In this document: positions 1 to 64,000 of the stretch, one piece after another
Layout: each line of letters starts with the position of its first letter
How positions within the stretch are numbered: the stretch's first letter is position 1
Assembly: GCA_024653355.1 (NCBI GenBank)
Contig: JANLFQ010000001.1
Location: 682,001 to 746,000, forward strand
Origin: a candidate division WOR-3 bacterium
Lineage (GTDB): Bacteria > Hydrothermota > Tepidihabitantia > Tepidihabitantales > Tepidihabitantaceae
Direction: 5' to 3'
DNA length: 64,000 nucleotides
Notes under the pieces: generated by a model
Told to the model about the DNA's origin: nothing
Seen by the model: the letters and a program-made list of their open reading frames with translations, nothing else
Database searches by the model: none
Made by a program: the position numbers and the translations under genes

Positions 1-838
1 TCCCAACGCCAGCGAGCACCATCGGCAACAACACCCCGGCGATTTCAAAACCGGTACCGCTGAACGCCACCACGGAAAGCGCCAACGAAGCGATGATTGA
101 GTCAACATAAGACTCGTACAAATCAGCACCCATCCCGGCGATATCGCCCACATTGTCGCCCACATTATCGGCAATCACCGCCGGATTGCGCGGGTCATCT
201 TCTGGAATCCCGGCCTCAACCTTGCCAACAAGGTCCGCGCCAACATCTGCTGCCTTGGTAAAAATACCACCGCCCACCCGCGCAAAGAGTGCCTGAGAAC
301 TCGCGCCAATCCCGAAAGCGAGCATCGTCGAGGTAATCAACTCTAACTTGTGCGCCAGCGGCTCATGGGCATAGACCGCATTCAGAATCAGATACCAGAT
401 GGAAATGTCAATTAAACCCAGACCAACAACCACCAAACCCATCACCATCCCGGAAGAAAACGCCACCCGCAAACCGGAGTTCAAACTTTGCTTTGCCGCC
501 CAGGTCGTACGCGCACTGCAACGCACCCCAATTGACATTCCGATGAATCCGGCAAGCCCGGAAAAGAACCCGCCGGTCAGAAACGCAAAGGGCACAAACG
601 GCGACTGCAACTTAAAGAGCGCCAGAATACCCAGCAGGACAAACACCACCGCAAAGAAAAGGCTGACACCCTTGTACTGCTGCTTCAAATAGGCGGTCGC
701 TCCCTCTTTAACCGCCCGTGCAACCTCTTTCATCGGCTCAGTGCCTTCACTCTTGCGCAGACTGCTTATCGCAAGATACAGCGCAAACCCAAGCGCTAAC
801 AATGCGCTTGTCGGCGCAATCCAGAATGTTGGTGCCAT
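1..838 (-). CDS. hppA: Membrane-bound proton/sodium-translocating pyrophosphatase (partial, C-terminus off the window)
   Basis: Hydrolyses pyrophosphate and pumps H+ (or Na+) across the cytoplasmic membrane. Only the first 279 residues are in the window. The family hallmark DVGADLVGKVEAGIPEDDPR, followed by NPAVIADNVGDNVGD, holds the Asp/Lys/Asn residues that bind Mg-PPi. The N-terminus has several hydrophobic helices (MAPTFWIAPTSALLALGFAL onward). The ATG at 838 is preceded on the minus strand by AAAGGAG at a good distance, and a promoter lies at 905-932. It is divergent from the secreted-protein gene at 1022. The residues that decide K+ dependence and H+ versus Na+ specificity are beyond the window edge, so the transported ion cannot be called. 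Confidence 0.95.
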   Translation of the reverse strand, partial: MAPTFWIAPTSALLALGFALYLAISSLRKSEGTEPMKEVARAVKEGATAYLKQQYKGVSLFFAVVFVLLGILALFKLQSPFVPFAFLTGGFFSGLAGFIGMSIGVRCSARTTWAAKQSLNSGLRVAFSSGMVMGLVVVGLGLIDISIWYLILNAVYAHEPLAHKLELITSTMLAFGIGASSQALFARVGGGIFTKAADVGADLVGKVEAGIPEDDPRNPAVIADNVGDNVGDIAGMGADLYESYVDSIIASLALSVVAFSGTGFEIAGVLLPMVLAGVG

Positions 839-904
839 AAAAATAACACTCCTTTCTTTTAATTTACCATCAGATTATTGCTTTTTCCCGCTAAAAAGAG
901 ATTC

Positions 905-932
905 AATATAATACAATCCCCTTTAATGTCAA
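905..932 (-). promoter_or_regulatory. Promoter of hppA
   Basis: On the minus strand TTGACA (927-932) and TATATT (905-910) are separated by 16 bp. The predicted RNA start is near 898, giving a leader of about 60 nt with a Shine-Dalgarno sequence before the ATG at 838. Confidence 0.6.
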
Positions 933-967
933 GAAATAGACTGGCTGAGTTGTTACCGCTGTTAAAA

Positions 968-995
968 TTGACAAATCGGCCTTAAATGTTAACCT
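968..995 (+). promoter_or_regulatory. Promoter of the secreted-protein gene at 1022
   Basis: TTGACA (968-973), 16 bp spacer, TAACCT (990-995). The leader is about 20 nt and contains AAGGAGG at 1011-1017. It is divergent from the hppA promoter, with about 35 bp between the two -35 boxes. Confidence 0.55.
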
Positions 996-1021
996 GAATC
1001 AACAATAAAAAAGGAGGCTTA

Positions 1022-2452
1022 ATGAAAAAAGTACTGCTATTCCTGACTTTACTATTGATTGCAACCCCGGACCTGATACCGGCGCACAACATTACGATTG
1101 ACAGCCACGAAATCCCGCTCGTCATCGACACCTATGGAAGATACCGGCAGAACCAGTCCCTTTTTTACTGGACACCATTTGACTCCACCCGGCAGGTTTG
1201 GGACCTGACACGCTACCCTGGACAACTGCGTGCCAAACTCGGCTTACGCGACTACACCGAAGGCAGATATCCGGCACCGGACACAATGGAAAACGACCCA
1301 CCAGACCCGGATGTGTGTGAGTTCGACACCCTCGGAAACAACGCCGAATCCGAAGTGTACCTCTACTTAGACGAGTTCGGGCTCTATGCCGACGGCATTG
1401 ACTTCTCGCAGGGTGGTTTTCGTTTCCTCGGCAACTATCGGCCCGATGCCGTACTTTACAGCCTGCCGCTGTACTACGGTTCCAGCTGGATTTCCGCCTG
1501 GTCCTGGCAGTACGAAATCATTCCCGGCATACCCTATCAGGCAACAGAACAGCACCAGAAACGGATTGTTGCCAAAGGTAAGGTCAAAGTGCCAATGTCC
1601 GGTGAGTACTTCTGGCCCTGCCTCGTAATCAAAGATTATATGGTTTACTCCGACAATATGGGCACCAACGACCGGCGCTGGATTTACGAATGGGTTGTGC
1701 CCGGACACTTCTGCGGTGGCAACGGTGTTGCTGCGGCACTGAGCCAGAACGGTGCCGCACCGGACTTCGTCACCGTTGAAACCTTTATGCAACTGGACAC
1801 CCTTGTCATCCCGGACTGGGACCTCTATCCCCCGCGCTTCGGCGCCACCACAATCTGGACCGACACATCCTTTACCGGTCCATTTACTGTCTCGTCAGTA
1901 ATTACCGACAACAATGCGGTTGGTGCCGAGTCCCTTTTCTACCGCATCAACCTGAATCCAACCTGGACCGGCGTACCTGCCGACTCCCAGCGCGGCAGCA
2001 CCTACTACTTCACCATTCCCCAGGTCACGGCACCGGCGCGCATCGACTACTACATCTGGGCAATGGACGAATTCTCTGCTGACAACGACATTGAATTCTG
2101 GACCACCTTTCCGTTCTGCTCACCGGAAAGCACAATGATTACCTTCAATGTCAACCTCACCGGTCAGGAAGAGTTCAAGCCCCTGCTTCCGGGTCAGGCA
2201 CAACTGACCCTCACACCCAACCCGGCAAAAGATTTCGCCCTGTTCCGGCTTAACCATCCCTTTGCCCGCACCGCCCGAGTTGAAATCTACCGTGCCGACG
2301 GCACATTGATTAAATCGCTCTATCTCCAGCCTGAAGCAAACAAAACCCTTTCCGCTACCTGGTCCACCCGTCAGCAACCTGCCGGCACCTACTTCTACCG
2401 CTGCCTTGCACCGAACTTCACTCAAACCGGCAAATTTACCATCTCAAAATAA
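1022..2452 (+). CDS. Secreted protein with T9SS type A-like C-terminal sorting domain
   Basis: 476 residues. An N-terminal signal peptide (MKKVLLFLTLLLIATPDLIP) is followed by about 360 residues of Tyr/Trp/Asp-rich, probably all-beta sequence with no family I recognise. Residues from about 395 form a C-terminal sorting domain: LTLTPNPAKDFALFRL, a middle strand with VEIYRADGTLIKSL, and the ending AGTYFYRCLAP...GKFTISK. Such domains direct Por (type IX) export and surface attachment in FCB bacteria. A strong AAGGAGG sits 5 nt before the ATG. The adenosine-specific kinase gene follows after 9 nt, so the two are probably co-transcribed although no functional link is evident. Confidence 0.8.
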   Translation: MKKVLLFLTLLLIATPDLIPAHNITIDSHEIPLVIDTYGRYRQNQSLFYWTPFDSTRQVWDLTRYPGQLRAKLGLRDYTEGRYPAPDTMENDPPDPDVCEFDTLGNNAESEVYLYLDEFGLYADGIDFSQGGFRFLGNYRPDAVLYSLPLYYGSSWISAWSWQYEIIPGIPYQATEQHQKRIVAKGKVKVPMSGEYFWPCLVIKDYMVYSDNMGTNDRRWIYEWVVPGHFCGGNGVAAALSQNGAAPDFVTVETFMQLDTLVIPDWDLYPPRFGATTIWTDTSFTGPFTVSSVITDNNAVGAESLFYRINLNPTWTGVPADSQRGSTYYFTIPQVTAPARIDYYIWAMDEFSADNDIEFWTTFPFCSPESTMITFNVNLTGQEEFKPLLPGQAQLTLTPNPAKDFALFRLNHPFARTARVEIYRADGTLIKSLYLQPEANKTLSATWSTRQQPAGTYFYRCLAPNFTQTGKFTISK

Positions 2453-2461
2453 GAGGAAAAA

Positions 2462-2944
2462 ATGGAGATTAAATCGGTTCCAATTGAAAAACCGGCAGAA
2501 ATCAACCTCATCCTTGGCCAATCCCACTTCATTAAAACAGTTGAAGACATCCACGAACTACTTGTTACATCCATCCCCGGAGCAAAATTCGGCATCGCCT
2601 TCTGCGAATCTTCCGGTCCCTGCCTTATCCGTCACTCGGGCACCGACCACGAACTTGAAGCCCTGGCGATAAAAAATGCCCTTGCCATCGGCGCTGGCCA
2701 CTCCTTCGTCATCCTTTTGGGCAACGCCTATCCCATCAACATCCTCAACGGCTTAAAACAGATTCAGGAAGTGTGCACCATCTACTGTGCCACCGCCAAT
2801 CCGGTAAAAGTTGTCATTGCCGAAGACGAAACCGGCCGGGGCATTCTCGGCGTGATTGACGGTGAAAAACCCAAAGGGGTTGAATCCGAAAAAGAGATTG
2901 CGGAGCGCAAGAACTTTTTAAGAAAAATCGGCTATAAACAGTAG
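2462..2944 (+). CDS. Adenosine-specific kinase family protein (DUF355-like)
   Basis: 160 residues, the normal length of this small single-domain family, found mostly in archaea and thermophilic bacteria. Family features seen: the start MEIKSVPIEKPAEINLILGQ, the central GAKFGIAFCESSGPCLIRHSG, the hydrophobic GAGHSFVILLGNAYPINILN, and CTIYCATANPVKVVIAEDE before GRGILGVIDG. Members were described as adenosine-specific kinases on structural and limited biochemical grounds, so the substrate is family knowledge and not shown here. The gene lies 9 nt after the secreted-protein gene, with AGAGGAAAA as ribosome site. Confidence 0.88.
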   Translation: MEIKSVPIEKPAEINLILGQSHFIKTVEDIHELLVTSIPGAKFGIAFCESSGPCLIRHSGTDHELEALAIKNALAIGAGHSFVILLGNAYPINILNGLKQIQEVCTIYCATANPVKVVIAEDETGRGILGVIDGEKPKGVESEKEIAERKNFLRKIGYKQ

Positions 2945-3701
2945 GCCCGAACTCGGCGCCCGGCTCGCCGGCGAGTTATCGTAACCGGGTTCTCGGTCAC
3001 GAATAGGAGTTCTTGTTAAAAGGCAAAAACTGACAAAATCAGGATAGATTATTAAAAATTATTACTACTCAACTTGGGAAAGCGTATATCGAGACCAAGA
3101 TAGAAATTCTAAATTTCTTATCCCCAAACACCTTAAAATGTAAATTCGGAAGATATTACAAAACAATAGGTTATCAATACCATTGCGCAAACCGATTACG
3201 ATGTGATTATCATGGATTTGTTTCGCAATGAAGCAGTCTACGCCGCTTCGGAAATATAACAAATCCACCTGCTTAACCTTTCTCTCCACCACTCATTTTT
3301 TGCCTTTTCTATAATTTAACCACCATTAAATTGGTCACTTATTTACATTAAACTTCAGCCCGTTCACCCCACCGATGAATGCTCAGTAAGTCAATCAGAA
3401 AGCCGTTCTGGGAGTCGCTCCCTGAGTCGTCCCTAAATTCACCTACCGAACGCCCTTCCCTGCCCTATCTGAAGCAGTTTCAGGTTCTATTCTCGCTGGT
3501 ATAACCCATTGAAAAACTGGGTTTTGTCTTATAATGGAATCAGTTATCGCTATAATGGCGCCCACTCTGGAACTCTCCGGTTCTATCACTTTACCGGTAT
3601 CAGGCACCGTTTGTTGTGCGGTTTACAGGAAAGTTCTGGCAATAATCTTTACTTCAATCGTTGAAAGAGAAATCTATTAAAACAACCCCCTGTTTTCCCT
3701 C
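2945..3701 (+). other. Long intergenic region with an imperfect GC hairpin and decayed coding fragments
   Basis: No intact gene is credible in this 757-bp stretch. At 2950-2978, just after the kinase stop, AACTCG and CGAGTT can pair around a GC-rich core that includes the perfect palindrome CTCGCCGGCGAG (2964-2975). No T-run follows, so this is at best a weak terminator or processing site. The middle holds short protein-like fragments flanked by stops (see the pseudogene entry). The rest is AT-rich. Confidence 0.5.
3170..3645 (+). pseudogene. Possible remnant of a secreted T9SS-type protein gene
   Basis: Two protein-like fragments lie between stops. Frame 3170-3259 reads VINTIAQTDYDVIIMDLFRN and on to a stop; its style recalls the IA-x-T-x-YD-hydrophobic-D segment of the MJ1477/TM1410 (GH114-like) family. 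Further on, 3566-3583 reads SGTLRF, then FTGI, and after a one-base shift 3610-3645 reads FVVRFTGKFWQ and a stop. This resembles the end of a Por sorting domain (typically SGTLRF...GVYFVRF...). Neither fragment is long enough to be sure, and the intervening sequence has many stops. The call is an inference. Confidence 0.25.
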
Positions 3702-3729
3702 TTGACTTTGATTTGTCCTTGTCTATCCT
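3702..3729 (+). promoter_or_regulatory. Promoter of the secreted-protein gene at 3739 (leaderless type)
   Basis: TTGACT (3702-3707), 16 bp spacer, TATCCT (3724-3729). The expected RNA start, 7 nt after the -10, is about 3736, inside the in-frame triplet series ATG GTG ATG (3733-3741). There is no Shine-Dalgarno sequence, so a leaderless message is predicted. Confidence 0.55.
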
Positions 3730-3738
3730 GAAATGGTG

Positions 3739-6309
3739 ATGTTGCGCCGGTTAACAGTTATCATCCTTACTGTTTTCTCTCTCGGCATCGCAACCCGCAT
3801 CTGGACACCAGAAGAACTGAAAACCAGTCTCCTGTTTTATCAACCTTCCTCGTGTTATCGCCCGGACACAGTGATTTTAGGACCAAGGCGGTTCAACTAT
3901 CTGCAACGGATAAAACTTTTGTGCGACTTTCTTGTCCGATATCAGGTTAGTGACTCAACATCACCGGACTATGGCGGCATAATTGAAGCCGAGCATCTGC
4001 CCAATATCATTGAAACCGACAACACCCAGGAGGCGCTCTGGGTCTGGACCCGCTGGTACGAACTTACCCTACGGGACGACTATCAACAGAACATCAGTCG
4101 CGCCTGGCACTACATCCTTAACCATCCCGCTTATCAGGAACACCAGGGAAACCCCGCAAACATCTGGTATGCGGTCTGGAACTGCGGACTCGGAATGTGG
4201 GCTGAGGCGCTTTATCGCCGGGTTTACAACGACTCAACCTACCTTTTTTATGGGGACTCGTGCCGGGACTTTTATCTCACCCATCCGCTCAATCCGGCAA
4301 ACTATCTGGAAAACTTTGTAACCGCCCAGAGCTCGGGAATGGCTTACGACTATGCCCGGGAAAGAAACGACCCGGTTTTGAAGGACAGCGCGCTCGTCCG
4401 GGGAATGAGGGTTAAAAATTGGATTGAAGAAAATGCCCGCAACCGATTGGGTTTTCAGAACTGGGCGATGTGTGGCGGCACCGCTTTCTGGGGTGTTGCA
4501 AAGACCTTCTGTCAGGACGACACTGTCGCGGGTAAGAGGTGGCTTTTGACCTATGCGGAATCGCTGCCCGGATTTTATCCCACCGGCACCTGGAACTGCT
4601 CCCACAACATCTGGCTTGCCAACGCCTATCGGGCTGCAGCAGAGTTGACCAGTAACCCCGCTTATTTTATCTACCACCAGTACCTCACCGACACCCTTCT
4701 GATGAAGGACACCGACCTTGACGGTGGCATCCCGGCAACCTGGACCGACCCGAACACCCAGGACCAGACCTGGGTTTCAACCTATCTTGACTTTATGGGA
4801 ATGGACCGGCTGGTAAGTCCGGTTTATGACAATGACCTCAGTGTGTTGCAGTTTGTTCAGCCGGCAATCGGGCGCCTTTATCTTATCGGCGACACCGTAG
4901 ATGTCCGGGTGCCGGTTGCCAATGTGGGCAGAAACAACGCCCCTTTAACAACCCTGACCCTGTTTGTTGATAGTGTACCAATTGATTCCACTACCGTGCC
5001 TTCTTTGCCCTTTCTTGCCACCGATACCTTTGCCTTCTCGCCCCTGCATCTCAACACCTCAGGTCCGCTGGAACTTCGTGCGGTGTTGCGCCCGGACCAG
5101 AATACGAAAAACGACACAACAGCACAGTTGTTAAAGGTTTATAAACATTGCACCATTACCGGCACCTTAATTGACTCGCTTAACAGTAGCCCGGTGATGG
5201 CGAAAATCAAAGCGCAACTTTTCGGCCGAAGCGCAATCTGGGACTCAACGTCCACCGACTCACTGGGTAACTTTTCGCTGAGTTTGATTGACTCGGTATT
5301 TGTTTTAACCGTTGAACCACCACCCCCTTACCATCACTTTAGCCGCAACATCCGGTTCAACCGCGACACCACTATTACCCTCAATGCCCAGCCCGCTGCG
5401 GTGCTGATTGTCAACAACGACAGTTTAAGAAATTACACCGCTTTTTACACCACCACCCTTGACACACTCGGTGTTTCCTACTGTATCTGGCTAAGAGACA
5501 GTGCCGGACCCCTGCCGGGTAGTTTACTTGACCGGTTGCAGAACCGCACCGTCATCTGGTTTACCGGCAACACCCGATATCAGACCGTACCCGCCGAAGA
5601 CCAGGACACCCTGACCCAATTCGTTTTGCGCGGTGGCAACCTTTTGCTCACCGGTCAGAACATCGCCGAAGAACTTGCCCGCACCCAATTTCTGGAAACA
5701 ATCGCGGGCTGCCGGTTTGACTCTTCCGGTTATTCAGGATTTCTGGTGTTTGGCAACCGGGCAGATTCGGTTGGAAGAGCGGTAATCGGTACCGCGACCG
5801 CGGGCGGCAATGGCGCCAACAATCAAACCTCAAGGGACATCATCGCACCAACCGGCAATAGCCGGCTGTTTCTCCTTTACGACACCACAACCAACCTTGG
5901 TGCCGGAGTGCGAAACCAGTTACCCTCGGGCGGTCGGATTATCACCCTTGGATTTGGGTTTGAAGCGGTCAATAAGCCCGCATCCCGACCCAACTATTTC
6001 ACCCGGGTGCAACTGATGAACACGATGCTCCAGTGGCTGATTTACGGCACCGGCATAAGCGAAACGAGCCCGATTGAAACCACCAATAAACCACCCGTTA
6101 CCATCACCCCGACAGTTTTTCAAAACCATCTGCTCATCGTTTGCGACCAGAGCCTGCCCATCACGATTTTTGACCTCTCAGGCCGGCAGGTTTTCTCAAC
6201 CCGTATCCCCGCGGGAAAGACCAGACTGCGACTATCAGGTCTCAAAACCGGGATATACTTCCTGCGTGCCGGTACTGATTCACCAAGCCGATTGATAAAG
6301 ATAAAATAA
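3739..6309 (+). CDS. Large secreted multidomain protein with T9SS-like sorting domain
   Basis: 856 residues from ATG 3739; ATG 3733 and GTG 3736 are also in frame, but the promoter places the RNA start at about 3736. Order: signal peptide; residues about 60-350, helix- and Trp-rich with repeated hairpins (ALWVWTRWYELTLRDDYQ, NIWYAVWNCGLGMWAEAL, GTWNCSHNIWLANAYRAAAE), resembling an alpha/alpha-toroid as in terpene-cyclase or pectate-lyase folds; about 370-465 a CARDB-like Ig domain (VPVANVGRNNAPLTTLTLFV); about 470-555 a carboxypeptidase-regulatory-like domain (ITGTLIDSLNSSPVMAKIKA); about 560-765 a Rossmann-like domain (AVLIVNNDS, GGNLLLTGQNIAEELA); C-terminal sorting domain ending GLKTGIYFLRAGTDSPSRLI. 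Probably exported to the cell surface. The enzymatic activity, if any, is unknown. Confidence 0.8.
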   Translation: MLRRLTVIILTVFSLGIATRIWTPEELKTSLLFYQPSSCYRPDTVILGPRRFNYLQRIKLLCDFLVRYQVSDSTSPDYGGIIEAEHLPNIIETDNTQEALWVWTRWYELTLRDDYQQNISRAWHYILNHPAYQEHQGNPANIWYAVWNCGLGMWAEALYRRVYNDSTYLFYGDSCRDFYLTHPLNPANYLENFVTAQSSGMAYDYARERNDPVLKDSALVRGMRVKNWIEENARNRLGFQNWAMCGGTAFWGVAKTFCQDDTVAGKRWLLTYAESLPGFYPTGTWNCSHNIWLANAYRAAAELTSNPAYFIYHQYLTDTLLMKDTDLDGGIPATWTDPNTQDQTWVSTYLDFMGMDRLVSPVYDNDLSVLQFVQPAIGRLYLIGDTVDVRVPVANVGRNNAPLTTLTLFVDSVPIDSTTVPSLPFLATDTFAFSPLHLNTSGPLELRAVLRPDQNTKNDTTAQLLKVYKHCTITGTLIDSLNSSPVMAKIKAQLFGRSAIWDSTSTDSLGNFSLSLIDSVFVLTVEPPPPYHHFSRNIRFNRDTTITLNAQPAAVLIVNNDSLRNYTAFYTTTLDTLGVSYCIWLRDSAGPLPGSLLDRLQNRTVIWFTGNTRYQTVPAEDQDTLTQFVLRGGNLLLTGQNIAEELARTQFLETIAGCRFDSSGYSGFLVFGNRADSVGRAVIGTATAGGNGANNQTSRDIIAPTGNSRLFLLYDTTTNLGAGVRNQLPSGGRIITLGFGFEAVNKPASRPNYFTRVQLMNTMLQWLIYGTGISETSPIETTNKPPVTITPTVFQNHLLIVCDQSLPITIFDLSGRQVFSTRIPAGKTRLRLSGLKTGIYFLRAGTDSPSRLIKIK

Positions 6310-6364
6310 AGTCCGCATCTTTTTGCTAATCCATCGGGTCTAATATAGAGAAGAAGAGTATAAG

Positions 6365-6393
6365 TTGACTTTAAGGCAAAAATAAAATAAACT
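6365..6393 (+). promoter_or_regulatory. Promoter of clpC (leaderless type)
   Basis: TTGACT (6365-6370), 17 bp spacer, TAAACT (6388-6393). The predicted RNA start is about 6400, which lies after the first ATG (6398) and just before the second (6404). No CtsR- or HrcA-like operator was recognised. Confidence 0.5.
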
Positions 6394-6403
6394 TTTAATG
6401 GCT

Positions 6404-8842
6404 ATGCAGGAAAGATTTACCGAGAGGGTTCGCAAAGTAATGTCCTATGCCCGGCAGGAGGCAATCAGGCTCCATCACGACTACATCGGGACCGAACACA
6501 TCTTGTTGGGAATTGTCAAAGAAGGTGAAGGTGTTGCCGCGGTTGTCCTCACTAACCTGGGCATCAACCTTGATGACCTGCGTCGGGCAGTAGAAAATGC
6601 GGTGCCCGCCGGGTTTGAAACCCTGGTCCTGGGTGAGGTACCGCTGAATCAGGAGGCAAAATCGGCGCTCAACTTTGCGGTTGATGAAGCCCGCAAGATG
6701 AACCACACCTATGTCGGCACCGAACACCTCCTTCTGGGACTTTTGCGCGAAGAGCGGGGTGTTGCCTGTCAGGTCCTCCAGTCACTGGGTATTGATATTG
6801 AACTGGTCCGGCAAGAGACCATCCGGCTTCTGAGCGGTGACAAAGGAACCGCTGGCGCCAAAACCCGTTCCAAGACCCCGGCACTGGACTACTTCTCGCG
6901 CGATTTGACCCAACTGGCGCGCGAAGAGAAACTGGACCCCATCATTGGCAGAGAAAAGGAGATTGAGCGCATTGTCCAGATTCTTGCCCGGCGTAAAAAG
7001 AACAACCCGGTTTTAATTGGCGAAGCCGGGGTAGGCAAAACCGCAATTGTTGAAGGGCTTGCCCAGCGCATTGTTGTCGGCCGGGTGCCCAATGTGTTAA
7101 AGAACAAACGGGTTCTGGCGCTCGATATGGCGGCGATTGTTGCCGGCACCAAGTATCGGGGCCAGTTTGAAGAACGCCTGAAATCAATCCTGAATGAGAT
7201 TCAACATCATGGCGACTGCATCATATTTATCGACGAAATCCACACGATTGTCGGTGCCGGTGCTGCGGAAGGCGCCATTGACGCCTCCAGCATTTTGAAA
7301 CCGGCTCTTGCCCGCGGTGAGATTCAGGTGATTGGTGCCACCACACCCGAAGAGTACCGGCGCTACATTGAAAAGCACTCCGCCTTGGAGCGCCGATTCC
7401 AGAAGATTATGGTCGAACCGCCGACGGTCGCCGAAACGGTCCAGATTCTCCAGGGTCTTAAAGAGAAGTACGAACTGCACCACAATGTCACCTATGAAGA
7501 TGCGGCACTTTACGCTGCTGCCTATCTTGCCGACCGCTACATCACCGACCGTTACCTGCCGGACAAGGCGATTGATGTCATTGACGAAGCCGGCTCCCGG
7601 GTAAAACTGTTGCGCCCGGTAATCAATCCCGAACTGGACGAAATTGAAAGTAAGATTGAGAAAATCACCCGCGCCAAAGAGGAGGCGGTCCGGCGTCAGG
7701 AGTTTGAACGCGCCGCAGAACTGCGCGACGAACAGAAGAAGTTGACCGAATACCTGAAGCGGAAACGCAAGGAGTGGGAAAAGAAGGGCAGTTTTCCGGT
7801 GGTAACCGAAGAGGACATCGCCTATGTGGTCTCCTCCTGGACATCAATCCCGCTTGCCAAACTGGAAGAAAAGGAGTCCTCCCGGCTCTTGAGAATGGAA
7901 GAGGAACTGAAACAGTGGATTGTAGGCCAGGACGAGGCGATTGCCGCCATTGCCAAGGCGATTCGGCGTTCCCGCGCCGGGGTAAAAGACCCGCGCCGGC
8001 CTATCGGCTCCTTCATCTTTTTGGGTCCAACCGGCGTCGGTAAAACCGAACTGGCACGGGTTCTTGCCCGGTTTTTGTTTGGGGACGAAAACGCCCTGCT
8101 GCGGTTTGATATGTCCGAGTATATGGAGAAGTTCAATGTCTCGCGACTCGTTGGCGCGCCCCCGGGCTATGTCGGCTACGAAGAAGGTGGCCAGTTGACC
8201 GAAAAGGTACGGCGCAAACAGTATTCGGTCGTTCTCTTTGACGAAATCGAAAAGGCGCATCCGGATGTGTTCAACATCCTGCTGCAGATTCTTGACGATG
8301 GTCAGATAACCGATTCGCTGGGCAGAAAGGTCAACTTCAAAAACACCGTAATAATAATGACCTCGAACATCGCCTCTACCGAAATCCGTGGCCTGTCCGG
8401 TATCGGCTTTACCCCGGCAACACCTGAGGTGAACTACGAAAACATCCGGGACAAGGTTATGACCGAAGTCAAGAGGGTGTTCCGACCGGAGTTCCTGAAT
8501 CGGGTTGATGAGGTAATTGTGTTCCGGCCCTTGGACCGACCGCAGATGGAGGCGATTGTCGACATCCAGTTGCGGGAACTTTCCCGGCGCCTGGAAGAGA
8601 AAAAGATTTCCCTTGAATTGACACCAGCCGCAAAAGAACTTCTGGTTCAGGAAGGGTTTGACCCGCAGTATGGTGCCCGACCAATTAAACGGGCGCTGCG
8701 TCGCCTTCTTGAGGACCCGCTTGCCGAAGAACTGCTCCGCGGTTGCCTCGCCGAGAACGCCAAAATTCTGGTTGACCGCGATGGCGACCGACTGATTTTC
8801 CGGGAGTCGGCCCGAGAAGCAGAAGCGCCGATCAAGGAATGA
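6404..8842 (+). CDS. clpC: ATP-dependent Clp protease ATP-binding subunit ClpC
   Basis: AAA+ unfoldase that feeds substrates to ClpP in the cytoplasm. Order: two Clp_N repeats ([20 protein letters not shown] onward, residues 1-145), AAA-1 with Walker A GEAGVGKT near residue 208 and Walker B IIFIDEIH, a middle coiled coil with a UVR motif ([15 protein letters not shown]), AAA-2 with GPTGVGKT near 540, and the C-terminal D2-small domain. The IGF in GLSGIGF is the ClpP-binding loop tripeptide. Length of 812 residues is typical of ClpC. ATG 6404 matches the usual ClpC N-terminus and the promoter; ATG 6398 would add two residues. No clpP, ctsR or mcsAB is nearby. Its stop overlaps the bamA start by 4 bp (ATGA). 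Confidence 0.97.
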
Positions 8843-11076
8843 CATCCCTTTTACTGGCGCTTTTGCTTGCGACCCAGTGGAGTTTAGATACCAACCGGTT
8901 AGTTCTTCTCGACATCTCTGCCCAGACTAAAAACACCGACCCCAACCTCGTCATCCGTGCGGCCGGTTTGACGCCAAAATCGGTTTACACGACGGGTAGT
9001 TTCCGTACCGCATTAGCCGAAGCCATCAGAAAGATTTACGAACTGGGTCTGTTTGCGCAAATTCGTGCCGAGACGACGATGGTTGCCGATGGTGTTAAAC
9101 TGAACTTTGTCCTTGAAGAGTATCCGAAACTCAAATCGGTCCAGTTCGAGGGCTATCGCCGGGTCAAGAAAAAGGACCTGCAATCAAAAGTAAAACTGCG
9201 CGAAGGCGAAATCCTGACCGAAAAGAAGGTTTTTGACCTGAAACAGGAACTGCTTAAACTCTATAAACAGAAGGGTTTTCTCCTTGTCAAAATTGAGCCC
9301 CAGCAATCGCGTCCTGATTCAACCGGCGCCGTGGTCCTCACCTATCAGATTGACGAAGGCGACCCGGTGCGTATCCGCAAAATTGAAATCTACGGCAACG
9401 AAAATTTTACCGACCAGCAGATTAAAAAGAAACTCACCAACAAAGAGAAGGTCTGGTATCGCAAGGGGCAGTTAAAAGAAGACGAGTTTGCCAAAGACCT
9501 CGACCGTATCGTCGAATTTTACAAACAGCGCGGCTTCATTGAAGCCCGGGTCCTTGACTACGAGATGAAGTACGACCAGGGCTGGGTGGACATCACCATC
9601 TATGTCGCGGAAGGTAAGAAGTACTTCTTCGGCAACTTTACATTTCAGGGCGATTCGGTCATTAGCGCCGAACGGCTCAAAAAACTGGTCCGCTATCGAC
9701 CGGGTGCGGTTTACAACATCAAACTTGCCCAGAACACCCTGACCGACATCTATTCGCTCTACGCTGAAGAAGGCTACATTTATGCCCAGGTCAGCCCAAT
9801 AGAACAGATTAGCGCCGACACCGTGCACATCACCTACGAAATTACCGAAGGGCTGCCGGCGTTTATTCGGCTCGTCCAGATTGAAGGCAATCAACAAACT
9901 AAAGACAAGGTCATCCGTCGGGAAATCAGTTCGTTACCGGGCTACCCTTTCAAACGGTCTGAGGTGCTGCGCAGCCAGCGCGACATATTCAACCTCGGCT
10001 TCTTTGAAGATGTTTCCCTTGACTATCGCCGCGTTGACACCACCGGCGCAATTGACCTTATCTACAAGGTCAAGGAGAAAAGTTTCTTTGGCACCATCGG
10101 CGCCGGTGTTTCCTATTCTGCCCAGGATCAGTTCACCGGCTATGTTGAACTCCAGCAACCCAACCTCTTGGGACAGGGCTGGCGCACCAACCTCAAACTG
10201 GAAAAGGGCAGCAAAAAAACCAACTTCCAGTTGAGTTTTACCGAACCCTGGCTTTTTGACACTCCAACCTCGGCCGGTTTTGACGCTTTTTATCTCACCC
10301 GGGATTACGACTACTACAACAAACAGGAGATCAGCGGTGGCGTTTCTTTCTCCCGGCCGCTGATGCTTGACTACACCCGCGCCTATCTCGGTTTACGGGT
10401 AAGTGATGCCTATGTCCCGCCCGCTTCTATCACCGCCAGTTACAAGCCTTCAAAACTGTTCAATGTTTACCGGGACACAGTGCATAAAACCTCGTTTATT
10501 CCTTCAATCACCCTGACGCGCGACTCGCGCGACTACATCTACAACCCCTTGACCGGTTCGGCAATAACCTACACCGTTGACCTTTCTGTCGGTGACATCC
10601 GGTTCCAGCGTCACACCATCGACATCACCCAGCACCTTCCCCTTTTCTGGAAATTTGGCTTAAAAGGCAGAACCCGGTTCGGCTACATCACGGGCTTCTC
10701 GCCCGCTGATACCGTACCCCTTTACGAGAGGTTTTACCCCGGCGGCACCGGTCCTGATGGTATTCGGGGTTATGGCGAGCGCACGGTCGGTCCTTACGAC
10801 GCTGGCTATCCGGTTGGCGGCAGAATGCTTGCCCTCTTCTCGCTGGAGTACAAACTTCGACTCAACCCGCAACTGTCATTCCTCGCCTTTTTCGATGCGG
10901 GCAACACCTGGGACCGGCCAAACCAGTTCAACCTTTCTGACCTGAAAAGGGGTGCGGGAATCGGTGTTCGTCTGGAAATACCGATGCTCGGTTTGATTGG
11001 GTTTGACTTGGGCTACGGGTTTGATAAAGCCCGACCGGGCTGGGAACCCCACTTCCAGTTAGGAACCACCTTTTAA
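8839..11076 (+). CDS. bamA: Outer membrane protein assembly factor BamA (Omp85)
   Basis: Inserts beta-barrel proteins into the outer membrane. 745 residues: signal peptide [22 protein letters not shown] domains from about residue 30 to 425 (for example [54 protein letters not shown]), then a beta-barrel with the family segment [20 protein letters not shown] and a C-terminal Phe (HFQLGTTF), as expected for an outer-membrane protein. This is direct evidence for a diderm envelope. Translation appears coupled to clpC through the ATGA overlap. No Skp, SurA or LPS gene follows. Confidence 0.95.
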
Positions 11077-11124
11077 ACATCTAAATCGTTAAATCTTTCC
11101 TATCTGCCGAACACTATCTCTGAA

Positions 11125-12747
11125 TCACCGTGTTTTCACCAGCCTTGTCTTCTGAATTCCCGAAGGACCAACAAGAAAGTAAATGCCCGGAGTTAGGTTG
11201 TGGATATCGTTCGAACCCGTTTGCAAGCGCATTAACTTTCTGCCCATCGGGTCCAAAACATCGGCAAAATCAGCACCACTCAACATAACAACATCATTGA
11301 CCATTAACGAACGCCGATTATCACCAAGCCTGATAACCGGTTCTTCCTGTACCGCCTGCGGATATTGCTCAATCGGTCCAAGCGGGTCAAGATTGCGTCC
11401 CCGCAAGCCGGAGTAGTCAATCGGGTAGCGCCGCGCCTTAAACACCTGATTCGCACCCGCGGGTAAAATTCTACCCTGCTCCTGTGGACCATATCGAGTA
11501 ACCGGGTTAACATATTCCCAGACCTGGCGACCATCAGGCGTTACCTCCAGCATCGTTCCGTTCAAGCCACTACATATCAAAGTGTTACCATTGGGCAAAC
11601 GCTGACAGCCCGAAATCAGACTGGAGTACAGACTCTCGGGTATTGGTGCAACATATTGCCATATCGGCGCCGCAGGCCCGTATGCCGAATCCGCACCAAG
11701 ATGGTAAAACCCAGCCGAATCCATCGGCGGCACAAACTCGTCAACGGTTGAAAATGTCGGAACCCGACCGTAACCGTTGTTGAAAAGTAAGATATTTCCG
11801 GCACCGGGCAGTCCCGGTTCAATCCATTGCGCATCGTGCTGGCCAAAAAGTGTCTGACCTATCGTTTCCTGACGGCGATAAGTTCGGGGATTTCCCCAGC
11901 GATAGAGCAAATCACCACCTCTGCCATAGCGGCCACCAGAGTGGCTCCGGGCTTGTTCAATCGTTGTTGAATGGTCAATAACCCAGACTTCAGAGAACTG
12001 CCGGCTGCTTATTATAACCTGGTCAAGTTCTTGATTGTAGGCGACGCTGTTACAGTGATTCCAGTCGGCAACCGCCATTCCTGATACATAATTCAGGTCA
12101 ATCAACTCGGGATGGGCACGGGGGTCACCGTAGTTGGGCTTAGTTGAATCGTAATCCTGAATCAGATGGTCCCAGACATGCCACTCCCATACAATTGAAT
12201 TCGTTGCCGGATTGACTTCAATTAAGTGGTCAGGCCAGAGCGCGTTGTAAATTAGAAGGTTGGGGTTTCTCCCTGCCGCAATCGCCTCTTCCCGACTCTT
12301 CAACTCCCAGGCAATCATCAAGATGTTGCCATTTGGTAACATTATCGCATCGTGATGCTGGCAATAGGTTGAACTTGAGTAATCAAATGCCCAGACCACC
12401 GCACCGTCCCAATCAACCAGTTCTACCCGACCGCCCGAACCACCGCCACCGAAAAACACCCCATTACCTACCTGGCAGGTTCGTAAAAGCAAGCCGTTCG
12501 GGCACAGGTTGACCGACAAACCGGGCCAATAGACACCGGTCCAGGAGTGCACCATCATTCCATTGTTGTCGATAAGATAAACTACCGTGTACGACATTGG
12601 AGCAAAAAGGGTGTAACCGGGAAAATCCGCAGTTGAGTCCCGGAAAATCAGCCCCATCGTTCTGATGTTGGCTGTGTAACCCGGGCGGGCAAACAGCAGG
12701 AGGCAAAGAACACAAAGAGCAAAACGGACTCGGTAAAGCCAAGTCAC
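11125..12747 (-). CDS. Secreted arylsulfotransferase-like beta-propeller protein with C-terminal sorting domain
   Basis: 540 residues. A signal peptide (FALCVLCLLLFARPGYTA) precedes about 400 residues typical of the ASST/Arylsulfotran families: repeated Trp-rich blades such as GRVELVDWDGAVVWAFDY, QHHDAIMLPNGNILMIAWE, NSIVWEWHVWDHLIQDYD, NHCNSVAYNQELDQVIISSR, and GQHDAQWIEPGLPGAGNILL. The conserved His in QHHDA and GQHDA match the positions where family members keep catalytic or structural His. The end (DVLDPMGRKLMRLQ...LTPGIYFLVGPSG) is a Por-type sorting domain. Start: the longest frame begins at GTG 12753, but that codon overlaps the AAGGAGG ribosome site; GTG 12747 is 5 nt downstream of it and is preferred. 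Sulfotransferase activity is family inference. Confidence 0.82.
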   Translation of the reverse strand: MTWLYRVRFALCVLCLLLFARPGYTANIRTMGLIFRDSTADFPGYTLFAPMSYTVVYLIDNNGMMVHSWTGVYWPGLSVNLCPNGLLLRTCQVGNGVFFGGGGSGGRVELVDWDGAVVWAFDYSSSTYCQHHDAIMLPNGNILMIAWELKSREEAIAAGRNPNLLIYNALWPDHLIEVNPATNSIVWEWHVWDHLIQDYDSTKPNYGDPRAHPELIDLNYVSGMAVADWNHCNSVAYNQELDQVIISSRQFSEVWVIDHSTTIEQARSHSGGRYGRGGDLLYRWGNPRTYRRQETIGQTLFGQHDAQWIEPGLPGAGNILLFNNGYGRVPTFSTVDEFVPPMDSAGFYHLGADSAYGPAAPIWQYVAPIPESLYSSLISGCQRLPNGNTLICSGLNGTMLEVTPDGRQVWEYVNPVTRYGPQEQGRILPAGANQVFKARRYPIDYSGLRGRNLDPLGPIEQYPQAVQEEPVIRLGDNRRSLMVNDVVMLSGADFADVLDPMGRKLMRLQTGSNDIHNLTPGIYFLVGPSGIQKTRLVKTR

Positions 12748-12811
12748 TGACACCTCCTTTTAAAAATTCCACACGAACTCATGACGCAATGCTTTCCTCA
12801 CCAGCAGTAAG

Positions 12812-12839
12812 ATGATAACACAACCGTCACCGGAGTCAA
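12812..12839 (-). promoter_or_regulatory. Promoter of the arylsulfotransferase-like gene
   Basis: Minus strand TTGACT (12834-12839), 16 bp spacer, TATCAT (12812-12817). Predicted leader of about 58 nt with a strong AAGGAGG next to the start codon. Confidence 0.5.
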
Positions 12840-12890
12840 TAAGCTTCGATAAACGAAAATTGGGCTGCGAATAAGCAACTTTGTAACAAA

Positions 12891-12918
12891 TTGACTTAAT
12901 AACTTTGCGTAGTATAAT
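12891..12918 (+). promoter_or_regulatory. Promoter of the carotenoid biosynthesis gene
   Basis: TTGACT (12891-12896), 16 bp spacer, perfect TATAAT (12913-12918). The short leader contains AGGAGGG 5 nt before ATG 12937. Confidence 0.65.
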
Positions 12919-12936
12919 AAATATCAGGAGGGATAA

Positions 12937-13788
12937 ATGAAAAAATACAACAACAATCCTGTGCTACTCAACATAGGCATCTGGTTTGCCCTGAGTATCA
13001 CGATTGTATCAATGGTGGCTGACATCATTGTAAGACCGCCACTGCTGTGGCTCACCCTAATGCCCACATACGGACTTGCGGTTTTCGTTTTTCTTCACAG
13101 TTTGAAGTTCTGGGAAACGAGGCAGGCGCTGTGGTTTCTCGCCCTCGGGCTGATACTACCCTACATCGCTGAATACCTTGGAACCAACTTTGGCGCCATC
13201 TTTGGTAGCCACTGGTTTGCCCGCATCCGGGACCTGCGTATTCAAGTTGGGGTAATGCTTCCGGGCAGGATTCCATTAAACACCGTCCTTCTCTGGTATG
13301 CCTTACTCTATCTTGTATTCTTAACCGGAATCTACCTTGTTGATGCAACTCCAAAATACTTAAGCGCTTACAGTGCCACACCCCTGGCGGCAGCATTTCT
13401 TATCACACTCTGGCAACTGACTGCTGGTCCAGTTGCAATCAACCGGGGTACCATCGGCTTCGTCAGTAAAGGTTTCTATCACGGCATACCCCTTTCTAAC
13501 TTTGCGGGCTGGTTTGCCACAACACTGTTTATCATATCCTTTTTGCAGGCAATCGAACCCAATCTGGTAAACGCCGCCCGCTTTTACAAGTCTAAAAGCC
13601 CAATCCCCATCCTGCCGCTACTCTTGCTCGGGGTGAGCATACTACATAATACGCTCCTCTGTTTCCGAATGGAACTTCTTGGTGCCGCCTGGTTGGGTGT
13701 TGCGGTTCTGCTTTTGTACTCACTCGCTATCGCCATCCGGGCAAAAAGCCACACGGCGATTCAACTGGAGGCACTGCCGATCGCCTGA
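12937..13788 (+). CDS. cruF: CruF-like carotenoid biosynthesis membrane protein
   Basis: 283 residues with about seven or eight hydrophobic segments. The family signature YHGIPLSNFAGWF near residue 185 and the ALGLILPYIAEYLGTNFG region fit the DUF422/CruF family, whose known members hydrate the end of acyclic carotenoids (C-1',2' or bacterioruberin-type hydratase) in the cytoplasmic membrane. The gene stands alone with its own promoter and good ribosome site (AGGAGGG). No crtB, crtI or cruG lies in the window, so the substrate cannot be deduced. Family assignment is fairly sure; precise reaction is not. Confidence 0.78.
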   Translation: MKKYNNNPVLLNIGIWFALSITIVSMVADIIVRPPLLWLTLMPTYGLAVFVFLHSLKFWETRQALWFLALGLILPYIAEYLGTNFGAIFGSHWFARIRDLRIQVGVMLPGRIPLNTVLLWYALLYLVFLTGIYLVDATPKYLSAYSATPLAAAFLITLWQLTAGPVAINRGTIGFVSKGFYHGIPLSNFAGWFATTLFIISFLQAIEPNLVNAARFYKSKSPIPILPLLLLGVSILHNTLLCFRMELLGAAWLGVAVLLLYSLAIAIRAKSHTAIQLEALPIA

Positions 13789-13802
13789 TAGCAACTTAAA
13801 TA

Positions 13803-13829
13803 TTGACTTATTTTATAATCAAATATAAT
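13803..13829 (+). promoter_or_regulatory. Promoter of the TPR/FG-GAP protein gene (leaderless type)
   Basis: TTGACT (13803-13808), 15 bp spacer, perfect TATAAT (13824-13829). Seven bases separate the -10 from ATG 13837, so the RNA is expected to begin at or one base before the start codon. There is no Shine-Dalgarno sequence. Confidence 0.65.
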
Positions 13830-13836
13830 AAACCCA

Positions 13837-16440
13837 ATGGTTCTATTGCTCGCTTTACTATCAATCCAGTTCACTTTAACCGACCTTATTCAACAACAGG
13901 ACTACGCCGCTGCCGTCCAATATTGCCACCAGCGATTAAACAGGAAGTCCGATGACCTGCCAATTATGCACAACCTCGCCCGGGTGTTTGCTCGCTGGCA
14001 CCGATTTGACTCCAGCCTTTACTGGTGGGAAAAGGCGCTAAAGATTAACCCGAATGACGATTCGGCAATTGTGGGTCGCTGGCAGGCGCTTTATGAACTG
14101 AACAAAAACGACCCCTCTCGTATCGACTCAATCCGGCTTCTGATAAAAACCGAGGCACTACCCTATTTCCTCGACACCTCCTCTTACCGCAGTCAGGTTC
14201 TCGGTTATCAGGGGATGATACTTGCTGACACCGTTCTGGGCAATAAAGCCGCCGGGGTTTTAACCGCTCTTTTTCCGGACTCTGCCCTGGGCTATGAGCT
14301 AATTGGCGCAATGTTCTACGACTCGCTTTATCCAATATGGAACAACGACACCGCAAAGGTGCTGGTAATCTCTCGTTTTCTCACCCGCTATCCCAAAACC
14401 GAATGGCGCGCGACATTTTACTTTTTCCTTTTAAGTTCCCTGTACGCACTGAAAGACACATTCGGGCTGGTAGATATTACCCAGCAGATGTTAAGGGACG
14501 ACAGCCTTGACCCATTCCGCTACCGCTATGCCGCCGCACTGTTTAACCGTCTGCGGTTTCGGCCCCGAATTGCCGAAATCTATGCCCGGCGGGCAATCGA
14601 ATTGGAACCGCGGGCACGAAAACCTCGCAACAAACCCGAGGAAGAGTGGCAACTGGAATATCCACCGCTGTTTGGGCTTGCCCGTACCGCCCTTGCCGAA
14701 GCGCTCATAATTCAGCATCGGCACCTTGAAGCATTGCCCTACCTCAAAGAGGCGATAAACCGGTTCCGCTGGGATGTTCAGAATGAAATGACGCCCGCAC
14801 CCTTCTACTGCCTGCTGGGCGAAGTTTATGAGTATCAGGGCAAAAATGACAGCGCCCAACTCGCCTATCTGAAGGCACTCGCCTATGGCGACTCCCGTAA
14901 CTATTGGACGGCTCGGGCTGATACCGCACTGCAGCGGTTGGGAATAAGCGGACCAGAGCAACTTGTCCGTGCACGCCAACTTTTGAACTACTCCGGACCA
15001 ATTTTCACCGATGTCACCGACTCGGTTGGTCTCACCGGTCGCAATGAAACAAGGGTTGCCTGGGGTGATTACAACAACGACGGGTTTGAAGACCTCTTAC
15101 TCAATGGCTGCCGCCTGTTCCGGAACGATTCGGGCATTCGGTTTACCGATGTGACCGACGCCGCAGGTATTTCAGCGATTAAAGGGCGTGGCGGTATCTG
15201 GTTCGACTTCAACAACGACTACTGGCTTGACCTCTATATCAGCGGTGCCGACACCGTTGATTACCTTCTGAAAAATTGTTTCGGTAAATTTACCAATGTT
15301 ACCGAATCGCTCGGTTCGCCTTCTGACCCATATCCGACCGAAGGCGTTGGTGCCGCCGATTTCGACCAGGATGGCTGGATTGACCTTTACTGCGCCAACT
15401 ACGAAAACTGGGAAACCCACACCTACTACCCGGACCGGCTCTATAAAAATGAACAGGGCTTTTTCAAAGATGTCACCGAGCCTGCTGGCATCATCCCGCC
15501 TTACGGCGAAAATCTTGCCGGACGTGGTGTCAACTGGGCAGACTTTGACGACGATGGCTATCCGGACTGCTATGTGTCAAATTACCGTCTCGGCCCGAAT
15601 TTCCTCTGGCACAACAAAGGAGATGGCACATTTGAAAACCTTGCCCCAAAATTAGGTGTCGCCGGTGATGAAGTAAAAGGCTGGTATGGGCACTCAATTG
15701 GCTCGGCTTGGGCTGATTACGACAACGACGGCGACCTCGACCTTTTCGTTGCCAACCTTGCCCATCCCCGTTACATCGAGTTTTCCAACCGTTCAATCCT
15801 CTATGAAAATCGTGGGCTTAAGCAACACCCTCGATTTGTTGACCGCCGGGCACAACTTGGTATCCGTTACGAAGAAACCCATTCTGACCCCGCCTGGGCA
15901 GATGTTGACAACGACGGCGACCTTGACCTATTTATCACCTCAATTTACGAAGGCAGGCGCTCCTTCTTGTACCTCAACCAACTGATTCCCAACCCTGCGC
16001 CTCAAATCGATTTTGGCAACTTTCGTTTCCAGGAGGCAACCTACCTTGCCGGAACCCGGACCTACAACGGCTGGGGTTGTGCCTTTGCCGATTACGACAA
16101 CGATGGTGACCTTGACCTCGTGGTCGGTTCCAGTTCGGGCATAAGACTGTTCCGCAACGACACCCGTAACTCAAACCACTGGCTCAAGATAAAACTTGTT
16201 GGCACGAAACACAACGCTGCCGGTATCGGAGCGCGTATCATCGTCACCCAGGGCAAGAAACAATACCTCAGAGAAGTTGAAGGCGGTAAAGGAACTACCA
16301 GCCAAAACTCCCTCGTCCAGCACTTTGGACTGGGAAACTCAAATCAACCGGTAACGGTTAAAGTGCGCTTCGGCATAAACTCACCGGTAATCCTGAAAGA
16401 TGTCTCCCCGGACCATATGATAATTGTTACTGAACCCTGA
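13837..16440 (+). CDS. TPR plus FG-GAP/VCBS repeat protein with ASPIC/UnbV C-terminal domain (CRTAC1-like)
   Basis: 867 residues. A short hydrophobic N-terminus (MVLLLALLSIQFTL) suggests export. Residues about 20-385 are TPR-like helices. From about 390 there are repeated calcium-binding FG-GAP/VCBS blades with D-x-D/N-x-DG motifs (WGDYNNDGFEDLLL, WFDFNNDYWLDLYI, ADFDQDGWIDLYC, WADYDNDGDLDLFVANL, WADVDNDGDLDLFI, FADYDNDGDLDLVVG), which build a beta-propeller. The last 90 residues (HWLKIKLVGTKHNAAGIGAR, GKGTTSQNSLVQHFGLG) are an ASPIC/UnbV domain. Unlike its secreted neighbours it has no recognisable Por sorting domain. Likely an extracytoplasmic binding protein; ligand unknown. Confidence 0.85.
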   Translation: MVLLLALLSIQFTLTDLIQQQDYAAAVQYCHQRLNRKSDDLPIMHNLARVFARWHRFDSSLYWWEKALKINPNDDSAIVGRWQALYELNKNDPSRIDSIRLLIKTEALPYFLDTSSYRSQVLGYQGMILADTVLGNKAAGVLTALFPDSALGYELIGAMFYDSLYPIWNNDTAKVLVISRFLTRYPKTEWRATFYFFLLSSLYALKDTFGLVDITQQMLRDDSLDPFRYRYAAALFNRLRFRPRIAEIYARRAIELEPRARKPRNKPEEEWQLEYPPLFGLARTALAEALIIQHRHLEALPYLKEAINRFRWDVQNEMTPAPFYCLLGEVYEYQGKNDSAQLAYLKALAYGDSRNYWTARADTALQRLGISGPEQLVRARQLLNYSGPIFTDVTDSVGLTGRNETRVAWGDYNNDGFEDLLLNGCRLFRNDSGIRFTDVTDAAGISAIKGRGGIWFDFNNDYWLDLYISGADTVDYLLKNCFGKFTNVTESLGSPSDPYPTEGVGAADFDQDGWIDLYCANYENWETHTYYPDRLYKNEQGFFKDVTEPAGIIPPYGENLAGRGVNWADFDDDGYPDCYVSNYRLGPNFLWHNKGDGTFENLAPKLGVAGDEVKGWYGHSIGSAWADYDNDGDLDLFVANLAHPRYIEFSNRSILYENRGLKQHPRFVDRRAQLGIRYEETHSDPAWADVDNDGDLDLFITSIYEGRRSFLYLNQLIPNPAPQIDFGNFRFQEATYLAGTRTYNGWGCAFADYDNDGDLDLVVGSSSGIRLFRNDTRNSNHWLKIKLVGTKHNAAGIGARIIVTQGKKQYLREVEGGKGTTSQNSLVQHFGLGNSNQPVTVKVRFGINSPVILKDVSPDHMIIVTEP

Positions 16441-16489
16441 CCTTAAATCTTTACCTCTTTTTTACCGGGAAAATATTCAAAGGCATTAG

Positions 16490-16517
16490 TTGACATTATA
16501 CAGTTTGCCTTTAAAAT
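16490..16517 (+). promoter_or_regulatory. Promoter of tRNA-Phe and rpsT
   Basis: TTGACA (16490-16495), 16 bp spacer, TAAAAT (16512-16517). Predicted RNA start near 16524, three bases before the mature tRNA 5' end. No second promoter is seen before rpsT. Confidence 0.65.
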
Positions 16518-16526
16518 TAGTTCGCT

Positions 16527-16599
16527 GCCGGGATAGCTCAGTTGGTAGAGCACGGGACTGAAAATCCCGGTGTCCACAGTTCGATTCTGTGTCCCGGCA
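16527..16599 (+). tRNA. tRNA-Phe (GAA)
   Basis: Full cloverleaf: 7-bp acceptor GCCGGGA/TCCCGGC, D arm GCTC...GAGC with AGTTGGTA loop, anticodon stem CGGGA/TCCCG with loop CTGAAAA (anticodon GAA), T arm CACAG-TTCGATT-CTGTG, and discriminator A. CCA is not encoded (CTTTT follows). The tRNA is 28 nt upstream of rpsT and probably shares its transcript. Confidence 0.97.
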
Positions 16600-16627
16600 C
16601 TTTTAGTAATAAGCCGATGGAGGACGA

Positions 16628-16885
16628 TTGGCAAAAAGAAGTTTATCGGCAATTAAACAGGCAAGAAAAAGTCTGCGCCAGCGGATGCGCAATCGCGCTC
16701 GTAAAACCGCCCTGAAAAAGGCGGTCAAACTGGTGCGGGTAGCAAAAACAAAGGAAGAAGCATTGAAAGCCTTTGCTGCTGCCCAATCGGTAATCGACCG
16801 CTGTGCCCGGCACCGTGTCATTCATCCGAACGCCGCCAGCCGGCTCAAGGCACGCCTGATGAAACAGATATCCTATCTCTCATAA
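16628..16885 (+). CDS. rpsT: Small ribosomal subunit protein bS20
   Basis: 85 residues, highly basic: MAKRSLSAIKQARKSLRQRM onward, with the conserved RNR..KTALKKAVK segment and C-terminal HPNAASRLKARLMKQI. Binds 16S rRNA early in 30S assembly. It starts with TTG at 16628, with GGAGG 5 nt upstream; no ATG is in a better position. It follows tRNA-Phe and precedes the glycosyltransferase gene by 32 nt. Confidence 0.97.
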   Translation: MAKRSLSAIKQARKSLRQRMRNRARKTALKKAVKLVRVAKTKEEALKAFAAAQSVIDRCARHRVIHPNAASRLKARLMKQISYLS

Positions 16886-16917
16886 ATCTTGCGCCGCTGC
16901 TGGGGTGAACAGGGTGA

Positions 16918-18120
16918 ATGAAAGTTCTTTACATCGCCACCGCCTATCCCAGGTCGGAAAGTGATGTCATAACCCCCTGGCTCGTTGAAACCGTCCAGCG
17001 CCTTCAAAAACATGGAATTCAAATAACCGTATTCACCTCCTCCTACAAAGGGTTAGGCAACCAGACAATTTTCGGCACCAGGGTGATAAGATTCCGTTAC
17101 TTCTTTTCTCGCTGGGAAAAACTCACCCACGATGAAACCGCGATCGACCGCGTCCGGAAAGGGCTTCTGAACAAAATTCTTGCCCTCTGTTATCTCATCT
17201 GCGGAACCGTTGCTATCTGGCGTTTATGCCGAAGTGAGAAGTTTGACATCATCCACATCCACTGGCCCCTGCCCCATTTTCTTTTCGGATATGTGGCGGC
17301 AAAGATGTGCCGGGCACCAACGGTAATCAGTTTTCACGGTGCCGAATTGATGGCGGTCCGCCATAAATTTAAAATCCTGCGCCCGTTTGTCCGCTGGGCA
17401 ATTGCTCAAGCGGACCGAATAACCGCCAACTCCACCTACACCGTTCGAGCGATTCAATCAATACTAAATAAGCCTGTGGACATCGTACCATTTGGCGCTG
17501 GCTTACCCGAAAGTTCGTTAGTTGTCACCCAGCAACCACCGAGCCAGAACGATTACAATATCCTGTTTGTGGGCCGCCTTGTGGAACGGAAAGGGGTAAA
17601 TTATCTAATCGAAGCCGCCGCCATTCTTAAACAGAAACTACCGGTGAAAGTGCATATCGTCGGCTCCGGTCCAGAGATGAACCGGCTTAAGCAACTCACT
17701 TCCCAGCTAAAAGTTGATGACACCGTGCTGTTTCACGGTCAGGTTTCTGCTTTGGACCTCCAGCAACATTATCAGGCCTGTTCGGTGTTCGTCCTGCCCG
17801 CAGTTATTGATTCCAAAGGTGACACCGAAGGCCTGGGTGTCGTGTTGATTGAAGCGCTTACCTACCAGAAACCAGTGGTGGCATCAGCCGTGGGCGGCAT
17901 AACTGACATAATTATCAACGAAAAAACGGGCATTACCGTTCCTCCCGCCGACAGCACAAAACTTGCCGCCGCAATTGAACGACTGCTTACCGATCGCGAA
18001 CTGGCGGCTCGACTCGCCGCTGCCGGTTATCACCACATTCAGGAGAACTACTCCTGGACAACAATCATTCAGCGCCTCAGCGCTATTTATCAAAAATTAC
18101 TTGCCGAAAGGCACGCCTGA
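16918..18120 (+). CDS. GT4-family glycosyltransferase
   Basis: 400 residues with the GT-B fold. The N-terminal domain begins MKVLYIATAYPRSESDVITP; the C-terminal nucleotide-sugar domain has NILFVGRLVERKGVNYLIEA, VHIVGSGPEMNRLK and the E-x7-E motif in DTEGLGVVLIEAL. Transfers a sugar from an activated donor to a lipid or glycan acceptor at the cytoplasmic face. It is the first of four overlapping genes (1-bp TGATG overlap with the next) that look like a surface glycan or glycolipid unit. Ribosome site is weak (GGGTGA). Donor and acceptor cannot be read from the sequence. Confidence 0.9.
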   Translation: MKVLYIATAYPRSESDVITPWLVETVQRLQKHGIQITVFTSSYKGLGNQTIFGTRVIRFRYFFSRWEKLTHDETAIDRVRKGLLNKILALCYLICGTVAIWRLCRSEKFDIIHIHWPLPHFLFGYVAAKMCRAPTVISFHGAELMAVRHKFKILRPFVRWAIAQADRITANSTYTVRAIQSILNKPVDIVPFGAGLPESSLVVTQQPPSQNDYNILFVGRLVERKGVNYLIEAAAILKQKLPVKVHIVGSGPEMNRLKQLTSQLKVDDTVLFHGQVSALDLQQHYQACSVFVLPAVIDSKGDTEGLGVVLIEALTYQKPVVASAVGGITDIIINEKTGITVPPADSTKLAAAIERLLTDRELAARLAAAGYHHIQENYSWTTIIQRLSAIYQKLLAERHA

Positions 18121-19094
18121 TGGCTTCTCCCCCAGTGGCAAAAAGAAAACTAAACTGGCTTCGCTACACAGTAGGTACGGTAATCGTAGTTCTTTCCTTT
18201 TATTTCCTTATCGTAAGGCTCATCCGCGATTGGCGCGCAATTCCTTTTACCGAACTGCGCTTCAATCCTTTACTGCTCATTCTCTCCTACCTCATTCTGC
18301 TCTTGATCCATTTTCCTCTCGGTGCCTTCGCCTGGAACTTAATCCTCCGCGGGCTGGGCGAAAAACTTTCTCTGCGCCGCGCCCTTGCCATAATCACGGT
18401 GACCCAGCTGGGCAAATATGCACCAGGGAAGGTGTGGTTTACAATCGGTAGAATGTCATTCGCGGCTCAAGACCGGGTGCCTGAAGCCAAAACGCTCATC
18501 AGCGTTGTAATCGAAACAGGCTTTCTGCTCCTTGCGGCTGTTTTCCTCTTCGCCATCGCCATTATGTTTTTACCCTCCGCTTTAATTCCCCGCGGCGTCT
18601 ACTTATCTTTTCTCCTCGCCCCCTTAACTCTAATCATCACCTATCCCCCGATTCTTAACCGGTTGCTCAAACTCCTCCTGCCGATTTTTAAACAACCGAT
18701 ATTTGCCCTGCGGCTTTCTTACACTCGGCTTCTTGCGATTCTCGGCGTCTATATTCTCGACTGGTTCTTTCAGGGATTAGGTTGTTTTGTCCTGATAAAC
18801 TCATTCTACCCCCTGGGTATTGACAAGCTGCCGATTCTGCTCGGCGGCTACTCAATCTCCTGGATTTTAGGATTTATCATCCTGCTTGCACCGGCGGGGC
18901 TTGGCGTCCGGGAAGGTATTTATACATTCATATTAAAACTGGTAATGCCCCAGCCGGTTGCTATTATATCTGCGTTGATTACCAGAGTCTGGATGAGCAC
19001 CAGTGAAGTGGCAATGGCTCTTTTCTGCCTGCCACTACTGCGCAAAGGAGGCAAAGATGGCAAAGAAACACCGCAGTCGTCAACCGGAAACTAA
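18120..19094 (+). CDS. Flippase-like / LPG-synthase transmembrane-domain protein
   Basis: 324 residues with about eight membrane helices. It matches the transmembrane domain of lysylphosphatidylglycerol synthase/AglD-type proteins: conserved ITVTQLGKYAPGKVWFTIGR in the third block and the late LAPAGLGVREGIYTFIL. There is no C-terminal aminoacyl-transferase domain, so lysyl-PG synthesis is not expected; stand-alone versions are thought to move or modify lipid-linked glycans. Start overlaps the GT4 stop by 1 bp; the end overlaps YfhO by 38 bp. Confidence 0.85.
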   Translation: MASPPVAKRKLNWLRYTVGTVIVVLSFYFLIVRLIRDWRAIPFTELRFNPLLLILSYLILLLIHFPLGAFAWNLILRGLGEKLSLRRALAIITVTQLGKYAPGKVWFTIGRMSFAAQDRVPEAKTLISVVIETGFLLLAAVFLFAIAIMFLPSALIPRGVYLSFLLAPLTLIITYPPILNRLLKLLLPIFKQPIFALRLSYTRLLAILGVYILDWFFQGLGCFVLINSFYPLGIDKLPILLGGYSISWILGFIILLAPAGLGVREGIYTFILKLVMPQPVAIISALITRVWMSTSEVAMALFCLPLLRKGGKDGKETPQSSTGN

Positions 19095-21540
19095 GCCGCC
19101 CGCCGATGCCACCCGGCACCGGACTTTTGACCTTAACCAGCAACCGTATCCGCGACTGGCAATCCTCGCCCTTTTTCTTCTTCCGCTTGTTTTTTATGGC
19201 CGCTTCCTCACCGGTTCAGTGATGCTCTTTGGCACCGACTTCATCGGTGCCGGAGGTTATGCTGCCCATCAGTTTATGTCCGAATACATTAAGCGGCATC
19301 TAACTATTGCCCTCTGGCAACCCCAAATCCTCTGCGGTCAACCAACCGTTGCTGCCTTCTTTGGTGACCTGTTCTACCCAACAATACTGCTTCGCCTGCT
19401 CTTTCCGGTACATGTTGTCTGGGCATGGACCTTCTATCTCCACACCTTTCTTGCCGGTCTCGGTACCTATCTCTTCTTAAAAGAACTGAAACTGACCACC
19501 CCTGCCGCATTCCTTGCCGGCGTCGCCTATATGTTCTCAGGTAGCCTTTTAACACTCGCTTATGCCGGTCACGATGGCAGGCTGATCGGCTCCGCCCTTA
19601 TGCCTGTTGCGCTGTTTTTCCTCTGCCGGGGTATTAATCGACGCCAGTTTCTCTTCTTCCTCCTCACCGGTTTAACTCTTGGTCTCCAGCTCCTTTCGGG
19701 GCACATTCAGAAAGTTTATTACACCGCACTCCTTCTTGTCGCCTACTTTGTCTTTGCCTTCATCCGCACCATTCGCCAGGAGCGAAACCCGAAACTTGCC
19801 TTCCGACTTTTGCTGTTCTTCCTTGTTGGGTCACTTTTTGCCGTCTGCCTTGCTGCCATCCAGTACGCGCCAATCTACGGCAACCTCCCTTACGGCGCCC
19901 GGGGTGCAGAACGAGGCTACGAATTTGCCACTTCCTGGTCAATGCCTGTTGCCGAAATTTTTGACCTTCTCACCCCTCACTTCTCAGGTAGTCTATGGCA
20001 CTATTGGAGCAAAAACCCGTTCAAACTTCACAGCGAATATCTAGGTATCCTGCCTTTGCTGTTCGCCCTGGTTGCGCTCTTCCGAACCCGTCAAAAAGCC
20101 GAGGTTAAATTCTTTCTTATAACCCTTGTGGTTGCCATCCTGATGGCATGGGGGGGCAACACACCATTCTATCGTATCGCCTACTATCTGCTGCCCGGGA
20201 TTTCTAAGTTTCGAGGCCCGGGAATGATATTCTTCATCGCCAGTTTCTCCATTGCGGTCCTTGCCGGGTATGGCATCAATCACCTTTTAACTTATGATGC
20301 ACAGAAAAGACAAAAAATAATAACGGGCTTTCCCCGCTTTCTTATCTACGGCGGCGGCCTCCTTCTGTTGTTTTTCTTCATCGCCCTTACCGCCCGCGGT
20401 ATGTTTTCAACTATCTTCAACCCCGGTCCGCGCCTCGCACAATTTGAAGCCAACTACCCGGCATTCACCACCGGCTTAATATTCGCCGTTCTCATCTGGG
20501 CTCTCGGCTGCCTGTTTGTCTTTCTCCTCAACCGCAACGGACTTTCACCGCTCTTATTCACGACTGTTATTGCCCTGACAATGACTATTGATATCGGTGT
20601 TTCCCTGAAACTCTGGGATAACAATCAAGGGTACATCCGCTCAATCCCACCGCCGCAAGACTATTTTGCCCCGGACGAAGTGGTACAATTCCTCAAAGGC
20701 GACACCACATTATACCGAGTTCTGCCGTTGAATTATGAACGCTCCGATGAAGGTGAACTCTGGTTACACAACATCTTTTCGACCGGCGGCCAAATACCGA
20801 ATCCGCTGCAAACTTATCAAGATTTCATCGGTGCCGGCAAAAGCGTAATGTTTCAGGCGAACAATCTTCTCAATCCCAACTTTATGAACCTGCTAAATGT
20901 CAAATACATTATCACCTACAATCTGCCTGATGATGTCTCGCGCTACGACGCCCAGAGTCAGCAGTTCATCAACCAGTTAAAACTGTACTTCAGCCAACCC
21001 CAGTTCAAAAAAAGTTTTACCGGTGTCCGTTACGCCATTTATGAAAACTTGAACTGTTTGCCCCGGCTCTTCATCGTCAGAAATTGGGAAATCGTCCCGA
21101 ACAAAGACCAGCTACTTTCCCGTCTTATGCAGAGCGACTTTAATCCGGCACAAACCGCTCTGTTGTACGAGAATCCTGGTCTGCCATTGACACCGGACTC
21201 AACCCCCTGCCACACCCGTATTATCCATTACGATGCCAATCGTATCACCGTCGAAGCATCCCTTGCCACTCCCGGCCTATTGGTGATGAGTGAAAACTAC
21301 CACCCTGATTGGAAAGTCAAGGTTGACGGCAAACCGGCGAAACTCCTTCAGGCGTTCCATACCCTCAGGGCGGTTATACTAACTGCGGGCGACCATCAGA
21401 TTGAATTTCATCATCAACCGCGTTATTACACTCTGGGTATTATCCTTACCCTTTTCGCGACGCTGTTTCTGATTATAATCCTGCTGTTCCATATTCTTCA
21501 GCGTCGGCACAATCGGATACCAAAAGCTGATGCTCGCTGA
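19057..21540 (+). CDS. YfhO-family multi-pass membrane protein
   Basis: 827 residues. A Lys/Arg-rich N-terminus is followed by a dozen or more membrane helices (for example LAILALFLLPLVFYGRFL) and a C-terminal extracytoplasmic domain with LLVMSENYHPDWKVKVDGKP and AGDHQIEFHHQPRYY, the hallmark end of YfhO proteins, which are linked to glycosylation of lipoteichoic acid or other surface glycans. The frame is open from 19003, but AAGGAGG at 19044-19050 points to ATG 19057, and the segment before it reads as part of the upstream gene's overlap. Overlaps the next gene by 11 bp. Confidence 0.88.
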   Translation: MAKKHRSRQPETKPPADATRHRTFDLNQQPYPRLAILALFLLPLVFYGRFLTGSVMLFGTDFIGAGGYAAHQFMSEYIKRHLTIALWQPQILCGQPTVAAFFGDLFYPTILLRLLFPVHVVWAWTFYLHTFLAGLGTYLFLKELKLTTPAAFLAGVAYMFSGSLLTLAYAGHDGRLIGSALMPVALFFLCRGINRRQFLFFLLTGLTLGLQLLSGHIQKVYYTALLLVAYFVFAFIRTIRQERNPKLAFRLLLFFLVGSLFAVCLAAIQYAPIYGNLPYGARGAERGYEFATSWSMPVAEIFDLLTPHFSGSLWHYWSKNPFKLHSEYLGILPLLFALVALFRTRQKAEVKFFLITLVVAILMAWGGNTPFYRIAYYLLPGISKFRGPGMIFFIASFSIAVLAGYGINHLLTYDAQKRQKIITGFPRFLIYGGGLLLLFFFIALTARGMFSTIFNPGPRLAQFEANYPAFTTGLIFAVLIWALGCLFVFLLNRNGLSPLLFTTVIALTMTIDIGVSLKLWDNNQGYIRSIPPPQDYFAPDEVVQFLKGDTTLYRVLPLNYERSDEGELWLHNIFSTGGQIPNPLQTYQDFIGAGKSVMFQANNLLNPNFMNLLNVKYIITYNLPDDVSRYDAQSQQFINQLKLYFSQPQFKKSFTGVRYAIYENLNCLPRLFIVRNWEIVPNKDQLLSRLMQSDFNPAQTALLYENPGLPLTPDSTPCHTRIIHYDANRITVEASLATPGLLVMSENYHPDWKVKVDGKPAKLLQAFHTLRAVILTAGDHQIEFHHQPRYYTLGIILTLFATLFLIIILLFHILQRRHNRIPKADAR

Positions 21541-23161
21541 AGACCAGCGGATTACCAAAAAAGATTTCTTCCTTGCTCTATTTGCTTTTGTCATTACCCT
21601 AACTGTCCATCTAGTTCGTCTCAATTACTGGACACCGCTTCCCGATGAAATAAACTACGCCCTTTCTGCCCGTCACCTCATAACCAACCGGACACTCATC
21701 GGCAACGACATTATGTTCTTTCCGCCTCTTTTTGTATATAGTGCCGCATTACTTCAAAAATTTGGCGTTGAATTACTGCTCTCAGTCCGGCTCATTTCCT
21801 GTATTGCCGGTGCCCTAATTCTCACCTTGCTCTATCTCGGCTTGCGTGCCATTTATTCGCGCAAAACCACTCTTATCGCTACCGGTATTACTTTCTCCCT
21901 TTTCACATTTCACCTGTATAGCCGGCTTGGTCAAGTGGAAATTCTTATGCTGATGTTTATCACTTTAAGCATAATGGGCACTCTTCACAATAAACCATTC
22001 CTTGCGGGATTTTCTTTAGGTCTGGCATTATGGACAAAAGAAGCCGCCCTCGGGACACTTCTCAGTTTACTTATCTATTTCATTTTGCAGCGACAGGGTC
22101 GCGGTCGTTTGTTAACCCGTTTCCTCGCCGGTGTAACCGGTCCCTTTATTTTACTTCTGGTATTTGGTTTAATCTCCGGACAAAATTTGCTTTTAGAAAT
22201 AATGGCAAGCCGGGGTTATGACATCAATATGTTAAAGTTGGCTCCTTTTGCCAATTTTATTGCCACCGGTGCGAACCTGTCATTCAACCTGTTTCCCAGA
22301 CTGTTTTATAAATGGGAATTTCTGGCATTTGTACTCCTGGCTCCTGTTACTACACTCTTTTTTCTGTTCCTGACGATTAAAAGTGGTCTTAAATCAAGAC
22401 CTTTCCCATTACTAATAACCTGCTACCTTTTAGTTCATCTAACTTTCTTCTTCTTTTTCTCCCGCAAGTTCGACTACTATCTTCTACCCGCGGCAATGTT
22501 AATTGTTTTGGTAAGCAGTTGTGAACTGTTCGAACACGAAAATTCAGTTAAATTGCAGTTTATCGGGAAAATACTTATTTCCGCACTGGTAATCTGCAAT
22601 ATTTATGCCGACGGCTTTCTTTACTGCAACCGCGGCACTCATCAATCGTTTGAAGTCGCAATTAATAATATCCCGGCCGGAACTGTCGTCGCCACATCAC
22701 ACCCAACGCTCCTTGATTACCTTACAAAACGCTCGAAAAAGAGTCTGAAAATTATGCCGCTTTTTGAACCGGCGGGCTACCGTTTAAACCAAAAGATATT
22801 AAGAGATTCGACCGTAAAATTCGTAATCTTAAAAAAGTTTTACTACGACCGTTTACGCCACACCTACCCGGACGATTGGGACAGTCTTTCTTATCACTTC
22901 GCCGATAAAGAAGAGTTTATTGATTTTACCTGGTCACTTTGGCAGACGACCGAAAAACAAATTGACCGCCAATCAAATCTCTTTAGAAGCCTTGCCGAAT
23001 TCGCCAAACCCATTGGGGTGATAGTTCTTCGCCGAACAGACAGAAAAGAACAGGACTCACAGTCCACTTTGTTTTCCGTCGGCTCAGAAGAAAGATGTTT
23101 AAACCAGGCTATTGACTTCTTCCGGTTTACCAATTATTCTTACGCCAACAAATGCCGCTAA
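21530..23161 (+). CDS. GT39/PMT-like membrane glycosyltransferase
   Basis: 543 residues with about ten membrane helices. The first extracytoplasmic loop carries the family acidic motif (NYWTPLPDEINYALSARHLI), and WTKEAALGTLLSLLIYFILQ fits the conserved region of ArnT/PMT-type transferases that use polyprenyl-phosphate sugars. The C-terminal 200 residues are soluble and contain many Lys and Asp. It starts inside the YfhO end (11-bp overlap) and completes the four-gene glycan unit. Base composition shifts to higher A+T here than in the earlier genes. Acceptor (lipid or protein) unknown. Confidence 0.82.
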   Translation: MLAEDQRITKKDFFLALFAFVITLTVHLVRLNYWTPLPDEINYALSARHLITNRTLIGNDIMFFPPLFVYSAALLQKFGVELLLSVRLISCIAGALILTLLYLGLRAIYSRKTTLIATGITFSLFTFHLYSRLGQVEILMLMFITLSIMGTLHNKPFLAGFSLGLALWTKEAALGTLLSLLIYFILQRQGRGRLLTRFLAGVTGPFILLLVFGLISGQNLLLEIMASRGYDINMLKLAPFANFIATGANLSFNLFPRLFYKWEFLAFVLLAPVTTLFFLFLTIKSGLKSRPFPLLITCYLLVHLTFFFFFSRKFDYYLLPAAMLIVLVSSCELFEHENSVKLQFIGKILISALVICNIYADGFLYCNRGTHQSFEVAINNIPAGTVVATSHPTLLDYLTKRSKKSLKIMPLFEPAGYRLNQKILRDSTVKFVILKKFYYDRLRHTYPDDWDSLSYHFADKEEFIDFTWSLWQTTEKQIDRQSNLFRSLAEFAKPIGVIVLRRTDRKEQDSQSTLFSVGSEERCLNQAIDFFRFTNYSYANKCR

Positions 23162-23469
23162 TTCTTCTCTTCTGGTTTGCGTTCTTCTCCGGCTCCCCTA
23201 CAATCGAGTGGCACCAAACCTCGAATACGCACCGGTCCCGGAAACCTTGCCACCCTTGGCTACATCAGCGGCACAATCGTTGGTACAATTTACGACGCCG
23301 CAACTGGTAAACCGGTATCAGTGATATTTTTTACCGCAATCCCGTTTACGGAGAAGAACAAACCGACCCGCTCATCGGCACATTCGCCCTTCGAAACATC
23401 TCCGGCGGCACATACATCCTGACAGCACGTGGACCGGAAAATTATTTTGCTCAAACCTGCACCCTTTAA
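23152..23469 (+). pseudogene. Frameshifted small exported protein with carboxypeptidase-regulatory-like domain
   Basis: ATG 23152 (inside the end of the previous gene) opens a signal-peptide-like frame, MPLILLFWFAFFSGSPTIEW, which ends at a stop at about 23314. The plus-one frame from about 23210 carries LGYISGTIVGTIYDAATGKP, the typical first strands of a CarboxypepD_reg domain. Reading then returns to the first frame at about 23347 with YGEEQTDPLIGTFALRNISG, then GTYILTARGPENYFAQTCTL and a TAA at 23467. Together they make one complete domain of about 105 residues needing two compensating frameshifts. A sequencing or assembly indel cannot be excluded. Confidence 0.6.
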
Positions 23470-23553
23470 CTACAAAGGGTCAAACCTCTGCGCCGCGACT
23501 TTTATCTCCAGCATCGCTCTCAGACAAACCAAAACAATTCCCACGAGGATTTT
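23470..23553. other. Convergent intergenic gap
   Basis: 84 bp between the frameshifted gene and the end of the minus-strand surface-protein gene. No hairpin with a T-run was seen on either strand. Confidence 0.4.
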
Positions 23554-26478
23554 TCATCGGCAGTAACCGGCACTGCCGATGATGGTCACGGTCCCGGAAT
23601 CGTAATTGGCAACATACACTTTGCCGTCCGTGGAGTTGGTGCACAGGGCAATCGGCCGCTGGCCGACGGGAATTGTTTTCCGTACCGAATTAGTAGCGCA
23701 ATCAATCATATTGACCGTTTCTCCATCGTAGTTAGCACAGTAAAGTTTATCGACCCAACCAGCCCAAGCCAGACTCCGGGGATGAGTACCGACATTCACC
23801 GTCGTTACCAGAGAGTAATTCTGGGCATTGATGACAGAAACATTATTACTACCGGAGTTGGCAACATAGATGCGGTTGTCAACCGCATTGTAAGCAAGCG
23901 CCCAAGGTTCGCTGCCGACATTTATCGTCGTAATCACCGCCTGATTGTTACCGTTGATGACGCTTACTTTGCCGAAAAGTCGATTGGCAACTGTAACATT
24001 GCCCCGGGCATCGACCACCAGCGCACAGGGCTGATAATCAACGCTAACCGTACCGAGCACCTGATTGGTCGCACCGTCAATGACCGTTACACTGTTGCGC
24101 GCAAAGTTAGCGCAGTACACCTTGTTGTACACCGGGTTATAGACCAGCGCAATCGGGCTGGAATCAACCGCTATCGTCGTGATTATTTCATTAGTAGCAC
24201 CATCAATTACCGTCACCTGGGCATTGCGATAGTTTGCGACATAGACGCGATTGTTTGTTGTATTAAAACACAACGCTTGGGGGAAACTGCCAACATTGAC
24301 TGTCGTAAGCACCTGGTTCGTTGCACCATCAATTACCGAAACTGTCCCCCCGCCATAATTACTTACATAAATCCGGCCATTCGTTGGGTTAAGACACAGG
24401 TCATATGGGTTAGCACCAACCGAAATCGTTGCCGTAACCTCGTTGCGTGAACCATCAATAACCGAAACATTACCGCTGTTGTAATTAGCAACGAAAATCT
24501 TGTTATGCAAACTGTCCCAAAGCAGCGCCCGGGGTTTGGAGCCAACCGTGACCGTTGCCACTACCGTATCGGGTGTCCCACCGGTACCTGCAACGGTAAA
24601 TGTTCCGCTTGTTCCTTCGCTTGTATGATTACCACAGAATGCCCGAACCCTGATTAGCGCATTGTTGGTTGTTGGCGGCGGTACTTGCCAGACAAAACTA
24701 CCCGGCACTGTGGTCTTCCCTTGCCGCGACCAGTCCGTGCCGCCGTTACTGGAGTAGAAAATCACCGTTGACTCCATCCCAAAGGTGCCTCCGGTCCAGG
24801 TAATGGTCTGTGTCGAACCAACGGTCCACCGCGCCCCGGGAGCAGGTGAAGTCACGGTAATCGGTGTGGGCGGCAATGAGTCGTAAACAACATAGCGCTG
24901 GCTCGTCCCCACCGAAGAGTCTGCCCCAACATAAGCCCGGACCTGAACCCGGGCGTTATCGGTCGCAGGACCGGGAACGAACCAGGAGTAACTGCCTGAA
25001 CTGGTTGCCCGGCCGTGACGAAGCCAGGTAACACCGTCATCGGTGGAGTAATAAATTGTAGTTGAGTCGGGCGCTGCCGGACCACCAACCCAGGTGATGG
25101 TTTGATTGGAGCCTTCGCGCCATCGTGTTTGTGAGTTCGGTTCGGTAATTGTTATTGCTGGCAGACCTTCAATCACCCGAAAAGTAGCACTGAATCCGGT
25201 TGTAACCGAATCAAGACAGTAGGCGCGAACCCTGATCTTTGCCTGGTCTGTTACTGGTGCCGGCACGGTCCATAAAAATCTTCCGGGACGGGTTGTCTTG
25301 CCCTGTCGTGTCCAAACAAGGCCATTGTTGGTTGAATAGTGAATAACCGCTGAATCCATCCCGAGTAAAGTACCACCGGTCCAGATAACCTCGTGGGTTG
25401 AACCGATGGTCCATTCCGACAGCGAATCGGGCGCAACGATTGTAATCGCTGAAGGCTTTCTCGTATCGTAAACCTCAAACTGTGCCGATGTTCCAAGCAA
25501 AGTGTCCCGGCCGATATAACGGCGCACCTGAATCCGGGCGCTGTTGGTTGGTGTCAGGTTAATCGGCAACGTCCAGGTATAACTATTGGGAGAGGTTGCT
25601 CGGTCAATACGCGTGGGCCAGGTAACACCGTTATTACTTGAATAGAAAAGCACCGTTGAGTCTCCTAACAATCCACCAGTCCATCTAATCGTATAACTTG
25701 TCCCGCTACGCCATCTCGATGTATCGTTTGGTTCCACCACTCTCAATGCCGAACAGACTGAAAACTGCCATAATGGGCCAACCACCGTATCACCAACTTC
25801 ATCGCGGGCAACCACATACCAGTAGTATGTTGAGTCGTACATCAAACCAGGCGGGCTGCAAAAAGTGTCTGAGAGATTGCGAAAAACAATCGCTAAAGGC
25901 AGGCGCGTGCCGAGATAAACATCATAAACTACTGTATCACCTAAATCCGGGTCTCCGCCCCGCCAGGAAAGGCGGACTCTTGGCAGTTGATTGATTGCAC
26001 CACTTTCGGGCTGGGGACGATTAGGTACAAAAGGCAAAGTGTTTGCCCGCTTGGTTGTAAACTGATAGACTGGACCCCAGGCGGTATCACCAAACCGGTC
26101 CCGGGCTAAAATTCGCCAGTAGTAAGATGTAAGAATTGCGAGATTATGGGGACGGTAGAATGTGTCTTTAATCCCGGTATCGCGCAATGCCGGCGGGTTT
26201 CCCGTTCCCAGATAGATGTCGTATCTTAACCTTTCACTGGTATCCGGGTGGGTGCACCGCCAGTGTAAAGTTATTCCGGTGTCAACATTTACCGCGCCAC
26301 TCTCCGGCACAATCGGCACCGGTCGATTGGGCGGTTTGTCAAACGGATTTGCCCACTTTCGACAGGTACTGTTCCCCAACAGTACAACGATAGCCATGAA
26401 CGCCAGTAGTGCGACTGCGCCCCAGCGCACCAACCTTCTTTTCGCCCGTTCTGCCACTCTTGTATCGCCTTCTTTCAT
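23554..26478 (-). CDS. Large surface protein: FnIII-like, Kre9/KNH-like and YVTN beta-propeller repeats
   Basis: 974 residues. A short basic N-terminus and one hydrophobic segment (WGAVALLAFMAIVVLLGNST) act as signal or anchor; the Cys after it (NSTC) does not match a normal lipobox. Then two FnIII-like domains (about 48-245, ending ...YYWRILARDRFGDTAWGPVY), four about 95-residue Kre9/KNH-like domains (about 246-630; core G-S-x-TITWTGG...STVIFYSSNGG...VRVRA), and eight YVTN blades of about 42 residues (about 636-970; core NRVYVANYRNAQVTVIDGAT). This is the last gene of the minus-strand locus starting at 33749, 1 bp after the PEGA gene. Probably a cell-surface adhesin or recognition protein. 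No Por sorting domain is visible. Confidence 0.85.
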   Translation of the reverse strand: MKEGDTRVAERAKRRLVRWGAVALLAFMAIVVLLGNSTCRKWANPFDKPPNRPVPIVPESGAVNVDTGITLHWRCTHPDTSERLRYDIYLGTGNPPALRDTGIKDTFYRPHNLAILTSYYWRILARDRFGDTAWGPVYQFTTKRANTLPFVPNRPQPESGAINQLPRVRLSWRGGDPDLGDTVVYDVYLGTRLPLAIVFRNLSDTFCSPPGLMYDSTYYWYVVARDEVGDTVVGPLWQFSVCSALRVVEPNDTSRWRSGTSYTIRWTGGLLGDSTVLFYSSNNGVTWPTRIDRATSPNSYTWTLPINLTPTNSARIQVRRYIGRDTLLGTSAQFEVYDTRKPSAITIVAPDSLSEWTIGSTHEVIWTGGTLLGMDSAVIHYSTNNGLVWTRQGKTTRPGRFLWTVPAPVTDQAKIRVRAYCLDSVTTGFSATFRVIEGLPAITITEPNSQTRWREGSNQTITWVGGPAAPDSTTIYYSTDDGVTWLRHGRATSSGSYSWFVPGPATDNARVQVRAYVGADSSVGTSQRYVVYDSLPPTPITVTSPAPGARWTVGSTQTITWTGGTFGMESTVIFYSSNGGTDWSRQGKTTVPGSFVWQVPPPTTNNALIRVRAFCGNHTSEGTSGTFTVAGTGGTPDTVVATVTVGSKPRALLWDSLHNKIFVANYNSGNVSVIDGSRNEVTATISVGANPYDLCLNPTNGRIYVSNYGGGTVSVIDGATNQVLTTVNVGSFPQALCFNTTNNRVYVANYRNAQVTVIDGATNEIITTIAVDSSPIALVYNPVYNKVYCANFARNSVTVIDGATNQVLGTVSVDYQPCALVVDARGNVTVANRLFGKVSVINGNNQAVITTINVGSEPWALAYNAVDNRIYVANSGSNNVSVINAQNYSLVTTVNVGTHPRSLAWAGWVDKLYCANYDGETVNMIDCATNSVRKTIPVGQRPIALCTNSTDGKVYVANYDSGTVTIIGSAGYCR
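23560..24572 (-). repeat. Eight YVTN-blade coding repeats (about 126-bp period)
   Basis: Each unit encodes x-VYVANYxSGxVSVIDGATNxVxxTxxVGxxPxAL with strong base-level similarity, for example repeated VIDGATN codons. The recurrence also creates a long spurious open frame on the opposite strand. Confidence 0.8.
24585..25750 (-). repeat. Four Kre9/KNH-like coding repeats (about 285-bp period)
   Basis: Each unit encodes an I-T-x-x-x-P ... W-x-x-G-S-x-x-x-I-x-WTGG ... YYSxxxGxxWxRxGxxTxPGxFxWxVPxPxTxxAxIRVRA ... SGTF pattern. The repeats are diverged and ordered head to tail. Confidence 0.75.
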
Positions 26479-26479
26479 A

Positions 26480-27532
26480 TCACCACTTAACTACAAAATA
26501 CATACCAATGCCCAGCGAACCAACTCCCAGCGCAACATTGCGAATCATATCCCAGCGCTCAGTTTCCTGGCGGTAATTGACCGCATCTTCCTTTGTCGCC
26601 GCATTTTGATAAAGTCCATAACTTTGCTCCCCCATTATAGCGGCACCGGCACCTCCAGCAAGAAAGGCGATGCTAGCAATTAACACCGGCAACTGTCGTC
26701 GCGGTAAACGCTGCAGTGTCTCCCGAACATAGGTCGTCTCGCCCATCTTTACCTCGGCATAGCCCAGCCAGTCAACATACCCTTGCTTTGAACACAGCAC
26801 CGCATACCGGTCTGGTGCCAATCCAATCAGCAAATTACTTACCCCAATCTTTCTACCGTTGGCAAAAACCTCGGCACCGGTCGGCTTTGTTTCCACGCTG
26901 AGAAACCCCCGGCCCTTTCCCATCTTCACCAGAACTCCAATCGGGCCGCTGCTGCTGACCTCAACTAATTTTGTTGCATCTTCATAACCGGAATAGCGGG
27001 CTAAAATCGATCGGGAACCAAAAGGTACCTTCGAAACAACCAGCCCGGTCTCGGTTGTCCTGCCCTTGTAAACCCCATCAATCCATATCTCGGCACCAAC
27101 CGGGTCGGAAGTAATCACCAGTGTTGCCAATCGGGCGGTGATATTAAAACTCCCGTAATATGTTCGATATCCAGAATAACGGGCCTCAACCGTATGTTTA
27201 CCCACACTCAAATTGTCGATTTCTAATGGGGTCGTGCCCCGCTCCACATCATCGACTCTTACCGTTGCCCCGGAAGGTTGAGAAGTTATCCGGACACTAT
27301 TGCCGGTAACATCAATATCTACTCGGAGCGCAGGCAAAGATGGCCTGTATTCAGGCTCGGGCAACTTCGCACCACACTTTTTGCAGAACTTGGCGTCGTC
27401 TCGATTAACCGTTCCGCAATTCGGACAGACCTTCTCCGCCCAGGCAATGGTGCACAAAAAAATCAAAGTCAATATCAATACGGTCACGGCATGCCGGGAA
27501 CCAACTCGTCTGTTCCTTCGCCTCTCACTCAT
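26480..27532 (-). CDS. Exported PEGA-repeat protein with N-terminal zinc ribbon
   Basis: 350 residues. A signal peptide or anchor (HAVTVLILTLIFLCTIAWA) is followed at once by a CxxC...CxxC zinc ribbon (VCPNCGTVNRDDAKFCKKCG). Three PEGA repeats follow (about 75-140, 140-205, 208-275; for example VRITSQPSGATVRVDDVERG and LVITSDPVGAEIWIDGVYKG). Two hydrophobic segments lie near the C-terminus (LPVLIASIAFLAGGAGAAIM; VALGVGSLGIGMYFVV). Ribosome site AAGGAGGA precedes ATG 27532, 10 nt after the kinase gene. PEGA proteins often partner with Ser/Thr kinases. A zinc ribbon directly after an export signal is unusual, and its partner gene also ends in one. Confidence 0.82.
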   Translation of the reverse strand: MSERRRNRRVGSRHAVTVLILTLIFLCTIAWAEKVCPNCGTVNRDDAKFCKKCGAKLPEPEYRPSLPALRVDIDVTGNSVRITSQPSGATVRVDDVERGTTPLEIDNLSVGKHTVEARYSGYRTYYGSFNITARLATLVITSDPVGAEIWIDGVYKGRTTETGLVVSKVPFGSRSILARYSGYEDATKLVEVSSSGPIGVLVKMGKGRGFLSVETKPTGAEVFANGRKIGVSNLLIGLAPDRYAVLCSKQGYVDWLGYAEVKMGETTYVRETLQRLPRRQLPVLIASIAFLAGGAGAAIMGEQSYGLYQNAATKEDAVNYRQETERWDMIRNVALGVGSLGIGMYFVVKW

Positions 27533-27542
27533 TCAATCCTCC

Positions 27543-28808
27543 TTAATCTTCAAACCGGTAACCGCACCGGGTGCAAAATTGCGCGCCGGGTTCGCGCTTT
27601 GCTCCACACGCAGGACAGGTAGCCCGGCCCGCTGCCACTTTCAACTTCACACCGGTATGGGGTTTTAACTTTGCTCCGGCTCGGGGTTCAATCCCAATCA
27701 CCACCCCGGTGCGATACTGGTCACTGTACTCCCGCACCACAACCACACTGTCCAATCCTATCTTGAGCAATTGATTGCGTGCAACCGCTTCGGCAACACC
27801 AGTTACATCCGGTATTGAAACCAGCCCGGTGCTCAACCGTAGCTTTACCACCCCACCCTTTTTCATCTTGGTACCAGCAGATGGAATCTGCTCTGCCACC
27901 TTACCCAGCGCAAATGTGTCGTCTTTATCTTCAGCCAGTTCTACCCGAAAACCGGCATCCTCGAGCTTCTTCTGCGCCTCTGCCTGATAAACACCCTGCA
28001 CATCGGGAATCGGTTTTCCCTGACCGCCGATTATTAGCCAGCTACCTACCGCGACCAAAATCAACCCCGCCAGGACAATCCATACTAATGGACCGCGTCC
28101 TCTTTCCCGCGGCAGCGGTACGGCGGCAACAGGAGGTGCCGCTTTCGGCGGTGAAACGGGACGCGCCGTGGACATGACCGACTTGGACACCGCAGCCGCA
28201 GGAGTTGACTCGGTTTGTCGAGGAGGCTGCGTCATCTTAATTGGTTCCGGGCGTGGCTGTTCCGAAGTAATTGGTGCCGGTTTTTTTTCTAACTCTTTAG
28301 GAATTACCGCCAGCAGGGCGGCACGAAAATCCTTCGCAGTTTGAAACCGCTCCTCAGGTTTTTTCGCCAATGCCTTCAGGATAACCTTTTCCAACTCCGG
28401 TGTGATTTCCGGCCGAATGGAACGAGGGGCAGGCGGCGGTTGTTCGATGTGCGCCCGAATCAAATCCGCTCCCAGTTCTGCCTCAAAAGGTGGCTTTCCA
28501 GTTGCCGCTTCGTAGAGAACCACACCCAACGAATAAAGGTCCGCCCGAGCATCAACACTCTTGCGCTGTGCTTTTTCCGGAGCGATGTACCGAGCGGTTC
28601 CGACCCGGGATACACCATAATCAATCAACCGCCACACCCCGTCTTCAACCTGAACGATTTTTTTGGGTTTAATGTCACCGTGCAGTCGGCCCTGGCTGTG
28701 GGCATGCGCCAGGTCGTCAAGAATAGAAACGAAAATATTTTCCAGCTCCGGGCTCGGAACCACCCGTCGTTCCGCAAGCAAATCAGCGAGTGTTTGCGCT
28801 CGCGCCAT
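27543..28808 (-). CDS. PASTA-domain Ser/Thr kinase-like protein lacking the N-lobe (probable pseudokinase)
   Basis: 421 residues. The chain starts at what is normally the kinase hinge (MARAQTLADLLAERR), so the Gly-rich loop, ATP-anchoring Lys and helix C are absent. The C-lobe remains: catalytic loop HGDIKPKKIV (43-52; Asp kept, the Asn that binds Mg replaced by Lys), DYG instead of DFG (63-65), a very short activation loop, APE (76-78), and helices F-I. A Pro-rich linker leads to a membrane helix (241-260), two PASTA domains (265-327, 329-394) and a zinc ribbon (Cys398, 401, 412, 415) predicted outside the cell. Its own promoter gives an RNA start within 3 nt of ATG 28808, so the start is firm. 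Likely a signalling scaffold or sensor, not an active kinase. Confidence 0.85.
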   Translation of the reverse strand: MARAQTLADLLAERRVVPSPELENIFVSILDDLAHAHSQGRLHGDIKPKKIVQVEDGVWRLIDYGVSRVGTARYIAPEKAQRKSVDARADLYSLGVVLYEAATGKPPFEAELGADLIRAHIEQPPPAPRSIRPEITPELEKVILKALAKKPEERFQTAKDFRAALLAVIPKELEKKPAPITSEQPRPEPIKMTQPPRQTESTPAAAVSKSVMSTARPVSPPKAAPPVAAVPLPRERGRGPLVWIVLAGLILVAVGSWLIIGGQGKPIPDVQGVYQAEAQKKLEDAGFRVELAEDKDDTFALGKVAEQIPSAGTKMKKGGVVKLRLSTGLVSIPDVTGVAEAVARNQLLKIGLDSVVVVREYSDQYRTGVVIGIEPRAGAKLKPHTGVKLKVAAGRATCPACGAKREPGAQFCTRCGYRFED

Positions 28809-28817
28809 CTTAATAAC

Positions 28818-28845
28818 AGGATAACAACAACTTAAGTAATGTCAA
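28818..28845 (-). promoter_or_regulatory. Internal promoter of the PASTA pseudokinase gene (leaderless type)
   Basis: Minus strand TTGACA (28840-28845), 16 bp spacer, TATCCT (28818-28823), then 9 nt to ATG 28808. The predicted RNA start is about 28811. There is no Shine-Dalgarno sequence. It lies in the 55-bp gap after the TPR gene. Confidence 0.6.
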
Positions 28846-28863
28846 GGATTTAAATAAACCAAA

Positions 28864-30531
28864 TTACCGCACTGCGCCGGGAGCAAAATCCGTAGTTGCT
28901 TTCCGAAGCAAATTGCGCCCCAGTGACGCATAAGGTGAACCGGGAAATTCCATAATGAGTCGCTCGATAGTTGCCCGAAATCGACTTTCATCTTTCAAAC
29001 CCTGGCGGTAAATTTCTGCCTGCTCAAGGAGCGCCCGCGCTGCCCGTTCCCCTTTGGGAAATCGGACAAGCAAAGAGTCGAGAACTGTTAGCGCCGCGCG
29101 GTAGTTTCCTTCCTGGCGATAAATCTGTGATACAAGAAAGAAAGCATCCTGTGCCACCGCGTCGTTTCCCCGCATCAACCCCTGTGCCTGTTTTAGGCTT
29201 ATCTCGACCGCACCAGCATCAAGGTCAAGCATCGCCCGGGCAAGTTCTAAACCCCGCTCGCCACTCAATGTAAGCATCCCCAGTTCCAGGGCATCATTCG
29301 CCAGCAAACTTTGCGGAAATCGAGCGTTAATCTCCCTGACGATTGCCCGTACCGAGTCAAACTTACCTTGATAAAAAAGTATCTTTGCCTGCAGAAACAG
29401 TACACTGTCATCAGGCGCAGTGATTTTTCTTAGCACCTGCTGGGCGCTGTCCAGTTGCCGCAAACCGACGAGCGCTGCGGCGAGTCCTAAAAGCGCCGCT
29501 CGATAATCGGGCTTTTTCTTCAAGACAGCGCGATATCCTTGAACCGCACTTTTAAAATCCCTCTTTTCCAACCGGGCGTACTCGGCGTATTCAAACCGCG
29601 CCGCAACACTGGTGTCTTGAGATAGAAGTGCCAGCGCCTCATCAATCCTACCCATCTTTCGCAGGACTCTTGCGGCATCGGCACCCAACTTCTGCTCCTG
29701 GTAAATCGCCAGTGCGGCACGCAACGCCCCTCTCTTTTCGCATCCCCGGGCAAAATTAACCATTTCACCACGGTTCAAACTGTTCTGGATTATTCGCACC
29801 GCACCCAGCTCATCGCCCGCACCAAGCGCAACCTCCGCCTGCGCCCTTAATCGAATCGTCTCGTCTTTGATTTTACTTAAAACATTCAGCACCCTTTTAA
29901 CCTCACCACTCCTTCCATAACTACCCAGCCGGTCAACAAATTTATTAAACCTTCGCGGCTCATAATTGACAATATCAACCAACTTTTCTGCCGCCGTAAC
30001 AAACCTGCCTTGCATTTCATATATTTCCAATAACTTCTCGGTGTACTCAACTCTAAACCCATCGCGCCGCAATCGCTCTTCAAGATACTGCGCCGCCCAC
30101 CCCTTTTCACCACCCCGCAGGATTGCTTCCACCAGTTCCATAACCCGTCCGGGCCATTTCTCGAAAAATCTCTGCGCCCGCTCCCGCGCCGCACTCTTCC
30201 TTTTTAAGCCCAGAAGTGCCTCAATTATTCCCAATGTCACTTCTGCGTTATCGGGCACAACCCCTTCTACTTTCTGTAAAATTGAAAGCAGGGAGTCAAA
30301 TCTGCCCAGCTGGCGGCTTACCCGCACCACACCCAGAAGCGCCTGCCGGTCCTCGGGATTTTTCTCCAGTGTCGTTTTGTAAACCGTCCATGCCTGCTCC
30401 AACTGCCCCGCCTGTTCCAGCATTTGACCCTTAAACCCATCCTGTGCAAACAACGGTGCTGAGAAAAGAATTAACGGCAAAAAAAGAACGACTCCTGCCG
30501 CCCCACGCCTTGTCTTCCGGTTCTGCCTCAT
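28864..30531 (-). CDS. Periplasmic TPR-repeat protein
   Basis: 555 residues. A basic N-terminus and signal peptide (GVVLFLPLILFSAPLFA, cut near AQD) precede TPR-type helical hairpins along the whole chain (GQLEQAWTVYKTTLEKNPED, RFDSLLSILQKVEGVVPDNA, AVQGYRAVLKKKPDYRAALL, GNYRAALTVLDSLLVRFPKG). Probably a periplasmic scaffold. The start ATG 30531 overlaps the stop of the upstream coiled-coil gene by 4 bp and has GGAGGAGCG before it, so the two are translationally coupled. The same pairing of a DUF4175-like protein with a TPR protein is known in FCB bacteria, as I recall, but I cannot verify this here. Confidence 0.82.
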   Translation of the reverse strand: MRQNRKTRRGAAGVVLFLPLILFSAPLFAQDGFKGQMLEQAGQLEQAWTVYKTTLEKNPEDRQALLGVVRVSRQLGRFDSLLSILQKVEGVVPDNAEVTLGIIEALLGLKRKSAARERAQRFFEKWPGRVMELVEAILRGGEKGWAAQYLEERLRRDGFRVEYTEKLLEIYEMQGRFVTAAEKLVDIVNYEPRRFNKFVDRLGSYGRSGEVKRVLNVLSKIKDETIRLRAQAEVALGAGDELGAVRIIQNSLNRGEMVNFARGCEKRGALRAALAIYQEQKLGADAARVLRKMGRIDEALALLSQDTSVAARFEYAEYARLEKRDFKSAVQGYRAVLKKKPDYRAALLGLAAALVGLRQLDSAQQVLRKITAPDDSVLFLQAKILFYQGKFDSVRAIVREINARFPQSLLANDALELGMLTLSGERGLELARAMLDLDAGAVEISLKQAQGLMRGNDAVAQDAFFLVSQIYRQEGNYRAALTVLDSLLVRFPKGERAARALLEQAEIYRQGLKDESRFRATIERLIMEFPGSPYASLGRNLLRKATTDFAPGAVR

Positions 30532-33500
30532 CGCTCCTCCAGCAGTTTCTCAAAATAGGAACGGATCAAAAGTTCATACTCCCCTGGATAACCCTGCTTT
30601 AACGCCCGCAACAACTCCTCGCGCAAGACCTGATTGCGTTCGCCAAAATCTTCGGGCAGTTCCGGCCTTACCTCAATCCGATAACCCTTTCCGGTCTCGG
30701 CTTGCCGCTCCTCCTTAAAACCCTCCTGGCGCAAACTCCGCTGGGCATCAAGCAAGCGGGAAAGAATTCCCTCCTGCCGTTCAATCAACTTTCGGTCAAT
30801 CTGCAGTTCGGACAACGCCCGTTCCACCGCCTTCATCTCCTCAACAAGCTGGTCCAGTCTGCCGGTTAAGCCGGGTCTTTGCCCGCCCATTGACTGTAAC
30901 AACCTCTCCAGTTGCTCGCGTAACGCCGCCTGCTGCGCGAGCAGTCTTTGCAACTGCTCCATCTGGCTGGCGCTCAAACCGGAAACCGGAATCGGTATCG
31001 GTATACCGGACATTCCGGCATTAATCGCCATTTGCTCCGAAGTCATCTGGGAAAGTTGTTCCAGTAGACTTTGCAATCCGCTCTTCATTCCCCCACCCTG
31101 CGCCGCTGCGGCGGCGGCATCCAGCACCATTGCAACCGCCCGATTCAAACTCATCCGTGCCTGGGTCATCGCCCCCTTACTGTCACCAAAGTTACCCAGT
31201 GCCAGCATTTCGGCGGCACTCTTCATCTGGTTCATCGCTCGCGCAAGTTGCTGCCCCATCTCGGGTGAAACCAGCAGGGTTTGGGCACCAAGTGCCCCAA
31301 TACTCTCCGCCACCAACCGCGTTGCCTCAAGCAATCCCATCTCCTCCGGGGCAAGATAAGCGGGATTTGTTTTCTCCCCAATTTCTTTTTCCAGCCCCTC
31401 CTGGGCTTGCGACACCCGCAACAGCGCATCAGCACCAGCGATTAGCCGGCGCATCACCTCCTCAGAACGACGGCGTTTTAACTCCTCGCTCAACCGGTCA
31501 AGACGCTCCGCCAGTTCCTGAAAAGAACGCTGCAGTTGCTCGCTCTTCTGTTGCGCGCTCCGCCGCTCGCCCTGAGCAAGTTGTCGCTTTAGCTCTTGCG
31601 CCAGCCGGTCCAGCCCCTCCTGCTCAATCTGCTTCTGCAGCGACCCAAGCGACTCCGCAACCGCCGGCTCAGCCAGTTCAACTGCCAGTTTTTCAAGTTC
31701 GGCGCGCAAACTGTCAAACTCGGCATTGGTTCTTGCCTGCTTCTCTGCCAGCTCCTCAGAAGCGCCCTTTTTTAGCTCTCGGCTCACTTCCTCCTGAGCC
31801 TTTTGCAACTCTTTTGCCTGCCGCGCCAGCGCTTCAAGCCGTTCCTCCTCCATTATGCGCTTTAACATCTCCAGGGCGCGCTCAATACCCGCCTTCAATT
31901 TCTCCTGCTCCAGTTGAACTTGTTCCAGCACCGGCCGGACATCGGGCGATTTTTCACCCAGTTTTTTCGCCAGTTGTTCCAGCGCCTTTTGCAGTTCAGG
32001 AGGCAAAAGGCGCGTTAGCAAATCCTGCAACTGCCCCAGCCGCTCCAGTGTCTCTTGGTCATAACTCATACCCTTGACCATCTCTTCAATCGTTCGCGCA
32101 ATCTCCTCTTTCAAACCCTCAACCTGACTGAGAATTTGCTTTTGCTCCTCCAGGAGCCCTTCAAGCCGCTTCTTCTCCTCCCAGGACAGCTCGCGTGATT
32201 TTTTCAATTCCTCACCAATCCGGCTCAACTGAGCACCAATCTCTTCCTGCCTGGCGCCCAGTGGTGCCAGTTCCTCTTGAGTTGTCTGGGTTTTTTCCAC
32301 TGCTGACGAATAAATTTCACTCATCGTCGGAAACCGCACCGCAAACACTTCACTCCTTGTTATCTTGGGACCTGAAACGATATCGTTATCGGTTACCTGA
32401 AGATAGTAGCGCAAAGCCTCGCCGGGTAAAAGCCCGGCTGAAGACAGGTCCCAGACATAAAAAGTGGTGTCTTCCCTTTGATGGGAAAATTTTTTCAGCC
32501 GTACGACCTCGTGGATACTGTCCTTGCCGTAGTGGAGTGATAAATCGCCCAGACCATAATCGTCAATACTGTTCACCCCTAAAAGAACCTGCATGCTCAC
32601 CGGCAGGTCAACATCCCGCCCTGGTGTAAACACCTTCACAAATGGCGCTTCATCAACCATCAACCGCAACCTGACCCGGGCTACTGTCTGAATTGCACCC
32701 CCCGCCGGTGCCAGCTCCAGCGCCATCTCGCCCTCGTTCCGCACCGTAAAACGGGCTCGAAAGTGGGTGGGCTTTTGCGCATCAACAGCAACCGCCACCG
32801 TCTCGGACCGCAGAACCAGCCTTCCCCTCTCAACCGGTTGACTTGCCTCAGCATCAAGCGTCACCTGCGTTCCCTTCAGTAGGAGTAACTCATCTCCCTT
32901 TATCTCGCTCGCCTGTAGATTGGCATACGAGGGCGGCTGACATTGAAAGACCATTCGGCGCAGGGTTAAGGGTTCAATAAGCCCAACCCGAAACCAGCCC
33001 GAACTTTGGTTCAGAACCCGAAATCGGTAACTCATTCCCTGCTGAACGGCAAACTGTGCCCTAACGCTATCTCCCTTCATTACCATAAACCGATGCTTCC
33101 CATCCTGTTCTTTTATCTCCATCTTCACGCGGCGGAAAATACCGGCGGGCTGCACCCGGCAGGAAAAGGTCACAACATCACCGCTCACCACCACGGTATC
33201 ACCGGGCTCAACCGCAAACACCACCTTTAATCGATGCGGGAAAAATGCGTTCTGCAATCCGATATCAGCCCTCGCGCCGCCTATCGAAATAAACCCCAGA
33301 AGTAAACCCCATCCCAATAACGCAACCATGCCACAGAGGAAAACCCTCTTTCCACAAGAGACTCCCCGCAGGCGTTGCCCGCTTAACAACTGCTCAACCT
33401 GTGACACTGCAGCATCTCTCAACTCCCGCGAGTACCCCTCAACACCCTCCTGATAGCGCGCCAGTTCTAAACCGGCAAAAAGCCTTCCCCGCAACTGTGG

Positions 33501-33749
33501 ATTAACACGCTCCATCTTGTAGGCAACCGCCTTAACACCAACCTCACTAACCCAGACCGGGACAAAATAAATCAGCGGCACCAAAAACAAAAGAACCACC
33601 CAGCCCGAAAGGAAAAAGGCGGTGCAGAAAAAAGCCCCGAGGGCAAATAGCCCGATGGTTAAAAGCAAAACCGACACCAAAAAGTTAACAAACACCATCC
33701 GTTGAACGCGGCTTATTGCCATCTCAAGAAGAGTCGTCGTGCGTTTCAT
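30528..33749 (-). CDS. DUF4175-like membrane protein with very long coiled coil
   Basis: 1073 residues. Two membrane helices near the N-terminus (about 20-70) and one near 140-165 (LCGMVALLGWGLLLGFISI) precede beta-rich Ig-like extracytoplasmic sequence (about 175-480, including YYLQVTDNDIVSGPKITRSE). From about 490 to 1000 the chain is Glu/Leu/Gln/Arg-rich coiled coil (RLEGLLEEQKQILSQVEGLK and similar), broken by a Gly/Pro/Met-rich patch (about 890-940), and it ends in a short globular tail (YRIEVRPELPEDFGERNQVL). The frame is open from TTG 33776, but the promoter puts the RNA start near 33752, so ATG 33749 is the start. It is the first gene of the locus and probably forms an envelope-spanning rod or scaffold. 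Confidence 0.75.
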   Translation of the reverse strand: MKRTTTLLEMAISRVQRMVFVNFLVSVLLLTIGLFALGAFFCTAFFLSGWVVLLFLVPLIYFVPVWVSEVGVKAVAYKMERVNPQLRGRLFAGLELARYQEGVEGYSRELRDAAVSQVEQLLSGQRLRGVSCGKRVFLCGMVALLGWGLLLGFISIGGARADIGLQNAFFPHRLKVVFAVEPGDTVVVSGDVVTFSCRVQPAGIFRRVKMEIKEQDGKHRFMVMKGDSVRAQFAVQQGMSYRFRVLNQSSGWFRVGLIEPLTLRRMVFQCQPPSYANLQASEIKGDELLLLKGTQVTLDAEASQPVERGRLVLRSETVAVAVDAQKPTHFRARFTVRNEGEMALELAPAGGAIQTVARVRLRLMVDEAPFVKVFTPGRDVDLPVSMQVLLGVNSIDDYGLGDLSLHYGKDSIHEVVRLKKFSHQREDTTFYVWDLSSAGLLPGEALRYYLQVTDNDIVSGPKITRSEVFAVRFPTMSEIYSSAVEKTQTTQEELAPLGARQEEIGAQLSRIGEELKKSRELSWEEKKRLEGLLEEQKQILSQVEGLKEEIARTIEEMVKGMSYDQETLERLGQLQDLLTRLLPPELQKALEQLAKKLGEKSPDVRPVLEQVQLEQEKLKAGIERALEMLKRIMEEERLEALARQAKELQKAQEEVSRELKKGASEELAEKQARTNAEFDSLRAELEKLAVELAEPAVAESLGSLQKQIEQEGLDRLAQELKRQLAQGERRSAQQKSEQLQRSFQELAERLDRLSEELKRRRSEEVMRRLIAGADALLRVSQAQEGLEKEIGEKTNPAYLAPEEMGLLEATRLVAESIGALGAQTLLVSPEMGQQLARAMNQMKSAAEMLALGNFGDSKGAMTQARMSLNRAVAMVLDAAAAAAQGGGMKSGLQSLLEQLSQMTSEQMAINAGMSGIPIPIPVSGLSASQMEQLQRLLAQQAALREQLERLLQSMGGQRPGLTGRLDQLVEEMKAVERALSELQIDRKLIERQEGILSRLLDAQRSLRQEGFKEERQAETGKGYRIEVRPELPEDFGERNQVLREELLRALKQGYPGEYELLIRSYFEKLLEER

Positions 33750-33758
33750 AAAACCCAA

Positions 33759-33787
33759 CTTAAATAGTAGCCCCAAACCTCTGACAA
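33759..33787 (-). promoter_or_regulatory. Promoter of the coiled-coil/pseudokinase locus (leaderless type)
   Basis: Minus strand TTGTCA (33782-33787), 17 bp spacer, TTTAAG (33759-33764; 4 of 6 matches), 9 nt to ATG 33749. The weak -10 lowers confidence. Confidence 0.4.
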
Positions 33788-33864
33788 GGCAACATCAACC
33801 GCTTAGTAATATCTAATTACTTCCCAACCGTGCTGCGCAAGCGCTAAACACTCTGCCTCGCAAC

Positions 33865-33892
33865 TTGACTTGCCTCAGCACCGCCCTAACCT
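33865..33892 (+). promoter_or_regulatory. Promoter of the CDF transporter gene
   Basis: TTGACT (33865-33870), 16 bp spacer, TAACCT (33887-33892). Predicted RNA start near 33899, a leader of about 9 nt before ATG 33908. No clear Shine-Dalgarno sequence. Confidence 0.5.
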
Positions 33893-33907
33893 TTATCAGA
33901 GAACACA

Positions 33908-34819
33908 ATGACTGATACCGCTCTTCTTGTTCAGCAAAAAGCCGAGCGCCGGATAACTGTTATCGGAATGCTAGTCAACATCGTCCTTATCGCCGGCAAA
34001 CTTTTCGCCGGTGTTATAGGTAACTCCAGCGCGATAATCGCCGATGGCCTCCACTCCTTTTCTGACCTCGCCAGCGACATCGCGGTGCTCTGGGGCATCC
34101 GCGCCGCAAAAAGGCCGCCCGATTATGACCATCACTACGGGCACCTTCGTTATGAAACAATCACCGCCCTTGGTGTTGGCATTTTGCTTGTCGTTGCCGC
34201 CTTATTCATCGCCTATGAAGCGCTCGTCACCATCAGTCAGCGCCCCGCCGCTCTGCGCAACTGGTTCCCATTCTATATCGCCCTCCTGTCGATTGTCCTA
34301 AAAGAAACATTATACTGGCTCACTCGTGCGATCGGCAAACGGTACCATAACCAGGCGTTAATCGCCAATGCCTGGCACCACCGTTCTGACGCCTTCTCCT
34401 CTATTGCCGCAGCAGCGGGCATTCTCGGTGCCCTGCTCGGTGGTGAAAAATGGTCCTTCCTTGACCACCTTACTGCCGTCCTCCTTTCTGCCTTTTTGGT
34501 GTACATCGGTATTCGTATTATCCGGGATTCGCTCCACAAACTTTCTGACCGTGCCCCGGACCAGCAAACTTTGACAAAAATTCGTGCGGCCATCAGCGCC
34601 ATCCCCGGCGTTAAAAGTTTTCATGCCTTCCGTGCCCGTTCTGCCGGCTCCGGCAACAAAATTGAGATGGATGTCCATGTTCTCGTTGACCCGACAATAA
34701 CTGTTCAAGCCGGACACGAAATCGCCACCCGGGTCGAAGAGCAAATCAAACTTGCCAACCCCGAGGTGACCAGTATCGTTGTCCACATTGAACCGGAACA
34801 GCGCGACGAAGCAAATTAA
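33908..34819 (+). CDS. Cation diffusion facilitator (CDF) family metal exporter
   Basis: 303 residues, six membrane helices plus a cytoplasmic C-terminal domain. Exports divalent metal from the cytoplasm by H+ antiport. The transport site is of H-x3-D type in TM2 (GLHSFSDLASD) and H-x3-D in TM5 (NAWHHRSDAFSS), the arrangement usual for Zn2+-preferring members; DHHYGHLRYE after TM2 is the conserved cytoplasmic loop. The C-terminal domain has IPGVKSFHAFRARSAGSGNK and ends SIVVHIEPEQ. It is divergent from the coiled-coil locus. No metal-sensing regulator is adjacent. Confidence 0.93.
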   Translation: MTDTALLVQQKAERRITVIGMLVNIVLIAGKLFAGVIGNSSAIIADGLHSFSDLASDIAVLWGIRAAKRPPDYDHHYGHLRYETITALGVGILLVVAALFIAYEALVTISQRPAALRNWFPFYIALLSIVLKETLYWLTRAIGKRYHNQALIANAWHHRSDAFSSIAAAAGILGALLGGEKWSFLDHLTAVLLSAFLVYIGIRIIRDSLHKLSDRAPDQQTLTKIRAAISAIPGVKSFHAFRARSAGSGNKIEMDVHVLVDPTITVQAGHEIATRVEEQIKLANPEVTSIVVHIEPEQRDEAN

Positions 34820-35148
34820 CCATCCTTCCTTTTTGTAACCCGTTATTCCTGACCCCTGCGCCGCCACCAAACTCAGCACCCCGCCCATTTCACCACCAAA
34901 ACCCCACTCCACCCGGTAACTATTCCGGGGATTACTCCCGGTCTGCCCTATGCCTTTTAGTATTGATTACAACAAAATTGGCTAACATCTTTATTTATTT
35001 TATATTATAAAAACACCTATCTGATACCTTCATTTTTCTCCGTTAAAACTGCGCACTTAAAGGCTCTTAAAGTAATAAGACCGTCTTTGTTTAATCGTTT
35101 TCCCGGGCACATTGCTATCTCAATAGAAATACGCCCGGGGTAAAATCC
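34820..35148 (+). other. Intergenic region with a stem-loop upstream of rmuC
   Basis: 329 bp without a credible gene; C-rich just after the transporter, AT-rich later. At 35102-35139 the 7-bp arms CCCGGGC and GCCCGGG enclose a 24-base loop that itself contains ATTG/CAAT. No T-run follows, so it may end the transporter transcript only weakly or shape DNA upstream of the rmuC promoter. Confidence 0.4.
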
Positions 35149-35176
35149 TTGACCTGTATTCAGATTAACTTATCCT
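35149..35176 (+). promoter_or_regulatory. Promoter of rmuC (leaderless type)
   Basis: TTGACC (35149-35154), 16 bp spacer, TATCCT (35171-35176). Exactly six bases separate it from GTG 35183, so the expected +1 is the first base of the start codon. Confidence 0.6.
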
Positions 35177-35182
35177 AAATAG

Positions 35183-36229
35183 GTGGTCTTTGTTTACATC
35201 GCCGCTGCCCTTGCCCTGATAATTAGCATCGTGGTTCTATTCCTCAATCTCAGCCGTTCCCGTGCACCCGCCGGTGAACTGCATTTACTCCTCCAGCAGT
35301 TGGAGGCACTGCGCCAGCAACAGATTCAGGCGCTTGACAACAACACCCAGCTCCTGAATCAGCGCTTGAGCGAAATCAACCGGCTTCTTGCCGAAAACAC
35401 CGGGCAGATTAACAGCCGGCTCGACAACGCCGCTCGAATGGTAAGTGATGTTTCTCGTGCCCTGGGCGAACTTTCGCAGGCATCCCAGCAGATTTACGAA
35501 ATCGGGAAAAACATCGCCTCCTTACAGGAAATCTTGCGTGCCCCAAAACCGCGTGGTGTCCTCGGTGAACTATTTCTCGGCAACTTGCTCCAGGAGATGG
35601 TCCCAAACAACTACGAACTACAATACCGGTTTCGCTCTGGTGTCAAAGTCGATGCGGTTGTCCGGCTTGGTCAACGACTTGTACCGATTGATGCCAAATT
35701 TCCCCTGGAAAACTTCCAGCGTCTGCTCACTGCACCCGACGACAACAGCCGGCGCAGTTTACGGAAACAGTTCCTGAACGACATCAAAAAACACATCGAC
35801 AGCATCGCTGACAAGTACATCCTGCCCGATGAAGGGACATTTGACTTTGCTTTGATGTACATCCCGGCAGAAAATGTGTACTACGAAACAATTGTCGCCA
35901 ATCCCACCGAAGAAAAAGAGACCATACTAGATTACGCCTTTTCCCGTCGGGTAATTCCGGTTTCCCCGGGAACAATCTACGCCTATCTCCAGACTCTCAT
36001 CCTCGGATTGCGGGGGCTGGAAATCGACCGCAAAGCGATTGAAATCCTTGACCACCTCAACCGGCTCCAGGCAGAAATCAGCCGGTTCCGGGACAAGTTT
36101 GAGACCATCGGTTCCCATTTAACCAACGCCCACAATCGTTATGAGGAAGCAGCCCGGGAACTGGTGCGTCTTACAGAAAAGGTTGCAATAAACATCGATG
36201 AAAAGATTAGCACAGGAGGTCAAAAATGA
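35183..36229 (+). CDS. rmuC: DNA recombination protein RmuC
   Basis: 348 residues. An N-terminal membrane helix (VYIAAALALIISIVVLFLNL) is followed by a coiled coil (about 30-115) and the RmuC nuclease-like domain with the family core GVLGELFLGNLLQEMVPNNY, VKVDAVVRLGQRLVPIDAKF and FALMYIPAENVYYETIV. The VDAVV...IDAKFP residues are the PD-(D/E)xK-like motif. RmuC limits inversions at short repeats in E. coli. It starts at GTG 35183, fitting the leaderless promoter. The stop overlaps the start of the next gene (ATGA, 36226-36229). Confidence 0.93.
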   Translation: MVFVYIAAALALIISIVVLFLNLSRSRAPAGELHLLLQQLEALRQQQIQALDNNTQLLNQRLSEINRLLAENTGQINSRLDNAARMVSDVSRALGELSQASQQIYEIGKNIASLQEILRAPKPRGVLGELFLGNLLQEMVPNNYELQYRFRSGVKVDAVVRLGQRLVPIDAKFPLENFQRLLTAPDDNSRRSLRKQFLNDIKKHIDSIADKYILPDEGTFDFALMYIPAENVYYETIVANPTEEKETILDYAFSRRVIPVSPGTIYAYLQTLILGLRGLEIDRKAIEILDHLNRLQAEISRFRDKFETIGSHLTNAHNRYEEAARELVRLTEKVAINIDEKISTGGQK

Positions 36230-38415
36230 AATTTGTGACCGTTCTCCTCTTTACGATCGTGGTTGGCGCCATTGGTAACTGGCAGCAACTTGGACCAAAT
36301 GGAGCCGCCATCACCGCATTAACCTCAATCCCTAATTACCCTGATGAACTTTACATTGCGGTCGGCAACTTTCCCACTTTAATATTCCATACCACCGATG
36401 CCGGTATTTCCTGGACAACGCCGGAAACCATCCCGGATATCATTACCGCCCTGACCATCAATCCAAACAATGTCCGAACTCTCTACGCTGCCGGCAAAAC
36501 CCGGCGCATTTACAAAAGCACCAACGCCGGGGCAACCTGGCAGGTGGTCGCAAATCTGCCTTCGTCATACGACCTCTGGGTAACGCAAATCGCTGTCCAC
36601 CCTGTAAACGACAACGAAATCTGGGCAGCGGCTGAAAACTATTCCGGCGATTCGGTTGGTATCTACCTTTTGTCCAGCACCGATGCCGGTGCAACCTGGA
36701 ACATCAACCGGCTCATAAATTCTTTTGAAGCCCGTGCCCGACTCCTTACCATTGACCCGGCAAACCCGGGAACCGGATTTATTGGCGGCTCAGTAGCCAA
36801 CCGTGCCCGCCTGTTTTACACCACCGACTTTGGCACCACCTGGCAGGATAAGTCCAATGGGCTGGCAGGCAGTTGTGCCTACAGCCTTGCCCTAAACCCG
36901 GCGAACAGTTCAACCGTCATCTGCGCCACCGACACCGGTATCTACCACTCTTTCGACCTTGGTTCAAACTGGACCCGGCGTCTCATTGCCCCGACCTACG
37001 CCATCGCATTTTCTCCGACCGCACCTTACTATGTCTATGCCGGCGGTGAAAACCTCGTTTACCGTTCAACCGACCAGGGCTTGACCTGGAACGCCGATAC
37101 CAATCAGTTTACCGGCACAAACACCCGCTGGCTCGCACCGGTTCGCCCCTTAGAACTCTATGCGGCTAACTCTTACGGACTTTTTCACTCCACAAACGGC
37201 GGTTTTGACTGGAACTATCGCACTCCGGGGATGAAAAACCTTCGGGTGTTAACGCTCAACTTCTCTTTTCCGGAAACCGTACTCGCCTGTGTTGAAGGAG
37301 TCGGCATACTGAAGACATCTAACATCAGCCAAAACTGGCAACCCTGGGGCAGGAAGTTTCCTGGTTCTGCCTGGATTAAAGATATTGCGGTCAACCCGCG
37401 CCATCCGGACACAATAGTCTGCGTCACCACATTTGATTCGCGCCTGCACCGAACAATAAACCGCGGCGACTCCTGGGAAACAGTGCTTATCGCCCAATAC
37501 TTTGAACCGCAGGGTATCGCCTATCACCCAACCGGTCCGGACACACTTTACGCCTGGGGCGGCAAAAGGGACTCGGCATCCGGTCCTCTCAGATTTGCCG
37601 TTATGCGTTCCACCGACCAGGGCGAAAACTGGAACACGGTAATGTTGCGTGACCCGGGGTTGTGTCTGGGAATGTATTTCTCCCGTAATGCCGACACAAT
37701 TTACGCCTTTGGTAAAACCGGCTCCGCACCGGCACTCTTTCGTTCCATTGACCGGGGCAGAAACTGGACAACCACCACATCGGGCATCACCGGCACGCCG
37801 GTAACCGACCTGAAACAGTTTCAAGGAAATAGCGCAATCTGGTTCTGCACCACACCCGCCGGTGTGTTCAAATCGGAAAACAACGGCATGACCTGGTCCA
37901 ATCTTGGATTAACCGGAGCAACCTGTGTCCTTCCTGACACCGCAATTTCCACCCGGGTCTGGGCAGGAACCGACACCCAGGGGGTCTTTTACACAACCAA
38001 CAACGGCATCATTTGGAACCGGGATACACTGGGAACAATCGGCAGGACAAACTCCTTTATCCGGCGTCATCCTGCCAACGCCAGCACAGTATACTTAGGT
38101 GTTTATGGCTTCAGCCTTGCTGGTAAAAATGTGTTCGGTATTGAAGAACCATCATCTACTCCTAAAACTACACCCGAACTCCGTATTTTCCCGACCACGA
38201 TAACCAGTTCTTTCCGGATTGTCACTACGCCCGATGTTAGCAGTTTAGACCTCTACAATGCCGCCGGGCGAATGGTCTGCACGATACCGATTCCCCAGAA
38301 TCAAAAAGGACCGTTTCTATTCCAGCGTCCCAAAAACCTTGGCGCTGGCGTCTATTTGCTAAAAGCCTGCGAAACCAACCGGCAAGAGATTGTTAAACTT
38401 ATTCTCCTTCGCTGA
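36226..38415 (+). CDS. Secreted BNR/sortilin-type beta-propeller protein with T9SS-like sorting domain
   Basis: 729 residues. A short signal peptide (MKFVTVLLFTIVVGAIG) precedes many about 45-residue blades with the BNR/YCF48-like motif S-x-D-x-G-x-x-W (TTDAGISWTTPE, STNAGATWQVVA, SFDLGSNWTRRL, STDQGLTWNADT, SIDRGRNWTTTT). The C-terminus (LRIFPTTITSSFRI...VDLYNAAGRMV-like segment ...LGAGVYLLKACE) is a Por sorting domain, so surface export is predicted. Sialidase-type catalytic residues are not evident. GGAGGT lies just before ATG 36226; coupled to rmuC by a 4-bp overlap. Confidence 0.85.
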   Translation: MKFVTVLLFTIVVGAIGNWQQLGPNGAAITALTSIPNYPDELYIAVGNFPTLIFHTTDAGISWTTPETIPDIITALTINPNNVRTLYAAGKTRRIYKSTNAGATWQVVANLPSSYDLWVTQIAVHPVNDNEIWAAAENYSGDSVGIYLLSSTDAGATWNINRLINSFEARARLLTIDPANPGTGFIGGSVANRARLFYTTDFGTTWQDKSNGLAGSCAYSLALNPANSSTVICATDTGIYHSFDLGSNWTRRLIAPTYAIAFSPTAPYYVYAGGENLVYRSTDQGLTWNADTNQFTGTNTRWLAPVRPLELYAANSYGLFHSTNGGFDWNYRTPGMKNLRVLTLNFSFPETVLACVEGVGILKTSNISQNWQPWGRKFPGSAWIKDIAVNPRHPDTIVCVTTFDSRLHRTINRGDSWETVLIAQYFEPQGIAYHPTGPDTLYAWGGKRDSASGPLRFAVMRSTDQGENWNTVMLRDPGLCLGMYFSRNADTIYAFGKTGSAPALFRSIDRGRNWTTTTSGITGTPVTDLKQFQGNSAIWFCTTPAGVFKSENNGMTWSNLGLTGATCVLPDTAISTRVWAGTDTQGVFYTTNNGIIWNRDTLGTIGRTNSFIRRHPANASTVYLGVYGFSLAGKNVFGIEEPSSTPKTTPELRIFPTTITSSFRIVTTPDVSSLDLYNAAGRMVCTIPIPQNQKGPFLFQRPKNLGAGVYLLKACETNRQEIVKLILLR

Positions 38416-38424
38416 TGTAAACTG

Positions 38425-38453
38425 TTGACAAGAGGGCATAATTTGGCTAATTT
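38425..38453 (+). promoter_or_regulatory. Promoter of the rpsP-khpA-trmD-rplS operon
   Basis: TTGACA (38425-38430), 17 bp spacer, TAATTT (38448-38453). The leader is about 17 nt and includes AAGGAG before the TTG start of rpsP. Confidence 0.6.
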
Positions 38454-38476
38454 TAATAATTAAAAAGGAGTTGCAC

Positions 38477-38788
38477 TTGGTCAAAATTCGACTTACGCGT
38501 CTGGGTGCTCGTAATAAGCCGGCCTATCGAGTGGTCGCGATTGACTCGCGACGGGCACGCGACAGCAAGTACCTCGAAGCGCTGGGACATTACGACCCGC
38601 GCCGGAAAATACTGAAACTTAATCTTGAGCGGGTGGACTACTGGCTATCCAGAGGAGCCCAACCCTCTAATACCGTTGACCGATTAATAAAACGTTATCG
38701 GAAAATGGTTCCGGTTTCCCCGGTTCCAGAAGAGGGTGGAACTGGTGCGGAATCGGACCCTGTCCGGCCTACAGAACCTACAAACTAA
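38477..38788 (+). CDS. rpsP: Small ribosomal subunit protein bS16
   Basis: 103 residues: (M)[20 protein letters not shown], then [20 protein letters not shown], and a Pro/Glu-rich tail. TTG 38471 is also in frame, but TTG 38477 gives the canonical N-terminus and lies 6 nt after AAGGAG. First gene of a classic translation cluster; khpA follows after 13 nt. Confidence 0.97.
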
Positions 38789-38801
38789 CAAAGGAGGTAG
38801 T

Positions 38802-39038
38802 ATGAATCTGAAGGAACTCATCGAATACATCGCGAAAGCCCTCGTTGACCATCCAGACCGTGTTGAGGTCAAAGAAATCGCAGGCGAAAAGACGCTGATT
38901 TACGAACTGCGGGTTGGTCAGGGCGACCTCGGCAAAGTAATCGGCAAAGAAGGTCGCACCGCCAAATCGATCCGGGCGATTATCTCAGCCGCTGCAATGA
39001 AGCAGGGTAAACGGGCACAACTGGAAATTCTCGAATAG
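38802..39038 (+). CDS. khpA: KH-domain RNA-binding protein KhpA
   Basis: 78 residues, one KH domain with the GxxG loop in [16 protein letters not shown]. The start [20 protein letters not shown] is typical. KhpA (YlqC) binds RNA and usually pairs with KhpB/Jag, which is not in the window. ATG 38802 is 4 nt after AAGGAGG. In most bacteria rimM comes next; here 51 nt of non-coding sequence leads straight to trmD. Confidence 0.93.
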
Positions 39039-39089
39039 CCCGCGCCCTGTTTTATCAGCACTGAGTCAGAAAGAGGACGGAACAAGCCG

Positions 39090-39842
39090 GTGAAAGTCCA
39101 TATCATAACCATTTTCCCGGAGTTCTTCTCCGGACCGCTTGATTGCGGCCCCACGAGAATTGCCCGGGAAAAAGGTGTCCTTGAAGTCCATCTGGTCAAC
39201 CCCCGGGATTTCACCACCGATTTGCACCGCACGGTTGACGACTATCCGTTTGGCGGCGGTGCCGGAATGGTGATGAAACCAGAACCGATATGTAAGGCGG
39301 TCGAGTCGGTACGAACATCTGACTCCCGGGTAATCCTGCTTTCACCGCAGGGCAAAAGGTTTGACCAAGCAATGGCGCACCGGCTCAAAGAGCTACCCCA
39401 TATTGTCCTTATCTGTGGACGCTACAAAGGGGTGGATGAACGCGTCCGGGTCTTGCTGGTTGACGAAGAACTGTCAATCGGCGACTATGTCCTTGCCGGT
39501 GGAGAAGCCGCGGCGGTGGTTGTCATTGAAGCCATTGCCCGACTTCTCCCCGGTGCCGTCGGTGACGAAGACTCGGTCGCAACCGACTCTTTCGCCCATG
39601 GTTTGCTTGACGCGCCGCTCTACACTCGCCCCCGGGAATTCCGGGGTCTTGTGGTTCCTGAGGTGCTCGTTTCGGGCAACCATGCTGCGGTGGCAAAATG
39701 GCGTCGCGAGCAAGCCCTGCTTGCTACCGCACGCCGCCGACCCGACCTGCTGAGTAAGGTAACCCTGACACTGGAAGACCAGGAGTTTCTCCGTAAATCT
39801 CTGGGAAAGGAGTTTGTCTATGGCACGGAAGCCGAAAAATGA
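39090..39842 (+). CDS. trmD: tRNA (guanine-N1-)-methyltransferase TrmD
   Basis: 250 residues. Makes m1G37 in tRNAs using SAM, preventing +1 frameshifts. Family features: [20 protein letters not shown] at the start, [17 protein letters not shown], the trefoil-knot SAM site [13 protein letters not shown] and [20 protein letters not shown], and [20 protein letters not shown]. It begins with GTG 39090; the ribosome site is weak. It overlaps rplS by 23 bp. Confidence 0.97.
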
Positions 39843-40212
39843 AAATCAACCGCCCACTGCAACGCAGCAAAACTCAACCGTAACACTACCCGAACCAGGT
39901 GACCTGGTTGATGTCCACATCCGGATAAAAGAAGGCGACAAAGAACGAATTCAAATATTTCGGGGCACAGTCATCGCCGTTCGTGGTAAAGGCGCCAGTA
40001 AAACCTTCACCGTACGCCGGGTCAGCCGCGGCGTGGGAATTGAACGCATCTTTCCCATTAATGCCCCGGTGATTGCAAAAGTTGACATCCGCCGCAAGAG
40101 CAAAGTCCGCCGGGCAAAACTGTACTACCTGCGCAAGAAACGTGGCCAAGAAGCGGTGCTCAAAGAACGCAAGCCCGGTGAAAAATCTCGACCGCAAACT
40201 GTGGCGCAATAA
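39820..40212 (+). CDS. rplS: Large ribosomal subunit protein bL19
   Basis: 130 residues. The core [40 protein letters not shown] and [20 protein letters not shown] is clear; N- and C-terminal tails are longer than usual. A TTG at 39814 is in frame, but ATG 39820 is better placed 7 nt after AAAGGAG. It starts inside trmD and overlaps rnhB by 35 bp. Confidence 0.97.
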
Positions 40213-40816
40213 CCACCTGGTCTGTGGCGTTGACGAGGTGGGAAGAGGCGCCCTTGCAGGACCGGTGGTTGCGGCGGCAGTGGTTTTTCCCCCGAATACC
40301 AGAATCCCTGGAGTCCGCGATTCCAAAATTCTAACACCAGCGACAAGAAAGTATCTGGCAAACATCATAAAACGCTGTGCCCTTGGCTGGGCGATTGGTG
40401 CGGCTGGACATCGCTTCATCGACCGTTACAACATCGCCCAGGCAACATTTTATGCGATGCGCCGGGCCGTACTGCAAATCCACTGTCGGCTGTTAAAAAA
40501 GGGTATTACAGACGAAATGTTAGTCATCGCCGATGGCTGGAAAATTCCTGATTTGCCTCTCCCCTGTCAGGGCGTAATTGACGGTGACAATCAAAGCCTT
40601 TCCATCGCCAGTGCCTCAATCGTCGCCAAGGTGTACCGTGATGAACTGATGGAAAAATTTGACCAGAGGTTCCCGGGCTATGGTTTTGCCCAGCATAAAG
40701 GATATGGAACCCCCCATCACATCGCGGCAATCAAACAGCTGGGCATTGCATCTATTCACCGCCGCACCTTTGAACCCATCAGAACGCTGATTCAAAACTC
40801 CCAGGATTTATTATGA
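40178..40816 (+). CDS. rnhB: Ribonuclease HII
   Basis: 212 residues. Removes ribonucleotides from DNA and cuts RNA in RNA-DNA hybrids. Motifs: [20 protein letters not shown] (catalytic Asp-Glu), [30 protein letters not shown], and [17 protein letters not shown] before HRRTF. The frame is open from 40073 inside rplS, but the conserved part starts near GTG 40178 ([18 protein letters not shown]), which is the likely start. Confidence 0.95.
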
Positions 40817-41187
40817 CCCAACCCAATACCCGGGGTAAAAAATCCCGCCAACTGGGCATTACCGGTGAACAGCTCGCCCACCGCTTCTTGGTCAACAAGG
40901 GTTATCGTATTTTAACGACCAACTATCGCTCTCCCCGCGGCGAAATTGACCTTGTATGTCAGGATGGCGACACCGTTGTCTTTGTGGAAGTTAAAACTCG
41001 CTCTTCAGAAAAATTCGGCACCCCCGAGGAATCGGTTACACCGCTCAAACAGCGCCGTCTTCAGCAACTTGCCCAGGAGTATCTTATCGCTCACCACCTC
41101 GAAACCCAGCCCGTCCGGTTTGATGTTCTGACCCTGCTCTGCTCGCCGGGCGCAATTAAAATTGAACATCTAATCGGGGCATTCTGA
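40813..41187 (+). CDS. yraN: YraN/UPF0102-family nuclease-like protein
   Basis: 124 residues. PD-(D/E)xK-fold features: [40 protein letters not shown] and [13 protein letters not shown], giving the E...D...E-x-K set. Function in vivo is not well established. Overlaps rnhB by 4 bp and yifB by 1 bp, the usual rnhB-yraN-yifB order. Confidence 0.93.
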
Positions 41188-42728
41188 TGCTTGCCACCGT
41201 TCTTTCCAGTGCCGTCTTCGGGGTTGACGGGTTCTTGGTTTCGGTGGAAACCGATGTCGCACCTGGTCTTCCTGCCTTCAACATCGTCGGTTTACCGGAC
41301 ACGGCAGTTAAAGAGTCGCAACACCGGGTTCAGGCGGCAATCAAAAACTCCGGACTTTTCTTTCCCAATCGGCGCATCACTGTAAACCTTGCGCCCGCCG
41401 ACATCAAAAAGGAAGGGCCGTCTTTTGATTTGCCTATTGCCCTTGGAATCCTTGCCGCCGCCGGTACGATTTCCCCGGCCGCCCTTGATGGCTATGTTAT
41501 TTTAGGCGAACTTTCCCTTAACGGTACCTTACGCCCGGTTCGCGGTACAGTAGCAATGGCGCTTGCCGCCCGGGCGGCAAAAGTCAAAGGCCTTTTGGTG
41601 CCGGAAGGGAATGCGCTCGAAGCTGCGCTTGTTCCTGACCTGCCAGTTTACCCGCTCAACTCCCTTGTTCAGACCGTCAATTTTCTAAAAGGGGTTGACA
41701 CCTTAACACCAGTTAAAACCGATGCTGAGAAACTCTTCGCCCGTGCCGCAATATCGGATGTTGACTTCGCCGAAGTTTACGGTCATGCCCATGCGAAACG
41801 GGCACTGGAAATCGCTGCCGCCGGTGGCCACAATGTGTTGATGCTCGGACCACCCGGCAGCGGTAAAACGATGCTTGCCCGGCGACTGCCAACCATCCTG
41901 CCGCCGCTGACGCTGGAAGAAGCGCTGGAAGCGACCAAGGTTCATTCGGTTGCCGGCACATTACCGGAAGGCATTCCGATTGTTGCCAACCGACCCTTTC
42001 GTTCCCCGCATCACAACATCTCAGAATCGGGTTTAATTGGTGGCGGTGCCGTACCCCGCCCCGGAGAGGTATCTCTTGCCCACAACGGTGTTTTGTTTCT
42101 TGATGAACTGCCCGAGTTTCACCGTGATGCCCTGGAAGCGCTCCGCCAGCCTCTGGAAGACGGCGAAGTAACCATCGGTCGGGCGCGTTCCACCATCACC
42201 TTTCCCGCACGCTTTATGCTCGTCTGTGCCCTGAACCCCTGCCCCTGTGGTTTTCTTGGTGACCCGCGCCACACCTGTACCTGCACGCCGTTGAAAATTC
42301 GGCGTTATCGCAGCCGTATCTCCGGCCCGCTTCTTGACCGCATTGACATCCACATCGAAGTCCCGGCATTAAAATACACCGAGATTGCCAGCCGGCGTCC
42401 AACCGAAGATTCGGCAACAATCCGGCAACGGGTCACCCAGGCTCGCGCCATCCAGGGACAAAGATTCAACGCCCTTAATCTGCGCCGTAAAATCTATGCC
42501 AACGCCCAGATGACACCATCCCTCATCAAGCGCTTTTGTCCTATAACCCCTCAGGGAGAAGAAATTCTCCGTGCTGCCATTGACCGCCTCGGTCTATCGA
42601 CCCGGGCATATCATCGGATATTAAAGGTGGCGCGCACCATCGCCGACCTAGAAAAGTCGGAAACAATCCAGCCCAGTCACCTTACTGAGGCAGTACAGTA
42701 TCGAAGTTTTGACCGTAATGTTTTTTAA
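41187..42728 (+). CDS. yifB: YifB/ComM-family Mg-chelatase-like AAA+ ATPase
   Basis: 513 residues. An N-terminal Lon-like S5 domain ([40 protein letters not shown]), Walker [10 protein letters not shown] near residue 225, Walker [11 protein letters not shown], a Cys cluster [10 protein letters not shown]...CTC, and arginine-finger region [15 protein letters not shown]. ComM homologues are branch-migration helicases active in natural transformation. Start overlaps yraN stop by 1 bp. Confidence 0.96.
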
Positions 42729-42745
42729 AGGAAGGAGGAAAAACA

Positions 42746-44077
42746 ATGGAAAGGAGTCTCGTGGAAAACCTCACCGAAAAAATTGTTAAAAAACAGGCAA
42801 AGGTTGCAATTATCGGTATCGGCTATGTAGGTTTACCACTTGCAGTGGAAATCGCCCGCAACAACTACGATACTATTGGCATCGACATCGATAAAAATAA
42901 AGTCCAGGCGGTAAATCGCGGCCAGAGTTTCATCGGTGATGTCTCCACCACTGACCTGGCAGCAGTAGTCAAGCAGGGCAAACTTCGCGCAACGACAAAA
43001 TACGCGGTATGTCGCGATGCCGACATCATCAACATCTGTGTACCAACCCCCTTCACCGCTTCTAAAGACCCCGATGTCTCATACATAATTGAAGCCGGCA
43101 AATCGATTGCCCGCTATTTCAAACCCGGGAAACTTATTATCCTCCGCAGCACTACCTATCCGGAAACAACCGAAAAAATTCTTTTGCCCATTCTTGAAGC
43201 AACCGGCTATAAAGTAGGCAAAGACTTCTACCTTTCGTTTGCGCCGGAAAGAATCGACCCAGGTAACCGCGTCTGGACAACGCGCACAACTCCGGTGGTC
43301 GTTGGTGGTGTGACCCGAAAATGCACTGAACTAACCGCCCTGTTCTACCGCCAGTTCGTTGATAAGGTTGTCCCGGTTTCCTCCCCACGCGTTGCCGAAA
43401 TGTCCAAACTTCTTGAAAACATCTTTCGCAGCGTCAACATTGCTCTCGTCAACGAACTCGCCCGAATGTGCGACCGGATGGGTAACATCGACATCTGGGA
43501 AGTTATCAACGCCGCCGCAACAAAACCGTTCGGGTTTATGCCTTTTTATCCTGGACCAGGCATCGGTGGTCATTGTATCCTTATCGACCCCTACTACCTC
43601 GCCTGGAAGGCGCGAGAGTTTGATTTCCATTCCAACTTCATCGAACTGGCAGCCGAAACCAACGAAGCGATGCCTTACTTCGTCGTTGACCGACTGTTTG
43701 AAATTCTCGGCACAAACGGCGTGGCGGCAAAAAAGGCGAAACTTTTAATAATCGGTGCTGCCTTCAAACGGAATGTCGAGGACACAAGGCACTCGCCGGC
43801 TATCAAGGTGATGGAACTTTTACAGGGTAAAGTACAGAAAATTGACTACGCCGACCCCTATGTTCCCGAGATTCAAATCAATGGTAAAAAGTTTCGGGCA
43901 AAGGTTCTGACCCCGGGTCTGATTCGGCAGGCAGACTGCGTTCTGATTCTCACCGACCACTCCTGCTTCGACTACGATTTGATTCTCAGAGAGAGCAAAC
44001 TTATTCTTGACACTCGCAACGCAATCAATCGCCGCGGGGTAAGAAAACTCTACACCCTTGGGTATCGCCGGCAGTAG
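42746..44077 (+). CDS. Nucleotide-sugar dehydrogenase (UDP-HexNAc 6-dehydrogenase type)
   Basis: 443 residues. Oxidises the C6 of a UDP-sugar to the acid with two NAD+. N-terminal Rossmann motif AIIGIGYVGLPLAVEIARNN, the middle NICVPTPFTASKDPDVSYI and LRSTTYPETTEKIL, catalytic Cys in PGPGIGGHCILIDPYYL near residue 275, C-terminal LIIGAAFKRNVEDTRHSPAI. This pattern fits the WbpA/TviB branch that acts on UDP-GlcNAc more than the UDP-glucose branch. Ribosome site GGAAGGAGG precedes ATG 42746, 17 nt after yifB. Supplies a uronic-acid sugar for surface glycans. Confidence 0.92.
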   Translation: MERSLVENLTEKIVKKQAKVAIIGIGYVGLPLAVEIARNNYDTIGIDIDKNKVQAVNRGQSFIGDVSTTDLAAVVKQGKLRATTKYAVCRDADIINICVPTPFTASKDPDVSYIIEAGKSIARYFKPGKLIILRSTTYPETTEKILLPILEATGYKVGKDFYLSFAPERIDPGNRVWTTRTTPVVVGGVTRKCTELTALFYRQFVDKVVPVSSPRVAEMSKLLENIFRSVNIALVNELARMCDRMGNIDIWEVINAAATKPFGFMPFYPGPGIGGHCILIDPYYLAWKAREFDFHSNFIELAAETNEAMPYFVVDRLFEILGTNGVAAKKAKLLIIGAAFKRNVEDTRHSPAIKVMELLQGKVQKIDYADPYVPEIQINGKKFRAKVLTPGLIRQADCVLILTDHSCFDYDLILRESKLILDTRNAINRRGVRKLYTLGYRRQ

Positions 44078-44078
44078 A

Positions 44079-44573
44079 TTATAAACCTTTCAGCCATTGC
44101 CGGATAAAATCAACCACCCGTGGTAAAGTGGCGGCAACCGGCGCCGAAAGCCCGGCGCCGAGCGTAATACTTTCCGGCTGAATCCCAAGCAACCACACTT
44201 GGGCGCCGCAGGTATCGCTAATGAGTTGGGCAAACATATTAAGCGGCAGTGTGTGAGATGAAAAACCCTTAAAGTTTAGCCGCTCAATCTCTTCACTCGA
44301 GAAAAGCCGAAACTCGCCGCCCGGTGCGCCAAAATCACAGGCGTCAACCAAGAGTACCCTCTCGGGTTTCTTCCGGACAATAACCCCGATAAAATTTTCC
44401 GGCACCGCACCGGCATCAATCGCCTCAATCTTCTCTTTTTGTAATAGCGTCACAATCTCACACCCTACGCCATCGTCTCCTCGCAAGCGATTCCCGATGC
44501 CAACCACCATTACCTTTGCCTCACTGCCTTCTTTTCCAGATGTTTCAGTTTCGTTCCGCTCCCCTTGATTCAA
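44079..44573 (-). CDS. Hydrogenase maturation protease (HycI/HyaD family)
   Basis: 164 residues. Peptidase M52 that clips the C-terminus of a NiFe-hydrogenase large subunit after metal insertion. Signature VVGIGNRLRGDDGVGCEIV with metal-binding Asp, VLLVDACDFGAPGGEF, and SSHTLPLNMFA with the His ligand. It starts with TTG 44573, which overlaps the stop of the upstream TPR gene (TTGA); an ATG about 20 codons in would still leave the core intact. No hydrogenase gene is in the window, so its substrate lies elsewhere. Confidence 0.9.
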   Translation of the reverse strand: MNQGERNETETSGKEGSEAKVMVVGIGNRLRGDDGVGCEIVTLLQKEKIEAIDAGAVPENFIGVIVRKKPERVLLVDACDFGAPGGEFRLFSSEEIERLNFKGFSSHTLPLNMFAQLISDTCGAQVWLLGIQPESITLGAGLSAPVAATLPRVVDFIRQWLKGL

Positions 44574-45574
44574 CTTTTGCTTCTCCTAACGCGTTCTTTC
44601 AATCCTTTTGCCTCCCGCACATAGTTAGCAAGCCACGGCACCTGATTTTGAAAACCCTCCCAGGCGATAATCCGTTCGCTATAAACCACCACGCTGTCCG
44701 CTTCGTTCAGTTTCTCAAATGCATAAGCCATTTTAAGCCAGTTTTCGGCAAGACCATAGCGATTATTAGGAAATGCTCGCCTTATATCCCGCTCCAGCCC
44801 CCTTGCCACCGCAATCGCCTGGTGAAATCTGCCCATATCCAGGTAAACATCGCGCAACAGCCGTCGTGCTGCTCGATTGTCGGGATACCGTGCAAGCAGT
44901 TTCTCGCACCATTCAATTGCACCCGGGTAAAGTTTGTCCTCCTTCATCATAAAACCTAAAAGAAATTGCGCCATTGGTACCATCAAAACACCCGTTCGCT
45001 CCGCTTTTTGCACCAGTGAATAAGCCCGCTCACGGGAACCAATCAATCCTAACCCAAAAAGATATCGGTCTGCGGTCGCTTTAAAATACTCAATAACTCC
45101 TAACCCAAATGCGGCGTCTGCCAGCCCGGGTTCCAATTCCAGTGCTCGATGCAATCGACTCGGCACCTTCAGCATCGTCATAAATGCCGGCAACTTTCTG
45201 TTCTGCCAGCTCAAGCAGTTTGCGCGATTCAGTTCTGCCAAACCCCAGTAAACTAACGCCCGGGCATCATCGGGCGAACCCTTCAACCTTCTCCGACACA
45301 ATGCAACCACCCGGTCAGTTGTGCGATAAAAAGAGTCCAGAAGCCCAACATTACCGGAATCGTAAATCAGCATCTGCAATAGGCATGCCTGCCAGAACAA
45401 CCCGGCGGGGTCGGATTCGTCTCGGCAAATTAACCTGTTAACCCCTTCTGCCGCAGCCTGATAGTTCTGTAAATAGCACAAATCGCGCGCCCGGATAACA
45501 TCGTCTTCGTTCGCATTGCAATAGCCGAAAGTCGCTAATACAAAAAGAACGCCCAAAAAATTTCTCATATCCAT
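44570..45574 (-). CDS. Exported TPR-like helical repeat protein
   Basis: 334 residues from ATG 45574, which opens a signal peptide (MDMRNFLGVLFVLATFGYCN). The frame continues upstream to TTG 45643 inside ridA, but that stretch is not signal-like and has no ribosome site. Helical repeats recur (YQAAAEGVNRLICRDESDPA, RLHRALELEPGLADAAFGLG, AIEWCEKLLARYPDNRAARR). The pattern resembles the TPR protein at 61318 (both have a leader, DR...AL...R and late LARxYPD-like helices). Periplasmic role unknown. Confidence 0.78.
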   Translation of the reverse strand: MDMRNFLGVLFVLATFGYCNANEDDVIRARDLCYLQNYQAAAEGVNRLICRDESDPAGLFWQACLLQMLIYDSGNVGLLDSFYRTTDRVVALCRRRLKGSPDDARALVYWGLAELNRANCLSWQNRKLPAFMTMLKVPSRLHRALELEPGLADAAFGLGVIEYFKATADRYLFGLGLIGSRERAYSLVQKAERTGVLMVPMAQFLLGFMMKEDKLYPGAIEWCEKLLARYPDNRAARRLLRDVYLDMGRFHQAIAVARGLERDIRRAFPNNRYGLAENWLKMAYAFEKLNEADSVVVYSERIIAWEGFQNQVPWLANYVREAKGLKERVRRSKS

Positions 45575-45626
45575 AAGAGAAAAGGCATCGTGCGCACGAA
45601 AACTATGAAGGTGCCAAAACTTGCTA

Positions 45627-46004
45627 CTACCCGCGTTCAGCAATTACCTCAATTTCAACCAACGCACCTTTGGGTAATGCCCCAACCTCAACCGTTGACC
45701 TGGCGGGAAATGGCTCCTTGAAAAAACGAGCGTAAACTTCATTCACCCTTGCGAAGTTGTCCATACTGGTGATAAAGACCGTTGTCTTAACAACCCGCTC
45801 CAAACCACTGCCCGCCTTTTCCAGCACCGCTTTCAGGTTGTTAAAAATCTGCTCGGTCTGCTGCTCCAGCCCTTCAACCAGTGTCCCCGTGTTTGGGTCG
45901 ATACCAATCTGCCCGGAACACCAAACCAGAGAACCCACAATAACCGCCTGACTGTAAGGACCGACCGGCTTTGGTGCCTGCTCACTGACAACCGCTTGCT
46001 TCAT
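45627..46004 (-). CDS. ridA: RidA-family reactive intermediate (enamine/imine) deaminase
   Basis: 125 residues, full length. Hydrolyses reactive 2-aminoacrylate-type intermediates. Family features: KPVGPYSQAVIVGSLVWCSG, QIGIDPNTGTLVEG, VVKTTVFITSMDNFARVNEV, FPARSTVEVGALPKGALVEI with the key Arg. AAAGGAGG precedes ATG 46004, 13 nt after glnA, so the two are co-transcribed. Confidence 0.95.
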   Translation of the reverse strand: MKQAVVSEQAPKPVGPYSQAVIVGSLVWCSGQIGIDPNTGTLVEGLEQQTEQIFNNLKAVLEKAGSGLERVVKTTVFITSMDNFARVNEVYARFFKEPFPARSTVEVGALPKGALVEIEVIAERG

Positions 46005-46017
46005 AAAACCTCCTTTA

Positions 46018-47397
46018 TCAACAACCGTAATAAAGATTAAACTCCCAGGGATGGGGTCTTCTTCCTATCGCCTCAACCTCCCGCATCTTCAAATCAATCC
46101 ACTTCTCAATCGTTTCCTCCCTAAACACCCCATCCTCAACTAAATAACGATTATCCTGCTCCAACTCCTTCAGAGCCTCTGCCAGCGAACTTGGAACCGG
46201 CTTGCCCCGGGAACGAATTCCCTTTCCTCCAGCTCGTCCCGAAATTGGCAAACCGGGGTCTATCTTCTTTCTTACGCCATCCAAACCGGCAAGCAAAACC
46301 GCTGCCAGTGCCAGATAGGGATTGGCAGTCGCATCCGGTACCCGGAACTCAATCGCCATTTTCCTTGTCCCTCTTATGTACCCGGGAATCCGAATTGCCG
46401 CGGTCCGATTTGCAACGCCGAAAAACGCCTCGGTCGGTGCTTCATAACCCGGAATTAACCTGCGATAAGAGTTGGTGCTTGCATTCGTCAGCGCACAAAG
46501 CGACCTGAGATGTTCAATTATCCCGCCGATAAAATAAAGCGCCAGTTGTGACAGTCCGGTTGAGCTTTTGCTATCACCAAAAAGTGAAACCCCGGCACGC
46601 GAAAGATAAAGATGTATATGCATTCCGGAACCCGGTTCATTGTAGATTGGCTTGGGCATAAATGTTGCGCTCTTTCCCTGCCGGAATGCCAGATTGCGCA
46701 CTAAATACTTGGTCAATATCACCCCGTCCCCGGCTCTAAACGCCGGCATAAAAACCGGCTCCACTTCAACCTGCGAAAACCTACCACCCTCATGATGGTG
46801 ATACTTAACATCGATACCACAACTTGCCATCAGACCGGCAAGTTCCGAACGAAAATCACTACTCCGGTCAAAAGGCGGTGCTACCTCATAAGCGCTACCT
46901 TTAAAAAGCGCCAATCCCGTCTGGTCATCGTGCCTCAACTCATCGGTCTCAATCCTGTAAACGGCCGAACTGTCGTCGGTCCAGAACTCTGCCGAATTGA
47001 ATAGATAAAACTCAAACTCGGGCCGCACCATTACCTCATCGCAATCCACCACATCCTTAACTAATGCCACCGCCTTTTCAAGAATAAACCGTGGGTCATT
47101 ACCATAGCGCTCGCCGGTCCCGGCTTCATAAATTTCGCCAAAACAGGAAACGGTTGTCTCCTGGGCAAATGGCTCAACAAAAGCCGTATTCAAATCCGGC
47201 TTTAAAATCATATCGCTCCCCTCAACCTTCCCGAATCCAGCAACCGAAGAACTGTCAAACCCGACCCCGCTCTCCGTAATCTCCTTAAACCGCTCTATTG
47301 GCAAGGTGATATGACGCAAACGCCCCCAAAGGTCGCAATACTTCAAATCAAAGAACTTAGCCTGCTTTTCGCCAACAAAATCTTTAATTTTTTTCAT
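46018..47397 (-). CDS. glnA: Glutamine synthetase, type I (short, alpha-like)
   Basis: 459 residues. Makes glutamine from glutamate, ammonia and ATP. Seen: VRPEFEFYLF, YHHHEGGRFSQVEVEPVF, TFMPKPIYNEPGSGMHIHLY, ANRTAAIRIPGYIRGTRKMA and VPDATANPYLALAAVLLAGL, covering the Mn-binding Glu/His and ATP-binding residues. The adenylylation loop (NLYDLPPEE in GSI-beta) is absent, so it is probably not regulated by adenylylation. The promoter gives an RNA start on ATG 47397. A gamma-glutamyl-amine ligase is a less likely alternative, although the GGRFSQ stretch differs from the usual GGQ. Confidence 0.9.
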   Translation of the reverse strand: MKKIKDFVGEKQAKFFDLKYCDLWGRLRHITLPIERFKEITESGVGFDSSSVAGFGKVEGSDMILKPDLNTAFVEPFAQETTVSCFGEIYEAGTGERYGNDPRFILEKAVALVKDVVDCDEVMVRPEFEFYLFNSAEFWTDDSSAVYRIETDELRHDDQTGLALFKGSAYEVAPPFDRSSDFRSELAGLMASCGIDVKYHHHEGGRFSQVEVEPVFMPAFRAGDGVILTKYLVRNLAFRQGKSATFMPKPIYNEPGSGMHIHLYLSRAGVSLFGDSKSSTGLSQLALYFIGGIIEHLRSLCALTNASTNSYRRLIPGYEAPTEAFFGVANRTAAIRIPGYIRGTRKMAIEFRVPDATANPYLALAAVLLAGLDGVRKKIDPGLPISGRAGGKGIRSRGKPVPSSLAEALKELEQDNRYLVEDGVFREETIEKWIDLKMREVEAIGRRPHPWEFNLYYGC

Positions 47398-47403
47398 AAT
47401 TTA

Positions 47404-47431
47404 AGATTGCCACAAATTCATTATCTGTCAA
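47404..47431 (-). promoter_or_regulatory. Promoter of glnA-ridA (leaderless type)
   Basis: Minus strand TTGACA (47426-47431), 16 bp spacer, CAATCT (47404-47409), then exactly 6 nt to ATG 47397. The predicted +1 is the start codon. Its -35 lies 16 bp from the -35 of the divergent EamA promoter. Confidence 0.5.
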
Positions 47432-47447
47432 CCACTACACCATTTAT

Positions 47448-47475
47448 TTGACAATAGGTAGTGCAAAAATACAAT
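47448..47475 (+). promoter_or_regulatory. Promoter of the EamA transporter gene
   Basis: TTGACA (47448-47453), 16 bp spacer, TACAAT (47470-47475). The leader of about 10 nt carries TTGAGGT before GTG 47492. Confidence 0.6.
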
Positions 47476-47491
47476 CCTCTTTGAGGTAACT

Positions 47492-48388
47492 GTGCCCTTG
47501 AAAATTCCTTATTTCGGCGAATTACTTGCACTTCTCAGCGCCCTGCTATGGGGATTTGCCGTTATCTTGTTCAAAAAGAGCGGGGAAAGCCGGCATCCCA
47601 TTAGCCTCAACATTTTTAAAAACCTTCTTGCCACTATCATACTCATTCCTACCATCGCCCTTTTCGGCGAGCCCTTTTTCCCCCGTTTACCCATGAACCA
47701 TTATGCCCGTTTCATCTTGAGCGGCATACTCGGTATGGCAATCGGTGACACATTATTTTTTGCCAGTCTCAACCGAATTGGCGCCAGCTTCTCCTCAATT
47801 GTTAGTTATATGTACAGCCCGGCACTAATCCTGCTATCTCTCCTCTTTCTGAAAGAAACCTTATCTTTGGTCCAGTTATCTGGTGTCTTTCTAATCCTTG
47901 CCGCACTCATAGCCACCACCCGCATCGAAATGCCTAATAACATCTCCCGGACCCGTCTGCTATCTGGTATCGTACTTGGAGTCCTCTCGACCTTTTGCAC
48001 CGCCATTGGTGTCATCATCATCAAACCGCTTCTTGCCACAACTTCAATACTATGGGTAACCATGTTTCGCCTCTTTGCTGCCCTATTTGGCCTTCTCGTT
48101 ATTACCCTGTTTCTTCCTGAACGCAAAGTCTTGATTTCTGCTGTCTTCACCCCCAAAGCGATTGGCTACCCCGTTTTGGGCACCATCCTAGGCACCTACC
48201 TTGCCTTAACAGTCTGGCTCGCTGGTATGAAATTTACCCAAGTATCGATAGCGGCTCCCTTAAACCAGCTCAGCAACATCTTCACTTTCATTCTTGCTGT
48301 CCTACTCCTCAAAGAACCTATCACCCCAAGAAAAGTTGTCGCCATTTTTATCGCCTTTCTCGGAGCACTCCTTGTGGTATTCGGGTAA
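47492..48388 (+). CDS. EamA/DMT-family transporter
   Basis: 298 residues with ten predicted membrane helices in two EamA halves (LLALLSALLWGFAVILFKKS in the first; PVLGTILGTYLALTVWLAGM and LNQLSNIFTFILAVLLLKEP in the second). Members of the drug/metabolite superfamily export amino acids or other small metabolites; substrate unknown. Start GTG 47492 fits the ribosome site GAGGT. Divergent from glnA, but a functional link is only a guess. Confidence 0.9.
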   Translation: MPLKIPYFGELLALLSALLWGFAVILFKKSGESRHPISLNIFKNLLATIILIPTIALFGEPFFPRLPMNHYARFILSGILGMAIGDTLFFASLNRIGASFSSIVSYMYSPALILLSLLFLKETLSLVQLSGVFLILAALIATTRIEMPNNISRTRLLSGIVLGVLSTFCTAIGVIIIKPLLATTSILWVTMFRLFAALFGLLVITLFLPERKVLISAVFTPKAIGYPVLGTILGTYLALTVWLAGMKFTQVSIAAPLNQLSNIFTFILAVLLLKEPITPRKVVAIFIAFLGALLVVFG

Positions 48389-48617
48389 AAAGCATTTTGT
48401 CACACTTAAAAATTTTCATAAATCTGTACGCTCTTCGGGAAACAAAAAAGTTTACAAGCCGCACATTTTCCAGTAATTTCGTCGAGGCTTGGAATGAGGC
48501 AAAAATCCTAAGCTCTGCGAGAGAATTTATCAACCGCCTGTGACTGAAACTTCTTACGATTTTCTTACCACGACACCAAAAACGAATACAACGCATCGGT
48601 TGGAAAACCGCTAAAAT
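48389..48617. other. Intergenic region, no gene seen
   Basis: AT-rich stretch after the EamA gene. No hairpin with T-run, RNA gene or protein-like frame was recognised; short minus-strand frames here have no ribosome site or familiar motif. Confidence 0.4.
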
Positions 48618-48645
48618 TTGACATTTAAAGACCGGGATTTAATAT
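48618..48645 (+). promoter_or_regulatory. Promoter of the SIMPL-domain gene
   Basis: TTGACA (48618-48623), 16 bp spacer, TAATAT (48640-48645), then AGGAGG at 48651-48656 and ATG 48661. Confidence 0.6.
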
Positions 48646-48660
48646 TCATTAGGAGGAGCT

Positions 48661-49362
48661 ATGAAAACAAAAGATATTTTTATTATCAGTATCGCGCTGG
48701 TGATTTGTGCCCTTATCCTCGGCATCTTCTTTTATGCTGGCAGAAGAGCTGAAAAGACAATAAAGGTAACCGGTTACGCCAGCAAAAGTTTCGAATCGGA
48801 CATTGTTAAATGGACCCTAACCGTTGCCAGTCAATCATCGCTCAACGATGTCGCCAGTGGTTATCTCAACCTTAAGAGACAGGTTATCAGGTTGCTGGAA
48901 GAGTTAAGTAAAAAGGGCATTGAGCCGAAAGGAGCCACAGTTCAACCCCCATCGCTCAGTTCCATCTGGGAAGGTGACAGACAGATTGGCTACACGATTC
49001 GCCAGTCGCTTTTTATTATTAGCAAAGATGTTAACCGTGTAGAAAGTCTAGCAAGTAATCCGGACTTTATTTACGAAAAGGGCATCGTTTTGGAAAACTC
49101 CTACCTTGAATACAACTACACTAAAATTGATGAGTTGAAAAAAGAACTTCTTGCCGCTGCGACCAAAGACGCCATTAACCGGGCACAGGAGATTGCTCGC
49201 AGTGCGGGCGCACAAATCGGTAAAATTACATCGGCACGCCAAGGTGTTTTTCAAATTACCGAGCCCTACTCAACCGAAGTTTCGGACTACGGCATATACA
49301 GCACGGCGACAAAAAACAAAGATATTAGAGTAACCGTAACTGTTACCTTCGCCGTAAAATAA
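48661..49362 (+). CDS. SIMPL-domain (DUF541) protein, exported or membrane-anchored
   Basis: 233 residues. One N-terminal helix (IFIISIALVICALILGIFFY) anchors or exports the chain. The SIMPL domain starts TIKVTGYASKSFESDIVKWT and ends IRVTVTVTFAVK, with YTIRQSLFIISKDVNRVESL in the middle; this matches the family of oligomeric periplasmic or cell-surface proteins (BP26-like). Function of bacterial members is poorly known. It has its own promoter and strong AGGAGG. Confidence 0.88.
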   Translation: MKTKDIFIISIALVICALILGIFFYAGRRAEKTIKVTGYASKSFESDIVKWTLTVASQSSLNDVASGYLNLKRQVIRLLEELSKKGIEPKGATVQPPSLSSIWEGDRQIGYTIRQSLFIISKDVNRVESLASNPDFIYEKGIVLENSYLEYNYTKIDELKKELLAAATKDAINRAQEIARSAGAQIGKITSARQGVFQITEPYSTEVSDYGIYSTATKNKDIRVTVTVTFAVK

Positions 49363-49403
49363 GAAGCCGAAGTTTTACAACGCTGCTCGACCCCTACGGG
49401 TTA

Positions 49404-49432
49404 TTGACGCGTTGAGTATTTCTAGTTAATCT
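49404..49432 (+). promoter_or_regulatory. Promoter of the HEAT-repeat gene (leaderless type)
   Basis: TTGACG (49404-49409), 17 bp spacer, TAATCT (49427-49432), exactly 6 nt to ATG 49439. The predicted +1 is the A of ATG. Confidence 0.55.
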
Positions 49433-49438
49433 TATTTT

Positions 49439-51166
49439 ATGAGATGGCTTTTTGGCAAGAGGGAGCCCGGTGCAAAACTACTCAGCCTATTGTCTTTATG
49501 GCACATTTTCGAGACCGTTGACCTGAACAGACCCGAACTTGAAGACAAACTTCACGACTTTACAACGCGACTTGAACAAGAAATAGATGAGGCAAAGGCA
49601 TTGGTTAACAACCGGGCTGCAACCGGAACTAAAGAGGATATCAACTTCATCTTTGACATCCTTTTACGGCTACCCGCACCCCCAGCAAAATTAGGCAAAC
49701 TGCCTTTAGACCCTGAATTTCAATGGGAAAAGGCTGAAGCGGATTTAGGCTCTGTCGCCCGGGTGGCACGCGACATCAGAATAGCGGTGCAGAAAAGAGT
49801 TATTGCACCATACGAAAAGAAACTGAACCAGCCCAAATCGCCTGAGAAAGAAGCATTGCAAAACGAACTGCGCCTACGCTTACAGGAAATAGACCAGCAA
49901 TACCGCAACTACCTGAATAAGCTTTTGAAACTTTACGAACTTTATAATCACAGCCTTAATGCACTTGCTCAGACAAAGTCGCCAGAAGCCCGCCAGGAGA
50001 TTGTGAACCGGCTTTGTGCCTCTTCTCCTCAGGAACGGTTGATTGCCTTGAAAACTGTTGCCCACGGCGACTGGGAATTGAAAAACCTTAAGCAGATACT
50101 AAACTTTCATCTCGCCCGGGTCAAGTTGAGTGAAGATGAAGCGGAACAGAAGGCAGCGGTAAAGGCGCTGGAGAAGTTAATCCAGAACTTAAACGATGCC
50201 CGACAACTTAAGGAAGATGTTGAACCCCGACTGGCTGAAGAAGGCTTAACCAGCCTTCAGGCACAGGCGCTCATAAGGCTGGCAGAAATTGCCCCCGAAA
50301 TGGCACAGGAACGATTTGCCGAGCTTTTCCGCAGCGGCGATGAGCCGGAAGAACTTAAAGTCGCGGCACTTAGAGCGATTGGTGAATCGTTGTTGCCCCG
50401 TTCACCGGAACCGGCAATAGAATTACTCTTGATTGCGCTTGACGACCTTGATGTTACCACCCGCGTCCGTGCTGCTCTTACCTTAAGCCATCTACCTGAA
50501 AGAACCCCGCCGGAATTACGGACTCGGGCGCAAGAAAGATTGATATTTGCCCTCAGGGACGGCGACCGCGAAGTCCGGGAGGCAGCAGCAAAGGCGCTCA
50601 ATTATAAAACCTACCCTCTTGCCAGCGAACGACTCGCACAGTTCCTTTTAAATGAAACTAACCCGAACGGCCGGGAGTTCGCTGCTCGTGCTCTGGGAAC
50701 GAACTTTCCTGCCCAGTTAGAAACAACTCAGGCGTTGGTTAAGGCGCTTAGCGATGAAGACGCCGCAGTGCGTAAAGCAGCCGCCGACGCGCTTGCCACT
50801 CAGGGTGCTGTTCCGAGCGAACCCGAGATCCGGTTGCAGTTTCTCCTTGCCCGACAAGAGTGGCAGAGTCTAATAAATGCCGGAAAATCAGCCTTAAACT
50901 GCCTTATCCCCCGACTGCGTGACCAACGCGAAGAAATTAGACTGGCCGTAGTCAAAACATTGGGCAAAATCGGTGCTCCTGAAGCGGTCAAGGAGTTATG
51001 CATCGCCCTATCCGATTCCAGTCGCGAAGTACGTAAAGCCGCCGCCAATGCCCTTTCAGCAATTGGTGACCCGAAGGCAATTCCAGCACTTAAAACCGCC
51101 ATAACGCGCGAAGGGTTCGCCGAAGTACGGGCCGAAATGGAACGGGCGATTCATCGTTTAAGTTGA
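49439..51166 (+). CDS. HEAT-repeat protein (cytoplasmic)
   Basis: 575 residues, no signal peptide. The first 270 residues are helical with coiled-coil segments (LNQPKSPEKEALQNELRLRL). From about 275 there are HEAT/PBS-lyase-type repeats of about 31 residues (DEPEELKVAALRAIGESLLP, DLDVTTRVRAALTLSHLPER, DGDREVREAAAKALNYKTYP, DEDAAVRKAAADALATQGAV, DSSREVRKAAANALSAIGDP). Such arrays bind other proteins. It ends 44 nt before secA, which has its own weak promoter. Partner unknown. Confidence 0.85.
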   Translation: MRWLFGKREPGAKLLSLLSLWHIFETVDLNRPELEDKLHDFTTRLEQEIDEAKALVNNRAATGTKEDINFIFDILLRLPAPPAKLGKLPLDPEFQWEKAEADLGSVARVARDIRIAVQKRVIAPYEKKLNQPKSPEKEALQNELRLRLQEIDQQYRNYLNKLLKLYELYNHSLNALAQTKSPEARQEIVNRLCASSPQERLIALKTVAHGDWELKNLKQILNFHLARVKLSEDEAEQKAAVKALEKLIQNLNDARQLKEDVEPRLAEEGLTSLQAQALIRLAEIAPEMAQERFAELFRSGDEPEELKVAALRAIGESLLPRSPEPAIELLLIALDDLDVTTRVRAALTLSHLPERTPPELRTRAQERLIFALRDGDREVREAAAKALNYKTYPLASERLAQFLLNETNPNGREFAARALGTNFPAQLETTQALVKALSDEDAAVRKAAADALATQGAVPSEPEIRLQFLLARQEWQSLINAGKSALNCLIPRLRDQREEIRLAVVKTLGKIGAPEAVKELCIALSDSSREVRKAAANALSAIGDPKAIPALKTAITREGFAEVRAEMERAIHRLS

Positions 51167-51171
51167 CAAAC

Positions 51172-51200
51172 TTTACAACAAACTCCTAAATTGCTAAAAT
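51172..51200 (+). promoter_or_regulatory. Promoter of secA (near-leaderless)
   Basis: TTTACA (51172-51177), 17 bp spacer, TAAAAT (51195-51200). Expected RNA start near 51207, four bases before ATG 51211. There is no Shine-Dalgarno sequence. A TATAAA at 51201 is an alternative -10. Confidence 0.4.
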
Positions 51201-51210
51201 TATAAATACA

Positions 51211-54200
51211 ATGCTTCAAGCGCTCAGGAAGTTGATTCCTACCAAGAGTGAAAGGGAAGTCCGGCGTCTACGCCAAGTGGTCGCCAACATAAATAAGATT
51301 TACGAATCTTACCATAACCTCACTGATGCTGATCTACCCCGCAAAACTGAAGAATTTATCTCCCGAATTAAGGATGGTGAATCACTTGACGAAATCCTGC
51401 CGGAAGCGTTTGCCCTTGTGAAGGAAACCTGCCGTCGCCTAACGGGCAAACGCTGGACCGTAACCAATCAGGAGATTACCTGGGATATGGTGCCATTCGA
51501 TGTCCAGTTAATCGGTGGCATCGTTTTACACGAAGGTAAGGTAGCAGAGATGAAAACCGGGGAAGGCAAAACTTTAGTTGCGACGATGCCGCTTTATCTA
51601 AACGCCCTGACCAAAAAAGGTTGTCATCTGGTTACGGTTAACGACTACCTCGCCCGTCGTGACCGGGAATGGATGGGCCCGATATTTGAGTCCCTGGGTT
51701 TGACCGTCGGCTATATCCAATCAGGAATGACACCAGAAGAACGCCGCCCCCAGTACGCTTGCGACATCACTTATGGAACAAACAACGAATTTGGCTTTGA
51801 CTACCTGCGGGACAACATGGTCTTAAACTATGAAGACAAGGTGCAACGGGGCCACTATTACGCAATCATTGATGAAGTTGACATTATTCTGGTTGATGAG
51901 GCACGCACACCGCTCATTATTTCAGGCCCGGTCGGCTTTTCCAAACAAAAGCAGTTGCAGGAACTGGTACCGCTCGTTAGTCGCCTTTTTCGGGAACAGG
52001 ACCGTCTTGTTGACCGAATTGTTGCTGAAGGTGAAAGGCTATTGCGTCAGGGGAAAAACCTGGAAGCTGGAATCAAACTATTGCAGGCGTTGCGCGGCGC
52101 ACCAAAAAACAAAAATTTAATGAGGGTCCGGCAGCAGGAAGGAGTAATGCGGCTGATTGAGCAGGCAGACGGCATTCTGCGCCGGGACAAGAGGCTGCAT
52201 GAAATTGACAGCGAGCTGTTCTTTGTCATTGACGAACGGGACCATTCGGTTGACCTCACTGATAAAGGCCGGGCAGCGCTGGCGCCTAATAATCCAAATC
52301 TATTTGTTTTACCCGACATCGCAAGCGAACTTGCCCAGTGGGATGTTGACCCAACACTCAGCCCGGAAGAGCGCGCTCGCCGTAAGGAGGAAACCTACCG
52401 ACGCTACGCCGAACAGAGCGATCGACTGGCAAACATCCACTCCCTGCTCAAAGCTTACGCCCTGTTTGAAAAAGATGTCGATTATGTGGTAACTCCTGAT
52501 GGCAATGTAGTAATTGTTGATGAGTTTACCGGCCGGTTGATGCCGGGTCGTAGATTCTCGGACGGTTTACATGAAGCACTGGAAGCCAAAGAGCAGGTCC
52601 AGGTGCGCGAAGAAACCCAGACCTTCGGCACCATCACCATTCAGAACTACTTCCGAATGTATGAAAAAATTGCCGGAATGTCCGGCACGGCAATGACCAT
52701 TGCCGCTGAACTTTACAATGTGTATAAACTTGAGGCAATTGAGATCCCAACCAATGCTCCGGTACGCCGAATTGATTACCCGGATGTGGTACTACGTACG
52801 AAAAAGGCAAAATATCGGGCGGTGGTGAATGAAATTGTCAAGTGGCACAAATTAGGTCGACCAATTCTTGTTGGTACCACTTCGGTTCAGGCATCAGAGG
52901 AACTGGACCGGATGCTTCGGCCCACCGGCATCCGCTACTCAATTCTCAACGCCAAAAATCACGAAGCCGAAAGCCAGATTATTGCCCGTGCCGGTGAGCC
53001 GGGTGCTGTAACTATCGCCACCAATATGGCAGGCCGGGGTACTGACATAAAACTGGGCAAAGGTGTGGTCAAAGGTGAAAAGTGTTACCTTGTCTCGGGC
53101 GACGGCAAATGTGCTTACTGGGAAGAAAAGCCCGGCAGGTGTTATGAAGAGGTACCCTGCGGGTTGTATGTAATTGGCACCGAAAGACACGAAGCCCGGC
53201 GAATTGACGACCAGCTGCGGGGTCGGTCTGGCCGGCAAGGTGACCCGGGCTCTTCACGGTTCTTTATCTCATTCGAAGACGACCTGTTGCGTCTCTTTGG
53301 TAGTGATCGACTCGCCAGCATTATGGACCGTTGGGGCGGTAAGGAAGACGAACCGGTGCAGAGTGGTCTTGTTACCCGGGTCATCGCCAATGCCCAGAAA
53401 AGGGTGGAGATTCGTAACGCTGAAATCCGCCGGCATCTTTTAGAGTATGACGATGTGATGAACCGGCAGCGTGAAGTTATTTATAGTCTGCGAGATACAA
53501 TCCTTAAAGAAAAAGATTTAACATCGGTTTTTAACGATATAGTCGAAGGTTTTAGTGAACAAATGCTCAACCGGTTTGGGGCCGAACGCCATTCCGAATA
53601 CTGGGATTGGTCTGGGCTGCGCGAAGAACTGCTGAAAACCTTCCTCGCGGACCTTGTTATATCTGAAGAAGAACGCGGACGAATTACACCCGAGCAGCTC
53701 AAGGAACATATCAGTAGCATCGCTAAACACCGCTACGAAAACCTGAAAAACGAACTGGGGCAGGAGTTGCTTGTTGAGTGGTGCCGCCGGGTCTTTCTTG
53801 CAACCCTTGACGATGCCTGGCGCGACCATCTCCATCAACTGGATATCCTGCGGGAAGGCATCGGATTACAGGCGTACGGGCAAAAAGACCCCCTGGTTGA
53901 ATACAAACAGGAGTCTTTCCGTCTGTTCAGTGAAACGATGCACCAATTTTATCAAAATGCATTGAGGGTACTTTTCCGGGTTGACCCGAAGAGCGGTGAG
54001 GACCGGGTACAACAACAGCGCCGGCCTGCGACGATGCAAGCCTATAAACCGACTGTATCAACACCAGTCGAAAGTGGCGCAACATCAGCCGCAACGGCAA
54101 CTACCCCGGTCCGTCGCCAAACACCAAAAGTAGGAAGAAATGACCCCTGTCCTTGTGGGTCGGGGAAAAAGTACAAGCACTGCTGCGGTAGGGTTGTAAC

Positions 54201-54237
54201 AACCGAACCGCACAGCAAAACAGGCGCTAAACAATAA
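51211..54237 (+). CDS. secA: Protein translocase subunit SecA
   Basis: 1008 residues. ATPase motor that pushes preproteins through SecYEG. Walker [25 protein letters not shown]-type [66 protein letters not shown], and the C-terminal SEC-C zinc motif [18 protein letters not shown]. Longer than the E. coli protein (901) because of a helical insertion (about 255-335, [20 protein letters not shown] onward), as in several FCB SecAs, and a smaller insertion after [11 protein letters not shown] with four Cys (625, 634, 644, 650). Two small membrane-anchored coiled-coil genes follow, the first 13 nt downstream with AAGGAGGAG. Confidence 0.97.
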
Positions 54238-54250
54238 AAAGGAGGAGTAA

Positions 54251-54622
54251 ATGGCAAAAGTCCCTACCAGCCGAATCGTTTTATATGCGATTCTCGGCAT
54301 CATAGTCATCGTCCTCGCCGTCTGGGTGATAAAAACCCGTTCGCAAGAGGCGAAATTAGGCAAACGGGTAATGGAAGTTGAGGACGTTCCTAAGTTCATA
54401 AAACAAATCACCAAGCGGGTGGAAAAACTGGAAGCCGAAATTGCCGGTTTAAGCGGTCCCAGCGCTGACCAGGCACGACAGTTACTACAAGAAGCGCGCA
54501 CCGGTATTGAAGAAATCCAGACGATTAACGACCCCAATGAACTGGGCAAAAAGCGGGATGAGATAATGGACAAAGTGACTGAGGCACAAAAGCTTAAACG
54601 TAAGGCGGAACGGGGAGAGTAA
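54251..54622 (+). CDS. Small membrane-anchored coiled-coil protein (paralogue 1)
   Basis: 123 residues. One N-terminal membrane helix (IVLYAILGIIVIVLAVWVI) and a charged helical, probably coiled-coil, body (VPKFIKQITKRVEKLEAEIA; ELGKKRDEIMDKVTEAQKLK). No known family recognised. The layout matches the next gene: helix, basic stretch, a V-x-x-ED segment, two long helices. Ribosome site AAGGAGGAG. It follows secA by 13 nt and is likely co-transcribed. Confidence 0.78.
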   Translation: MAKVPTSRIVLYAILGIIVIVLAVWVIKTRSQEAKLGKRVMEVEDVPKFIKQITKRVEKLEAEIAGLSGPSADQARQLLQEARTGIEEIQTINDPNELGKKRDEIMDKVTEAQKLKRKAERGE

Positions 54623-54631
54623 AAAATTGGA

Positions 54632-54662
54632 AGAGGGCTGCTCTGCTTTGGGGCAGCCCTCT
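54632..54662 (+). terminator. Strong hairpin between the two coiled-coil genes (attenuator or processing site)
   Basis: Perfect 10-bp arms AGAGGGCTGC (54632-54641) and GCAGCCCTCT (54653-54662) around an 11-base loop. What follows is TAGATAAAGG, not a T-run, so it is not a classic Rho-independent terminator. The ribosome site of the next gene begins 6 bases later. Confidence 0.5.
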
Positions 54663-54679
54663 TAGATAAAGGAGGTACT

Positions 54680-55087
54680 GTGAAACTACGTGTTGTAGTC
54701 TGGCTAATTGTCGGTATCGTCGTGGTCATTGGGTCTCTTTTTCTTGTCCTTACCGGTAAAAGTAGTCGGGGTAAAAAAGTTACCATTGAAGACCTTAAGC
54801 GCCAAGCAGCCCGAACCGAAACGACTGTGAACGCACTCACCGCTCGACTGGCTCAGGCGAAGGCGATACCGCTCCCCCCCGAAAAAAGCCGTTATATTGC
54901 CGAAATTGAAAATAACCTCACTCAGGCACGGGAACTTGTTGAGAAGACAAAAAACAGTACCGGTATTCGTGAAGCTGAAGAGTCACTGCGTAAGGCACAT
55001 CGGCTCATCCGCCAAACGCGGCGACTGTTGCGCGAAGCAACAAGCCCTAAACCCCTGCGCCCATCTACCGGGCTTACTGGCACCTGA
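54680..55087 (+). CDS. Small membrane-anchored coiled-coil protein (paralogue 2)
   Basis: 135 residues from GTG 54680, preceded by AAGGAGG. One N-terminal membrane helix (VVVWLIVGIVVVIGSLFLVL), then a charged helical body (VTIEDLKRQAARTETTVNAL; KSRYIAEIENNLTQARELVE; EESLRKAHRLIRQTRRLLRE) and a Pro/Thr tail. Similar in order and spacing to the preceding protein, suggesting an old duplication. Function unknown; possibly a membrane-proximal scaffold. Its end converges on sppA with a 24-bp gap. Confidence 0.75.
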   Translation: MKLRVVVWLIVGIVVVIGSLFLVLTGKSSRGKKVTIEDLKRQAARTETTVNALTARLAQAKAIPLPPEKSRYIAEIENNLTQARELVEKTKNSTGIREAEESLRKAHRLIRQTRRLLREATSPKPLRPSTGLTGT

Positions 55088-55111
55088 TTTTTTTAACGTT
55101 AAGCAAACTAA

Positions 55112-55990
55112 TTAAAACCATTGGAATAGCAACCGTGGATACCGTGGCACCCCCAAAATTCGCGCCATACCATCATCGAGCATTCGTTCCAGCCACACTT
55201 GAATCCTCTTCCGGGGCTTTATCCACCTAGGCTCACCTTTAATACCACACCGCTCGGCTAAAATTCTTTTTGCTTCTTCCAGAGTGCCCAAGGTGTCAAC
55301 CAATCCCCAAGCCTTTGCCTGTCGACCTGTAAGAATTCTACCATCAGCAATTCTTTCCAGACTGTCAATTGGAATTGACCGCTCAGAACTCACCACTTCA
55401 AGAAACTGTTGATAAACATCGCTCACTACTCCTTGCAAAAGCCGACGGTCAAAATCGGTCATATCGCGGAATGGTGAGCCGATATCCTTTGCATCCTTAG
55501 ACTTTATCACCTCAACCTTCATCCCGAGTTTGTCCAGAAAACCACGCACAATCGGCAATTCCATAATCACGCCAATCGAACCGGTCAAAGTTCCGGGGTT
55601 GGCTACGATTACTGTTGCCGGCGCCGCTACATAATAGCCGCCCGAAGCAGCGATTGTCCCCATTGAAACCACTACTGGCTTACCACTATCTCGAATTCGT
55701 TTTATCTCCTGATAAATTTCGTGCGCCGCGGTTACTCCGCCTCCGGGACTTTCGACCCTTATAAGAATCCCTTTTACCGCAGGGTTTTTGGAAAGATTTT
55801 GCAACTGCCGAACAGTTTCCCGGGAATCGGTGAGCGTGCCCTCAATTGTCACATAACCTAGCGCTGGCGCTGTCCCGATTAAAGAGTCATCTTTTAGACC
55901 GGCAATGAAAAAAAAGACTAAAAGAGCCGTAGTTATCAGAGTCATCACAACTCCAATAATAATCAGCGTAATTAAAGTGCGACGGCTCAT
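55112..55990 (-). CDS. sppA: Signal peptide peptidase SppA (short, 36K type)
   Basis: 292 residues, membrane-anchored (LITLIIIGVVMTLITTALLV). A Ser-Lys protease that degrades cleaved signal peptides. Catalytic Ser116 in GTIAASGGYYVAAPA; the likely general base Lys168 in IKSKDAKDIGSPFR. GILIRVESPGGGVTAAHEIY is the clp-protease-like fold region. ATG 55990 has no ribosome site and lies only 10 nt after the 3' end of tRNA-Ile, with no promoter between, so its message is probably made by tRNA processing. Confidence 0.94.
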   Translation of the reverse strand: MSRRTLITLIIIGVVMTLITTALLVFFFIAGLKDDSLIGTAPALGYVTIEGTLTDSRETVRQLQNLSKNPAVKGILIRVESPGGGVTAAHEIYQEIKRIRDSGKPVVVSMGTIAASGGYYVAAPATVIVANPGTLTGSIGVIMELPIVRGFLDKLGMKVEVIKSKDAKDIGSPFRDMTDFDRRLLQGVVSDVYQQFLEVVSSERSIPIDSLERIADGRILTGRQAKAWGLVDTLGTLEEAKRILAERCGIKGEPRWIKPRKRIQVWLERMLDDGMARILGVPRYPRLLFQWF

Positions 55991-56000
55991 AAAATCAAAA

Positions 56001-56073
56001 TGGGCCCTAGTGGACTCGAACCACTGGCCCCTGCGTTATCAGCACAGTGCTCTACCACCTGAGCTAAGGGCCC
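56001..56073 (-). tRNA. tRNA-Ile (GAT)
   Basis: On the minus strand: acceptor GGGCCCT/AGGGCCC, D arm GCTC...GAGC, anticodon stem CTGTG/CGCAG with loop CTGATAA (anticodon GAT), T arm AGTGG-TTCGAGT-CCACT, discriminator A. CCA is not encoded; TTTTGATTTT follows and then the sppA ATG. It has its own strong promoter at 56084-56111. There is no rRNA next to it, unlike many Ile(GAT) genes. Confidence 0.97.
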
Positions 56074-56083
56074 ACAACAATTT

Positions 56084-56111
56084 ATCATAATCAAAAAAAA
56101 TTTTATGTCAA
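56084..56111 (-). promoter_or_regulatory. Promoter of tRNA-Ile (and sppA)
   Basis: Minus strand TTGACA (56106-56111), 16 bp spacer, TATGAT (56084-56089). RNA start near 56077, four bases before the tRNA. The -35 overlaps the stop codon of cysS. Confidence 0.65.
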
Positions 56112-57490
56112 GCACGTTTCAGTCGCCAACCAGTTAAGGTATCTTCAACAATCCAACCCCGGTTTTTTATTTCATTACGCAACTGGTCGGCACGAACCCA
56201 GTCCTTTGCCTTTCTTGCTCTATCTCGCTCAACCGCCAGTTGATAGATGTCTGCCGGTATCGTTTCTTCTTCGTTAGTTTCTCCCAATCTCAATCCCAGA
56301 ACTTGGTCAAAGTCTAATAATGTCTGCCATGCTCTGCGGTCCTGACGCCGATTTCCCTCGCGCACAAGATTCCAGACCACTGCTAACGCTTGAGGTAGGT
56401 TTAAGTCATCCTGAATTGCCGCCTTAAACTCCGCCTTTGCTCGCTCTAACCAGTCGCCCTCCTTGCCCTCCTGCCAGAACTGTGCATTCCTGCCCAGTTC
56501 TCTCAAACCCCGTAACCCGTTCTGGGCCGCACTCAACGCTTCACTTGTAAAGTTGAGTGGCATTCGGTAGTGTGCGGTCAAACACAGGTAGCGGAACGCC
56601 AATGGCTCAAAGCCTTGCGCTTCCAGTTCCGGTATCGTTACAATGTTACCCTCAGACTTCCCCATTCGTGCCTCACCAATCTGAAGAAACGCATTGTGCA
56701 TCCAGTAATGAACGACTTCTTTACCGGTAGCCGCAAAGTTCTGCGCCCGCTCATTCGTGTGATGAATTGGAATGTGGTCAATACCGCCCGTGTGGATGTC
56801 AAACTCCTCGCCTAGATACTTCATCGACATCGCCGAGCACTCAATATGCCAGCCCGGAAATCCTCGCCCCCATGGTGAATCCCATTGCATCAAATGCTTG
56901 GGCTGATTTGTTATCCACAAGGCAAAGTCTGATGGGTTTTTCCGCCCCGGGTCAATTTCAACTCTGGCACCAGCACGCTGTTCATCGAGGTTTAACCTGC
57001 CCAACCGCCAGTAATCAGGATACTTGCCAGTGTCAAATATCAAACCAACCTGAGTCTTGTAGGTAAACCCGTTCTGTTCAATACGTTTGATCAAATCAAT
57101 CATCTCATTGATATGCTCAGTTGCCCGGCAGACGATATGCGGTCTTAAAATGTTCAGCTTTGCTGCATCACGGAAAAAAGCTGCTTCATAAAATCGGGCA
57201 ATTTCCTTTGGTGTTTTACCCTCCCTTTTGGCGCCGGCTTCCAGTTTATCCTCTCCCAAATCGTCATCGGTTGTCAGATGACCGACATCAGTGATATTCA
57301 TAACATGACGCACCTCATAACCTAAATACTCAAACACGCGGCGCAGGGTATCGGCAAAAATGTACGCCCGAAAGTTACCGGTGTGGGCAAACCAGTAAAC
57401 GGTTGGACCGCAGGTGTATATCTTTACCTTACCCGGTTCCACAGGCACAAAGTCCTCTTTTCTTCTTGTCAGGGTGTTATAAACCTTCAT
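56108..57490 (-). CDS. cysS: Cysteine--tRNA ligase
   Basis: 460 residues. Charges tRNA-Cys. Class I signatures are slightly degenerate: HTGN for HIGN in PTVYWFAHTGNFRAYIFADT, and RMGKSEGN in place of KMSKS. Zinc ligands: Cys of YTCGPTVYW, GWHIECSAMSMKYLGEEFDI, and the His/Glu of HHTNERAQNFAATG. The C-terminal DALR helical domain is complete. A TTG at 57511 is in frame, but the promoter puts the RNA start at about 57492, so ATG 57490 (MKVYNTLTRRKEDF) is the start, as in other CysRS. Confidence 0.96.
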   Translation of the reverse strand: MKVYNTLTRRKEDFVPVEPGKVKIYTCGPTVYWFAHTGNFRAYIFADTLRRVFEYLGYEVRHVMNITDVGHLTTDDDLGEDKLEAGAKREGKTPKEIARFYEAAFFRDAAKLNILRPHIVCRATEHINEMIDLIKRIEQNGFTYKTQVGLIFDTGKYPDYWRLGRLNLDEQRAGARVEIDPGRKNPSDFALWITNQPKHLMQWDSPWGRGFPGWHIECSAMSMKYLGEEFDIHTGGIDHIPIHHTNERAQNFAATGKEVVHYWMHNAFLQIGEARMGKSEGNIVTIPELEAQGFEPLAFRYLCLTAHYRMPLNFTSEALSAAQNGLRGLRELGRNAQFWQEGKEGDWLERAKAEFKAAIQDDLNLPQALAVVWNLVREGNRRQDRRAWQTLLDFDQVLGLRLGETNEEETIPADIYQLAVERDRARKAKDWVRADQLRNEIKNRGWIVEDTLTGWRLKRA

Positions 57491-57498
57491 CGGCGTGA

Positions 57499-57527
57499 AT
57501 TTTACTCTCAAACATCGCTTCGGTCAA
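57499..57527 (-). promoter_or_regulatory. Promoter of cysS (leaderless type)
   Basis: Minus strand TTGACC (57522-57527), 17 bp spacer, TAAAAT (57499-57504), 8 nt to ATG 57490. Predicted leader of about 2 nt. Confidence 0.55.
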
Positions 57528-57543
57528 TTAAGGGTAAACTTAA

Positions 57544-58527
57544 TTAAAGTGGCTGACGGGCAAGGGCAGGGAGATTCAAAGACGAGGAGCCAAATCGTTT
57601 AAATCGTTCGTAACCTGCTGCGGCAATCATCGCGGCGTTATCGGTGCAATATTCCGGTCGCGGGAATAAAAGTTTAAAACCAAGACGCTGACTAAGAATC
57701 CCAAGCTGTTCCCGTAGATAATTATTCGCCGCCACACCCCCGGAAACCCCAACAATCTCCAGGCCAGTAAGCCGCACCGCCTGTTCCACTCTCTTGGTTA
57801 TTGAACGAATTGCCGCCGACTGAAACGATGCCGCGACATCGACGCGTCGAATATCGGGATTGTCCCGCAAATAGTAAAGCACCGCGGTCTTCAAACCCGA
57901 AAAACTGAAGTCCAGACCGCCGGGTTCTGGTACGGGAAATGAAATCACGGCTGAGCCCTGTTTTGCCAATCTTTCAATCTCAGCGCCACCCGGATAGGGC
58001 AATCCTAAAAGCTTTGCCACTTTGTCAAACGCCTCACCACAGGCATCGTCAACAGTCGAACCCAGAACCTCATATTTGCACCAGTCATGAACAATAAGCA
58101 ACTCGGTGTGCCCGCCAGAAAGCACAACACCAAGATAAGGTGGTTCCAAATTTGGATATTCTAATCGCAGGGCAAAGATGTGCCCTTCAAGATGATTCAC
58201 GCCGACAAATGGAATCCCCAATCCGAAACTTACCGCCTTGGCAAAGGGCAATCCCACAAGCAATGCGCCCAGAAGTCCTGGAGCATAAGTTACTGCGACC
58301 AGATGCAAATCTTCAAAATTAACCCCGGCTTTTGCCATCGCCTCCCTCACCACCGGTACAATAATCCTGATGTGCGCCCGTGCCGCCAGTTCTGGCACAA
58401 CGCCACCATAAACCGCGTGCACCAGTTGCGACGAAACGACACTGGAAAAAACCTTAACCCCATCCTCCACCACGCTCGCCGCAGTTTCGTCGCAGGATGT
58501 TTCTATTCCTAGGCAGAGAAAACTCAT
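57544..58527 (-). CDS. tsaD: tRNA N6-adenosine threonylcarbamoyltransferase TsaD
   Basis: 327 residues. Transfers threonylcarbamoyl to A37 of ANN-decoding tRNAs, with TsaB/TsaE partners (not in window). ASKHA features: CLGIETSCDETAASVVEDG, the metal-binding HLEGHIFALR, LGVVLSGGHTELLIVHDW, VDDACGEAFDKVAKLLGLPY, DFSFSGLKTAVLYYLRD, and VSGGVAANNYLREQL. Overlaps the ybbR-like stop by 4 bp. Confidence 0.97.
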   Translation of the reverse strand: MSFLCLGIETSCDETAASVVEDGVKVFSSVVSSQLVHAVYGGVVPELAARAHIRIIVPVVREAMAKAGVNFEDLHLVAVTYAPGLLGALLVGLPFAKAVSFGLGIPFVGVNHLEGHIFALRLEYPNLEPPYLGVVLSGGHTELLIVHDWCKYEVLGSTVDDACGEAFDKVAKLLGLPYPGGAEIERLAKQGSAVISFPVPEPGGLDFSFSGLKTAVLYYLRDNPDIRRVDVAASFQSAAIRSITKRVEQAVRLTGLEIVGVSGGVAANNYLREQLGILSQRLGFKLLFPRPEYCTDNAAMIAAAGYERFKRFGSSSLNLPALARQPL

Positions 58528-59435
58528 CTGATTGTAACATCAAAAAGTTGCGGTTCCATCTTCACCATTCGGAACCGCTCCGGCAGTTTGACATCCGCGC
58601 CTAATCGATACGACCCGGGACCTAAACCAGAAATCTTTATCTGTACTGCGATGTCTGAAGGTTTAAGTGAATCAATCCTATTTGCCGGACCAGCAACCGC
58701 AATCTGCGCTTCATCTGGTACTACATCAACATCTATCGTTGGTGGTGCCAGCACCTGCACCGGCAAACCTAAAAATATCCTTGCCGCCTCTTTTTCTAAA
58801 ACTACCTCCACATCAATCGACTCCGGAACACAGGTAACCCCAGTTGCCGGCGGCACGACACGCAGACGCCTGATTTCTCCCTGCTGGACCGTGCTCAAAT
58901 CCAGCGTTTCGGTACTAACTGCCGTATAACTCTGTACCTCTTCCCTTAACCCGACCAGCATCACACCAGACCGCGCTTTGATTTGAGAAACCATCATTCC
59001 TGAGGTAGGCTGGTTTTTCGTAGGAACCAAAACCGATACCTCTTTCGTTTGTGCCGGGCCCAATTTCACCTCAATCACCTCTGGCTCTATCGCACGCACT
59101 ATCACACCCGGTGGCAATTTCAGGTCCGAACCCTGCAACCGTACCTGTTTCGTTCCGAACTTGCCTTCAGGCACAACCGGTGTAAACTCTAGCGCCGAGC
59201 GGCGCACCCGCAACAACTCCTTGCCCTTACCGCTCAACGCCACCACTGCTACTCGGGTGTCAACATCGGTTATCACGCGCTCCGTCCTACCCTTCTCCAC
59301 CACCTTGACCGGAACATCAAGTTTGACCTCGTAAGTTCGGTCCAGAACTGCCAGCGACCAGAGAAAAAGGGCAAAGATGAAGGCAACAATTTTCAACGAC
59401 AGATTACCAAAAACTATTCGCAAAAACTGACTCAT
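58524..59435 (-). CDS. YbbR-like domain protein (CdaR-type), membrane-anchored
   Basis: 303 residues. One N-terminal membrane helix (LSLKIVAFIFALFLWSLAVL), then three or four YbbR repeats of about 80 residues (TYEVKLDVPVKVVEKGRTER; VKLGPAQTKEVSVLVPTKNQ; VEVVLEKEAARIFLGLPVQV). CdaR regulates the diadenylate cyclase CdaA in Firmicutes; no cdaA is present in the window, so only the domain is certain. ATG 59438 and ATG 59435 are adjacent; the promoter predicts a leaderless RNA starting at 59435. Co-transcribed with tsaD. Confidence 0.85.
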   Translation of the reverse strand: MSQFLRIVFGNLSLKIVAFIFALFLWSLAVLDRTYEVKLDVPVKVVEKGRTERVITDVDTRVAVVALSGKGKELLRVRRSALEFTPVVPEGKFGTKQVRLQGSDLKLPPGVIVRAIEPEVIEVKLGPAQTKEVSVLVPTKNQPTSGMMVSQIKARSGVMLVGLREEVQSYTAVSTETLDLSTVQQGEIRRLRVVPPATGVTCVPESIDVEVVLEKEAARIFLGLPVQVLAPPTIDVDVVPDEAQIAVAGPANRIDSLKPSDIAVQIKISGLGPGSYRLGADVKLPERFRMVKMEPQLFDVTIR

Positions 59436-59441
59436 CATTAC

Positions 59442-59470
59442 AATATAAATATCACTGCCTTATCTGTCAA
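59442..59470 (-). promoter_or_regulatory. Promoter of ybbR-like/tsaD (leaderless type)
   Basis: Minus strand TTGACA (59465-59470), 17 bp spacer, TATATT (59442-59447), 3 nt to the first ATG and 6 nt to the second. The expected +1 falls on the second ATG (59435). Confidence 0.65.
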
Positions 59471-59487
59471 TGACACATTCTCCGCAC

Positions 59488-59515
59488 TTGACTTTATTAG
59501 TAAATAGTCCATCAT
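59488..59515 (+). promoter_or_regulatory. Promoter of the acyl-CoA ligase gene (leaderless type)
   Basis: TTGACT (59488-59493), 16 bp spacer, CATCAT (59510-59515; 4 of 6 matches), 5 nt to ATG 59521. It supports that start over ATG 59470, which sits in the divergent promoter. Confidence 0.4.
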
Positions 59516-59520
59516 TGTCT

Positions 59521-61314
59521 ATGGCAGATACCCTCTATTTTTCTTTCCTTGAAACCGCCCAGCGCCTACCTTCCCATCCTGCCTTGATGCACAAGGTAGA
59601 AAATCGATTCCAGACACTTACTTATGGTGAACTGTGCCACCGTATTGACGAAACTGCTGCCGGACTCCGATTTTACGGCGTTAAACCTGACATGCGCGTG
59701 GGCATTTACTCCTACAATCGACCCGAATGGGCTATTGCCGACCTTGCCGCCATCAAACTGGGTGCGGTGGTCGTGCCCATCTATCACACCCTTTCTGTTG
59801 ATGCCGTTTGTTACATCCTGAACGAAGCCGAAGTCAGTCACCTGTTTATTGAGAGCCCGGACCTGCTTGCACCCATCATTCCCTGTCTTCCTCGGCTACC
59901 CCATCTGCAACTCATCGTCACCTTTTTTGAACAACTACCGGGGAACTTCAATGGTAAACCGTTTGTCTCCCTGAGTGCGCTCCAAAATCAGGGCAACAGA
60001 TTCATCAAGCAAAATCCAGAAAACGCTAAACCCCATCAACCCCAGCCCGACGACCTCTTAACCATCTGTTACACCTCGGGCACAACCGGAGAACCGAAAG
60101 GGGCGATGCTATCTCATCGTAACATTTTAACTAACGCCCGGGCAGCAATTGAGCGCTTTAACATCACTGAAAAGGACCGGTTCGTCTCTTTTTTACCACT
60201 CTGCCATATGTTTGAACGGACCTGTGGCTATTACACAATGCTTCTTGCCGGAGCAACCATCGCTTATGCCCAATCGCTCCAGACAATTCGCGAAGATGTT
60301 GCCCAAATCAAACCGACGGTCTTACTTGTCGTCCCCCGGGTCCTTGAAAAAGTTTACAATGCGGTTCAGGAAAAGGTATTGACCGGGCCGCCACTTCAGC
60401 GCCGGTTGATGATTGCCACCCTTAAAACATCAACCCGTTGTGCCATTCTCCGTACGCAGAAAAAAAACATTCCCCTCGGGCTGAAACTCCAGAAAGCCAT
60501 TCTTGACCTCGTTGTCGTCCGAAAACTGCGCCGGCTGGGTGGGGGTAAAATCCGTATAATTATGTCCGGTGGGGCACCACTGGAAAGAAAACTTGCCCGG
60601 ACATTTCGAAATCTCGGATTCAACCTTCTTGAAGGCTACGGGCTAACCGAAACTGCGCCGGTTGTTTGTGCAGCGGTTCCGGGCGAAGAGAAAGTGGGCA
60701 CGGTGGGTAAACCATTCCCCGGTGTTCAGGTGAAAATTGGAGAAAATAACGAAATCCTTGTCCGCGGTGTCAATGTGATGAAAGGTTATTTTAAGAAACC
60801 TGAAGAAACCGCCCGGGCAATCGATGCTGAAGGCTGGTTCCACACCGGCGACCAAGGACGGTTTGATGCCGCTGGCAACCTTATTATTACGGGCCGCATC
60901 AAAGAACTGATTGTCAATTCCTACGGTAAAAACATCCCGCCGGTGCCAATTGAACAGGCACTAATTAACTCCAAGTACATTGAGCAAGCAGTAGTGTTTG
61001 GTGACCGTAAACCCTATCTCGTTGCCCTAATTGTTCCGGCACGGTTGACGCTTGAAGACTATGCCCGCCAGGAGAAAATCCCGTTCGCTAAATTCGAAGA
61101 ACTACTCAACCATCCCGAAATCATCGAACTGTTCCGCAACGAAATTACCCGTGCCACCGCCCATCTCGCCTCGTACGAACAAATACGTAAATTCCGTCTC
61201 ATCCCCGAACCTTTAACAGTGGAAAACAACCTTTTGACCCCGACCCTCAAGGTCCGGCGTCAGCCAACCTATGAGATGTACAAAGACCTGATTGAATCAA
61301 TGTATCAGGAATAA
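59521..61314 (+). CDS. Long-chain fatty acid--CoA ligase (AMP-forming)
   Basis: 597 residues. Activates fatty acids to acyl-CoA through an acyl-AMP. P-loop ICYTSGTTGEPKGAMLSHRN near residue 180, the A5 motif EGYGLTETAPVV, A7/A8 AEGWFHTGDQGRFDAAGNLI and ITGRIKELIVNSYGKNIPPV; the Lys in the last of these is the usual linker. The type matches FadD15/FAA1-like ligases. The frame is open from ATG 59470, but MADTLYFSFLETAQRLPSHP is the normal family start and fits the promoter. A TPR protein gene follows after 3 nt. Confidence 0.94.
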   Translation: MADTLYFSFLETAQRLPSHPALMHKVENRFQTLTYGELCHRIDETAAGLRFYGVKPDMRVGIYSYNRPEWAIADLAAIKLGAVVVPIYHTLSVDAVCYILNEAEVSHLFIESPDLLAPIIPCLPRLPHLQLIVTFFEQLPGNFNGKPFVSLSALQNQGNRFIKQNPENAKPHQPQPDDLLTICYTSGTTGEPKGAMLSHRNILTNARAAIERFNITEKDRFVSFLPLCHMFERTCGYYTMLLAGATIAYAQSLQTIREDVAQIKPTVLLVVPRVLEKVYNAVQEKVLTGPPLQRRLMIATLKTSTRCAILRTQKKNIPLGLKLQKAILDLVVVRKLRRLGGGKIRIIMSGGAPLERKLARTFRNLGFNLLEGYGLTETAPVVCAAVPGEEKVGTVGKPFPGVQVKIGENNEILVRGVNVMKGYFKKPEETARAIDAEGWFHTGDQGRFDAAGNLIITGRIKELIVNSYGKNIPPVPIEQALINSKYIEQAVVFGDRKPYLVALIVPARLTLEDYARQEKIPFAKFEELLNHPEIIELFRNEITRATAHLASYEQIRKFRLIPEPLTVENNLLTPTLKVRRQPTYEMYKDLIESMYQE

Positions 61315-61317
61315 TAG

Positions 61318-62058
61318 ATGTTTCATCTGTTCATCATTTCCTTTTTCTTTTCTTCTTTACCAGCAAATGACATCAACACGCTGTGCGACCGCGCTCAATT
61401 TTTTCTCTTCAACCGACACCTAAACCGCACTTATCTGGACTCCGCCTACGCGATTCTCGCCCACTGCCGTAACCTCAACCCAAGAAATGAGCGCACCCTC
61501 TACCTCTGGTCACGGATTCATACCCAGATGGGCGAAGATGCCCGTAACACCGCCGAAAAAATTCGCCTCTTTGAAAGGGCAAAAGTGATTGCGGAAACGC
61601 TCCAGACAATCAACCCGCAAAACCCGGCCGGCTATTTGTGGTGGGCAATTCCCCAAGGCAGAATCGGGCAGATGCGCGGTGTGCTCAACTCCCTTTTTAT
61701 GGTTCCGGACCTTAAAAAAATGTTCAACAAAACCCTTGAACTTGACTCCAGTTATGCGGCTGCCTATGATGCCCTGGGGGTTCTTTATTACGAACTGCCC
61801 TCGTTTGCCGGTGGTGACTTAAAAAAAGCGGAAAAATTTCTGATTAAGGGGTTAAGAGTCGACCCCAACTACACTGTCATCCGTCTTGACCTTGCCAGGG
61901 TGTACATAAAACAGCACCGTTATGAAGATGCGAAGCGCGAACTCCACAACATCCTTAAAACCCAGAAACCAACCTATCCTGCCGACTACTTTTTAGAAGA
62001 CAAACCCGCCGCTGAAAAACTGTTGAAAGATTTAACTAAGGAAAACCGTCACCCCTGA
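61318..62058 (+). CDS. Exported TPR protein
   Basis: 246 residues. Signal peptide (MFHLFIISFFFSSLPAND), then TPR-type helices (HLNRTYLDSAYAILAHCRNL, MFNKTLELDSSYAAAYDALG, KKAEKFLIKGLRVDPNYTVI, HRYEDAKRELHNILKTQKPT). Resembles the exported helical protein at 44570. Co-transcribed with the acyl-CoA ligase (3-nt gap), so it could help with lipid handling in the envelope; this is inference only. Confidence 0.8.
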   Translation: MFHLFIISFFFSSLPANDINTLCDRAQFFLFNRHLNRTYLDSAYAILAHCRNLNPRNERTLYLWSRIHTQMGEDARNTAEKIRLFERAKVIAETLQTINPQNPAGYLWWAIPQGRIGQMRGVLNSLFMVPDLKKMFNKTLELDSSYAAAYDALGVLYYELPSFAGGDLKKAEKFLIKGLRVDPNYTVIRLDLARVYIKQHRYEDAKRELHNILKTQKPTYPADYFLEDKPAAEKLLKDLTKENRHP

Positions 62059-62060
62059 TG

Positions 62061-62363
62061 TTAATCGGTCCGCTGCCCGGTACGAACCTGAGCAACCGTT
62101 GAGGCGTCAGCCGATGGTACTGTGGTTTGTCCCCCCACCTTCTTCAATGCCTCATTGAGCAACCTGATTTTTGTTGCGACCGAAACCCGGCGATTTACAA
62201 TCAACCAGAATCGTTCTCGGACACGGCACAATCCTCCTTCCCCGCGTAGGTCGTCATAGACCACCTTGATACCCAGTTCCTGACACCTTGCTTCCAGTTC
62301 CGCAAGCACTGCCTCTTTGCCTTTCAATTGACTTTCTCTTTGTGCTACTTTCTTGCCAGCCAT
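62061..62363 (-). CDS. Small conserved protein of unknown function
   Basis: 100 residues, soluble. Basic N-terminal helix (MAGKKVAQRESQLKGKEAVL), then the compact core LGIKVVYDDLRGEGGLCRVR and FWLIVNRRVSVATKIRLLNE, and a Thr/Ala-rich tail. Similar small proteins with a [GxCRV]...[hhhhNRR] pattern occur in other FCB genomes from my general knowledge, but I do not know a function. ATG 62363 lies 5 nt after AAGGAG and overlaps the upstream epimerase gene by 19 bp. Confidence 0.72.
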   Translation of the reverse strand: MAGKKVAQRESQLKGKEAVLAELEARCQELGIKVVYDDLRGEGGLCRVRERFWLIVNRRVSVATKIRLLNEALKKVGGQTTVPSADASTVAQVRTGQRTD

Positions 62364-63310
62364 CCTTTCTCCTTATACCACTGCAAAGTCCTTTCCATCC
62401 CTTTCTTTAAATCAAATTCAGGCTTAAACCCCAATTCCGTTTCTGCCCGTGGGTCAGTACAAACCCAGCACTCCTGACATAACTCCCGCACCTTGTCCGG
62501 ATTGAAAATCGCCCCTTCTCGATTCAACCATTGATTCAAACTCGCCGCGAATAACGCCAGAATTTTGGGAACTCTAAAACATAAAACCCTCTTTCCGGTC
62601 ACATCCTGCCACACCCTTACAAGTGCATAATAACTGTAACAGTTGCCGTCCGAAATAAAGAAAACCGCGCCTGAAGGGCAATTCTTCTCTCCGGCAAGAA
62701 CTGCGGCACGAACCGCATCGTCAACATAAACTAAAGAAAATGTTCCACCCATCACCGGTGCCAAACCCCGTAAAAACATCCGCCACATCAACAGCCCATC
62801 CCGGTCTCTGGGGCCATAAACCGCGGGAAACCGCAAAATCACCAGATGCAGTCTCTCTTTGTACTTAAGCACCGCCCGTTCCGCTTCCAGTTTTGCTCGA
62901 CCGTAGAAACTCACCGGCGTTTCAATCTCTTTCTCACTCAAACTCCTGCCCGGTGGCACCGGACCTACCGCCGCTACAGAAGAAAAAAGCACAAACCGTT
63001 TAACGCCAGCAGAAACCGCTACTCTTACCAGTCGCTCTGAACCCTCGCAATTCACCCGTACAAAATCCGCCTTCCGCCTTGCCCGCACCACTGCCGCCGT
63101 GTGAAACACCAGGTCAACACCTTCAACCGCCCGAGAAAGCGCCTCTTCATCCTCAAGAGAGCCGTAAACCAATTCTAACTCCAAACCTTCCAGCCACTCT
63201 AAGTTGCTCGTCTTTCGCACCAGACCACGCACCTCATACCCCTTTTTGAGCAATGCCGCGCACAAATGGGAACCGATAAACCCATTTGCTCCAGTTACCA
63301 GCGCTCTCAT
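62345..63310 (-). CDS. NAD-dependent epimerase/dehydratase (extended SDR)
   Basis: 321 residues. Rossmann motif VTGANGFIGSHLCAALLKKG, active-site Ser in VLFSSVAAVGP, Y-x3-K in FYGRAKLEAERAV, substrate-side FPAVYGPRDRDGLLMWRMFL, and C-terminal TELGFKPEFDLKKGMERTLQ. Acts on a nucleotide sugar or a related ketone; exact substrate unknown. Start overlaps the TIM-barrel gene stop by 4 bp. Confidence 0.92.
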   Translation of the reverse strand: MRALVTGANGFIGSHLCAALLKKGYEVRGLVRKTSNLEWLEGLELELVYGSLEDEEALSRAVEGVDLVFHTAAVVRARRKADFVRVNCEGSERLVRVAVSAGVKRFVLFSSVAAVGPVPPGRSLSEKEIETPVSFYGRAKLEAERAVLKYKERLHLVILRFPAVYGPRDRDGLLMWRMFLRGLAPVMGGTFSLVYVDDAVRAAVLAGEKNCPSGAVFFISDGNCYSYYALVRVWQDVTGKRVLCFRVPKILALFAASLNQWLNREGAIFNPDKVRELCQECWVCTDPRAETELGFKPEFDLKKGMERTLQWYKEKGWLARK

Positions 63311-64000
63311 CGCAACTTCGGCAGCAACTGCTCAAAGTATTCCCGCGCAGCAAGCGCTGCCGCTCTCGGCCTGGTTTCCATCACGAGCCAGGAATTGCTT
63401 TTGACCAGCAGGCGTAAATACGGTTGGACATCGGTACTGCCCGCACCAAGCGGCAGGTGTTCGTCCCTTGTTCCATGATTGTGATGAATATGCGAATGAA
63501 ATATCTGATGTTTATACCTCTGAAAAAACTCAAACTCCTCTTTTTTGCGCTCGTCAGGCAAAATTGCAATATGTCCGATGTCAAAACACAGTCCTAAACT
63601 TCCGCCCAGCAGTTCCGGTAAAACCCGCTTCGTCGGCGCAAACCTGAAGCCCCCAACATTCTCGATGCACAACCTTGCCTTACCCCGGGCATAATTTTTC
63701 AACTCGCTAAGCGCCTCAAAAAGCGCATCGTCATAATATTCGGGAAACTCCTCGTGGGTATAGCGATTGCCGCCTGTGCCCATTCCGTAATGCATATCAA
63801 AACCCAAATGCATCACCACATTTTGGGCATCAATCTCCTCAGCCCAATCCAAGGTCTGCTTCAACTCCGCCACCGCGCAGCTTCGCACCCGCCGGCTCGG
63901 AATAAAAAACGACGGCCCTTCTAACGCATGGATTGCCAGTTTTACACCCAGCCGCGCCGCACTTTTTCTGACTGCGTGTCGCTCCCGAACACGGCGTAAT
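63307..64000 (-). CDS. Sugar phosphate isomerase/epimerase-like TIM barrel (AP endonuclease family 2; partial)
   Basis: The N-terminus lies beyond the window; 231 residues are present, in one open frame to base 64000 (a GTG at 63888 is internal). Metal-binding His/Glu/Asp of the xylose-isomerase/EndoIV fold are visible: NVVMHLGFDMHYGMGTGGNR, LCIENVGGFRF, LCFDIGHIAIL, FHSHIHHNHGTRDEHLPLGA, and LVMETRP. Likely an isomerase or epimerase of sugars rather than DNA repair, judged by its neighbour epimerase. Confidence 0.86.
   Translation of the reverse strand, partial: LRRVRERHAVRKSAARLGVKLAIHALEGPSFFIPSRRVRSCAVAELKQTLDWAEEIDAQNVVMHLGFDMHYGMGTGGNRYTHEEFPEYYDDALFEALSELKNYARGKARLCIENVGGFRFAPTKRVLPELLGGSLGLCFDIGHIAILPDERKKEEFEFFQRYKHQIFHSHIHHNHGTRDEHLPLGAGSTDVQPYLRLLVKSNSWLVMETRPRAAALAAREYFEQLLPKLR

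Follow-up and report, generated by a model that had tools for sequence, protein, structure and literature searches.

A PASTA pseudokinase that keeps only the kinase C-lobe, conserved within one family of candidate division WOR-3 bacteria

Can a membrane receptor built like a PASTA kinase dispense with the kinase N-lobe and still be maintained, and what might the C-lobe that remains be for? The question is raised by an open reading frame on the minus strand (27543..28808, 421 aa) of the window, a 64,000-nucleotide stretch of a candidate division WOR-3 genome. The original prediction described its product as a membrane helix, two PASTA domains and a kinase C-lobe, beginning at the hinge, and Pfam, the NCBIfam profile NF033483, an AlphaFold model and a fit to PknB all bear this description out. 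From its N-terminus, with all features on the minus strand, the protein consists of a kinase C-lobe without N-lobe, spanning alphaD to alphaI (residues 1-170, 28299..28808, delimited by AlphaFold and the PknB fit), a Pro-rich disordered linker (residues 171-240, 28089..28298, pLDDT about 45-56), a transmembrane helix (residues 242-260, 28029..28085; 241-261 in the model), two PASTA domains (about residues 267-394, 27627..28010; Pfam PF03793 in two stretches, 83 bits) and a C-terminal Cys4 zinc ribbon (residues 397-419, 27552..27620). The ribbon, the family-wide occurrence of the truncated form, its conserved gene cassette and its single origin were absent from the original prediction.

The kinase-related portion of the protein follows the PknB pattern from the hinge onwards. 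The Pfam Pkinase match begins at profile position 81 of 263, and the PASTA kinase profile PknB_PASTA_kin (NF033483) gives one continuous match over profile positions 92-500 of 563, scoring 246.4 bits, which is below its curated cut-off of 450. PknB is also the closest solved relative by sequence, and on its closest structure entries the C-lobe model superposes over PknB residues 94-279 with an rmsd of 0.9-1.6 Å (Z 28-29.5), such that residue 1 of the model corresponds to PknB residue 94. The structure comparison that the original prediction had proposed thus returns a C-lobe only. Helices alphaD to alphaI, the catalytic-loop geometry and the residues of the APE-Arg bridge are all present; with pLDDT mostly 93-98 over residues 11-170, a free-standing C-lobe fold is predicted with high confidence, and the PASTA domains are likewise modelled as well folded. 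The zinc ribbon matches Zn_Ribbon_1 (PF13240) with 27.8 bits, above the curated cut-off of 25, in a CxxC...CxxC pattern whose cysteines (398, 401, 412 and 415) are invariant in the orthologue alignment; zinc binding by this ribbon is putative. The positive-inside rule (3-7 Lys/Arg before the membrane helix versus 1-4 after it) places the N-terminal side of the helix inside, so that the C-lobe is predicted to be cytoplasmic and the PASTA domains and zinc ribbon extracytoplasmic.

Neither this protein nor any of its orthologues contains a Gly-rich loop, a beta3 Lys or a helix C, and, judged from the sequence, the N-lobe is truly absent. The preceding open reading frame ends at 28864, leaving the 55-bp gap that had been pointed out and no room upstream for an N-lobe. 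In-frame stops lie 11 codons 5' of the ATG in G000 and G001 and one codon 5' of it in G006 and G010, which together with the intergenic gap rules out a mis-called start. The N-terminal extras found in the g3 and g6 genomes do not resemble an N-lobe. The predicted sigma70-like promoter (28818..28845, minus strand) also holds up in comparison with orthologues: its -35 box TTGACA (28840-28845), 16-bp spacer and -10 box TATCCT (28818-28823) end 9 nt before the ATG, and a TTGAC(A/G/T)-15 to 17-TANNNT element or near match recurs 6-20 nt 5' of the start, usually without a Shine-Dalgarno sequence, in 11 of 14 orthologues. Shuffling the sequences one at a time gives p-values of about 0.00-0.03 in ten of these eleven and of 0.115 in G011, and support for the promoter therefore rests on its recurrence. 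No such box was seen near the start in the three g3 genomes; in G015 a candidate read by eye (TTGCAC-16-TACAAT) lies about 80 nt upstream. RNA synthesis is predicted to begin 2-3 nt 5' of the ATG, which would give a near-leaderless mRNA.

Orthologues of the gene occur in 14 of the 18 genomes of the same WOR-3 family, covering all 7 genera, and all of them begin at the same site or with an unrelated extension while keeping the residues of the PknB C-lobe fold. No orthologue with an intact N-lobe fused in frame was found among these 14, which come from separate genomes and assemblies, and their next-nearest relatives elsewhere are intact; the claim that the missing N-lobe is genuine has therefore gained support from the very homologues that could have overturned it. 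Among the four remaining family genomes, G009 holds only the 3' end of the gene, at a contig edge, the end of a contig in G014 falls inside the TPR gene immediately upstream of the expected site, and the gene was not found in G013 and G017. Outside the family, no N-lobe-less form turned up when 147 of the phylum's genomes were searched, and the only other strong match there (G063) is an intact kinase. We compared 80 related loci, 77 of them from outside the WOR-3 family, and these 77 have 89 aa or more preceding the hinge, a Gly-rich loop recognisable by pattern in 76 (the exception being L149), HxDxKPxN in every case and DFG in all but two, which have DLG. A tree built from 63 C-lobe rows groups all 14 rows without an N-lobe in a single clade (support 100/99), and a single origin from a PknB/Stk1-type PASTA kinase through loss of the N-lobe is the best explanation. 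Derivation from one particular intact WOR-3 PASTA kinase is left unsupported, as the stem is long and the placement weak.

Loss of the N-lobe is accompanied by loss of catalytic residues, which we counted in 12 orthologues against 36 intact kinases. The catalytic loop reads HGDIKPKK (residues 43-50, 28659..28682), in which the alignment places Lys50 where the Mg-binding Asn would be; this position is Lys in six orthologues, Arg in four, His in one and Asn in one, as against Asn in 36/36 intact kinases. DFG has become xYG, with Tyr for Phe in 12/12 and the Asp position occupied by Asp in seven, Gly in two, Glu in two and Arg in one (the Asp being lost in 5/12). By alignment to PknB, the segment from DYG to APE (residues 63-78, 28575..28622) has 16 residues, ten of them between the two motifs, and lacks the activation loop together with its phospho-Thr; it is 16 residues long in 11/12 orthologues and 22 in one, compared with 26-43 in intact kinases. 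The substituted Asn, the DYG motif and the activation loop of about ten residues had all been read correctly in the original prediction. What is kept in 12/12 orthologues is the His and Asp of HRD, the APE Glu, the alphaF Asp and Arg154, which pairs with APE. The protein is, by its residues, a pseudokinase without those needed for phosphotransfer, and every orthologue has lost catalytic residues along with most of its activation loop.

The remaining lobe is nonetheless under strong purifying selection, with a dN/dS of about 0.05. Between G000 and G001 the C-lobe and the zinc ribbon each stand at 0.05, followed by the PASTA domains (0.13), the linker (0.21) and the membrane helix (0.60); the G006/G010 pair concurs in giving its lowest values to zinc ribbon and C-lobe, which are the most constrained parts of the protein. 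Positions 41 (R/Q/H/E) and 53 (Q/R) are polar in 9/12 orthologues, against hydrophobic residues in all 36 intact kinases, which is what exposure of the face that once met the N-lobe would be expected to produce; counting from the motifs, they probably lie beside HRD and on beta7, in the place that the N-lobe would occupy. Constraints specific to the family fall on R/K73 in the P+1 loop, D86, R88, A119, E/D138 and Q156, several of them on the peptide-docking side, and position 73 is Arg or Lys in 12/12 orthologues where intact kinases have mixed residues. Together these constraints and substitutions form the pattern of a C-lobe adapted to standing alone, and selection of this strength could alternatively be due to folding or stability alone.

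The gene heads a three-gene cassette whose order is C-lobe/PASTA/zinc ribbon, zinc ribbon/PEGA, then Ig/beta-propeller. The product of the second gene (26480..27532, minus strand) starts with a signal or anchor and ends in a hydrophobic helix, with a zinc ribbon and three PEGA domains in between, and the third gene (23554..26478, minus strand) encodes a membrane-anchored or exported protein with Ig-like domains and a YncE/YVTN beta-propeller; both products look exported by prediction. Within the class, the PEGA gene is found in 15 genomes, all of this WOR-3 family: the 14 with the C-lobe gene, and G009. The C-lobe gene adjoins the PEGA gene wherever the contig permits, including in G005, G007, G008, G011 and G012, where it is not seen directly behind the TPR gene (contigs end in several of these). 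That gene, encoding an exported TPR protein (28864..30531, minus strand), often but not always adjoins the cassette, and in every contig examined it follows a gene for a conserved 1082-aa membrane protein with a long coiled coil and weak similarity to DUF4175 (30528..33776, minus strand). The coiled-coil protein also occurs in another family of the order (G018). In G013 and G017 the coiled-coil and TPR genes are followed directly by what we take from its sequence to be a glutamate dehydrogenase gene, between which and the TPR gene G015 has the three cassette genes. The Ig part of the propeller gene was not found in G013 or G017, and because a cassette adjoining the TPR gene is common to several genera, its loss as a unit in these two genomes is the simpler reading; G013 is the cleaner case, since the G017 contig opens partway through a propeller gene that precedes the coiled-coil gene, and an assembly gap is possible there. 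Co-inherited genes need not encode proteins that bind each other, and pairing of the two zinc ribbons, which correspond to different halves of the Pfam double ribbon, the halves being alike, is speculation.

We consider it probable, on balance, that the protein is a non-catalytic, single-pass envelope receptor or anchor whose C-lobe serves as a docking platform for a cytoplasmic partner, and the signalling scaffold proposed in the original prediction is a plausible reading. PASTA domains are known for contact with the cell wall. The PASTA domains and zinc ribbon would lie in the periplasm, touching the wall and the zinc-ribbon PEGA protein, and the peptide-binding face of the C-lobe (the P+1 loop with its invariant Arg/Lys73, and helices F to H) would bind the cytoplasmic partner. 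The protein would thereby tie down or report the state of the envelope without phosphorylation, since the N-lobe, the Mg-binding Asn and the activation loop are gone and the DFG Asp is lost in 5/12 orthologues. A more elaborate version, which we consider less likely, is a kinase fold cut at the hinge whose rewired, basic pseudo-active site takes up a phosphorylated ligand or a partner, while a ribbon pair formed by the C-lobe/PASTA and PEGA membrane proteins carries an envelope signal; in short, and with the same reserve, a phosphorylation-free offshoot of PASTA-kinase signalling.

The alternative that survives best, though we regard it as doubtful, is that the C-lobe is an ancestral remnant serving only as a compact plug or folding anchor in the cytoplasm, that it binds nothing specific, and that all function lies outside, in the PASTA domains, the zinc ribbon and the PEGA partner. 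Such a role would fit a cassette in which no cytoplasmic partner is evident and the products of genes 2 and 3 look exported, and a PASTA-only membrane protein also exists in the same family; it is harder to reconcile with a C-lobe that, of the large domains, is the most tightly constrained (dN/dS 0.05 versus 0.13 for PASTA) and has acquired new invariant positions. The PASTA-only protein, which has three PASTA domains and no kinase, is encoded near 475000 of contig C1 of the same genome (L193:889-1659, plus strand), behind a methionyl-tRNA formyltransferase-like gene, and the same pair recurs in G010 (L192).

It is unlikely that the former active site has instead become a ligand sensor, with Lys/Arg50, Arg/Lys73 and Lys47, grouped about Asp45, serving to bind a nucleotide, a phosphopeptide or some anion. 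The basic character of position 50 (K/R/H in 11/12, against Asn in 36/36) and of position 73 speaks for such a site, as does an Asp45 that is invariant without catalytic need. However, the cleft would be open without the N-lobe, Lys47 is present in 9/12 orthologues and replaced by Ser in three, and the basic residues may merely pair with Asp45 in place of Mg.

Completion of the C-lobe in trans by the N-lobe of another protein, for which the HRD Asp kept in 12/12 orthologues might be taken as a sign, is very improbable: the metal ligands are lost, the activation loop is deleted, and a search of the protein's own genome, which is 98% complete, revealed no free N-lobe, the N-lobe profile matching only the complete 1766-aa kinase that is its one other kinase. 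That protein (L194:347-5644; C3:105846-111143) is the genome's sole complete Ser/Thr kinase, and its kinase is joined to parts that we read from its sequence as AAA, TPR, GAF, sigma54-activator and HTH-like. Neither another PASTA kinase nor any FHA or PP2C_2 domain was detected in the genome, which, with the absence of a free N-lobe, places the C-lobe protein outside the usual PASTA-kinase phospho-circuit. Decay, a mis-called start or an assembly error can be given next to no weight, for although a decaying gene would be expected to lose a lobe and catalytic residues first, the same form recurs in 14 genomes of 7 genera with upstream stops, purifying selection and a conserved promoter and operon.

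Among known systems, the PknB/Stk1-type PASTA kinases (NF033483; M. tuberculosis PknB, S. aureus Stk1, B. subtilis PrkC) share the order C-lobe, linker, membrane helix, PASTA, and the present protein differs from them in lacking N-lobe, activation loop and Mg-binding Asn, in having xYG for DFG, and in its two PASTA domains and zinc ribbon. EssB/YukC, the membrane pseudokinase of type VIIb secretion, resembles it in a dead cytoplasmic kinase fold, a single membrane pass, an outer domain and proposed docking (PMC3694306, PMC9600267), but EssB has both lobes, N-lobe included (PMC3694306), its outer domain is helical, with neither PASTA nor zinc ribbon, and it is part of a secretion system; the C-lobe gene has no N-lobe, encodes PASTA domains on the outside and has TPR, PEGA and propeller neighbours. 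The bacterial pseudokinase families ActPs1-3 (mycobacterial MviN being ActPs3), GLW, DLHK, CP1 and DYD are likewise conserved with catalysis lost, and some are membrane proteins; the sections of the review available to us discuss their ATP-site (N-lobe) residues and describe none without an N-lobe (PMC12599244), whereas the C-lobe family carries PASTA domains and a zinc ribbon and lives in WOR-3. DYD pseudokinases in particular are characterised in those sections by a beta3 Lys to Arg change, a DYD motif and an ATP pocket (PMC12599244), whereas the C-lobe protein has no beta3 strand and its motif is xYG. Our literature search, which covered few subscription journals, found no bacterial N-lobe-less kinase family, the only related remark being that of KINtaro on Pan3_PK, a Pfam pseudokinase family noted as without N-lobe (PMC10870513); Pan3_PK is eukaryotic and from an unrelated setting, and the remark may refer to where the Pfam model begins and ends, not to the protein.

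The prevailing view of a protein kinase is of a machine with two lobes, and explanations of pseudokinases mostly look to what persists between them. A clade in which the N-lobe has been discarded and the C-lobe selected is a natural test of what the C-lobe offers alone, namely docking and not catalysis, and would provide a PASTA receptor that does without phosphorylation, from a genome with no detected FHA or PP2C_2 domain. As a small soluble domain, the C-lobe is also suited to partner fishing.

Intact kinases occur elsewhere in the WOR-3 family. In several (L197, L198, L199, L201 and L202), as read from their sequences, the membrane helix is followed by two PEGA-like repeats, a link between PEGA and kinase receptors in the WOR-3 lineage. 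At a further locus (L196), two intact PASTA kinases lie side by side in G005, one of them with a C-terminus like that of formylglycine-generating enzyme.
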